Below are positions 1 to 36,400 of a stretch of 36,400 nucleotides of DNA, in pieces. The notes under the pieces are model-generated. The model was not told the DNA's origin and did not search any database. It worked only from the letters and a program-made list of their open reading frames with translations. The DNA comes from Gammaproteobacteria bacterium (GTDB taxonomy: Bacteria > Pseudomonadota > Gammaproteobacteria > GCA-2400775). The position numbers were made by a program, and so were the translations under genes. The DNA is taken from positions 1 through 36,400 of the forward strand of contig JAESQP010000147.1 of NCBI GenBank assembly GCA_016765075.1, read 5' to 3'. How positions within the stretch are numbered: position 1 is the first letter of the stretch; the number at the start of each line of letters is the position of its first letter.

Positions 1-1788
1 ACGCGTAATCTGAATATGTTCACCCTTATCGGGCTCGGTGTCTCGGTGGCCTTTGTCTACAGTGTTATCGCCACCGTTTTCCCCGCTATTTTCCCGCCCG
101 AAGTGTTTAATAAGGTGGGCGTGGTGCCGGTCTATTTCGAGGCGGCGGCGGTGATTACTACACTGATATTGCTCGGGCAAATGCTGGAACTGCGTGCGCG
201 CAGCCAGACCAACGCGGCAATCAAACTATTGTTAGGGCTGGCGCCCAAGACTGCGCGTATCGTTCGTGATGATGGCGCTGAAGAAGACATCCCCATGGAA
301 CATGTGCAGGTCGGTGATACGCTGCGGGTGCGTCCAGGTGAAAAAATCCCGGTAGACGGCACTGTCATTGATGGTGACAGCAATGTTGACGAATCCATGG
401 TAACGGGTGAGCCGATGCCAGTCGAAAAAATGGCCGGAGAACGGTTGATTGGTGCCACGGTCAACGGTACCGGCAGCCTGATGATGCGAGCCGAAAAAGT
501 TGGGGCTGACACTCTGTTGGCGCAGATCGTCAACATGGTGGCTGAGGCGCAGCGTTCGCGCGCGCCTATCCAGAGGCTGGTAGATGTTGTGTCCGGTTAT
601 TTTGTTCCCGCAGTAGTGGTGATTGCGGTTGTTACCTTCATCGTCTGGAGTTTATGGGGGCCGGAACCCGCTATTGCCTACGCCGTAATCAACGCTGTGG
701 CGGTATTGATTATCGCCTGCCCCTGCGCCCTCGGTCTGGCCACGCCCATGTCCATCATGGTCGGCACCGGCAAAGGCGCGATGATGGGTGTCTTGTTCAA
801 AAATGCCGAGGCGTTGGAGGTCTTGCGCAAGGTTGATACCCTGGTGGTGGATAAAACCGGCACGCTTACCGAAGGCAAGCCGAAGCTGGTCTCGGTTGTT
901 GCGCGCGAGGGTTTTCAAGAGAATGAGAACCTGCGCCTGGCCGCCAGCCTGGAACGCGGCAGCGAGCATCCATTGGCCGAGGCCATTGTGCAGGGCGCCG
1001 AGGCGCGCGGTGTTGCACTGGCGACGGCGGATAATTTCCAATCTGTGACCGGCAAAGGCGTTACTGGTGAAGTAGATGGCCGCCAAATTGCCTTGGGTAA
1101 CATCAAATTATTGCACGATCTTGGCATTGATGTCGGGGATCTGCCGCAACAGGCTGATGCTGGGCGCGCAGAAGGCCAGACTGTGATGTTGCTAGCGGTT
1201 GATGGTAAAGCCGCCGGCCTGATCGGTGTCGCCGACCCCATTAAGGCCACCACCCCCGAGGCGATTCGAGACCTGCACCGCGAAGGCATTCGCGTGGTTA
1301 TGCTCACTGGTGACAGTCGCAAGACTGCCGAAGCGGTGGCGGCGAAACTGGATATCGACCAGGTGCAGGCCGAGGTGTTGCCAGAGCAAAAGGCCGAGGT
1401 GGTGAAACAACTCCAGGCCGAAGGGCATATCGTCGCCATGGCCGGAGACGGCATCAACGATGCCCCGGCCCTGGCCCAGGCTCACGTCGGCGTTGCTATG
1501 GGTACTGGCACCGATGTCGCCATGGAGAGCGCCGGTGTCACCCTGGTCAAGGGCGATTTGCGCGGCATTGTGCGAGCGCGTCGTCTCAGCCATGCCACCA
1601 TGCGCAATATCCGCCAGAATCTGTTTTTTGCCTTCATCTATAACGCCGCCGGTGTGCCAATTGCCGCGGGCGTGTTGTATCCCTTTTTCGGGCTGCTGTT
1701 ATCACCCATTATCGCCGCTGCGGCTATGAGCTTCAGCTCGGTGTCGGTGATTGCCAATGCCCTCAGGTTACGCAACGTAAAATTGTAG
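1..1788 (+). CDS. copA: Cu(+)-exporting P1B-type ATPase CopA, 5'-truncated by window edge
   Basis: This pumps monovalent copper out of the cytoplasm at the cost of ATP. The reading frame is open to base 1, so the N-terminal metal-binding domains and first membrane helices lie outside the window; the ATG at 16 is internal. Visible in order: a membrane helix pair; the actuator domain with a TGEP loop (about 405-416); the ion-path helix with the CPC motif (codons 718-726) that marks transition-metal ATPases; the phosphorylation motif DKTGT with Asp at 850-852; the nucleotide-binding SEHPL motif near 960-974; the hinge GDGINDAP near 1444-1470; and two last helices carrying YN and MSFSS. The YN and MxxSS pair is the Cu+ subgroup signature, which separates it from Zn/Cd pumps. 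All catalytic motifs are intact. The gene is clearly more G+C-rich than the genes after 1.9 kb, which suggests a different origin or recent transfer. No regulator is visible. Confidence 0.95.
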
Positions 1789-1909
1789 AGCTATAGCAAC
1801 AACGAGAAGGGTTGAATAAGATATAAAAATACTTGACCCGGGTGGGCAGTTTACACTGTCAATAAGGTCTAATTAATTCAGAGCTTCCTTAGATCGTATA
1901 AAAGACAGT

Positions 1910-2257
1910 TTAACCATAGAAACAACAGTGCTTGTCTTCCGCCACCAACGCTAGAAACTCCTCTAATGAACCAACCTCTGGCATTGGATCGTAGCGATGC
2001 CATTTCATATCTGCACGTTGCCAATATACCTTCCATAGGCCACTCTTTTTAACGTAGGTGGTTTTTGCAATCATTTCTTCTATTTTTTGCTGTGGCTCAT
2101 TCCACCGTGGGCGTATCTCGAATATTTCGACACTTTGATTTTTGACTCGATAGCTCAGGTCTACCTTATCCCTTATATGCGAAGGTGGCCTGTGCTGTTC
2201 TACATAAGAACCCACTAATTTCTCACACCGCTTGATTTCAAATTCACTTATTGCCAT
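1910..2257 (-). CDS. DUF3024 family protein
   Basis: A 115-residue soluble protein of unknown function. It matches my knowledge of the DUF3024 family over its whole length: an N-terminal helix beginning MAISEFEIKRCEK, a central IFEIRPRWN strand, a KVYWQRADMKWHRY segment, and an acidic C-terminus with SLEEFLALVAED and a cysteine pair (HCCFYG). No signal peptide or membrane segment. The ATG at 2257 sits behind a gene-poor stretch, with no strong Shine-Dalgarno sequence visible. Its neighbours DUF2784 and the PepSY-TM-like gene are on the same strand and separated by 100-bp gaps with inverted repeats, more like a row of independent cassettes than a tight operon. Family assignment is secure; function is unknown. 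Confidence 0.85.
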   Translation of the reverse strand: MAISEFEIKRCEKLVGSYVEQHRPPSHIRDKVDLSYRVKNQSVEIFEIRPRWNEPQQKIEEMIAKTTYVKKSGLWKVYWQRADMKWHRYDPMPEVGSLEEFLALVAEDKHCCFYG

Positions 2258-2317
2258 ATTTTTAGGGTTGAACGATTTGATTTTGGTTTTATTAACATAA
2301 CTTCACTTAGTGATGTA

Positions 2318-2345
2318 TAACGCCTAAATAAGGTGCGCGGCGTTA
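2318..2345. repeat. short inverted repeat, possible degenerate attC remnant
   Basis: TAACGCC at 2318-2324 pairs perfectly with GGCGTTA at 2339-2345 around a 14-nt loop. It sits just past the stop of the DUF2784 gene, where a cassette recombination site would be expected, and contains the GCCTAAATAAGG string that resembles one arm of the better site at 2809-2880. The outer bases do not pair and no unpaired central spacer is evident, so if it is an attC it is degenerate. Confidence 0.3.
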
Positions 2346-2370
2346 GTTGAGTCGCAGTGAATGGCTTCAT

Positions 2371-2802
2371 TTACTTATTTAGGTGGCGCCATGACTTGAA
2401 TGCAGTTAATCGGCGCGGGCGAACCCAAAACCAGCTAGCTACTACGACTGCACCAAAAGCCGTATAGCAAACCACAAAGACCCATGCAGGCGCTTGATAA
2501 TAAAGAATAGTATCAAGCCAATGTGCTATGAAAGAACCAGAATACACAGTGCCCCCAGCCCGCAAACGTAGTGCCATTTCCAAAGTTGTAAGCGGACATA
2601 TGGCCCCGAGCCACGACTGAACCACGACTATACCAATGGCGCTGAGATGCGCTATACGAAACCAGGGGTTTCTAACCCAGGACCAAGCAAGCGCACTACC
2701 AATAAATATTAGAGCGAGGCCAGCCACGACAAAAACGATAAATAGTACATGTAGCAGTAAAACTGCATCGGCGATCAGTAGAAGGAGAGGTGAGGAATTC
2801 AC
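2371..2802 (-). CDS. DUF2784 family membrane protein
   Basis: A small integral membrane protein of about 143 residues and unknown function. Four hydrophobic segments are visible: the N-terminal LLLHVLFIVFVVAGLALIF, a second around HLSAIGIVVVQSWLGAICPL, a weaker third, and a C-terminal one (VFVVCYTAFGAVVVASWFWV). The ICPLTTLE motif after helix 2 and the RAHL-like segment before it (here RIAHLS) are typical of DUF2784. The frame can be extended to a GTG at 2826, but that codon lies inside the attC-like element. I prefer the GTG at 2802, which has an AGGTG sequence just upstream supplied by the right arm of that element. This is how integron cassette genes commonly begin right after an attC. Function is not known. 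Confidence 0.8.
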   Translation of the reverse strand: MNSSPLLLLIADAVLLLHVLFIVFVVAGLALIFIGSALAWSWVRNPWFRIAHLSAIGIVVVQSWLGAICPLTTLEMALRLRAGGTVYSGSFIAHWLDTILYYQAPAWVFVVCYTAFGAVVVASWFWVRPRRLTAFKSWRHLNK

Positions 2803-2808
2803 TTGGAC

Positions 2809-2880
2809 ACCTAACGCCTTGCTCACCGAAAAATTAGGAGCGTAGCGAGTAATTTTTCCGAGTGCGGCGCCTTATTAGGC
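2809..2880 (-). repeat. attC-like integron recombination site
   Basis: Read on the minus strand this 72-bp imperfect palindrome has the layout of an integron attC. The left core GCCTAAT (2880-2874) pairs, with two G-T wobbles, with the right core GTTAGGT (2815-2809), which fits the GTTRRRY consensus. Inside the cores, AAGGC faces AAGGC as a 5-nt unpaired spacer. Next come GC-A-CTC and GAGC arms with an extrahelical A, then an 8-bp A/T stem (AAAAATTA/TAATTTTT) closed by a short G+C-rich loop. The orientation places it downstream of the PepSY-TM-like gene and immediately upstream of the DUF2784 start. No integrase gene is in the window. Confidence 0.6.
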
Positions 2881-2895
2881 ATTTGGCGACTAAGT

Positions 2896-3462
2896 TTAAC
2901 TGGATATGACCATTACAACAAATACGGCTATACCCAATAATGCAGAAGCTAATGTTAGTTTTCGTAACTTTGGCATTTGCCATGCCATAATAAATCCGGT
3001 AATAAGTAATAACAGCAAGGCGGTGGCAAATGCAGCGGCATATACCTTAAATGGGGTGCCGCCTTTTGCTTTATGTAGTTGCACAAACTGTCGGTGCCAG
3101 TTGGTGTTTTTTATTTCCAATTTAGCAATTAATGGTTGTGATGTTGGCTCAATAATAATATCCATATTTGAACCCGTCCACTCTAGCTTGAAAGAAGAGC
3201 CAATTCTTTTGATTTTAGCTTGACCTGATGGTGTTTCTATATCTTGTCTTTTCAACTCGTTTTTTGCTAATTCAATAAGCTCTCTAAGCTCGCCTTGGAT
3301 AGGTTTTTTAAGGTGTAGTTCATGAATAGTTGTATCATAATCGCCTTTTATGCCCCATGTATAAAGAGCACCAGTAACAAAAAACATAATTGCCACTGGC
3401 AAGATAAAGGCCGCTAATAGCGCGTGCGCTTTCATTAGTGTAGAACGATTGAGTATTCCCAT
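2896..3462 (-). CDS. PepSY-associated TM helix-like membrane protein
   Basis: A 188-residue inner-membrane protein. It has an N-terminal helix (about residues 12-33, LLAAFILPVAIMFFVTGALYTW), a periplasmic segment of about 100 residues resembling a degenerate PepSY domain, then a helix at about 138-160 and another near the C-terminus. The opening (K-HALLA followed by a helix and TGALYTWG) resembles the first helix of PepSY-TM proteins, which are often linked to iron or copper reductases. This one is much shorter than the multi-helix members, so its role is open. The ATG at 3462 follows a weak AAGGTAA element. A GTTAGGC heptamer lies just upstream on the same strand (3495-3489), matching an attC right core, but I could not find a matching left arm. 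Confidence 0.6.
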   Translation of the reverse strand: MGILNRSTLMKAHALLAAFILPVAIMFFVTGALYTWGIKGDYDTTIHELHLKKPIQGELRELIELAKNELKRQDIETPSGQAKIKRIGSSFKLEWTGSNMDIIIEPTSQPLIAKLEIKNTNWHRQFVQLHKAKGGTPFKVYAAAFATALLLLLITGFIMAWQMPKLRKLTLASALLGIAVFVVMVISS

Positions 3463-3842
3463 TTTAGTTACCTTGTTTCTTTATCTATGCCTAACAGTTT
3501 ATCTATGGTGGCCGTGTATCACTTCATTGCTGTTTAACCTTTTTTGTATTCTACGTTCCATTGATAGATTTTCTCTTATTTTCAGTAAATTATCTTTGCG
3601 TTGGTTTTGTTTGTCCCCGGCGATACAGAGCCGCTATGTATTACCGAATGGCTATTGTACACCCAGCAAACTTATAGCTATAGAATACCTAAGATTCTGA
3701 ATATTCTAGCTTTTTTCAAAGAGCTTAATCGCTTAAAACCACATACACAGCTGCTATTGTACCCCTCTCATTAATATGTATTAATGCAGAGTATCTTGTC
3801 AAAAAAATTCATTCGTGTAACAAGCAGGTGAACGTCGAAGCG
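3463..3842. other. intergenic region, no gene recognised
   Basis: 380 bp between the PepSY-TM-like gene and the end of the leftward chemosensory operon. It is A+T-rich. A plus-strand open frame at 3449-3700 has low-complexity, cysteine- and leucine-rich composition, no ribosome binding site and no family resemblance, so I do not call it. No convincing terminator for the operon ending at 3843 was found. The GTTAGGC heptamer at 3489-3495 (minus) is the only notable string. Confidence 0.5.
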
Positions 3843-5543
3843 CTATTTTCGGTTCCACTCGTATGTTGCTTCAACTTGGTTGCCATTGCTACGATAGTTC
3901 ACTGATTTACAAAGAGACTTCACTAGAGCAATGCCACGTCCGGAATAGCCTTGGTTTGATTTTAGGATATTGAATACGGCGTTATGATTGAAGCCCGGTC
4001 CGCTATCATTGACCTTAATAATAAGTTTGCCAGATGTTTGGTTGCTGTTGGGCTGGTGATTGAGCTTAATGTCTATCTGTCCGTCTTCCAATTTGGCAAG
4101 ACGCTTCTCGCGTAAACGGTAATATTCGGCAAAGCCTGTCGCATTGGATTTCATGGCTGAATCAACGCCGAGCAGGCCGTGATCAAGTGAGTTAGAAAAC
4201 AGTTCACTTAAAATTGTAAAGATGCGTTCGCGATGACCTTGTGGCGCCTGCACCCCCATGATCAAATTAAGCAAAAGAGGAACTGGGTTAACAGTTTTGA
4301 GCGTGTCGGCATTAAGTCGCAATGACAAATTCCAGGTTGATGGTGCCATTCTGTTTTGACTTTTTGAGTCTTGATCTGCACGCCATGTATCGTTGATAGC
4401 GGTACTTATCTCAGCGATTGAAATATCATCAGACTGATCGCAGCCAGCGGTATAAGTTTCTAGGTTGTTTAGCAGATTGCTGAGTGGTGGGTCGCTTAAG
4501 GCGGCTTGAGGAAACTGTGAGTGCAAGTTTTTCATACCGAATTTTCGGCCACGGTGATTTTTTGCCTCGATTAGCCCATCAGAGTAGATATAAATTTTGT
4601 TGAATTTGTTGACAGGAATGATCTCTGTCTTGCGTTCAAATTTATCTTCTGGTCGAACCCCCAATGCTTGGTGGCTGGACACTATATGGTGTTCGATATT
4701 GCCATTTTTACCTGTAATCAGTATATCTGGCATGCCACCGTTCCAAATGCTGGCAGTGGTGCGTTCAAAATCTAATTCGACAATACTTGCGGCGCAAAAC
4801 ATACCCGTGGGGAGAATATTGAATAGTCGTCGATTCATTTCGGCAGCTATATCACCAATAGAGAAGCCGCTAGCTGTCATGGTGTAAAAAATATCCGAGG
4901 TTGGCATGGCACCAATCGCTGCGGACAGGCCATGACCCGTAAAGTCACCTAACATGATATGCATGCCACCAGAAGGGGTGTGTGCACAGAGTAAAATATC
5001 ACCACTAAACAGTGACATGGGCGACAAATAATAGTTAATGCTGGTGTGCTTGAGGTCGCCACGATCAAGAATAGTGGAAAAAACATGTTCGGCAATACTA
5101 AGTTCGCGTTGGGCACGATTTTTATGTTTTTGCAGTTGTGTGGTTTGGTCATTCAGTTTTTCGTGTAGTTTTTGAATGCGTGCCATTGCTGCGATTTTTG
5201 CAAGCAAAGCATAGTGATCGTAGGGGCCGGAAAGTATGTCATCACCGCCACACTCGATGCATTTTCCCAACACATCGCTGCCAGTTAATGTGGTGATGAA
5301 AATGATAGGTACAAAGCGGTCTCCGCATAGAGCCTTTATTTGTGAAGTGGCGACATAGCCATCCATTTCTGGCAATACTACATCCATCAATATCATGTCA
5401 GGTTGTTCGGCTTTAAATATTGCGACAGCCTCAACCCCATCACCAGCGAGAATGACTTCATGCTTGTCTTCCAGAAGGATTGATTCCAGGATTCTACGTT
5501 TGTAGATGGTGTCTTCAACAATAAGAATTCGCATTAAGGTCAT
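3843..5543 (-). CDS. HsbR/CrsR-like response regulator: REC, SpoIIE phosphatase, anti-sigma HATPase
   Basis: A 566-residue cytoplasmic partner-switch regulator. Residues 1-125 form a receiver domain with acidic pocket E10/D11 and phospho-acceptor D54. A coiled coil at about 128-150 follows. Residues about 160-375 are a PP2C/SpoIIE serine phosphatase with metal-binding motifs GDFTGHGL and SDDIS. Residues about 410-565 are a GHKL ATPase related to anti-sigma kinases, with N-box ELFSNSLDHG, G1 NDSGPGF and G2 GRGIALVK. This order matches Pseudomonas HsbR and Shewanella CrsR, which dephosphorylate or phosphorylate a STAS partner and so control sigma factor availability. The STAS partner is encoded directly upstream. 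Oddity: the receiver Lys expected before Pro (KPF-type motif) is Gly106 (LSGPYD), so phosphorylation signalling may be altered. An internal ATG three codons in (5534) starts MRILIVEDT and may be the true start. Confidence 0.9.
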   Translation of the reverse strand: MTLMRILIVEDTIYKRRILESILLEDKHEVILAGDGVEAVAIFKAEQPDMILMDVVLPEMDGYVATSQIKALCGDRFVPIIFITTLTGSDVLGKCIECGGDDILSGPYDHYALLAKIAAMARIQKLHEKLNDQTTQLQKHKNRAQRELSIAEHVFSTILDRGDLKHTSINYYLSPMSLFSGDILLCAHTPSGGMHIMLGDFTGHGLSAAIGAMPTSDIFYTMTASGFSIGDIAAEMNRRLFNILPTGMFCAASIVELDFERTTASIWNGGMPDILITGKNGNIEHHIVSSHQALGVRPEDKFERKTEIIPVNKFNKIYIYSDGLIEAKNHRGRKFGMKNLHSQFPQAALSDPPLSNLLNNLETYTAGCDQSDDISIAEISTAINDTWRADQDSKSQNRMAPSTWNLSLRLNADTLKTVNPVPLLLNLIMGVQAPQGHRERIFTILSELFSNSLDHGLLGVDSAMKSNATGFAEYYRLREKRLAKLEDGQIDIKLNHQPNSNQTSGKLIIKVNDSGPGFNHNAVFNILKSNQGYSGRGIALVKSLCKSVNYRSNGNQVEATYEWNRK

Positions 5544-5583
5544 CCATGGGTGGGGTGTGAGCTTCTCTAAGCTAAGGGGTTAA

Positions 5584-5892
5584 TTAATGAATGTGAAACA
5601 TTTGTTGAAAATTAGCAATTTTAAGTATTTCTCTAATTTCAGATCGGCAATTAACAATACTGATATCAGCACTTTCCCCACCAGCTGATTCTCGTAATAA
5701 CAGCAACATACCCAGTGCAGAGCTATCTAGATCTTTGACTGATCCCAGGTCAACTGTGTATTTAGAGTAATTATTGCTGTTGGCTGCTGTCAGGGCTTCG
5801 TGAAAGTCCTCATGGGAATCAAAATCAAAATGTCCAGTAACCCGAATGTATACTTCGCTTGAGTTATCTCGTATATCAATGTCCATGCTCAT
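5584..5892 (-). CDS. STAS-domain anti-anti-sigma factor, HsbA/CrsA-like
   Basis: A 102-residue single STAS-domain protein. The conserved phosphorylation loop reads LDSSALGM, with the likely phospho-serine at S57, as in SpoIIAA, RsbV and HsbA. The start is the ATG at 5892 (MSMDIDIRDN), preceded by AAGGAG with a 7-nt spacer. The frame extends upstream to 6009, but that extension has no ribosome site and no STAS similarity. It lies 40 bp upstream of the phosphatase/kinase gene and downstream of an MCP gene on the same strand, so the three are probably one transcript. By family analogy its phosphorylation state, set by the neighbouring protein, decides which partner it binds (in Pseudomonas the anti-sigma factor FlgM). 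The real target here cannot be read from the sequence. Confidence 0.9.
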   Translation of the reverse strand: MSMDIDIRDNSSEVYIRVTGHFDFDSHEDFHEALTAANSNNYSKYTVDLGSVKDLDSSALGMLLLLRESAGGESADISIVNCRSEIREILKIANFQQMFHIH

Positions 5893-6005
5893 GGGGTGTC
5901 TCCTTAATTTTCTATTGTTGATACAGGATGAATTATTTATCAAAAATCTTATGTTTGTGACAGCTTGACCAGATGTACTGCTGGCATAGCATGTCAAGGT
6001 TGAGA

Positions 6006-7262
6006 TCAAAATAGATCAATTTCGCCTGTCGTCATATCCTCTTGTTTTACTGGTGTGGTTTCTAGCTCTTTAAGTCTGTTGATGCTATTGAGTACGTCTT
6101 CCTGCAAACGTTCGAGGGCTTGTTCAGCTGCTAAAGAATCAGTATTGGTAATGTGCTCGTGTCTGTTTGCTTTTTCCATAGTGCCTAGAGCATCATCTAG
6201 TACGCTCAAACGCTTTTCGATATGGCCGCCTAGTTGGGTAACAATATCCTCGAATTGCAATGAAGTTATTGCCAAAGCGACCTTGTTATCTATTTCTTCT
6301 ACCATTTCTTCAACTACAGATAGCTTTGATGTTGCGTTATCGTGGAAATCATTAATTCCTTCCATAGTGGCGGATATTTTTTTCTTGGAGTTGAGCATAA
6401 TTTTCATATCTTTTGATGCAATGTCACTAACTACACCGCGCGCATTTTGAATGCCTTGCATGGCGCCTGACACGACACAGTTAATTTCATTACTGAATTG
6501 ATCTGACCGATGGGACAGTGCGCGAACTTCTTCAGCGACAACAGCAAATCCTCTGCCAAACTCGCCTGCGCGAGCTGCTTCAATGCTGGCATTTAGGGCC
6601 AATAAATTGGTTTGGGCAGCGATGCTCTTTATGTCGCTAAGTAATGTCATAACCTGACTGATTTGTGTGTACATATCATCAAGTTGGTATACCAGCCGCA
6701 TACTTTCCTTGCTGGTGTCGATAATCGTATCGACGAAGTAGTGTAGGGTGACTTCTGTGTCACTGATAAATTTTTCTATTGTTGCTTCATCGCTAGCGTC
6801 ATCCCCTGTATTAGTGCCTGCCATATCTTTCAACAAACCAACCAGCACCTCTTTTTCTGCTTGTGACTGCTGGCTAATACCCTGAAAGCTTTCAGCTAAA
6901 CCACCAATTGCATTAGATACCACGTTGCGATATCGCTCTACATCGCTACTAATATTGTGCATCTCGTCATGCATGGCCAGTGATAGCTGATTATGCAGTT
7001 GTTGCTGACGATTATGATTTGGATGAGTATTATCGCTGGTGATTTTTTGATTTTTCTTGTTCTTTCGAGGTGGCTGGCGAACATTGAAATATACAGCTGT
7101 CAGCGCCCAGGCAAGTGCAGTGGCAGCGGTAACATCGAGAGAAAGACTGTGGTTTTGTGAGAAAAGGATCAACCAGGCGGAAAATACACTACAAAGAGTG
7201 GCTGGTAGATAACATAGAAATATCAGCAAAGATGTAGAGGGTGCTGAATAATTTGGTCTCAT
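6006..7262 (-). CDS. methyl-accepting chemotaxis-like receptor without a periplasmic domain
   Basis: A 418-residue receptor. Two closely spaced N-terminal helices (about 12-34 and 44-60) flank a short loop, so there is no sizeable periplasmic sensor. A basic stretch (RKNKKNQK) follows on the cytoplasmic side. Most of the rest is coiled coil, with the canonical MCP tip [19 protein letters not shown] near 215-233, then [26 protein letters not shown] motif lies near 330-340. The protein ends in GEIDLF, nearly identical to the end of CheD in this window (GEVDLF). It heads the operon that encodes the STAS and phosphatase/kinase proteins and has a sigma-28-like promoter upstream. The signal could be sensed in or near the membrane, or by protein contact; I cannot tell which. 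Confidence 0.9.
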
Positions 7263-7401
7263 TTTAATATCCTTATCAACCCAGAGATCGCTTGGTCTCT
7301 TATCTCCATTTCCAACGGAAGAGTGATTGCTTGGCTATGGCCGAACCCATCCGGGTGAGCCCCTTTGTTGAGCAGCAAACCTGACCTTAATCTAAGGTTG
7401 G

Positions 7402-7428
7402 CTATCGGCAAATTGTCATGTAACTTGA
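7402..7428 (-). promoter_or_regulatory. sigma-28 (FliA)-type promoter for MCP-STAS-phosphatase operon
   Basis: On the minus strand TCAA (7428-7425) is followed after exactly 15 nt by GCCGATAG (7409-7402). The sigma-28 -10 consensus is GCCGATAA, and a TCAAG-type -35 is used by Pseudomonas FliA. Seven of eight -10 bases match. Transcription would start near 7395, about 130 nt before the ATG at 7262. Inferred from sequence only. Confidence 0.65.
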
Positions 7429-7667
7429 GTGATTGATGAGTGTAAAATTTACTAAGGGAATAGTATTTTTAAGGTAAATCATTATGATGATAGCCATGAC
7501 AGTTACTTGGTGTAATGATTTGTTTGATGCGCCGTATTGTAGGACAATTCATATTTATTTCATTTGACTCTGGGTCTGGAAATAGAAAAAAATGTATATA
7601 ATAAAGCCCCTCGCTCTTGCAGATAAAAATAACAATAAAAAATTTATTGGAGAGGTTGTTTTTTAGT

Positions 7668-7694
7668 TAAAGTCTAATTAGATTGAGCCGCTAT
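7668..7694 (+). promoter_or_regulatory. sigma-28 (FliA)-type promoter for che operon
   Basis: TAAA (7668-7671), 15-nt spacer, GCCGCTAT (7687-7694; 6 of 8 match to GCCGATAA). Transcription would start near 7701, just ahead of an AGGA ribosome site and the ATG at 7725. The geometry supports that ATG over the TTG at 7683 as the start of the first gene. Confidence 0.55.
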
Positions 7695-7724
7695 CTTTTT
7701 CGTAATGGATTTAGGATAGTGGTT

Positions 7725-8042
7725 ATGGAAGAACCTAATACAGTCTTATGTGACGAAGAGCTTGGCATAGCGAATGCTCAAGACTTCAGTCAAACACTCC
7801 ACGATGCTTTTCTCACTGGAAAAGCCACTATCGTCGATTTATCAAAAACTCAACGCATCGATACGACTATTGCGCAATTGATTTGCTTATTTAATCGTGA
7901 TGCGCAAGAACAGAGTCGTGATTTCGAATGGCGTTATTCAGACGCCGTTGCCGATACCCTGAGAATTTTAGGCCTGAAAAACCATCTTCATGCTTATGAG
8001 TCGTGTTCGTCTGTAGAGAACAATAATGATGGAGAAAAATAA
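7725..8042 (+). CDS. STAS-domain protein heading the che operon
   Basis: A 105-residue single STAS-domain protein. The loop that carries the phospho-serine in anti-anti-sigma factors reads RIDTTIAQL here, so threonine replaces serine. It may be a structural or scaffolding STAS protein, or may be phosphorylated on threonine. The ATG at 7725 is chosen because AGGA lies 8 nt upstream and a sigma-28-like promoter ends just before it. It is the first gene of the rightward operon, 61 bp before cheY, as in several marine gammaproteobacterial che clusters that begin with a small STAS gene. Its partner is unknown. The HATPase domain of the divergently encoded HsbR-like protein is one candidate and CheA is another. 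Confidence 0.8.
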   Translation: MEEPNTVLCDEELGIANAQDFSQTLHDAFLTGKATIVDLSKTQRIDTTIAQLICLFNRDAQEQSRDFEWRYSDAVADTLRILGLKNHLHAYESCSSVENNNDGEK

Positions 8043-8103
8043 GAATGTTTCGGCAGACAATTATGAGAATCTGGATTCACATATTTAGGTTTGGAGACGA
8101 AGC

Positions 8104-8466
8104 ATGGCAAGTATATTAGCAGTCGATGATTCGGCATCGATGCGTCAAATGGTGACATTCACTCTTAAGGGCGCTGGCTATGATGTAACTGAAGCAAAGG
8201 ATGGCCAGGAAGCCTTGACTAAAGCCAAGTCCGCTCGTTTCTCGCTGGTGATTACTGATATTAATATGCCCAATATGGATGGTATTACACTGACTAAAGA
8301 ATTACGTTCACTGTCTGCGTATAAATTTACGCCTATTTTAACTCTGACTACTGAGTCATCGGCTGAGAAAAAACAGGCGGGCAAAGCGGCGGGCGCGACA
8401 GGGTGGATAGTGAAGCCCTTTAATCCCGATCAGCTACTGGCTACGGTAAAAAAAGTTTTAGGGTAG
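8104..8466 (+). CDS. cheY: chemotaxis response regulator CheY
   Basis: A 120-residue single receiver domain. CheA phosphorylates it and, by family knowledge, CheY-P binds the flagellar motor switch. All key residues are present: acidic pocket D8/D9, acceptor D52 in ITDINMPNMDG, switch threonine T82, and conserved lysine K104 in VKPFN. The start is supported by GGAGA nine to ten bases upstream. The gene stops 4 bp before cheA starts, so the two are cotranscribed. No CheZ phosphatase gene is in this window. CheD and CheB are present. Confidence 0.95.
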   Translation: MASILAVDDSASMRQMVTFTLKGAGYDVTEAKDGQEALTKAKSARFSLVITDINMPNMDGITLTKELRSLSAYKFTPILTLTTESSAEKKQAGKAAGATGWIVKPFNPDQLLATVKKVLG

Positions 8467-8470
8467 CGCG

Positions 8471-10711
8471 ATGTCTATTGATATGAAGCAGTTTCACCAG
8501 ACCTTCTTTGATGAAAGCTTTGAAGGTTTGGATATTATGGAGGCCAGCTTGCTCGGCCTTGAGGTTGGTGCTGCTGATACGGAGATTGTTAATACTATAT
8601 TTCGTGCCGCACACTCGATAAAAGGAGGTAGTGGCACATTTGGCTTTAGCGAAATTGCCTCCTTTACTCATGTACTTGAGACCTTATTAGATAAAATGCG
8701 TGAGGGCTCACGTGACGTAACGCAGCACGCAGTAGATTGTTTGCTACGGTCAGTTGACTGCGTACGTGAAATGCTTGCAGCAGCAAGTGACGATGCTGAG
8801 GTAGATACAGCAGCAGTTACTGAGATACAGCAGCAACTAGAGGCAATTTTAAATTCTGATGAGGGGGCGCAACCGGCTCAAGACTCCGTACAAAATACTG
8901 GGCAAAATGTTGAGCAAGATACTGTCTTGTCTACAAAAGCTGAGGTGAAACAGGTAAGTGGGTGGTCTATCCATTTCGTTCCTCATATCGGAATGTTGAC
9001 GACAGGTAATGACCCAGCCAGAATGTTTCGTGTGTTAGAAGAGTTGGGCGAGCTATCAGTTGAGGCTGATATTTCAGGCTTACCGAGCCATGACGAGTTT
9101 CACCCGGAAGACAGTTATATTGCCTGGCAGCTTACGGTCAAAGGCGACGCTAGCCGCGAGCAAATAGAAGATGTTTTTGAGTGGGTCGAAGACGATTGTG
9201 ATTTAGAAATTGTTGCGCTTGAGGCGACTATTGAGCCTGCCGTGACTGCAGAGCCAGAGCTAACATCAGCAGCGGTTAAAGACACGGCGGAAGTAGAGCG
9301 TCGCACAGAAGGAGACCGACGTCAGTCTGGTGATCGTAGGCAGAGCAGTGATCGCAGGGCCGCTAAGCAAACTGGTTCTGAAAGTGCCTCGATTCGTGTC
9401 AACATCGACAAGGTTGACGATATTATTAATCTGGTTGGTGAATTGATAATCACCCAATCTATGCTTGGCCAGGTGGGTGCCGAGCTGGAAGCTGAAGACC
9501 ATGCTCAAGGTGATACAGATTGTTTGGAACGTTTACGTGTCGGTTTGGGGCAGCTCGAGCGTAATACGCGCGAATTACAAGAAAGTATTATGCGTGTTCG
9601 TATGCTACCAATCAGTTTTGTTTTTAGTCGTTTCCCTCGCATGATCCATGATTTATCCAGCAAGATGGATAAACACATCGAACTAGTGATTGCTGGTGAG
9701 CAGACAGAGCTTGATAAAACCATTATGGAAAAAATTGGTGATCCACTGGTTCATTTAGTTCGTAATTCAATCGACCATGGTATCGAAACACCGCAAGAGC
9801 GTATTGCGGCTGGTAAACCAGAAACCGGAACCGTTTCACTGAATGCCTACCATCAGGGTGGCAATATTGTGATAGAGATCCGCGATGATGGTAAAGGTCT
9901 GGATAGGGAGAAAATTCTTGCCAAGGCGCGTCAGCGTGGATTGATTCAAGGCGATGAGTCAGTGCCTGATGAGAAGGTCTATGACCTGATTTTTCAACCG
10001 GGATTCTCCACTGCCGACGTGGTAAGTGATGTCTCTGGCCGTGGTGTTGGTATGGACGTAGTGCGTCGTAACATCAGAGACTTGGGCGGCAATGTTGAAA
10101 TACAATCTGAATCAGGTGGTGGCACCACCATACTAATTCGTTTGCCATTGACATTGGCAATACTGGATGGCCAGTTAGTCAGTGTTGGCGAACAAACTTA
10201 TGTTGTTCCGTTAACATCAATTATCGAGTCCTTACAGATAAGGAGAGATCAAATTAAAACAGTTGCTGGGCAAGCTCAGGTTTATTTATTGCGAGATGAA
10301 TATATCCCGATTATTCGTCTCAGTGATAGTTTCGATATTCCTACTCGTACTGCTGATCTGGATGGTGGTTTGATGGTGGTTGTAGAAGGGGGTGGTCAAA
10401 AAGCAGGTTTGGTTGTTGATGACCTTCTGGCACAACAGCAAGTCGTCATTAAGAGTTTAGAGACAAACTTTAAGCGTGTCGATGGCCTTTCAGGGGCAAC
10501 GATTCTAGGTAATGGCACTGTGGCAATGATCCTCGATGTTGGCGGTTTGATCGTCTATTCCAAATCAATTGATCCTGCTTTGATACGTTCCCGTAGAAGT
10601 CGCGACGAAAAAATTATGCGACCAGAAACAGATTCATATCTGCAAGAAAATGAGACTGTGATGATGCAAATGAATAAGGAGACTGCGAATGAGTGCAATA
10701 CAGTCCATTGA
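8471..10711 (+). CDS. cheA: chemotaxis histidine kinase CheA
   Basis: The 746-residue array kinase, full length. P1/Hpt domain at 1-105 with phospho-histidine H48 in AAHSIKGG. An acidic linker is followed by a compact domain at about 165-265 (starting WSIHFVPHIGMLTTGNDP), which takes the place of a classical P2 domain. A basic repeat linker with three DRR units (near 276-297) follows. The P3 dimerisation helices begin at about 305 (VDDIINLVGELI). The P4 ATPase has N-box HLVRNSIDHG, G1 DDGKG and G2 SGRGVGMDVVRRN. The P5 CheW-like domain occupies the last 140 residues. All catalytic motifs are intact. The last 23 bp overlap cheW, whose ribosome site AAGGAG lies inside cheA, so translation is probably coupled. 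Confidence 0.97.
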   Translation: MSIDMKQFHQTFFDESFEGLDIMEASLLGLEVGAADTEIVNTIFRAAHSIKGGSGTFGFSEIASFTHVLETLLDKMREGSRDVTQHAVDCLLRSVDCVREMLAAASDDAEVDTAAVTEIQQQLEAILNSDEGAQPAQDSVQNTGQNVEQDTVLSTKAEVKQVSGWSIHFVPHIGMLTTGNDPARMFRVLEELGELSVEADISGLPSHDEFHPEDSYIAWQLTVKGDASREQIEDVFEWVEDDCDLEIVALEATIEPAVTAEPELTSAAVKDTAEVERRTEGDRRQSGDRRQSSDRRAAKQTGSESASIRVNIDKVDDIINLVGELIITQSMLGQVGAELEAEDHAQGDTDCLERLRVGLGQLERNTRELQESIMRVRMLPISFVFSRFPRMIHDLSSKMDKHIELVIAGEQTELDKTIMEKIGDPLVHLVRNSIDHGIETPQERIAAGKPETGTVSLNAYHQGGNIVIEIRDDGKGLDREKILAKARQRGLIQGDESVPDEKVYDLIFQPGFSTADVVSDVSGRGVGMDVVRRNIRDLGGNVEIQSESGGGTTILIRLPLTLAILDGQLVSVGEQTYVVPLTSIIESLQIRRDQIKTVAGQAQVYLLRDEYIPIIRLSDSFDIPTRTADLDGGLMVVVEGGGQKAGLVVDDLLAQQQVVIKSLETNFKRVDGLSGATILGNGTVAMILDVGGLIVYSKSIDPALIRSRRSRDEKIMRPETDSYLQENETVMMQMNKETANECNTVH

Positions 10712-11252
10712 CGAAAGCTACCCAGTAGTGGGGGTGGATATCAATGCTGATATGGATCAGTATTTGACCTTTATTCTTGCAGACGAAGAGTATGGCGTAG
10801 ATATTTTACGGGTTCAAGAGATCAAAGGGTGGGGTTCTGTGACGCCCATACCCAATACTCCGGAATTTATTAAAGGGGTGATTAATCTTCGTGGAACAAT
10901 TGTTCCAATTATTGATTTGCGCCAGCGATTTGGCCTGGAAAAAACAGATTATGGGAAGCTAACTGTTGTTATCGTTTTAAATATTATTTGTGAATCTGGT
11001 GAGCGTGTTATGGGCATTATCGTTGATGCCGTGTCAGATGTTTACAATGTGACGGAAGAAGAGATGAAGCCACCACCTGATTTTGGCAGTGTTGCCGCTA
11101 TCGACTATGTCAAAGGTCTGGCGACGATTGGTGAGAAGATGGTGATTGTATTGGATATTGATCATTTATTAACAAGCAGTGTTTATGAGTCGATTCACAA
11201 TTCAGCTCGCCCAGACTTGATTAAAGGCTCCCCAGAGCTGAATTCTACTTAA
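10689..11252 (+). CDS. cheW: chemotaxis coupling protein CheW
   Basis: A 187-residue adaptor that joins receptors to CheA P5 in chemosensory arrays. The CheW fold begins at about residue 23 (QYLTFILADEEYGVDILRVQEI) and includes the hallmark GVINLRGTIVPIIDLRQRFG. The first 20 residues are an unstructured leader. The ATG at 10689 lies 7 nt after AAGGAG and overlaps the cheA 3' end. Two tandem genes of the same operon, cheA before and a PAS receptor after, give it an obvious partner on each side. The tail of about 20 residues beyond the fold shows no motif. Confidence 0.95.
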   Translation: MSAIQSIDESYPVVGVDINADMDQYLTFILADEEYGVDILRVQEIKGWGSVTPIPNTPEFIKGVINLRGTIVPIIDLRQRFGLEKTDYGKLTVVIVLNIICESGERVMGIIVDAVSDVYNVTEEEMKPPPDFGSVAAIDYVKGLATIGEKMVIVLDIDHLLTSSVYESIHNSARPDLIKGSPELNST

Positions 11253-11327
11253 TTAGGGGTTGCCAAAGTTTTAAAAACAGTGTCCGCAACAATGTTAGCG
11301 GTGTATAAGGATATGGAGGAAGGTGCA

Positions 11328-13679
11328 ATGGTTGCCAGCAGAAAAGAACTTAATATTGATCTTGATGATTCAGGTTTGCTTGCTAGTGAAGAGCAGATAA
11401 GTCGATTACAAACAATGGTAGATGGCGCGCAGAGCGCACTGATGACCATTGATAGAGACCTGATCGTCACCTATGTTAATAATGCAGCGAAAAAACTTCT
11501 TGCTCGTCATACAGTGGGATTAAAGCAACTCTATCCTGATTTCCCTACGGATCGTTTGGTCGGTAGCTGTATCGACATATTGCTTAAAAATTCGACAGAC
11601 CAACGTGGTATTTTTAATGACTCATCAAACCTTCCATTTGATTCGGACATTGATGTTGGGCCATTGAAGTTTCATCTTCATGTGACTGCCATACAAGACA
11701 CCCATGGTGAGTATGTAGGCAGCACCCTGGAATGGGCAGACATCACCGAAAAGAGTGCATTAGCCAAACTCAATGCAGACTACCAGGGCAAGATTGAAGC
11801 TATTAATAAATCGCAGGCGGTTATTGAATTCAATATGGATGGCACTATTCTGACTGCCAATGATAACTTCCTTAATACCTTGGGTTATACACTTATGGAA
11901 ATCGAAGGTAAGCATCACAGTATGTTTGCCGAGGCGGGCTATGCCAATAGCGCTGAGTACAAAGCCTTTTGGGAAAAACTCAATCGTGGTGAATACGATA
12001 CGGGTGAATACAAACGCGTCGGCAAGGATGGCAAGGAAGTCTGGATACAGGCCTCCTATAACCCGATAGCAGACCTTAATGGTAAACCCTTCAAAGTGGT
12101 GAAATACGCCACCGACGTGACTGATGTCAAATTAAAAAGCGCCAATTTCGGTGGTCAGATCGAAGCCATTAGTAAATCGCAGGCGGTTATTGAATTCAAT
12201 ATGAATGGCACTATTCTGGCTGCCAATGATAACTTCCTTAATACCTTGGGTTATACATTTTCCGAAATCGAAGGTAAGCATCACAGTATGTTTGCCGAGG
12301 CGAGCTATGCTAATAGCTCTGAATATAAAGCCTTTTGGGAAAAACTTAATCGTGGTGAATACGATACGGGTGAATACAAGCGTATTGGCAAGGGTGGTAA
12401 AGAGGTTTGGATTCAGGCTTCCTATAACCCGATAACTGACCTTAATGGTAAAGCCTTCAAAGTGGTGAAATACGCCACCGATATTACAGAACAAAAACAT
12501 GCTCTCAATCAAATTCAAAATTTAGTCAATGGCGCTGTCAAAGGTGAGCTTGATCAACGGATAAACACAGAGCAATACGAAGGATTTGTACGCGACTTGG
12601 GAGAGGGAATCAATGTTTTAATGGACTCTGTGGTAGAACCTGTTAAAGAGGTCGGTCGTGTCATGAAGGCTCTGGCGGCAGGTGATGTCGCACAATCCAT
12701 GGACGGCGAATTTCGAGGCGAGTTTGCTGGCTTAAGGGATTCGGTGAATTCGACAATGGGTAATTTGTTAGATGTTGTAGTCAAGATACGTGAATCGTCT
12801 AATAGTATTAGTTCTGCCGCGAATGAGATTGCTCAGGGTAATCAGGATCTCAGTCAGCGTACTGAGCAACAAGCGACTTCTTTACAAGAGACCGCATCCA
12901 GCATGGAAGAGCTTACTTCTACTGTCAAACAAAACGCCGATAATGCCGTGCAGGCTGATCAGCTTGCAGTGGGTGCGCGTGAGCAAGCTGAAAAAGGTGG
13001 CAGTGTAGTCAGTGATGCCGTCAGTGCGATGAATGAAATTAACTCGGCCAGCAAGAAAATTGCTGACATTATCGGTGTTATTGATGAAATCGCTTTTCAG
13101 ACTAATTTACTGGCTTTGAATGCTGCAGTGGAGGCGGCGCGCGCAGGTGAGCAGGGTCGCGGTTTTGCAGTCGTCGCATCAGAAGTGCGCAATCTCGCAC
13201 AACGTAGCGCCAGTGCGGCGAAAGAAATTAAGACATTGATTAATGACAGCGTTGAAAAAGTAGATGAAGGGTCAAAACTGGTCAACAAATCTGGTGCTAC
13301 GCTAGAAGAGATTGTGATCGCAGTGAAAAAAGTCGGAGACATCATTGCCGAGATTGCTGCCGCCAGTAAAGAGCAATCATCAGGCATCGATCAAATCAAT
13401 ATCGCTGTAGCGCAAATGGATGAAGTGACACAGCAGAATGCAGCGTTGGTTGAAGAAGCTGCGGCAGCCAGCGAGTCGGTTAATGATCAAGCCAATGGTC
13501 TTGATGAATTGATTGGTTTTTTCAATACAGGTGATGAGGTTGTTAATACATCACAGCCAGCAAGGCGCGTCGCACCACAACGTCGTGTTGTTCAGAGTGT
13601 TGCTGCGCGCGCTCCAGCGAGGAAGCGCGCACCTTCTACCGTTACCAATGAAGGGGATGGTGAGTGGGACGAATTCTAA
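11328..13679 (+). CDS. soluble methyl-accepting chemotaxis protein with three PAS domains
   Basis: A cytoplasmic receptor of 783 residues with no membrane segment. PAS 1 spans about 20-140. PAS 2 and PAS 3 (about 154-267 and 276-387) are near-identical tandem copies sharing [11 protein letters not shown] and [14 protein letters not shown]-like segment precedes the MCP signalling domain (about 485-725), which has tip [21 protein letters not shown] and flanking QxxE-type methylation helices ([19 protein letters not shown]). The last five residues are EWDEF, fitting the xWxxF pentapeptide that tethers CheR in other bacteria; cheR is the next gene. The architecture resembles BdlA/Aer2-type redox or oxygen sensors, but the bound cofactor, if any, is not evident. 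The ATG at 11328 has GGAGG 8 nt upstream and is preferred over a GTG at 11280. Confidence 0.93.
11790..12488 (+). repeat. tandem duplication of a PAS-domain coding unit
   Basis: Two in-frame copies (about 11790-12122 and 12156-12488) lie exactly 366 bp (122 codons) apart within the PAS receptor gene. Long runs are identical at the DNA level, for example TCGCAGGCGGTTATTGAATT at 11811 and 12177, and synonymous differences are few. This points to a recent duplication or ongoing gene conversion. Confidence 0.9.
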
Positions 13680-13820
13680 CTTGTTTTTCTCCCAAAGTTT
13701 CGCAGCAGAAACTGAATAAGATATACGAGCTAGAGTTTAATTTCATAATTGTTCGCTGAAATAATGAGCTTTAGTTTTCTATTTTATAAAGATAAAACGT
13801 AGTGTGTTGGAGAAGTTATT

Positions 13821-14678
13821 GTGGAAAATGTGGTGGACCGTAGTTCATCATCCGTGTTTGAGTTTACTGATGCAGACTTCCAAAGTGTCCGCCATTTAGT
13901 CAAAAAAAATACGGGTATCTCTTTGTCTGAGGCCAAACGCGATATGGTTTATTCGCGTTTAGTCAGACGTTTACGCGAATTAAATATTCAGCGTTTCAGT
14001 GATTATTTGGCACTTATCGGTAGTGACGGTGCTGATGATGAACTTATTCAATTTACCAATGCGATCACGACTAATCTAACATCATTTTTTCGCGAGAATC
14101 ATCATTTTGAGTATCTTGCCGAGACATTACTGCCTGAGTTAATGAAAAAGAAAGCCGCTGAACGAAAGATCCGCATCTGGTGTTGTGCCGCCTCAACCGG
14201 GGAAGAACCCTATAGCATTGCTATGGTTGTTAATGAGGTCATTGCCAGAAACAGTGGCTGGGATGTCAAAATTCTTGCAACGGATCTGGATACCAATGTG
14301 CTCGCAACAGCTGAAAAGGGCGTCTATTCAATTGACCGTGTTAAAGATATTTCCGATCGCCGCCAGCGACGATTTTTTTTAAAAGGCAGTGGTAGTCATC
14401 AAGGTTATGTTCAGGTCAGGCCAGAGTTACGTCAACTCATTACCTATAAAAAACTTAACTTGATGGATGAGTGGCCTATGAGCGGCCCGATAGATATTAT
14501 TTTTTGTCGAAACGTAGTGATCTATTTTAACAAAGAGACACAAAGAGTTCTTTTGGAACGGTTTGCCCAGTTAGTGGCACCAGAGGCGCATCTGTTCATG
14601 GGGCATTCTGAGTCACTGAGTAATGTTAGCGATCAGTTTCAACTTTTAGGAAAAACAATATACAGGTTTTCTGCGTGA
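13821..14678 (+). CDS. cheR: chemoreceptor methyltransferase CheR
   Basis: A 285-residue S-adenosylmethionine-dependent methyltransferase that methylates receptor glutamates. The N-terminal helical domain (about 12-85, TDADFQSVRHLVKKNTGISL) is followed by the SAM-binding domain with CAASTGEEPYSIAM, the DLD of ILATDLDTNVL, and the DIIFCRNVVIYFN motif. Length is typical. The start is a GTG at 13821 with GGAG 8 nt upstream. The stop overlaps the cheD start by 4 bp (GTGA). The 141-bp gap from the upstream PAS receptor gene holds no gene and no clear terminator, so read-through transcription is likely. Confidence 0.96.
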   Translation: MENVVDRSSSSVFEFTDADFQSVRHLVKKNTGISLSEAKRDMVYSRLVRRLRELNIQRFSDYLALIGSDGADDELIQFTNAITTNLTSFFRENHHFEYLAETLLPELMKKKAAERKIRIWCCAASTGEEPYSIAMVVNEVIARNSGWDVKILATDLDTNVLATAEKGVYSIDRVKDISDRRQRRFFLKGSGSHQGYVQVRPELRQLITYKKLNLMDEWPMSGPIDIIFCRNVVIYFNKETQRVLLERFAQLVAPEAHLFMGHSESLSNVSDQFQLLGKTIYRFSA

Positions 14679-15337
14679 GTGCCGCAACAGCATGCGCGCG
14701 CTTTTCGGTGACACAGACATCAGAGTGCCCCCCTGCTTTGCCTGGTTTTGAGCATATTCATCGTTATTGGGATAAAACCCGAGGTAAATATGCAGCAAAA
14801 ATACACCCTGGTGAGCTTTATGTTACCCATACCAGTGAGTTGATATCAACGGTGTTAGGGTCATGTATCGCGGTGTGTATTCGTGATCCTGCCAAGGGAA
14901 TAGGCGGTATGAATCATTTTATGCTGCCAGCGACCAATAACAAAAAGCTTTCTATTGGTGCAGATCTTAGTGCGGCAGCACGTTATGGAAATTTTGCCAT
15001 GGAGCATTTGATTAATTCCATCCTGCGTTTTGGTGGCAGTAAGGCCAGATTCGAAATAAAGGTATTTGGTGGCGGTAAGGTTCTTGCCCAAATGACCAAT
15101 ATTGGCTTACAAAACATTAAGTTTGTGCGTGATTACATCAGTATTGAGGGTTTAAAAATTGTTGCCGAAGACACAGGTGGAATTCATCCGCGTAAAGTTG
15201 TTTATAACCCTATTTCTGGCAAGGTTGCCATGAAGAAATTAAAGGCGATACATAACAATACAATTGAAGCGCGCGAGACTCGCTACCGAGACGGGTTGTC
15301 ATTAAGCAAGGTTGAGGGGGAGGTTGATCTCTTTTAG
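14675..15337 (+). CDS. cheD: chemoreceptor glutamine deamidase CheD
   Basis: A 220-residue CheD, which deamidates receptor glutamines and in some bacteria interacts with CheC-type phosphatases. The catalytic cysteine C64 (LGSCIAVCI) and histidine H81 (GGMNHFMLP) have the 17-residue spacing of the Thermotoga enzyme. The first 40 residues form an extra N-terminal leader. The C-terminal extension ends in GEVDLF, matching the end of the MCP encoded at 6006-7262 (GEIDLF). That suggests both dock on the same partner. GTG start, overlapping the cheR stop by 4 bp; cheB follows after 13 bp. Confidence 0.93.
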   Translation: MSAATACARFSVTQTSECPPALPGFEHIHRYWDKTRGKYAAKIHPGELYVTHTSELISTVLGSCIAVCIRDPAKGIGGMNHFMLPATNNKKLSIGADLSAAARYGNFAMEHLINSILRFGGSKARFEIKVFGGGKVLAQMTNIGLQNIKFVRDYISIEGLKIVAEDTGGIHPRKVVYNPISGKVAMKKLKAIHNNTIEARETRYRDGLSLSKVEGEVDLF

Positions 15338-15350
15338 GGGACAGAAAAGG

Positions 15351-16427
15351 ATGAATAGCAAAGCACCTATACGCGTACTTATCGTCGATGACTCGGCGTT
15401 GATACGGCAGTTATTAAGCAAAATTTTGTCCGATGACCCTGGCATTGAGGTTGTCGCTACGGCAAATGATCCTTATATCGCACGTGAAAAAATCAAGTTG
15501 CTTGAGCCTGATGTGATAACACTTGATGTTGAGATGCCACGTATGGACGGTATTACTTTTCTGCAAAATCTCATGCGCTTACACCCCATCCCCACCATTA
15601 TGGTGTCATCACTCACCACCAAGGGTGCAGATGTGACAATGCGGGCCTTGGAGCTTGGAGTTATCGATTTTGTCACCAAGCCAGGTGGGGATGTGACGCG
15701 CTTGCTCGAAGTGTTTTCTGAAGAAATTATCGCCAAAGTCAAAATGGCTGCCAGCGTTTCCAAAGAAGCCTTGTTACGTAAAGCAGATCAGGCGAGAAGA
15801 GTGCCCCGTGCGGCCAATAATAGTGCCACCTTGGCGGCAAGCGCGACACATTTCAAAACCACCGACAAGTTGATTGCGATAGGCGCCTCAACTGGCGGCA
15901 CTGAAGCGATCAAGGAAGTACTTATGCAGCTACCGCACGATTCGCCAGGTGTGGTGATTTCTCAGCATATTCCCCCTTTGTTTAGTGCGTCCTTTGCAGC
16001 ACGCATGAATGACGTGTCGGCGTTAGTGGTTTGCGAAGCGCAGGACGGTCAGCAAATACTCAATGGGCATGCTTATGTTGCGCCCGGTGATCAACATTTA
16101 AAAGTTGAGCGCAATGGCACTCGGTTTATCTGCAAGCTGGATGACAGCCCGCCAGTGAATCGGCATAAACCCTCGGTTGATGTTATGTTCGGTTCTATTG
16201 CAGACAATGTTGGAAACAATGCCGTGGGCGTTATATTGACAGGCATGGGTCATGATGGCGCGCAAGGCTTAAAGAAAATGCACGACCTTGGTGTTGCAAC
16301 TATCGCACAAGACGAGAAGACAAGTATTGTCTGGGGTATGCCCGGATCAGCGGTAAAGCTTGGTGCAATTGATACTGTTTTGCCGCTGGACAAGGTTGCC
16401 GGAAAAATTATTACTCTTGTTAAATAA
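15351..16427 (+). CDS. cheB: chemotaxis methylesterase/deamidase CheB
   Basis: A 358-residue response regulator enzyme that removes receptor methyl groups. The receiver domain has D13/D14 and acceptor D59 (ITLDVEMPRMDG). A linker of about 40 residues leads to the esterase with the catalytic triad Ser (IGASTGGTEAI), His (SQHIPP) and Asp (GMGHDGAQG). The ATG at 15351 opens MNSKAPIRVLIVDDS, with AGGGGA upstream, and is preferred over a TTG at 15312 inside cheD. It ends the operon. No pronounced terminator stem follows; only a weak TATAG/CTATA stem can be drawn before the convergent gpmA. Confidence 0.96.
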   Translation: MNSKAPIRVLIVDDSALIRQLLSKILSDDPGIEVVATANDPYIAREKIKLLEPDVITLDVEMPRMDGITFLQNLMRLHPIPTIMVSSLTTKGADVTMRALELGVIDFVTKPGGDVTRLLEVFSEEIIAKVKMAASVSKEALLRKADQARRVPRAANNSATLAASATHFKTTDKLIAIGASTGGTEAIKEVLMQLPHDSPGVVISQHIPPLFSASFAARMNDVSALVVCEAQDGQQILNGHAYVAPGDQHLKVERNGTRFICKLDDSPPVNRHKPSVDVMFGSIADNVGNNAVGVILTGMGHDGAQGLKKMHDLGVATIAQDEKTSIVWGMPGSAVKLGAIDTVLPLDKVAGKIITLVK

Positions 16428-16448
16428 TATAGGACACTATACTAGTTA

Positions 16449-17183
16449 TTAGCACGCTGCGGCTTTTCTTGTCAAATAGCCTGAGCCAATTATTCCACCA
16501 TTGTTATCGAAATGATAAAGAATGGGTTTGCCCGTGGGCACTTCAAGTTTTTCGACTTCATCAACAGATAGATTATTCAAATATTTGAACAGAGCACGTA
16601 AGGTATTGCCATGCGCTGAGATCAAAATGTTTTTTCCATCGCGTATTTGCGGTAGAGCTTTTTCTAACCAGAATTCGATAACCCGTTTTTCAGTCTCTGC
16701 CAAGCTTTCCGTATTAGGCAATACGTTCCTTGGTAAGGAATCAAACAGCGAGTCAAAACGAGGGTGGCGTGGGTCATCATCTGTTAAAACGGGAGGATGA
16801 TCGGTATAGCCACGGCGCCAGCGAAAATACTGTTCCTCACCGTATTTTCCCAAGGTTTCAGTTTTGTTCATACCTTGCAGGGCACCGTAATGACGTTCGT
16901 TGATACGCCAATCGATGTCAACAGGGGGTTGCTGGTTAATCTCTTTCAGAATGATGTCCAGAGTCATTTTAGCGCGGGTTAGCATGGAACTGTATGCTTG
17001 GTCAAAATTGATATTATGGCTGGCAATGAGTTGGGCGGCTTGTTGCCCTTCAGTTGTGCCACGCTCGGAAAGTGCGATATCGGCCCAGCCAGAGAAGCGG
17101 TTTTCGAGATTCCATTGGCTTTGGGCGTGGCGTATGAAGAGTACTGCTGCCTGTTCGGGTTTAGTCTTGGTCAATTTAATCAT
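16449..17183 (-). CDS. gpmA: 2,3-bisphosphoglycerate-dependent phosphoglycerate mutase
   Basis: A 244-residue glycolytic enzyme that interconverts 3- and 2-phosphoglycerate through a phosphohistidine. Family features: N-terminal RHAQSQWNLENRFSGW with the active-site histidine, the NERHYGALQGMNK motif with the catalytic Glu, WRRGY in the substrate loop, the second active-site His in SAHGNTLRAL, and the family-typical C-terminus with LEVPTGKPILYHF. Length matches dPGM. The usual RHG of the active-site motif is RHA here, which is uncommon. It is convergent with cheB and not part of the chemotaxis operon. Confidence 0.92.
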   Translation of the reverse strand: MIKLTKTKPEQAAVLFIRHAQSQWNLENRFSGWADIALSERGTTEGQQAAQLIASHNINFDQAYSSMLTRAKMTLDIILKEINQQPPVDIDWRINERHYGALQGMNKTETLGKYGEEQYFRWRRGYTDHPPVLTDDDPRHPRFDSLFDSLPRNVLPNTESLAETEKRVIEFWLEKALPQIRDGKNILISAHGNTLRALFKYLNNLSVDEVEKLEVPTGKPILYHFDNNGGIIGSGYLTRKAAAC

Positions 17184-17547
17184 AGTTAAACTATATCACA
17201 ATATAGGTATATATTGCAAAAATTAATTAATGATCTAGTTTGGTTTCGAGACGATACCGGTTGCTGAAAATAAATGGCGCGGGGAGGCTTACTACTGTGT
17301 CGTTGGTTTCTATTATTTTCAGGGCGTATCTATTATGCACCAGCATGCCTGTGTCATCAGGCTCGGATCTTGCGCTGGCAAGCACATATATGAGGTATAC
17401 CCTTCAGCTAGTATTCAGTGGCAGTTCGATAACATAGATACCAGTAACTCGCTAAGTCAGACATATCGCTGTAGAGGCTATTGATGATTTAGAGGGTAGT
17501 TGAAATGCCGATTATTCCTCTCCTGGCATGTGTTCGTCCTTACTTGG
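17184..17547 (+). other. gene-free region ahead of a strong plus-strand terminator; candidate small RNA
   Basis: There is no convincing protein gene here: small open frames at 17240-17437 and 17500-17814 lack ribosome sites and family resemblance. Yet a strong intrinsic terminator on the plus strand (next entry) ends this stretch, and both flanking protein genes are on the minus strand. A plus-strand noncoding transcript is the simplest explanation. I see no clear promoter. Confidence 0.35.
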
Positions 17548-17582
17548 CCCCGCCACCGTGTATTCGGGGGCGGGGATTTTTT
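17548..17582 (+). terminator. intrinsic terminator
   Basis: CCCCGCC-A-CCG pairs with CGG-G-GGCGGGG around a TGTATT loop, giving a stem of 10 base pairs plus one mismatch, followed by six T. It works only in the plus direction and lies at the 3' side of the HNH gene, which runs the other way. Confidence 0.8.
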
Positions 17583-18153
17583 AATTGAGGCGAGGTTTTA
17601 TCCTTTGCTTCTTGCTGAATTGGCTTTTCAGGAAATCCATTTGGTCGCTAAGAATGCGTCGATTACGCAATACCAGCCATTCTGCAAAATTGGGTGCGTA
17701 CGGTATTGCATGCAACTTCATATGTGCCTGCTCAGGTGTGCGACAGCCTTTGCGTTGATTACATTTAACACAGGCAGTAATCACGTTAGTCCAGGTGTCA
17801 GTGCCACCGCGTGAAATAGGCACCACATGATCACGCGTTAAACGGCCATCGGAGAAGGTGTCTACGCAGTACATACACATGTGTTGGTCGCGGCGAAACA
17901 GTTCGCGATTGGTTAAGGGTGGGACGACAGTGAATTTGTTGCTATTGGCGAGGCCATGGGTGGCGATAATAGAATCGATCTCGATCCAGGAGCGTTTACC
18001 GGAAATGCGATTAGTGCCGCCATGAATGCGAAAGTGATTTTCGCCTAAGGTCCAGGCGATCATCTCCTTAGAATAGAGCGTCACGGCATCCTGCCAGTTA
18101 ACCCAGCCCATTGCCTTACCAGAACGATCCAACCTCAGAATCAGCGGGTGCAT
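17581..18153 (-). CDS. HNH endonuclease family protein
   Basis: A 190-residue protein with a C-terminal HNH nuclease fold. The zinc-ribbon half-site CMYC precedes LTRDHVVPISRGGTD, with the HNH His. The asparagine of TNVITAC and a second pair CVKC follow, so four cysteines could bind a structural zinc. The N-terminal 80 residues (LRLDRSGKAMGWVNWQDAV) are conserved in a widespread group of bacterial single-copy HNH proteins, so this is probably a chromosomal housekeeping-type nuclease, not a homing or restriction enzyme. Substrate is unknown. The ATG at 18153 has no strong ribosome site. Confidence 0.85.
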   Translation of the reverse strand: MHPLILRLDRSGKAMGWVNWQDAVTLYSKEMIAWTLGENHFRIHGGTNRISGKRSWIEIDSIIATHGLANSNKFTVVPPLTNRELFRRDQHMCMYCVDTFSDGRLTRDHVVPISRGGTDTWTNVITACVKCNQRKGCRTPEQAHMKLHAIPYAPNFAEWLVLRNRRILSDQMDFLKSQFSKKQRIKPRLN

Positions 18154-18315
18154 GTTTATGTTCCCCGTATTCGCTACGTTTCCTTTGGGTACCTGATCAT
18201 ACTAGCCCTTATGCCCCGTAAAATTCAAGGCAAAGCTCAAGTTAATCAGTATGATGATTTACCTGCTTGTTGGCAGAGGCAGCAAGTAATGCTATAGAGA
18301 TGTCGCAAGCTATGT

Positions 18316-18618
18316 TCAGCGTCGCTTCGCAGTGACATGAGTTTTGGCGTTTACACTATCTCGCAAGTATTCGATAAGCAAGATATCGCTAACGTCAGTC
18401 GTGCGTAAAATATGCTGCATAGTCTCTGAGATCATTAACCACCTCGTGGTTGATGACTTGTAAAATATCACCCGCAATGAGTCCTGCTCTGGCAGCAGCG
18501 AGCCAGTGATAACATTGCTTAAACGCACACCTGTGCCAGCGTAATCACAGTCAGGAACTGTGCCGATGCTGGCTTTCTTACTCACCGATCCCGTCGGTGG
18601 CAGGCTCTGTCGTGTTGT
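18316..18618 (-). pseudogene. decayed C-terminal PDZ domain of the upstream M1-M28 peptidase
   Basis: Directly after the peptidase stop (TAA at 18621-18619) the same frame continues with a linker and KASIGTVPDCDYAGTGVRLS, the usual opening of a PDZ domain in M28 peptidases. Near 18490 the PDZ homology moves to another frame (AGLIAGDILQVINHEVVNDL), consistent with loss of one base. Near 18397 it returns to the first frame (VSDILLIEYLRDSVNAK). One stop codon and two compensating frameshifts thus separate a recognisable PDZ domain from its enzyme. I treat it as a remnant, not an independent 89-residue gene. Confidence 0.8.
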
Positions 18619-21600
18619 TTAGCTGCCATCAGGCAGCTTCATTTCACCAAGTTGCGTTGTTAGCGGTGCAGGGCGCTTTGCTAAATATTCCAATGTTTCT
18701 CGTACTACACTGGCGACTTTAACAAGGCCTGCACTATCTATCTTATCTACAGTGTCACTGGGGCGGTGGTAGTCAAGATGAATGCCACTGAAAAATTGTA
18801 CGCCAGGTACGCCAATTTCATGAAAGTTAACATGATCACTGGCGCCAAAAGGTCGCTTGTTGAGTTTGGTTTTAATGCCGGTGACAAAGCCAACGCCACG
18901 AAAGATATGCACCCATTCGCTCGCCGAGTCAGCGCCAAAAATACTGATAATGTTATCACCTAAACGACCCACCGCATCGAGGTTCAATATGGCTATCGCT
19001 TGCTTTACTGGATAGCGAACATTATTAGTAACGTAATAATCAGAGCCTAGTAGACCCGCTTCTTCACCAGTAAAGGCAACAAATATGACTGTACGTTCTG
19101 GCTGCCATGCTTTACCTAAAACACGAGCCAGCTCTAACATCACGGCAACGCCGCTGGCATTGTCATCGGCGCCGGGGTGTATTTTCCCTTTATTGCCTTC
19201 GCGCACATCTGGCCAACCACGACCGAGATGATCGTAGTGGGCGCCAACGACAACACTTTGGCCTATATATAAAGGGTTAGTTCCAGGCAAAATTCCAATG
19301 ACGTTTTTAAGTGTAATATCAGTACCGAGTTTGGCAATATCGGCACGCCATTGTTGAAAATAATCATCGTCATAGGTTTGCAGGCCGGCTTGTTGAAACA
19401 CATTGGCAATATAGTCAGCGGCCACATCAAGTTCGTCGCTGCCAAGCCCTCGCCCCGCAAGTTTCTTGCCTGCAAGGTAGTTAATATCGTCCATCATGCG
19501 CTGCTCGGAAAATACTGGTGCTAGCTCGGCTAACGCAGGGCGTGGTACAGATTTTAAGGGCGCTATTGTCTTATCACTTAAGATTTTAAGTAAAGGCGAA
19601 TGAAGCACTGGCCATTGCCCCTTACTAACATTTTCGGGTTCATTGCCAGTAAAGGCGAGATAGCTGTATTTTCCATAGTGTGGCAATTTGCGTGCTATGC
19701 CGGGCAGGGCAGCGAGATTCTCGCTAGCAAGCCAGAGAATAGTCTGAGCAGGGTTCTGCGGGTGGCGACTAGTGACAACAACCGAATGTGTGTCACGTGA
19801 ATAGATATTGCTGCCAATGACAAGTTGGTCATTATCAATAACACTTTTGTGAGCCGTGATCTGGTCTGATATCACATGCCGAAAGTGGTTGTTCCAACCG
19901 AGTAGCCAGACCGCTTTATCGTCGGGCAAATGTTCAAGTTCTGTATCCAGTATGAGCGTCAATTGAACACGCTGACCTTGTTGCCAGCTTGAAATAAGTT
20001 GGCGATAGGCATCGATGGTTTCATCATTTGCTGACCCGGGTAGCACAGCCAAGGCTTCGCTTGCACCAAACCCTTGTGACAAGGCGGACGGAATTTCGCG
20101 AGCATCTAGCCGGCGAAATACATCAAACTCGGGGTCAACCATGACGCTAAGAAGGGTTGCAGGGGCATTGATGGCAATGCTGTTGCGGCGTTTGTTTAGA
20201 GAAAGTAAAAATTTTTCAGAATGTCCATCAGAAAATTGTGCAATGACGGGTACAGTGAGATCGTAAAGTGCATCGCTCTGTGTTTGTTCTATTTCTATGA
20301 TTAATTTTTCGCTCGTATCGGGTAGCTGAATATGTTTGACCTTGCTCAGGCGTAAACTCGGCGCGCCACTGCGATCAAGCCATTGTGTGAAAAAGGTGCT
20401 GAGGTCTTTTTTTGAAACTTCGCTAAAGACTTTGGCGAGATCGCTAAAGCTGGCTTTTTTAAAGCGGTATTGTTTATAGAGTTGGCGCAGGCCTTGGCTA
20501 AACGTTTCATCACCCAGTTTTATTCTGAGCATATGAAATAACATCAATGACTTGCCATAGCCTACTGCTTCAGATGCAGAATCATGCCGTGAGCGAAATT
20601 GATTTAAGGGGAAGTCGCGGCCGGAACTCACGTAGTCGCTATATTTTTGCAGGCTATTGCGACGGTACAGGACAGCATTGCCGCGTTGTTCGGCAATTAA
20701 ATGATCAGCAAGGTACGCGGTAAGTCCTTCAGCCCAATTACCATTTTGGTGGTCGACAAAGACACTATTACCCCACCAGTTATGCAAAATCTCATGTGGG
20801 TATGAGCTATGTAATATAAAGGGAAAGCGCATAACACGCGGGCCAAGCAAAGTGAATGAGGGCATGCCAAAGCCGGTTTCCCAAAAATTTTCTATTGCGG
20901 CAAATTTTTGATAAGGGTATTTGCCAAGAAGTTTTTCATACATCGCTAGATACTGAGCGCCAATATCGAGATATTGTTGCGCTAATGATGGATCATCCTC
21001 GCGTAAATAAACCTGTACTTCGATATTATCGGCTTGTTGGCTGTAGAGTTTAAACGGTGCAGCCACAAGATAAATATCATCTTGTGGTGACCGTTCGACC
21101 CAGCAAACGTTGTTCATGTCGCCAAGGGGGTCATGCTCTGTCTTTGCTCCTGCACTGACTGCAAGCCAAGGCGATGGTATGCTGATTTCAAGTTCAAAGC
21201 TAACCAAGCTATTGGCAATAGTTGGATACCAGGCAGAACCGCCATCAAGAAAAACACCATTTTCATCGATAATACCTTCAGTAGAACTGAAGCTGCGTGC
21301 ACCATCGAAGTTGGGTTGCTGTAAATCGTGATTGATGACGCCTGCATAGCGCAGCGTAATACGCTTGCTATCCGGTATTTCTGTTAAACGATAAAGACTA
21401 AGATGCGAGGATATGTTTTGTTGCGTTAGTTTTTCAATAGCATCATGCTGTTCAAGTATCAGATCACGATGCAATAAAAACTCGACTGAATCGTTATTGT
21501 GAGCAAACTCATCGGTAAAACTCAGGGTGTCAATAACGCTAATATGCGACTGCGCAGGATCAATCACGACCTTGAGTTGATGATGGATGGTGGCATTAGC

Positions 21601-21657
21601 ACAATGGCTAAATAGCAATAACAGTAATAAAAATGAACGTAGGCGTAGTGGCATCAT
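18619..21657 (-). CDS. secreted double metallopeptidase: M1-like plus M28 domains
   Basis: A 1012-residue exported protein. A Sec signal peptide ([17 protein letters not shown]) is followed by an M1-like aminopeptidase half, with zinc motif HEILH at 288-292 and the third ligand Glu310 in NWAEGLTAY. Only 17 residues separate them, where classical M1 enzymes have 18. The C-terminal third is an M28 aminopeptidase with ligands in [33 protein letters not shown] and DYHRPSDT, all intact. Two peptidase classes in one chain suggest stepwise digestion of peptides in the periplasm or outside the cell. It ends in LPDGS just before a decayed PDZ domain, so the protein is probably C-terminally shortened. 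The ATG Met-Met start at 21657 is compatible with the signal peptide. Confidence 0.9.
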
Positions 21658-21731
21658 AAAAATAGTAAAGGTATTTGTGTTCGGCAGGATAGTGGTTAAA
21701 AAACCCTTTCCTGGGCCGCTGAAATGGTTCG

Positions 21732-22718
21732 TTAATCGCTAAGTGTTGGCAAGTATATCAATAGCATGAGCGCCAACAAAGAGACGGCCCAGATGACAAT
21801 GTAGAGTACGACCGATTGTTTAGCTTTGTTTTTTTCAAGCCATGTTCGGGGTTTGATGCCACGTACCAGTAAAACAATTTTTGCGGAAAGATTAACGCAG
21901 ACGATATTAACTGAAAGCAGTAACCCTGCGCCATAGGCAAGTTGATACTCTTGGTTGGCAGCCATAATACCGATGGTCGCGGCAGGTGGTAGTAGTGCGA
22001 CGGCGACCATGACACCAACTAACACACTGGGCAAGCCAGTAGTGAGAGATAAAACGGCTGCCGCGCCCGATGCCAAGGCAAGCGCTGCGCCGCTAAAGCC
22101 AACGTAAGTGCGCGCCATAAGTTCGTTACTGTCAATCGAGCCTGTCCAGATCAAGCCAATAACATATGACAGCGCCAAGACCATGCTCAGGCCTGCAAGC
22201 GAACAAATCAATGCCTTTGACATGAGCTTGGTATCGCCAATGGCAGTGCCCAATGCCAGTGCGATATTGGGGCCAAGCAGTGGCGCAATCACCATAGCGC
22301 CAATGACCACAGCGACGTTATTTTCAAGTAAGCCTATCGCGGCAACGATGGTGGATAAAAAAACTAACAGTATATAGTTGCTATCTAATTGAGCGCCTTT
22401 GTAGACATTATTATAAAGCTCTTCGCGGGTGGTGGTTGCGCTACCTTTTTCCGAGGCGGCTTCATCGGTAGTCTCTGGGTGAGGTATCGAGGCTTCGACA
22501 GGAAGAATGAATATTCGATAATTTTTGCTGGTTGAGATGGTCCTTTGCAAAGTATCGATCACGCTTTGCCGGTTCTTGGGCGTGACTAAAAAACGTGCCA
22601 CTGAGCGCCCATCTTCTTGTGCATTGCCAACCCAAAAATCCGCGACTTTATACTGTTCGGCAATACTGCGTAGTGTGTCGACATGGGCGTTGTCAGCGAG
22701 AACCTGGATAATTTTCAT
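21732..22718 (-). CDS. DUF389 family membrane protein
   Basis: A 328-residue protein of the DUF389 (TIGR00341) family, whose function is not established. A cytoplasmic ferredoxin-like N-terminal domain of about 90 residues precedes a membrane domain with about six to seven helices. That domain has the family core: [40 protein letters not shown] and [20 protein letters not shown]. The ATG at 22718 ([16 protein letters not shown]) has GGAG 8 nt upstream. A longer frame to 22799 adds 27 residues without family similarity. It is on the same strand as the M1-M28 gene, 74 bp upstream of it. Confidence 0.9.
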
Positions 22719-23095
22719 TCTAATGTCTCCATTGGCTAGCGTTAGTGTGCCAATATTTTTGCTTATTACGGCATATGTTTGCCGCCATTTGTATCCCAAG
22801 GCTCAGTTTTGTCCCCCCTTGAGGGGGCACGTGGCACCCAAAGTGCCTGCGTGATTCAACTGAGATGTCTAGGATTATAACGGTGATATGGGTTATGCGG
22901 AATCTTTACAGGGTTCATTCGATTTCCACCTAATAAAACCTGTCCAGACTCGCTAGATAGACGATTCCAGGTAATTTTGATTTATTTAATAAGCATTAGT
23001 GGTGATAAGGTTGGCTCAGGTTCACCATTAGCGCGTACAATGTATCGGTTGGCTGTAGATGACAATATAAACCTAAATTAAAGGAGAGAAAGGAT
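22719..23095. other. intergenic region with two adjacent hairpins
   Basis: 377 bp between two divergent genes. CCCCC-TTGA-GGGGG (22814-22827) is followed by GGCAC-CCAAA-GTGCC (22833-22847). Neither has a T tract on either strand, so they are not simple terminators. They lie about 100 nt upstream of the DUF389 start and could be leader RNA structure or a dispersed palindrome. The lipoprotein gene on the other side has AGGAGAGAAAGG just ahead of its ATG. Confidence 0.5.
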
Positions 23096-23446
23096 ATGCT
23101 AAGAATTTTATTGTTGGTTGTAATCGTTGGTTTTACGCTCACTGCTTGCAGCGGGGAAGACCTTGATAAGGTGAAGGATGCTGGTAAGGCGACGATGGAT
23201 AAAGCGGGTGAAATGGCTGGCGATGTGGTCGATGGCGCTAAAGATATGGGTGAAGCGGCTATGGACAAAGGCGCCGAAATGGTCGATGACGGTAAAGAAA
23301 TGGTAGGTGATGCGGTTGATGCCACTATGGATAAAGGTGCCGAGATGATGGAAGACGGTAAGGAAATGGGTACGGAGGCGATGGACAAAGGTGCCGAGAT
23401 GATGGAAGACGGCAAGGAGATGGGTGCGAAGGCAGTTGACGGTTAG
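23096..23446 (+). CDS. small repeat lipoprotein, amphipathic helical
   Basis: A 116-residue predicted lipoprotein with a hydrophobic signal sequence and lipobox LTAC (cysteine at about 18). The mature part is low-complexity and made of imperfect repeats based on MDKGAEMMEDGKEMG. The last two units are 18 residues (54 bp) apart and almost identical at the DNA level (from 23330 and 23384). Composition is rich in Met, Lys, Asp and Glu, predicting long amphipathic helices, broadly like stress-related LEA-type or apolipophorin-like proteins; that likeness is only compositional. A strong ribosome site precedes the ATG and a terminator follows. The repeats also leave a long spurious frame open on the opposite strand. 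Confidence 0.8.
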   Translation: MLRILLLVVIVGFTLTACSGEDLDKVKDAGKATMDKAGEMAGDVVDGAKDMGEAAMDKGAEMVDDGKEMVGDAVDATMDKGAEMMEDGKEMGTEAMDKGAEMMEDGKEMGAKAVDG

Positions 23447-23472
23447 TCATCGTAAAAATCTTTAATTTTTTT

Positions 23473-23500
23473 AAAAGGGGCGGTTGATACCGCCCCTTTT
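23473..23500. terminator. bidirectional intrinsic terminator
   Basis: AAAAGGGGCGGT pairs perfectly with ACCGCCCCTTTT around a TGAT loop. It sits between the convergent lipoprotein and yajQ genes, and the flanking A and T runs let it serve both strands. Confidence 0.9.
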
Positions 23501-23513
23501 AATATGTCTGTTG

Positions 23514-23996
23514 TTAGTCACGAAAATTATTATATTGCAGCGGAAGCCCAATATCTGATTCGCGCAGCATCTGCATAATCGATTGCAGGTCATCACGTTT
23601 TTTACCAGTGACACGGACTTGTTCACCCTGGATGGATGCTTGTACTTTGATTTTGCTGTCTTTAATCAGCTTAACAAGTTTTTTGGCTGTGACGGTATCA
23701 ACACCTTGTTTTAAAATAAGTGTTTGCCGTGCACGCTGATTAGAGCTTTCAACTTTGCCCGCATCGAGTACGGCAACATCAATGCCGCGCTTGGCTATTT
23801 TCAGGTGCAAAATGTCACGCATCTGATCAAGTTGAAACTCATTGGCTGCTTCTAGTTTTATATTGCTGTCTTGGTGCTCGGCCGAGGCATCGCTGCCTTT
23901 GAAATCATAACGTGTGCTGACTTCGCGATTGACCTGATCAAGCGCATTAGAGAGTTCGTGCATATCAATTTCAGAAACTACATCAAACGATGGCAT
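23514..23996 (-). CDS. yajQ: YajQ family nucleotide-binding protein
   Basis: A 160-residue member of the YajQ/DUF520 family, with two RNA-recognition-like folds. Some members bind cyclic di-GMP and act with transcription factors. The family opening MPSFDVVSEIDMHELSNAL and the following NREVSTRYDFKG are present, as are VRVTGKKRDDLQ and LPLQYNNFRD at the end. Full length. It lies 31 bp downstream of the CPA2 antiporter gene on the same strand, so the two may share a transcript, and it ends at the terminator at 23473-23500. No biological link between the two is known to me. Confidence 0.95.
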   Translation of the reverse strand: MPSFDVVSEIDMHELSNALDQVNREVSTRYDFKGSDASAEHQDSNIKLEAANEFQLDQMRDILHLKIAKRGIDVAVLDAGKVESSNQRARQTLILKQGVDTVTAKKLVKLIKDSKIKVQASIQGEQVRVTGKKRDDLQSIMQMLRESDIGLPLQYNNFRD

Positions 23997-24027
23997 ATCT
24001 CACCTTATCTGTTGGTTAGAGGTTTTT

Positions 24028-26004
24028 TTAGCCTCTTAGTAGAGTTTTCTCGGCCTGATCCAGCGCTTCAGAAGAACCCTGTAATACTAGTGCATCGCCA
24101 GCTTGAAGTACCATATCTGGATTTGGTGGCGTGAATTTTTCACGGCCACGGCGTACGGTATTTAAAGATAACTGGTCTGTCAATAAGTTAAGCTTAGCAA
24201 TTTTATGGCCAATGGCATGGCTACCAGGAGGCAATACTACGGTATGTTTACGTTCACGGCTGGCATCTTCTATAGCATTAAGTTTATCACCACTAAAGAC
24301 CTGCCGTAAGCGTTGGTATTTATTGCTGCGAGCATTTTTCACTAAGCGTTTAACTTCGTCTTCATCAATATCAAGCAGGCGTAATAAATGACTTGCTAGC
24401 ATCATGCTTGCCTCCAGCGCATCGGGGATAACTTCCGAGGCGCCTGCTTGTTCCAGAGACTCCAGGTGTTCGTCGTGTCTTGTTCTAACGATAATAGGAA
24501 TATCGTTATGATGGCGCCTGACACTTTCAACAATACGGGTCGCGGTATGGAAATCATCAAAGGTGATGACGAGTGCTTTGGCACGCTTGATACCGGCTGC
24601 ACTAAGCATATCGTGATGTGTCGCATCACCAAAGTAAACCGACTCACCCGCTTCCCATGTTTCTTTGATGACGCTTGGGTTGGTGTCGAAGCCGACATAG
24701 GCAATATTTTCTTCTTTAAGAAAGCTGGCCAAATTTTGACCAATACGGCCAAAACCACAGAGAATGACATGGTCTGATAAGTCGCTGCATGCATGACTGA
24801 TGCGTGTGGTTTTTAGTTGTCGGCCTTTGAGGTATGAGTTTCGAAATAGCCATTTTGCTAATTTACCATTATAGCGAATTAATATTGGCGCCAGTGCCAT
24901 ACTTAAAATAAGTGCTGCAAGAATGGGTTGGCTTTCATCGTTGGTGAGTAAATTTTGCTGTAGTGACAAGGTCAGCAGTGCAAAACCAAATTCACTGCCA
25001 TGCGCCAGCACTAAAGCGGTGCGAAAGGCGACGCCATTCTCATAGCCCATTGCTCGCACAAGCAGTGCGACCAATAAACCCTTGATAAAAATCAGCCCGA
25101 CGACAATCAGTGAAATCCAAAGCCAGTGTTCAAGCACACTGGTAATACTTAGCAAACCACCGACACTAATAAAAAACAAACCCATTAAAATATCGCGAAA
25201 CGGTCGTATCTCAGCTTCAATTTGATGACGATATTCAGTTTCTCCTAGCATCATCCCGGCAAGGAAGGCGCCAAGGGCCAGCGACAAGCCAAGTGATGCG
25301 GTAGCGGCAGCAGCGGTTAGCGCAATCAACAAGGTTGTCAGGGTGAATAATTCTGAAGACTTAGCGGCAGAGACGGCATGAAAGACAGGCCTTAGGGCAT
25401 AACGCCCGACGCCATACATAATGGCAAACGCCAAGGCACCTTTTGCTAGAGCAATAAGCAATGCCACGCTGATATTTTGGCTACCATCGCTGGCTAAAAT
25501 AGGAATAATGATAAGAAATGGCACAACGGCAATGTCTTGAAAAAGCAATACGCTAATCGACAGGCGGCCATGGCGTGACTGCATTTCCAGTTGTTCGTTG
25601 AGTTGCTTACCGACCAGTGCGGTTGATGATAACGCCAGGATGGCGCCTATAATTAATGATGCTTCCCATGATATGCCGGTAAAGTAGGCAATAATGCCGC
25701 CGACGGTCACTGAGATAATAACTTGAGCGCCACCGAGACCAAGCACTGCAGTGCGCATAGCGACAAGTTGTGAAATGGAAAACTCAAGACCGATGGTAAA
25801 GAGCAGAAAGACTACGCCGATTTCAGCCATCAAGTGAATAGCATCGCCTTCGGGTAGCCAACCCAGTGCGTAGGGGCCAGATATTACACCAACAAACAAA
25901 TAGCCAATAATGGGTGACAGATTAAAACGACGTAAGGTGGCGACGGCGATCACCGATAGCGCCATTAAAATCAGTATGTCGAGAAAAATTGAATGTTGTT
26001 CCAT
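24028..26004 (-). CDS. CPA2-family monovalent cation:proton antiporter (KefB/YbaL-type)
   Basis: A 658-residue inner-membrane antiporter. The N-terminal Na_H_Exchanger domain (about 1-385) has some 12-13 helices. It is followed by a cytoplasmic TrkA-N/RCK nucleotide-binding domain (about 410-525) with the Rossmann motif GFGRIGQ and VYFGDATHHD. A TrkA-C domain (about 575-655) closes the protein. This layout fits K+/H+ or Na+/H+ exchange under NAD(H) or nucleotide control. It lacks the obvious glutathione-site context of KefB/KefC and no KefG/KefF ancillary subunit is adjacent, so YbaL-like is the more cautious label. The ATG at 26004 is the only sensible start. Confidence 0.9.
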   Translation of the reverse strand: MEQHSIFLDILILMALSVIAVATLRRFNLSPIIGYLFVGVISGPYALGWLPEGDAIHLMAEIGVVFLLFTIGLEFSISQLVAMRTAVLGLGGAQVIISVTVGGIIAYFTGISWEASLIIGAILALSSTALVGKQLNEQLEMQSRHGRLSISVLLFQDIAVVPFLIIIPILASDGSQNISVALLIALAKGALAFAIMYGVGRYALRPVFHAVSAAKSSELFTLTTLLIALTAAAATASLGLSLALGAFLAGMMLGETEYRHQIEAEIRPFRDILMGLFFISVGGLLSITSVLEHWLWISLIVVGLIFIKGLLVALLVRAMGYENGVAFRTALVLAHGSEFGFALLTLSLQQNLLTNDESQPILAALILSMALAPILIRYNGKLAKWLFRNSYLKGRQLKTTRISHACSDLSDHVILCGFGRIGQNLASFLKEENIAYVGFDTNPSVIKETWEAGESVYFGDATHHDMLSAAGIKRAKALVITFDDFHTATRIVESVRRHHNDIPIIVRTRHDEHLESLEQAGASEVIPDALEASMMLASHLLRLLDIDEDEVKRLVKNARSNKYQRLRQVFSGDKLNAIEDASRERKHTVVLPPGSHAIGHKIAKLNLLTDQLSLNTVRRGREKFTPPNPDMVLQAGDALVLQGSSEALDQAEKTLLRG

Positions 26005-26238
26005 GCTTAAAAAACATCGTTGCTATGATGCGTGTGCCTCTTATCTATCTCAATAAACAGCGGGCAGAAAAATGTAAGATCAAGACTGCATTAGCTATAC
26101 CAAATATAGCAGTTTATGATAATTAATGTGGCATATGATTTTTTGTTGGACATTTCCTTGCGGTAGGAGTATTAAAATAAGTTGTGCGATATTGTGTACG
26201 ACTAATGTCACTAGAGTACTTTTAGTAAGGAGGTGTGT

Positions 26239-26709
26239 ATGGCTATTGCAATAACACTTCGAGATTATCTCGACTGTACGGGTGTTCGCTATGGAGTGGT
26301 TGATCATCCTTATTCCATTACCAGTATGCAGACGGCGCGAGTCACCCATATCCATGGCAAGCAGCTAGCCAAAGCCGTGGTTTTGCAAGATAGTGAACAT
26401 TATATTGTTGCAGTGCTACCAGCAGATAAACGGATTCAATTGGGCAAGCTGCGACGTAAGTATCAACGTGTTTTAAGTTTGGCGACAGAAGAAGATGTTG
26501 AGCGCTTGTTTTTTGATTGCGCGCCAGGGGCGGCCCCAGCCTTGGGTAAGGCCTATGGTGTCGAGGTGATTTATGACGATAGCATTGCCGATAGTGAAGA
26601 TATCTATTTTGAAGGTGGCACGCACACAGATTTAGTGCATCTCAGGACAGATGACTTTATAAATCTGTTGAGCGATGCCACACACGGTAATTTTTGTCGC
26701 ACTGCATAA
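26239..26709 (+). CDS. YbaK/ProX-type aminoacyl-tRNA deacylase domain protein
   Basis: A 156-residue free-standing YbaK/EbsC-like domain. Family members clear mischarged tRNAs in trans. Visible features: the N-terminal helix leading to the VDHPYSITSMQTA segment, the central GKQLAKAVVLQD with the conserved catalytic-type lysine, VLPADKRIQLGKLR, and a late PGAAPALGKAYGVEVIYD loop typical of the fold. The exact tRNA specificity cannot be read from sequence. The ATG at 26239 has a perfect AAGGAGG 5 nt upstream; a GTG two codons earlier overlaps that site and is rejected. Divergent from the antiporter. Confidence 0.85.
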   Translation: MAIAITLRDYLDCTGVRYGVVDHPYSITSMQTARVTHIHGKQLAKAVVLQDSEHYIVAVLPADKRIQLGKLRRKYQRVLSLATEEDVERLFFDCAPGAAPALGKAYGVEVIYDDSIADSEDIYFEGGTHTDLVHLRTDDFINLLSDATHGNFCRTA

Positions 26710-26867
26710 GACCGGGTAATGGGCGTTATTATAGAAGCGATAGGCAATGGGTACATTTAATGTTCTAAGTATTAAATGAGATTAAATGAGTTTTCGCGTG
26801 TTGATTGTGTAATTAAACACTTAGTTTTGATACTATAATTTGCTGGTTATTCTGAGACGATAGTCCT

Positions 26868-27155
26868 ATGCCTGAATCTGATCTCAACATTTTACTAACG
26901 CAATTGCACAAGAAGTTGAATGACGTGCAAGGAGCGCAAAGTATTGATGGCGAAGCACACCGTATGCTCGGTATTGTTTCGCAAGATATTGCTGTTGTTC
27001 TGGGACGTCACTCGGCGTCATCAGGAAAAAATGAACAAGCGAGTATCGGCAGCCACAGTCTGAAGAGAATGGCAGTTGAGTTTGAGGCCGAGCACCCTCG
27101 TTTAGCGCATACCTTGAATGACGTTGCCGATTCGCTAGCAAAAATAGGTATTTAG
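26868..27155 (+). CDS. DUF4404 family protein
   Basis: A 95-residue soluble, helical protein of unknown function. It matches the DUF4404 pattern as I know it: an N-terminal LNILLTQLHKKL helix, an EAHRMLGIVSQDI segment, and the C-terminal FEAEHPRLAHTLNDVADSLAKIGI, which is the most conserved part of the family. No signal or membrane segment. It stands 58 bp before the Sel1-like lipoprotein gene on the same strand and may be cotranscribed with it. The leader (26769-26788) contains ATTAAATGAG twice in tandem, of unknown meaning. Confidence 0.8.
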   Translation: MPESDLNILLTQLHKKLNDVQGAQSIDGEAHRMLGIVSQDIAVVLGRHSASSGKNEQASIGSHSLKRMAVEFEAEHPRLAHTLNDVADSLAKIGI

Positions 27156-27213
27156 CGAGCCTTTGATTGATAAATTCGTATTGCAGGCTGAATAAGAGGT
27201 TGCTTGGGTTTAT

Positions 27214-27729
27214 ATGCTACGAATTTTATTTCTGATTGCATTTAATATTTCTCTATCTGCTTGCAGTAATTTTAGTCAGCCTGGTGCTGCCATTACTGAA
27301 CAGCAACTTGCTGGTCATGAGACGTTGAGCATTGATACGCTTACCGTAAAAGTTACTGAACAAGGTGATCTGACGGCGACTATGGAGTTGGCGCGACGCT
27401 ATGCGTTAGGTGATGGAGTTGAGCAGAATGGTGAAACGGCACTGCGTCTATACCAGGTCGTAATAAAATCAGATTATGACTATAACGTGCTTTCGGGATA
27501 CACAGCGATTGCGCAAACACGAATCGGTAGGCTCTATCTGGATGGGGTGTCGCCAATTAAGCAAGATTTTATCGAAGCTTTTTTGTGGTTTGATCGTGTT
27601 ATTAACCGCCACGGTCAACATGTTAGCGTCGATAACGAAGCTGTCTTACGCTATCATAATTTTGCACGACTTAATATGACCGATGCCGAACGTGTTGAGT
27701 TGAAGCGTCGTTTAAAGCAAAGCCCGTAA
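27214..27729 (+). CDS. Sel1-repeat-like lipoprotein
   Basis: A 171-residue predicted lipoprotein with signal sequence and lipobox LSAC (cysteine at about 17). The mature part has Sel1/TPR-like helix pairs: TATMELARRYALGDGVEQNGETALRLYQ is one unit and AIAQTRIGRLYLDGV with AFLWFDRVI a second. Such proteins usually act as periplasmic or outer-membrane scaffolds. I cannot assign a partner. The C-terminal region (MTDAERVELKRRL) is a charged helix. The ORF begins with ATG and has a weak upstream GAGG. It is convergent with purT, with a 23-bp gap and no clear hairpin. Confidence 0.75.
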   Translation: MLRILFLIAFNISLSACSNFSQPGAAITEQQLAGHETLSIDTLTVKVTEQGDLTATMELARRYALGDGVEQNGETALRLYQVVIKSDYDYNVLSGYTAIAQTRIGRLYLDGVSPIKQDFIEAFLWFDRVINRHGQHVSVDNEAVLRYHNFARLNMTDAERVELKRRLKQSP

Positions 27730-27752
27730 ATCGTCCGTAAATCTCTAGTAGG

Positions 27753-28952
27753 CTACGATTTTAAGGTCTTAATTATCGCGGCAGATGCGCTGGCTTTTTC
27801 ACGTGCGATATGTGTCGCATCTGCTTGGGTAAGAACAACCCCCATACGCCGCTTAATGAAGGATTCTGGTTTGCCAAAAAGTCTTATATCCGTGCCCGGT
27901 GTTATAAGCGCTTTATCAATATTGGCAAAGCTAATGCCTGGTTCATTCATGCCGCCATAAATCACTGCACTGGCGCCAGGGTTGCGTAGCTCGGTATTAA
28001 CGGGCAGGCCTAATATTGCACGGGCATGCAGCTCAAACTCGTTTTGCCATTGTGTCATCATCGTGACCATGCCCGTGTCATGCGGGCGAGGACTGACTTC
28101 TGAAAACCACACATTGTCACCATGAATAAATAGTTCGACACCAAAGAGGCCGCGCCCACCCAGATTATCGGTCACAGCCTTAGCAATATTTTTTGATTTT
28201 TCTAATGCTTTGGCAGATATCGCTTGTGGTTGCCAACTCTCGACATAATCACCGTCTTTTTGTATGTGGCCAATAGGCTTGCAAAAATGGGTTTCTATTT
28301 CTCCTTCAGCGTTGGTTGCACGAACAGTCAATAGAGTGATTTCAAAATCGAAATCAATCATTTCCTCAACAATAACCTTGCCTTTGCTGACACGGCCGCC
28401 CTCCATAGCATTATTCCAGGCCTGGTTTATTGCTTTAGAGTCTTTGACTAATGATTGTCCCTTGCCTGATGATGACATAACAGGTTTAACCAGGCAGGGA
28501 TAGCCAATGCCACCATCAATGGCCATATGTAGTTCATTGACGCTGCTGGCGAAACTATAGCGTGATGTTGGCAGTTCAAGTGTTTCTGCTGCCAGGCGAC
28601 GGATTCCCTCACGATTCATTGTTAGCTGTACCGCCCGTGCAGAAGGAATAACCTCGGCTAAACCCTGTGCTTCAATGTCGGCCAGTGCATCGGTGGCAAT
28701 AGCTTCAATCTCAGGCACAATGAGATGCGGTTTTTCTTGTGCAACTAATTTTTTAAGTGCCAGGCCATCGGTCATATCAATAACGTGGGCGCGATGAGCG
28801 ACTTGGTGACCGGGCGCATTGGCATAACGGTCTACTGCAATTACTTCGACGCCCAGTCGTTGCAAGGCAATAATGACTTCCTTGCCCAGCTCGCCAGCGC
28901 CAAGTAACATGACACGAATAGCAGAAGGTGTAAGCGGTGTACCGATAATCAT
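27753..28952 (-). CDS. purT: formate-dependent phosphoribosylglycinamide formyltransferase
   Basis: A 399-residue ATP-grasp enzyme of purine synthesis. It makes formyl-GAR from GAR, ATP and formate, bypassing folate-dependent PurN. Strongly similar throughout to E. coli Pur[14 protein letters not shown] at the N-terminus, [24 protein letters not shown], the ATP-grasp loop [23 protein letters not shown], the metal-binding [13 protein letters not shown], and RLFGKPE near the C-terminus. The ATG at 28952 ([11 protein letters not shown]) aligns with the E. coli start. A GTG seven codons upstream is possible but unsupported. Confidence 0.96.
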
Positions 28953-29072
28953 CGTTTGCAGAGCCCTTTTCACAATAGGAGCGAATACAGCTTAGTGTAC
29001 GTGCAAGCGTCTTATTAATCCAAGGGTGCAATGCATAGTTTGCGTATGCGCAATCAGCGAGGGTATAAGTCA

Positions 29073-29474
29073 ATGGAAAAAGTAAAAAAAACAGAGCATG
29101 AGTGGCGCAGTGTTTTAACTGATGAACAGTTTCGTGTTGCGCGCAAGGGCGGTACCGAGCCGGCGTTTTCTGGCGAATATTATAACAATAAAGAGGGTGG
29201 CAGTTATCGTTGTATTTGCTGTAATACAGAGCTATTTGGTGCTACAGAGAAATATGATTCAGGCAGTGGTTGGCCCAGCTTTTGGCAACCCGTTAACGAT
29301 GAGGCGATTGAGCAGTTAACAGATGGTAGCCACGGCATGCAACGTGTTGAAGTACGCTGTGCGAATTGCGAGGCACACTTAGGCCATGTGTTTGCTGATG
29401 GTCCGCAGCCCACGGGGCAGCGCTATTGTATTAATTCGGCATCTCTCGATTTTGACTCTAAAGACACCGAATAA
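29073..29474 (+). CDS. msrB: peptide-methionine (R)-S-oxide reductase MsrB
   Basis: A 133-residue repair enzyme that reduces methionine-R-sulfoxide in proteins. The SelR fold is complete. Two CxxC zinc pairs (CICC and CANC) are present, with [21 protein letters not shown] and the catalytic cysteine in RYCINSASL. The ATG at 29073 follows GAGGG by 9 nt. An upstream ATG at 29031 would add 14 residues with no similarity. It is divergent from purT, and convergent with the flavoprotein gene across 37 bp without a strong terminator. Confidence 0.95.
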
Positions 29475-29511
29475 CGTTAATATCTTTAAGCGATTTTTTT
29501 AGTTGCCTGAT

Positions 29512-31647
29512 TTAGCTTAGACGCCAGCGATGGAATTTTTCAACCCAGGCCAATAATTTTTGCGGTGCATGAGCACGTTTCCAATTGCCAGCGACATATT
29601 TATTTGATTCAGCCAGGGTAGGGTAGATATGAATCGTACCCAAAATTTTATTCAGCCCAATATTGTGTTTCATCGCCATGATATATTCAGCGATGAGATC
29701 GCCAGCATGGTGGCCAACAATCGTCACGCCAAGAATTTTATCTTTGCCAGGGACAGTGAGCACTTTGATAAAGCCATGCGCTTCCTGGTCGGCAATAGCG
29801 CGATCAAGATCATCAATATCGTAACGTGTGACTTCATATTTGATGTCTTGTTCTTTAGCATCCGTTTCGTTAAGACCAACACGTGCGACCTCTGGGTCAG
29901 TAAAGGTTGCCCAGGGAATCACTGAATAGTCGACTTTAAACTTCTTAAACTTGCCGAACAGGGCATTGACTGCGGCATACCAGGCTTGGTGAGCAGCAGT
30001 GTGGGTGAATTGATAAGGTCCTGCAACATCACCGCAGGCATAGATAGTGGGAACATTACTGCGCAGGTATTCATCCACTTCAATGGTGCCACGTGGGGTG
30101 ATATTGACACCGATCTCTTCCGAGCCAAAGCCTTTGACATTGGCGGCTCTGCCCACTGCCACTAAAATTTCATCGAATGGCACGCTTACTTCGGCATCGT
30201 TATACATGCAGATGAGTTGTTTTTCACCGCCGTTGACTTCGACACGGATAGCGCGGTGATCGGTTAAGACATTAATACCTTCATTAGCAAATTTCTTGGT
30301 GATAATGTCAGAGACTTCCTCATCTTCACGAATCATGATGCGTGACAGCATTTCAATTTGTGTGACGCTGGAGCCGTGACGGGCAAAGGCCTGTGCCAGT
30401 TCGCAACCGATAGGGCCGCCACCTAACACAATTAGACGCTTTGGTAGATCTCTTAAATCCCAGACATTGTCTGAGGTGAGGTAATTGATTTTATCGATGC
30501 CTTCAATAGGTGGTACAAAAGGACGTGCGCCTGTTGCGATTATAATATTAGGTGTAGTGATAATTTTGCCGTTAACCTCAACTGTGTACGGGGAGGTCAC
30601 CTTGGCATCGCCGGTTACGCAGTCAACCCCAAGGCTGCTGTAGCGCTCTATAGAGTCATGTGGTTCGATGGTTTGTACGATTTTTTGTACGCGTTCCATC
30701 ACATCTTTGAAGTCGAAATCAGCACTAGCCGATTTAAAACCAAATTCTTTGGCGCGTTTCATATACGACAGCATTTTGCCGGATCGAAGTATAGCCTTGC
30801 TCGGCACACAACCTGTGTTAAGACAGTCGCCACCCATTTTATGGCGCTCAATCAAGGTGACTTTTGCTTTGACTGCGGCAGCAATATATGAGGTGACTAG
30901 GCCTGCCGATCCGCCGCCAATCACTACCATATTAGTGTCGAATTTTTTTGGTTTAGGATAGTTTTTCAGTATCTTATTGGCTTTAACTGTGTCAATAATT
31001 TTCTTGGCGATGAGAGGAAATATGCCAAGCAGTAAAAAAGAAAAAATTAGTCCGGGGGAGAGAATATCGCCGAGTGACTCAATTTTACCGAGTTCAGTCC
31101 CTGCATTAACAAAAACAAAAGTACCTGCCAGCATGCCGAGCTGGCTGACCCAATAGAAGGTCCACGTCTTAATTTTTGTCAGACCCATCACCAAATTAAC
31201 GGCAAAGAAAGGAATGGCCGGGATAAGCCTCATGGTGAACAGGTAAAATCCACCTTCTTTTTCTATGCCGTTATTGATAGTTGAGAGGTGTTTGCCGAAT
31301 TTATTTTGTACGCTGTCTCGTAACAGTAGTTTTGCTACTAGAAAGGCAAGGGTGGCGCCAATAGAGCTGGCAAATGAGACAATGATAACGCCTTTTGAAA
31401 GACCAAATATTGCACCAGCAACGAGTGTCAGTATCGCAGCCCCAGGTAATGAAAGCGCAGCAATAGCAACATAAATACCAAAAAATGAAAGCGCCGTCTT
31501 AATTGGGTTTTCGTCATAAAGCGCGATGACGTCGTCTTTGATTTCTTTTATTTTTTCAAGCGTAAAATATTGACCGAGATCAAAAACGAAAAAAGAGATG
31601 ATCAATGCTGCGATCACCGCAATAGCAATAAGTTTTCCCTTGCTCAT
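29512..31647 (-). CDS. TVP38/TMEM64 membrane domain fused to a disulfide oxidoreductase flavoprotein
   Basis: A 711-residue membrane-anchored flavoenzyme. Residues 1-225 are a TVP38/TMEM64 (SNARE-associated, DedA-like) unit with about six helices and the core RLIPAIPFFAVNLVMG. Residues about 238-700 are a mercuric reductase/dihydrolipoamide dehydrogenase-like enzyme with FAD motif GGGSAGL, redox-active disulfide GGDCLNTGCVPSK, NAD motif GGGPIGCELAQAF, the second FAD motif IYACGDVAGP, and a C-terminal dimerisation domain with HIYPTLAE. The terminal cysteine pair of MerA and its N-terminal metal-binding domain are absent, so mercury reduction is unlikely. Substrate unknown. It lies 73 bp downstream of the DUF547 gene on the same strand, a pairing I regard as a probable operon. 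Confidence 0.92.
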   Translation of the reverse strand: MSKGKLIAIAVIAALIISFFVFDLGQYFTLEKIKEIKDDVIALYDENPIKTALSFFGIYVAIAALSLPGAAILTLVAGAIFGLSKGVIIVSFASSIGATLAFLVAKLLLRDSVQNKFGKHLSTINNGIEKEGGFYLFTMRLIPAIPFFAVNLVMGLTKIKTWTFYWVSQLGMLAGTFVFVNAGTELGKIESLGDILSPGLIFSFLLLGIFPLIAKKIIDTVKANKILKNYPKPKKFDTNMVVIGGGSAGLVTSYIAAAVKAKVTLIERHKMGGDCLNTGCVPSKAILRSGKMLSYMKRAKEFGFKSASADFDFKDVMERVQKIVQTIEPHDSIERYSSLGVDCVTGDAKVTSPYTVEVNGKIITTPNIIIATGARPFVPPIEGIDKINYLTSDNVWDLRDLPKRLIVLGGGPIGCELAQAFARHGSSVTQIEMLSRIMIREDEEVSDIITKKFANEGINVLTDHRAIRVEVNGGEKQLICMYNDAEVSVPFDEILVAVGRAANVKGFGSEEIGVNITPRGTIEVDEYLRSNVPTIYACGDVAGPYQFTHTAAHQAWYAAVNALFGKFKKFKVDYSVIPWATFTDPEVARVGLNETDAKEQDIKYEVTRYDIDDLDRAIADQEAHGFIKVLTVPGKDKILGVTIVGHHAGDLIAEYIMAMKHNIGLNKILGTIHIYPTLAESNKYVAGNWKRAHAPQKLLAWVEKFHRWRLS

Positions 31648-31720
31648 TTTATTCCTCTGATGTTGAGTGTGTTATGTCGATTGAATTCGTCATTTAATTG
31701 GCTCTGTCTGCGGCCGAATA

Positions 31721-32557
31721 TTATTTGGCCTCGTTGAGGCTCCAATCGTAGTCGTAGTCAATATCGCCATCATGGTTTAGCAAACGCTTGGCAAGCTCAG
31801 GTTCTGCATGATTTGCCAGTTGTTCTAACAGTTCTTTTTCATTGTTGCCAAAGTCGACTTGATACCAATCGAATATTTTCGACAATAACAGGTCTTCACC
31901 ATCGACAGTAACTCCCCTTGGGTTATTAATGTAATCCTTGGCTGCGGTAGTCAGTTGTTCGTCGGTGTTTTCCGCTGTATAGGCAATGGCGCTGAGGTTG
32001 GGGCAGCTGTAACTGGCACAGTTAACGACATAATGAATGCGTGAATCCTGCCAAATGGGGCGAAGAATGCCGTGTTCGATATCATTGAGGCTAAGTTTTT
32101 GTCCGGCTATCTTCAGGTATTTTTTGTTCCAGGGGCCGGGCGAGAAGAATGAGCCACCAATTTTAAGTATTGACTTTGTTGGGTAGGCGTCGAGCACGAC
32201 ATCTATGGTTAAGGCGTTATACAAATTGATCCAGTAGGCCATTTGTTCGGCGCGGTCATATTGACGAGGGTCAATGGCTTGTAGTGTTGTCAGGTAAGCC
32301 TTAAGGGCTTTATGATCGCTATTGCTGACAGCGCCATATTTGAACAAGTTAACGCCGTTGTTTCCGGCAACAAGATATTCATCGAGCAAGCTTTGCCAGG
32401 CCTGGTGATCGATAGTGTTGTTCTCAGCATGATCCAACCAAAAATCAATTAACTTTGCTTCGGGCGCAGCTGAGGCAGTTTGGCTAACGATAATAAGGCT
32501 CAGCAGGCTAAGCATACATAACGATTTGCGAAATAAGTGTTTAGTTTGATTTAGCAT
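31721..32557 (-). CDS. exported DUF547 family protein
   Basis: A 278-residue protein with a Sec signal peptide (LCMLSLLSLIIVSQTASA). The mature part is a DUF547 domain: AYWINLYNALTIDVVLD, YPTKSILKIGG, GPWNKKYLKIAG, LNDIEHGILRP and the conserved VVNCASYSCPNL with two cysteines. DUF547 proteins have been proposed to share a papain/transglutaminase-like fold, but no reaction is established to my knowledge. The C-terminus is acidic with aspartate-tyrosine repeats (DGDIDYDYDW). It precedes the TVP38-flavoprotein gene on the same strand, which suggests a shared envelope redox or repair role; that is inference. Confidence 0.9.
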   Translation of the reverse strand: MLNQTKHLFRKSLCMLSLLSLIIVSQTASAAPEAKLIDFWLDHAENNTIDHQAWQSLLDEYLVAGNNGVNLFKYGAVSNSDHKALKAYLTTLQAIDPRQYDRAEQMAYWINLYNALTIDVVLDAYPTKSILKIGGSFFSPGPWNKKYLKIAGQKLSLNDIEHGILRPIWQDSRIHYVVNCASYSCPNLSAIAYTAENTDEQLTTAAKDYINNPRGVTVDGEDLLLSKIFDWYQVDFGNNEKELLEQLANHAEPELAKRLLNHDGDIDYDYDWSLNEAK

Positions 32558-32649
32558 AATGGTTCCAAAAATGGTTAGTTAGTGATGGCGCTAAAGTTAG
32601 GAGGAATATGCTAACGCTTAAAATTCACGAAAGTCTAGCCGAGATTTAA

Positions 32650-32685
32650 AATTTTCCAATTTAAGGCAATTTTCCAATTTAAGGC
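32650..32685. repeat. two tandem 18-bp direct repeats
   Basis: AATTTTCCAATTTAAGGC occurs twice back to back, at 32650-32667 and 32668-32685, about 90 bp upstream of the DUF547 start. The exact identity suggests a recent slip duplication or a two-site protein-binding element. Confidence 0.9.
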
Positions 32686-32724
32686 TGTGTTTAGGTAGCT
32701 AATACCCATATAGTCAGAGGCTAG

Positions 32725-32884
32725 CCCGCATTTCTCACCAGGTGGCGAGATGATCGCGCGGAGATTTGGATTCACAAGGGATTTTACGAAGGAGCGGAAT
32801 AACAGAGTGTATTTCCGACTGAGTAAAATCCCTTGTGGATTCAAAGATCAAGCGAGGGCTCGTCAATCTGGTGAGAAATGCGGG
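32725..32884. mobile_element. MITE-like 160-bp palindromic element with CTAG target duplication
   Basis: Perfect 17-bp terminal inverted repeats (CCCGCATTTCTCACCAG at 32725-32741, its complement at 32868-32884) enclose a second inverted repeat (about 20 bp, two mismatches: 32768-32787 with 32823-32842) and a small inner stem around CGGAAT. The element is flanked on both sides by CTAG (32721-32724, 32885-32888), consistent with a 4-bp target duplication. It has no coding capacity, so it would need a transposase in trans. The parent family is not identified. It lies just upstream of the DUF465 gene and may carry part of its leader. Confidence 0.65.
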
Positions 32885-32946
32885 CTAGTATAGTCTTGCT
32901 ATAATGCCACGATATCTGCCGTCGTGCAGTGAATGGCTGAGTAAGG

Positions 32947-33168
32947 ATGACAGAGATCAATAACCAAGAGGCGGAGCAGTTACAACTACGTGCTGATTTG
33001 CAGGAGCTTAAAGTAGAGCACCGAGATCTGGATGAAGCGATTGCTTCACTGGCAGAGAATCCGGCTGTCGATCAAGTACGTTTGCGCCGCCTCAAGAAAC
33101 GCAAGCTGATTTTAAAGGACATGATCGCGAGCATGGAAAGCGAGCTGATTCCGGATCTCAATGCTTGA
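32947..33168 (+). CDS. DUF465/YdcH family protein
   Basis: A 73-residue, highly charged helical protein of the YdcH/DUF465 family. The pattern is an N-terminal coiled-coil helix (LRADLQELKVEHRDLDEAI), a short turn, then VRLRRLKKRKLILKDMIASM, with the K-KR-L-LKD core typical of the family. It probably forms an antiparallel helical hairpin or dimer. Function is not established. The ATG at 32947 is only weakly preceded by a GAGTAAGGA sequence 1-8 nt upstream. The MITE-like element ends 62 bp before it. Confidence 0.85.
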   Translation: MTEINNQEAEQLQLRADLQELKVEHRDLDEAIASLAENPAVDQVRLRRLKKRKLILKDMIASMESELIPDLNA

Positions 33169-33238
33169 TCTGAATGCTGGCGCTCTGCTAGCTAGCCGAT
33201 AACGGTTTTATTTTACTGTATTGCCCCCACATTCCCTT

Positions 33239-33787
33239 ATGGATAACAACCAGCAACAACTCCCTGATACACGCAAAATAGGTCAGTGGATGATCTATAT
33301 CATGTGGGCTATCGTTTTGCTGGGCTTGACCTATTTTTTCGGTGGGCTACTGGATAAGCAACGTAACCCCAATCAGCAGGTGACTGGTCGTGTTAGCGTT
33401 GAGGGTAAGCCCGAAGTCATTTTAGAGCGTAACCGCTATGGTCATTACGTTGCCAGTGGCAAAATAAATGGTCACGATGTGGTGTTCTTGCTCGATACCG
33501 GCGCCACCAATGTCAGTATCCCCGAGGCGGTTGCACAGCGTGTTGGCCTGCGTCGTGGCGCTGGTCATCGTGTGATAACGGCCAATGGCATAGTGCAAGT
33601 TTTTGCCACGCAGCTTGATCGAGTCGAGCTGGGAGTCATTCAATTAAATGACGTCAGGGCGAGTATTAATCCGCATATGGATGGCGAAGAAATTTTGCTT
33701 GGCATGTCTTTTTTACGGCAGTTGGATTTTTCCCAAATTGGCAAGCAGCTAACTTTAAAACAACGTATTCCCTTCAATGGGGAGTAA
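33239..33787 (+). CDS. membrane-anchored retropepsin-like aspartic protease (TIGR02281-type)
   Basis: A 182-residue protein with a single N-terminal helix (about residues 12-35) followed by one retropepsin-like domain. The catalytic motif is FLLDTGATNVSIP, then VITANGIVQVF and the second conserved segment ILLGMSFLRQLDF. One domain supplies one aspartate, so the active enzyme should be a homodimer, in the periplasm by topology. This is the bacterial clan AA group of TIGR02281, whose substrates are mostly unknown. The ATG at 33239 is chosen over a TTG at 33221; neither has a good ribosome site. The gene is 42 bp upstream of the TraB-family gene. Confidence 0.88.
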   Translation: MDNNQQQLPDTRKIGQWMIYIMWAIVLLGLTYFFGGLLDKQRNPNQQVTGRVSVEGKPEVILERNRYGHYVASGKINGHDVVFLLDTGATNVSIPEAVAQRVGLRRGAGHRVITANGIVQVFATQLDRVELGVIQLNDVRASINPHMDGEEILLGMSFLRQLDFSQIGKQLTLKQRIPFNGE

Positions 33788-33829
33788 AAAGAACTCTCGT
33801 GGTTCAGCGTTTAAAATTGGAAGTAATTT

Positions 33830-35044
33830 ATGAGTGATAGTCATTCGTCATTGGCAACAGATCAGCCACTTATTGTGCGTGAGATCAATGGTACGAAATT
33901 TACCATTCTTGGTACCGCCCATGTGTCTCAAACTAGTGCTGATGCTGTTGCAGCATTAATAGCCCAGGACGATTTCGATGCGGTAGCGATAGAACTGTGT
34001 GCCGATCGGTTGCGTTCGATTGACAATGCTGATGCCGATGCGCAGCTTGATTTGTTTCAGGTCATTCGTGCCGGCAAAGTGCCAATGGTGGCTGCCAGTT
34101 TAATGTTAGGTGCTTACCAGCAGCGGTTAGCCGATAAACTTGGCATTAAGCCTGGCGCTGAAATGCGCGTGGCGATAGAGCGTACCCGTGAGGAGAATAT
34201 TCCCTTGCTGCTGATTGATCGTAATATCGGTACTACCTTACGTCGCGTCTATAAAGGCGTGCCCTGGTACAAACGCATGATGCTGGTTTCCGGGTTATTT
34301 GGCAGTTTGCTAAGTCGTGCTGATGTATCCGAGGCAGACATCGAACAACTCAAACGTGGCGATATGTTAAACCAGGTGTTCAGTGAATTCTCAGGTGAAG
34401 CGCCAGAGATTTATCAATCGTTGGTTGATGAACGTGATCAGTACATGGCGGCCAAGCTGGGTCAATACGCAAAAGACCACCCAGGACAGAAGGTGTTAGT
34501 GGTTGTGGGTGCGGGTCATCTCAATGGTATGGCTAGCTATATTGATACACCACCTGATGATCTTGATCAGTGTTTGCAAAATTTAAACACCATTGCTAAA
34601 GGTCATAGTGTCTTAAAATGGCTACCGTGGTTGATCGCAGCGTTAGTCATTACGGGTTTTGCCATTGGTTTCTCACGTAGCCCCGAACTGGGTTGGCAAT
34701 TATTATTGGAATGGCTGCTAATTAATGGTGGTCTTGCTGCGTTGGGCGGCATCATTGCGTTGGCACACCCGCTGACAATTGTTACCGCATTTTTTGCTGC
34801 GCCCCTAACATCACTTAATCCTATGCTTGGGGTAGGCATGGTGACCGGTTTGGTTGAAACTATGCTGCGCAAACCCAGAGTCATGGATTTTAAGCGTTTG
34901 AGGGAGGATGCCACTTCACTTAAAGGCTGGTATCACAACCGAGTATCACGCACCTTGCTGGTTTTTTTACTGACAACAGTAGGCTCCGCCATTGGAACTT
35001 ATGTTGCGGGGTTCCGTATCGTACAGTTGTTAGGGAGTCATTGA
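33830..35044 (+). CDS. TraB/PrgY family membrane protein
   Basis: A 404-residue protein of the TraB/PrgY family. The N-terminal soluble domain (about 1-250) starts with FTILGTAHVSQTSADAV and VAIELCADRLRSI, includes an ERTREENIPLLLIDRNIGTTLRR segment and ends with VVVGAGHLNGM. This is the conserved, Tiki/haem-like fold proposed to be a metallo-hydrolase. The C-terminal 140 residues contain about four helices. The Enterococcus homologue limits peptide pheromone activity; the role in gammaproteobacteria is not established. It follows the retropepsin-like gene closely, so two putative envelope proteases may be coexpressed. Confidence 0.9.
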   Translation: MSDSHSSLATDQPLIVREINGTKFTILGTAHVSQTSADAVAALIAQDDFDAVAIELCADRLRSIDNADADAQLDLFQVIRAGKVPMVAASLMLGAYQQRLADKLGIKPGAEMRVAIERTREENIPLLLIDRNIGTTLRRVYKGVPWYKRMMLVSGLFGSLLSRADVSEADIEQLKRGDMLNQVFSEFSGEAPEIYQSLVDERDQYMAAKLGQYAKDHPGQKVLVVVGAGHLNGMASYIDTPPDDLDQCLQNLNTIAKGHSVLKWLPWLIAALVITGFAIGFSRSPELGWQLLLEWLLINGGLAALGGIIALAHPLTIVTAFFAAPLTSLNPMLGVGMVTGLVETMLRKPRVMDFKRLREDATSLKGWYHNRVSRTLLVFLLTTVGSAIGTYVAGFRIVQLLGSH

Positions 35045-35154
35045 GCAGCCTGGTAAGTCTCACAAAGCCTGATCTAAGCGCATATAATGGGTGTGCAACG
35101 CGGGGGGCGTAGTTTATTGGTTGCCCCAGATAGTCATTAGTCGACACTACAAAT

Positions 35155-35187
35155 CTTATTGACAATCATTATCATTTGCATTACTGT
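35155..35187 (+). promoter_or_regulatory. Fur box overlapping the bfd promoter
   Basis: The 19 bp at 35155-35173 match 15 of 19 positions of the Fur consensus (GATAATGATAATCATTATC) and overlap a perfect -35 TTGACA at 35159-35164. A weak -10 (TACTGT, 35182-35187) follows at 17-bp spacing. Iron-loaded Fur bound here would block bfd transcription, so bfd should be induced by iron starvation. Confidence 0.75.
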
Positions 35188-35237
35188 GGGTTCCAAGTGA
35201 ACGTTTTATCTTTTTTTGCGTTCAGGAGGTTCGGCTA

Positions 35238-35477
35238 ATGTACGTTTGTCTCTGCCACGGTATTACCGAGCGCGATATTGAATCCGCGGTTGATGACGGT
35301 GCACGTTCACTTAAAGATTTGTCGGACACGCTAGGTGTCGCAACGCAATGTGGCAAGTGTTGTTGCCATGCCAAACAGTGTATTCGTGAGTCATTAGACT
35401 CGCAGCATGAGCGTCAGCAAGTGCATTATGCCTCTGCTACGGTCAGTGACATGGTGGCAACAAGTTTCGCTAGCTAG
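35238..35477 (+). CDS. bfd: bacterioferritin-associated ferredoxin Bfd
   Basis: A 79-residue [2Fe-2S] protein. Cysteines 4 and 6 (VCLCHG) and 38 and 41 (QCGKC) have the Bfd pattern. In Pseudomonas, Bfd passes electrons to bacterioferritin haem to release stored iron. The ATG at 35238 follows AGGAGG by 8 nt. A Fur box covers its promoter, and the bfr gene faces it across a shared terminator. Two extra cysteines (42 and 43) directly follow the cluster ligands, which is unusual. The C-terminal 20 residues are polar and poorly conserved. Confidence 0.93.
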   Translation: MYVCLCHGITERDIESAVDDGARSLKDLSDTLGVATQCGKCCCHAKQCIRESLDSQHERQQVHYASATVSDMVATSFAS

Positions 35478-35560
35478 CGAAACTCCTCTAAAACAGTAGG
35501 TTCTTTGAAACAGAGGAGACCATAACTGTTTGCTTTCTCTGATATTTCATTAAGACAATA

Positions 35561-35589
35561 AAAAAAGGGCTGTATTACAGCCCTTTTTT
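35561..35589. terminator. bidirectional intrinsic terminator between bfd and bfr
   Basis: AAAAAAGGGCTGTA and TACAGCCCTTTTTT form a near-perfect palindrome; the practical hairpin is GGGCTG-TATTA-CAGCCC, flanked by A and T tracts. It serves both converging genes. Confidence 0.9.
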
Positions 35590-35658
35590 GTTATTGGTCG
35601 AACTGCTTGCTCATGTTCAAGTCCACGTTTGGGTTGGTTACGTAGAGAGCTACGCTGG

Positions 35659-35689
35659 TATATAAACTACTCCGATATATAAACTACTC
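35659..35689. repeat. 17-bp tandem duplication at the 3' end of bfr
   Basis: TATATAAACTACTC occurs at 35659-35672 and 35676-35689, with period 17. The second copy contains the bfr stop codon; the first lies just beyond it. It looks like a small slip duplication with no effect on the protein. Confidence 0.85.
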
Positions 35690-36163
35690 TGGCATATCGT
35701 AAGCAGCAGATTGCAAATAATTTTGTATGCCTAGCTTTTCAACCAATTCTATTTCGGTTTCTAACCAGTCGATGTGCTCTTCTTCACTTTCGAGAATGTT
35801 AGTAAATAAATCACGTGTGACGTAATCTTTTACTTCTTCACAATGAGCGATACCGGCTGTGTAGTGTGCGTGAGCAATGTATTCTTGCTTGAGGTCAGCC
35901 GCCAGCATTTCAGGCACATCTTGACCAATGAGTAATTTGCCCAGGTCTTGCACATTAGGCAGCCCTTCCAGCAGCAAAATGCGTTCAATGATCTGATCAG
36001 CATGTTTCATCTCATCAATGGATTCTTTAAATTCCATTTTACCGAGCTTTTTAAAGCCCCAGTTTTCATACATCCTGGCGTGTAAAAAATATTGATTAAT
36101 GACAGTCAGTTCATTTTTTAATGCACCATTTAAAAACTCCAGCACCTTTGCATCGCCTTTCAT
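35684..36163 (-). CDS. bfr: bacterioferritin
   Basis: A 159-residue subunit of the 24-mer iron-storage cage. All ferroxidase ligands are visible (E18, E51, H54, E94, E127, H130), along with the haem-ligating M52, so it should be a catalytic, haem-binding bacterioferritin able to work with Bfd. The start [12 protein letters not shown] at 36163 matches the family start and has GGGAG 8 nt upstream; a start five codons earlier (36178) covers that site. Residues 95-105 ([11 protein letters not shown]) differ from the E. coli sequence, as in many BfrB-type proteins. It converges on bfd, and a possible Fur site lies upstream. Confidence 0.95.
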
Positions 36164-36287
36164 TGTGTTTACTCCCATGTTGTCACCACCTGTTTCTCAG
36201 GTTGGAGATAATTAGCCTGCTTATATTACGGCTAAGCTAACATTCGGCAGCTTTTTAGTCAACTTAAGTTATTGTTTTTTAAAGATA

Positions 36288-36306
36288 AATAAGAATAGTT
36301 TTCATT
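36288..36306 (-). promoter_or_regulatory. possible Fur box upstream of bfr
   Basis: Read on the minus strand, AATGAAAACTATTCTTATT matches 14 of 19 positions of the Fur consensus (AATGATAATCATTATCATT). It is about 125 bp upstream of the bfr start and could also serve a gene beyond the right edge. The match is moderate and the region is A+T-rich. Confidence 0.35.
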
Positions 36307-36400
36307 TCGATAACGTTTGTGTTTATGACTCATGTTGTGTGCTTCTTTACTCGCCTTTGTGTCCTGTTACAGTGCTAATCGTTTACAATGCGAAGGCGAA

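Follow-up and report, generated by a model that had tools for sequence, protein, structure and literature searches.

An F7-class chemosensory gene cluster with a CrsA/CrsR-type partner switch and a C-terminal tag common to McpA and CheD

Chemosensory clusters of the F7 class were described in a stage-1 layout, in which the genes for an anti-sigma factor antagonist, cheY, cheA, cheW, an aer2-like receptor gene, cheR, cheD, cheB, an mcpA-like gene, a further anti-sigma factor antagonist gene and the gene for a serine phosphatase follow each other (Ortega et al., 2020; PMC7184735). Cluster III of Vibrio cholerae (VCA1088) is such a stage-1 F7 cluster (PMC7184735). For the che1 cluster of Shewanella oneidensis, which encodes McpA (SO_2117), CrsA and CrsR, it was shown that CrsR controls RpoS, and an involvement of Che1 in RpoS control was already proposed (PMC9855816). 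A related architecture, composed of a REC-PP2C-HATPase protein and a STAS protein, is found in the HptB-HsbR-HsbA system of Pseudomonas, which receives its input from an Hpt phosphorelay and has its output on FlgM (PMC6482189). Defining for the HsbR/HsbA type are a single-domain HptB as phosphodonor and the binding of the STAS protein to FlgM in its unphosphorylated form, and for CrsR/CrsA the binding and sequestration of a sigma factor by the HATPase domain. What function the ancestral (stage 1/2) F7 arrays have was stated to be an open question, as was the role of the McpA C-terminus, which is strikingly conserved and was reported with no role given (Ortega et al., 2020; PMC7184735).

Organization of the locus and its closest relatives

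The stretch of DNA analysed here, referred to as the window, comprises 36,400 nucleotides of a Gammaproteobacteria bacterium of the lineage GCA-2400775 (GCA_016765075.1, contig JAESQP010000147.1, positions 1–36,400), and the genome-wide statements made on this genome derive from family searches and pattern searches. Three genes follow each other on the minus strand, as judged from the open reading frames and Pfam, encoding an McpA-like protein of 418 amino acids (6006–7262), a CrsA-like STAS anti-sigma factor antagonist of 102 amino acids (5584–5892) and a CrsR-like REC-PP2C(SpoIIE)-HATPase protein of 566 amino acids (3843–5543). Divergently oriented on the plus strand is a full che operon (7725–16427) encoding a second STAS protein (STAS2; 7725–8042), CheY (8104–8466), CheA (8471–10711), CheW (10689–11252), an Aer2-like cytoplasmic PAS-HAMP receptor carrying the CheR-type pentapeptide EWDEF at its C-terminal end (11280–13679), CheR (13821–14678; called by similarity to a set of CheR proteins instead of a Pfam scan of the gene), CheD (14675–15337) and CheB (15312–16427). 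In the intergenic region between both operons (7263–7724) no Rfam match or riboswitch was found, and promoter-like sites did not occur above chance. Both operons are arranged identically in a genus-mate (G001). Thus far the sequence-only reading, which had described the three genes, their domains and their divergence from a full che operon, was borne out.

The locus belongs to the F7-class (non-flagellar-type) chemosensory clusters and includes an McpA-STAS-REC/PP2C/HATPase operon. The homologues of this operon are mcpA-crsA-crsR in Shewanella and, in Vibrio, the three genes that close cluster III. The F7 class of CheA is assigned by gene content and by similarity to the Vibrio F7 CheA. Its gene content is that of stage 1/2 F7 clusters, the REC-PP2C-HATPase and STAS pair lies together with mcpA inside the F7 che locus, and the receptor-like protein combines the MCP tip, a transmembrane region and the conserved C-terminus with an F7 neighbourhood. 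With S. oneidensis che1 the window shares the F7 cheYAW-aer2-cheRDB genes and mcpA, STAS and REC-PP2C-HATPase genes, but it has the trio placed divergently at the 5′ side and STAS2 in addition (PMC9855816). With V. cholerae cluster III it has the gene set in common including both STAS genes (PMC7184735); however, Vibrio has two cheW genes and the trio downstream of cheB, whereas the window has one cheW and a divergent trio. The layout therefore mixes published stage-1 and stage-2 F7 features.

A survey of 115 F7 cheD loci, i.e., 113 surveyed in the class, the window and one contig of genome G004, all counted within the fetched stretch, identified McpA, STAS and CrsR together in 25/115 loci and the STAS and CrsR pair in 34/115. 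Linkage of the trio to a che operon is supported. The same cluster was found in Vibrio, Grimontia, Ectothiorhodospira, Thioalkalivibrio and one Gemmatimonadota MAG. The trio mostly lies downstream of cheB, and among the surveyed loci the combination of a divergent 5′ trio, a retained STAS2 gene and only one cheW is confined to the genus of the window. In a further genome (G003; 95% complete) F7 che genes are present and CrsR was not detected, the contig ending at STAS2.

The sequence-only reading had assigned the pair to the HsbR/HsbA type, and this label has to be replaced by CrsA/CrsR, since the trio has the F7 che surroundings known from Vibrio and Shewanella. The HsbR/HsbA membership is rejected, as HptB was not found, the neighbourhood is a different one and the flagellar-locus proteins of Pseudomonas constitute a separate clade. 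Related STAS-RR pairs without che neighbours do occur in Pseudomonas (L063, L064 and L071), one of which lies in a flagellar locus of the order fliG...fliJ-STAS-RR-Hpt-...-fliL (L063); the proteins of all three loci group in the separate clade. That the set might be a common neighbour of flagellar loci with a separate HptB elsewhere was named by the sequence-only reading as an outcome that would speak against its proposal; STAS-RR pairs in flagellar loci indeed exist in other bacteria, but a stand-alone HptB was not found in the genome of the window.

The partner switch, its input and its sigma factor client

The start of the STAS gene is likely the ATG at 5892, which is preceded by AAGGAG, since translation from the TTG listed as start (6009) would make the gene overlap with that of McpA. 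The encoded protein matches Pfam STAS_2 (4e-13), its D-S-S motif is intact and the phosphorylatable serine (Ser57; 5722–5724) is kept in 54/55 homologues, in agreement with the intact phospho-serine loop noted earlier. The 566 amino acid protein matches REC (5e-19), SpoIIE (5e-32) and HATPase (1e-7) in Pfam, and all those PP2C aspartates and HATPase N- and G-box residues that were checked are present. The best PDB fold for its AF2 model (mean pLDDT 84) is RssB, followed by the RsbU-RsbW protein Rv1364c. The partner-switch chemistry is supported by these folds together with the intact STAS, PP2C and HATPase residues.

The receiver domain contains the aspartate D54 (5382–5384), and its conserved lysine is replaced by glycine (G106; 5226–5228), while lysine is present in 39/42 relatives including both genus-mates examined. 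This change counts against a simple switch by REC phosphorylation in the genome of the window, and judged from the lost lysine the control by the receiver may be degenerate here. The second STAS protein, encoded by the first gene of the che operon, has a threonine at the phospho-site position. Its role as a second conserved phospho-substrate is weakened by the finding that this position is alanine or glycine in 28/77 homologues. STAS2, the loss of the receiver lysine and the shared C-terminal tags described below are absent from the sequence-only reading.

The genome of the window encodes Hpt domains in four genes, i.e., the F7 CheA, a second CheA encoded beside cheZ-cheY, a 1276 amino acid hybrid kinase and a 248 amino acid REC-Hpt protein, and a family search found no single-domain HptB. 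As HptB is missing among the Hpt genes found, CheA-F7 is a reasonable candidate for the phosphodonor of the CrsR-like receiver, although the loss of the receiver lysine calls for caution. The locus of the second CheA (CheA-CheZ-CheY) is of the F6 type. The coupling of the array to the switch proposed by the sequence-only reading is plausible; it is not new, as it exists as a hypothesis for Shewanella Che1 and RpoS (PMC9855816).

With regard to the output, the window differs from S. oneidensis che1, since rpoS was not found: no match above the RpoS cut-off was obtained in 5/5 genomes of the order of the window, which are draft assemblies of 52–95.6% completeness. The matches obtained were RpoD, RpoH and FliA, ECF sigma factors being the further part of the sigma set, and in the survey of the class rpoS was detected in 261/370 genomes. 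Genomes without detected rpoS carry 7/25 trio clusters (G000, G272, G154, G023, G248, G182 and G065) and 9/34 clusters with the STAS and CrsR pair. Thus, the switch cannot have sigma-S as its client in general, and the RpoS control known for CrsR/CrsA has no counterpart in the order of the window as far as rpoS was searched for. FliA is present in the rpoS-less genomes having the pair, FlgM in most of them, and both in the genome of the window. Candidate clients are FliA, directly or via FlgM, RpoH or an ECF sigma factor.

A CheZ-like motif in McpA and a tag shared with CheD

The McpA-like protein matches Pfam MCPsignal (6e-28) and has two N-terminal hydrophobic helices and, as noted earlier, no periplasmic domain. 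Next to the MCP signalling tip, it contains a C-terminal helix with the sequence QFEDIVTQ (Q336–Q343; 6234–6257), which corresponds to the [FY]xDxxxQ pattern of CheZ catalysis, and it ends in the tag GEIDLF (6009–6026). In 52/52 McpA proteins Q336, F337, D339 and Q343 (QFxDxxxQ) are invariant and the proteins end in LF. The invariant or near-invariant positions are restricted to the MCP tip, a few N-terminal residues, QFxDxxxQ and the final L-F, both in these 52 proteins and in a set of 42. Aspartate and glutamine four residues apart with an aromatic residue at −2 are thus found in all 52, as in CheZ, and the CheZ proteins of those same bacteria show [FY]QD[LI]TGQ. Moreover, McpA has in common with CheZ (PF04344) that the motif lies in a long helix followed by a linker and a hydrophobic-acidic C-terminal peptide. 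Unlike CheZ, McpA possesses the MCP signalling tip and membrane helices, and there is no significant sequence homology.

In a profile alignment, D339 and Q343 of McpA fall on the catalytic aspartate and glutamine of CheZ with a score of 29.2, whereas none of 30 heptad-preserving shuffles exceeded 21.4 and the reversed profile scored 18.8; the hhalign probability for McpA against CheZ is 28%. The Pfam CheZ model matches 3/42 McpA proteins at E ≤ 1 with a best E value of 0.005, so that McpA fails to reach the family cut-off, and on whole genomes it matches some short MCPs bearing DxxxQ with E values of 1e-4 to 1e-2. A CheZ HMM built for this study retrieved, as its top matches among non-CheZ open reading frames, McpA proteins mixed with Aer2-like coiled coils. 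The motif is present; homology of McpA to CheZ is not established. An AF2 model of McpA (mean pLDDT 66, pTM 0.31) was left unused.

F7 clusters also encode proteins of about 150–230 amino acids that have no MCP tip and that carry [LF]QFxDxxxQ together with the C-terminal tag of McpA, and two of these (in L261 and L277) are McpA-like remnants keeping DxxxQ and tag. No significant Pfam family was found for these small tagged proteins. Within the fetched stretch, 80 full F7 clusters encode one McpA in 33 cases, two McpA in 2, one small protein in 14, both types in 1 and neither in 30; some of the genomes having these 30 clusters carry a DxxxQ-tag protein elsewhere. Stage 1 and 2 F7 systems were reported to occur without cheZ (PMC7184735). 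The invariance of the motif, the combination of motif and tag in tip-less proteins and the lack of cheZ in stage 1/2 F7 systems are the reasons to propose McpA and the small proteins as CheZ-like phosphatases, and suggest that McpA might be the missing CheY-P phosphatase of F7 systems.

The tail of CheD, GEVDLF (15317–15334), corresponds to that of McpA, resulting in the common pattern [DE][VI][DE]LF followed by the stop codon. A degenerate pattern search of the 2-Mb assembly identified only two such sites, those of McpA and CheD. The tag is present in 40/41 McpA and 104/115 CheD proteins, compared to 11/6419 other open reading frames in the loci that have its strict form, the latter being nine small DxxxQ-type proteins, one MCP and one GGDEF protein. 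A Vibrio sp. locus (L061) that was checked has the tags GEVELF in McpA and DDVELF in CheD. In 24 whole genomes about 90 pattern sites were counted compared to about 48 for the reversed control, and the readable true in-frame gene ends outside of F7 clusters belong to McpA-like, small DxxxQ, MCP or GGDEF-type proteins, the last assigned by reading the C-terminal sequence and not by a family scan, with one case (L384) uncertain. The D/E co-variation between the tags of McpA and CheD is weak (Fisher p = 0.04, uncorrected for the kinship of the genomes). CheD is tagged in 66/74 clusters without a local McpA, and as it keeps the tag without McpA or CrsR, the tag has to be read by a core component, for which CheY, CheB and CheR are candidates. 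No chemosensory paper came up when the literature was searched for the tag sequences, and as far as was searched no link between the tails of McpA and CheD was found. The shared tag, the DxxxQ motif and the rpoS-less setting, together with the lysine lost from the receiver, are the points that are new here.

A proposed mechanism and its alternatives

The gene content, the intact catalytic residues, the invariant DxxxQ, the tag common to McpA and CheD and the lack of rpoS in the assemblies can be read from the sequences; starting from these we infer every protein-protein step, the phosphodonor, the sigma factor client and the phosphatase activity of the following mechanism. The Aer2-like cytoplasmic PAS receptor would drive CheA-F7, which would phosphorylate CheY-F7 and probably also the receiver of the CrsR-like protein. 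Depending on its state, this receiver would shift Ser57 of the STAS protein towards phosphorylation by the HATPase kinase or dephosphorylation by the PP2C phosphatase, and the STAS protein in turn would compete against a sigma factor for binding to the HATPase domain. As rpoS was not found, this client would not be sigma-S in the lineage of the window. McpA would probably be less an input receptor than an F7-docked CheZ-like CheY-P phosphatase, and the tag common to McpA and CheD might dock both on one array component. As a whole, an F7 cluster with a CrsA/CrsR-type switch, a non-sigma-S client and McpA as CheZ-like phosphatase is the best explanation, to which we give about an even chance. 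Points against it are the low match of McpA to CheZ, the 30/80 full F7 clusters with neither McpA nor a small protein, the lost receiver lysine, the genome having F7 che genes and no detected CrsR (G003), the behaviour of Shewanella McpA described below, which fits a receptor, and the draft state of the assemblies in which rpoS was not found. More tentatively, and with a chance distinctly short of even, McpA-like and small tip-less proteins might generally be F7 CheY-P phosphatases mimicking CheZ with a QFxDxxxQ helix, a linker and a docking peptide, and [DE][VI][DE]LF might be a general F7 address label, also on CheD, some MCPs and GGDEF proteins, that gathers methyl-modification, dephosphorylation and cyclic-di-GMP enzymes on one array component beside the sigma switch.

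Concerning the own chemoreceptor claimed by the sequence-only reading, the MCP-like gene is there, but the role of a simple receptor feeding the array may not hold, given that F7 arrays can do without McpA (PMC7184735) and that McpA is associated with F6 in Shewanella and has the invariant DxxxQ. McpA of Shewanella clusters with CheA3 (F6) and its overproduction results in more swimming (PMC9855816), McpA of Pseudomonas was reported to be associated with F6 (PMC7184735), and the genome of the window has an F6-type CheA-CheZ-CheY locus. These observations would suit a plain CrsR/CrsA-like module, in which CheA-F7 feeds the switch, McpA just shares the operon and serves the F6 flagellar array as an ordinary receptor, and the DxxxQ helix and the tag are structural. 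We consider this unlikely, as QFxDxxxQ and the final LF equal the MCP tip in their invariance, and as the tip-less small proteins of F7 clusters, including the two remnants, keep both motifs. An HsbR/HsbA-type flagellar switch, fed by Hpt and acting via FlgM and FliA, appears improbable: the identical domain architecture, the presence of FliA and FlgM in the genome of the window and in most of the genomes that have the pair but no detected rpoS, and the related STAS-RR-Hpt set in a Pseudomonas flagellar locus are set against the F7 che neighbourhood, the separate clade of the Pseudomonas proteins and the stand-alone Hpt that was not found in this genome.

A further reading concerns the tag and is compatible with the others. 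The shared tail aligns with EWEEF/EWDEF of Aer2 and might represent the CheR/CheB pentapeptide (E-W-E-x-F) with its tryptophan exchanged for valine or isoleucine, by which McpA and CheD would dock on CheB or CheR and not on CheY. In line with this, GWEEF is weakly bound by CheB2 (PMC7698151), a review from 2025 placed Mlp44 in System III and proposed binding of CheR3 via E-W/V-E-x-F (PMC11940527), and the tag on CheD in clusters without a local McpA points to a core component. On the other hand, P. aeruginosa McpA was stated to interact with none of four CheR homologues (cited in PMC7184735). We regard docking on CheB or CheR as a serious possibility, albeit one we would not favor.

These findings have two consequences. 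Linking the McpA C-terminus with CheD and with a motif resembling that of CheZ makes the role of this C-terminus testable with peptides and purified proteins alone. Moreover, the switch is kept in genomes without rpoS, so that RpoS is not its sole client, and these genomes offer a clean setting for finding the other client.

Receiver, STAS2 and F7 receptor of the window

At positions 5226-5228 the REC-PP2C-HATPase protein of the window has a glycine instead of the conserved lysine of the receiver, which is kept in the genus-mates. The second STAS protein, STAS2 (7725-8042), is encoded first in the che operon, and its relatives frequently carry alanine or glycine at the phospho-position, while D60 (74/77) and Q65 (75/77; numbering of the 119-aa ORF) are nearly invariant. 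With 958-961 aa, the F7 receptors of the genus-mates G001, G003 and G004 exceed that of the window (11280-13679) by about 160 aa, and the N-terminal extension of the G001 receptor looks globin-like.

Other proteins with the CheZ-like motif or the F7 tag

A family of small proteins of about 190 aa (L204:11465-12061, L194:7788-8360, L185:2531-3103, L253:3500-4087 and others) combines FQFYDxxxQ with the F7 tag, the C-terminal [DE][VI][DE]LF, in the same protein and matches no Pfam family; the genes lie in the receptor-to-cheR/cheD interval or at separate loci. Other MCPs of about 400 aa (L331, L332, L333, L335, L336) carry LQFQDxxxQ near the C-terminus, weakly match the CheZ model (PF04344) and mostly end in a tail related to the F7 tag (ITFF, IEFF). 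Putative GGDEF-type proteins, so assigned from their C-terminal sequence, end in the tag (L217:4076-5092, L337 and L343; NDDIELF, NDIELF and GEIELF), and one of their genes lies immediately 5' of cheY in an F7 cluster.

The cluster in a Gemmatimonadota MAG

The F7 set and the trio are also present in one Gemmatimonadota MAG (L072), whose 562-aa CheR protein (L072:5168-6856; C-terminus SSVELF) may be a CheR-CheD fusion.

Follow-up and report, generated by a model that had tools for sequence, protein, structure and literature searches.

Probable recent decay of a C-terminal PDZ domain in a gammaproteobacterial M1-like/M28 metallopeptidase, with an apparently independent loss in a sister species

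Introduction

The closest relatives of the peptidase described here are gammaproteobacterial M1-M28-PDZ fusion peptidases, such as the copy in public record JAADIY010000053.1 (a MAG, G002 below), which has the same domain order and the same neighboring genes, and is 73% identical to our protein over the M1-M28 portion. Unlike these fusion peptidases, our copy stops before the PDZ domain. More distant comparisons can be made domain by domain. M28 aminopeptidases of solved structure (2ek8, 1amp/1rtq, and YwaD, 6hc6) share the M28 catalytic domain by sequence match, but their chains of 291-455 residues have no M1-like domain in front, whereas our protein does. The first PDZ domain of DegP/DegQ (4a8a, 1ky9) aligns with the PDZ domain of the intact relatives; in DegP/DegQ the PDZ serves a serine protease, while in our locus it has decayed. 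A literature search on M28-PDZ proteins, PDZ pseudogenes and domain loss, judged by titles, found nothing related.

The DNA analyzed here, which we call the window, is a stretch of 36,400 nucleotides that makes up contig C147 (JAESQP010000147.1) of a 2.0-Mb gammaproteobacterial MAG (G000). Its order is sampled by five genomes, all from a single genus.

Results

The window peptidase gene lies on the minus strand between a DUF389 gene upstream and an HNH endonuclease gene downstream. Its open reading frame (18619..21657) encodes 1012 amino acids and ends at a premature TAA. Pfam finds both Peptidase_M1 (PF01433, 54.9 bits against a cut-off of 27.7) and Peptidase_M28 (PF04389, 157 bits), and the catalytic motifs that we looked for are present, in keeping with the initial annotation's view that the enzyme domains upstream of the lesions are intact. 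The M1 zinc site consists of HEILH at residue 288 followed by the Glu of NWAEG at 307, the HEXXH + Glu arrangement of family M1. The HxD, DDN, EE, NLD and H motifs characteristic of family M28, which we take to supply the metal ligands, occur at 807, 830, 864, 892 and 961 and are invariant across the genus.

GxMEN is the exopeptidase motif of peptidase family M1. It is absent from all 56 homologues, the window protein among them, and we therefore name the domain ‘M1-like’ and regard its own activity as uncertain. HEXXHxW is found in 54 of the 56, as is a 17-residue spacing from HEXXH to the next Glu. The signature of this M1-like family of 56 homologues, which includes the window protein (18619-21657), is unusual in that GxMEN is missing throughout and HEXXH is paired with the 17-residue spacing in 54.

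The decayed PDZ coding region (18316..18618, minus strand) was delimited by tblastn, with the PDZ domains of two intact relatives, G002 and G003, matching positions 18579-18319 at E values of 2e-13 and 7e-15. As first proposed from the bare sequence, PDZ homology thus continues past the TAA, and it reaches 18319, next to the native stop at 18316-18318. Alignment with full-length M1-M28-PDZ homologues, the check suggested at the outset, bears out the TAA and both frameshifts and shows the PDZ whole in G002 and G003. All of the lesions are on the minus strand. The TAA (18619..18621) falls in the M28-PDZ linker, where G001, G002 and G003 all have a sense codon. The frame changes, originally placed near 18490 and 18397, align as a net -1 at approximately 18499..18501 and a net +1 in a T run at approximately 18407..18410, at most about 12 nt from the earlier positions. 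The alignment also adds a lesion to the earlier list: roughly 24 nt (18581..18604, ends approximate) have been inserted in frame between the TAA and the PDZ, include a 6-bp inverted repeat, and are missing in the three relatives. We considered whether this insert could be a mobile palindromic element, but a search of the window's genome allowing up to three mismatches returned only its own copy, and the idea is unsupported. The -1 and +1 offset each other, which keeps the reading frame beyond the TAA open as far as 18316, though its middle is scrambled, and the resulting ORF (18316-18585, minus strand, 89 amino acids) matches no Pfam family when translated, with no PDZ model above the Pfam cut-off. 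Compared with the intact orthologues, this region carries several disabling lesions, as a decayed domain would.

Within the genus, the intact protein occurs in two other species, G002 and G003, at 1099 and 1101 amino acids, and its PDZ_2 domain scores 41.1 and 40.7 bits, respectively (Pfam cut-off 27). DUF389 and HNH genes also flank both of these copies. In a third species, G001, M28 is intact and the reading frame departs from the PDZ no more than roughly 12 codons away from the same boundary. Relative to the two intact copies, the G001 PDZ carries net -5, -4 and -1 indels, the window PDZ carries the stop, the insert, the -1 and the +1, and no lesion is common to both. The G001 copy adjoins an HNH gene, and its contig ends inside the peptidase gene. 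No match to the peptidase was found in G004, which is 52% complete. In the M1 tree the window species groups with G001 as its sister (support 98/75, which is not a strong branch). A predicted structure of an intact relative, made from a two-row alignment, had a mean pLDDT of 32 and was not used.

Selection on the two C-terminal domains was estimated with a four-taxon maximum likelihood codon model in which codons touching gaps or stops were masked. Overall omega is 0.133 for the PDZ and 0.0585 for M28. When the terminal branches of the two broken copies are given their own omega for the PDZ, it is 0.122, vs 0.146 elsewhere, and forcing omega = 1 on the broken branches costs 20.4 lnL units. When part of a terminal branch is made neutral, the fit drops by 1.84 at 10% neutral for the window and by 1.92 at 20% neutral for G001, so the neutral share may be up to about 0.10 and 0.20, respectively, with a best estimate of 0 for both. 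The PDZ remnant thus shows no rise in omega, the window PDZ has no excess of amino acid changes, and the codon models set no more than an upper limit to the neutral period. For M28, freeing the truncated lineages gives an omega of 0.075 vs 0.046 and improves lnL by 1.06 units, which is not significant.

To place these losses in a wider setting, we surveyed domain architecture in 369 genomes of the class and then searched further orders. The 369-genome survey yielded 17 genomes outside the genus that match from M1 through PDZ in one frame, along with two more partial matches reaching the PDZ (G037, G215). Further orders added two, nine (two of them partial) and one PDZ-reaching matches, and the orders of G040 and G308 added no further ones. 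All 31 PDZ-reaching matches outside the genus are free of stops inside the match, and none of the surveyed genomes outside the genus yields a match in which M1 and M28 are retained and the PDZ is missing. Many other matches are M1 only. In genus g72, three genomes have full-length copies and five have copies ending at query position 681-724, one of which (G385) is cut by a contig end. The M1-only copies of this second genus (G381, G382, G075, G383) are truncated from the C-terminus as in the window, but unlike the window copy they have lost all of M28-PDZ, and three of them bear scars of the lost part. A clean deletion is seen in G381, where the start of M28 is joined directly to the final bases preceding the native stop; G382 and G075 retain remnants of the M28 start behind a new stop. 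These scars, one clean deletion keeping the native stop and two remnants, lie at L211:2300-2530, L210:2375-2500 and L208:2576-2690. The copy with the clean deletion and those with remnants sit on separate tree branches, indicating at least two losses of the whole M28-PDZ portion. M1-only copies also occur beside full-length ones in genus g153 (three copies) and in the order of G105 (one copy). An architecture tree counting 55 of 56 rows, with L188 left out as cut by a contig end and L187 and L048 scored as full length, requires seven architecture changes, the direction of which is shown only where scars exist.

Finally, we scanned orthologues for disruptions, covering 472 kb of the 2.0 Mb of G000, 225 kb of the roughly 2.2 Mb of G001, 660 kb of G002 and 345 kb of G003, in comparisons that are blind to short compensated frameshifts. 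In G000, disrupted orthologues were flagged in 4/85 comparisons from G002, 1/53 from G003 and 1/28 from G001. With G001 as the target, the counts were 1/26 (G002), 1/9 (G003) and 1/30 (G000). On inspection, several of the flagged stops prove to be located near gene ends, or at or upstream of probable starts, and the peptidase gene stands out. The orthologue comparisons show no sign that G000 and the related assemblies are generally frameshift-ridden. Two individual genes merit mention. The only argininosuccinate lyase gene (argH) of G000 (L124:18982-19998; contig C19:18982-20223) has one lone in-frame TAA and shares 88% identity with the G001 copy, which is intact; this stop could be a consensus error, a polymorphism or a sign of arginine auxotrophy. 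In G001, two further partial matches represent one decayed M48 peptidase (L099:713-1480, contig C12) that is interrupted by several stops and lacks a large internal segment; the gene is in one frame in G003, and it is a second decayed peptidase in G001.

Discussion

We consider it highly probable that the window species has undergone recent, real decay of the PDZ domain after a nonsense mutation, that the shortened M1-like/M28 enzyme has been kept, and that the same domain was lost independently in the sister species. The ancestral gene would have encoded a metallopeptidase, probably exported, with an M1-like domain, an M28 domain and a C-terminal PDZ. Since the intact PDZ resembles those of the DegP/DegQ type, it may have served, by analogy, to recruit substrates or partners. 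Its selective value would have been lost recently in the window species, and a nonsense mutation in the linker that joins M28 to the PDZ would then have ended the protein after an intact M28, with the untranslated remainder beginning to gather indels only afterwards. The accessory PDZ has likely stopped mattering, and would leave behind a two-domain enzyme with intact catalytic motifs, presumably still produced and active.

The initial annotation had offered real decay and assembly error as alternatives, and real decay is most likely on the sequence comparisons, chiefly because the sister species broke the same domain differently while G002 and G003 keep it intact and other orthologues show only isolated breaks. 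That the actual gene is intact and that sequencing or assembly errors cluster in one region of the MAG is improbable, though several features invite the idea: the indels come without excess substitutions, the +1 sits in a T run, and the only argH copy has an isolated stop, a sign that the consensus may carry errors. Individual bases of the window may also be wrong. Such errors would have to be matched in a separately assembled species, broken within the same 300 bp, and would include a 24-nt insert with an inverted repeat, an unusual type of error. By rough arithmetic, the probability that three random frame-breaking lesions in a 3.3-kb gene all fall within the final 0.3 kb is below 1 in 1000, and this clustering is repeated in G001. 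Apart from the peptidase gene, the 4/85 and 1/53 orthologues flagged in G000 are mostly ORF-end effects. The absence of detectable relaxed selection in the PDZ does count against decay to a degree, but the bound on neutral time leaves room for the lesions seen. With a best neutral share of 0 in the window PDZ, lesions outrun substitutions, and purifying selection over most of each terminal branch implies that the PDZ died late.

The same codon record bears on two further readings. The PDZ may already have lost its use in the ancestor shared by G000 and G001, with both copies decaying after one shared loss, as the grouping of the two in the M1 tree might suggest; we think this unlikely, given that the copies have no common lesion, the inner PDZ branch is close to zero, and purifying selection acted on both terminal branches. 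Codon selection lasting until recently could also mean that stop readthrough or programmed frameshifting still yields a longer product in some molecules, and both the frame that stays open to the native stop and the small inverted repeat that comes after the TAA would fit. Yet that product would carry the scrambled PDZ middle seen in the tblastn alignment, the intact relatives read in a single frame, and the G001 copy has no such insert and carries its own stops, all of which make this the least credible of the alternatives. Recent and independent decay of the PDZ in the two species remains our preferred reading.

Modular C-terminal loss of the kind seen in the window peptidase is ordinary, and its recurrence makes it somewhat interesting. 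We tentatively raise the possibility that members of this peptidase family have repeatedly been trimmed from the C-terminal end, losing the PDZ alone or the whole of M28-PDZ while the M1-like core is kept. M28-PDZ would then count as an optional module that is lost convergently, and its loss may be favored once a partner or substrate goes.

In practical terms, annotation of the window species should not list a PDZ domain in this peptidase. More broadly, the locus would offer a case of gene decay at the level of a domain, in which the enzyme is kept while an accessory PDZ is dying, caught early enough for its timing to be bounded and seen again in a sister species. Alongside the M28-PDZ losses elsewhere, the PDZ losses could provide a natural series on what the M28 and PDZ domains add to an M1-like peptidase.
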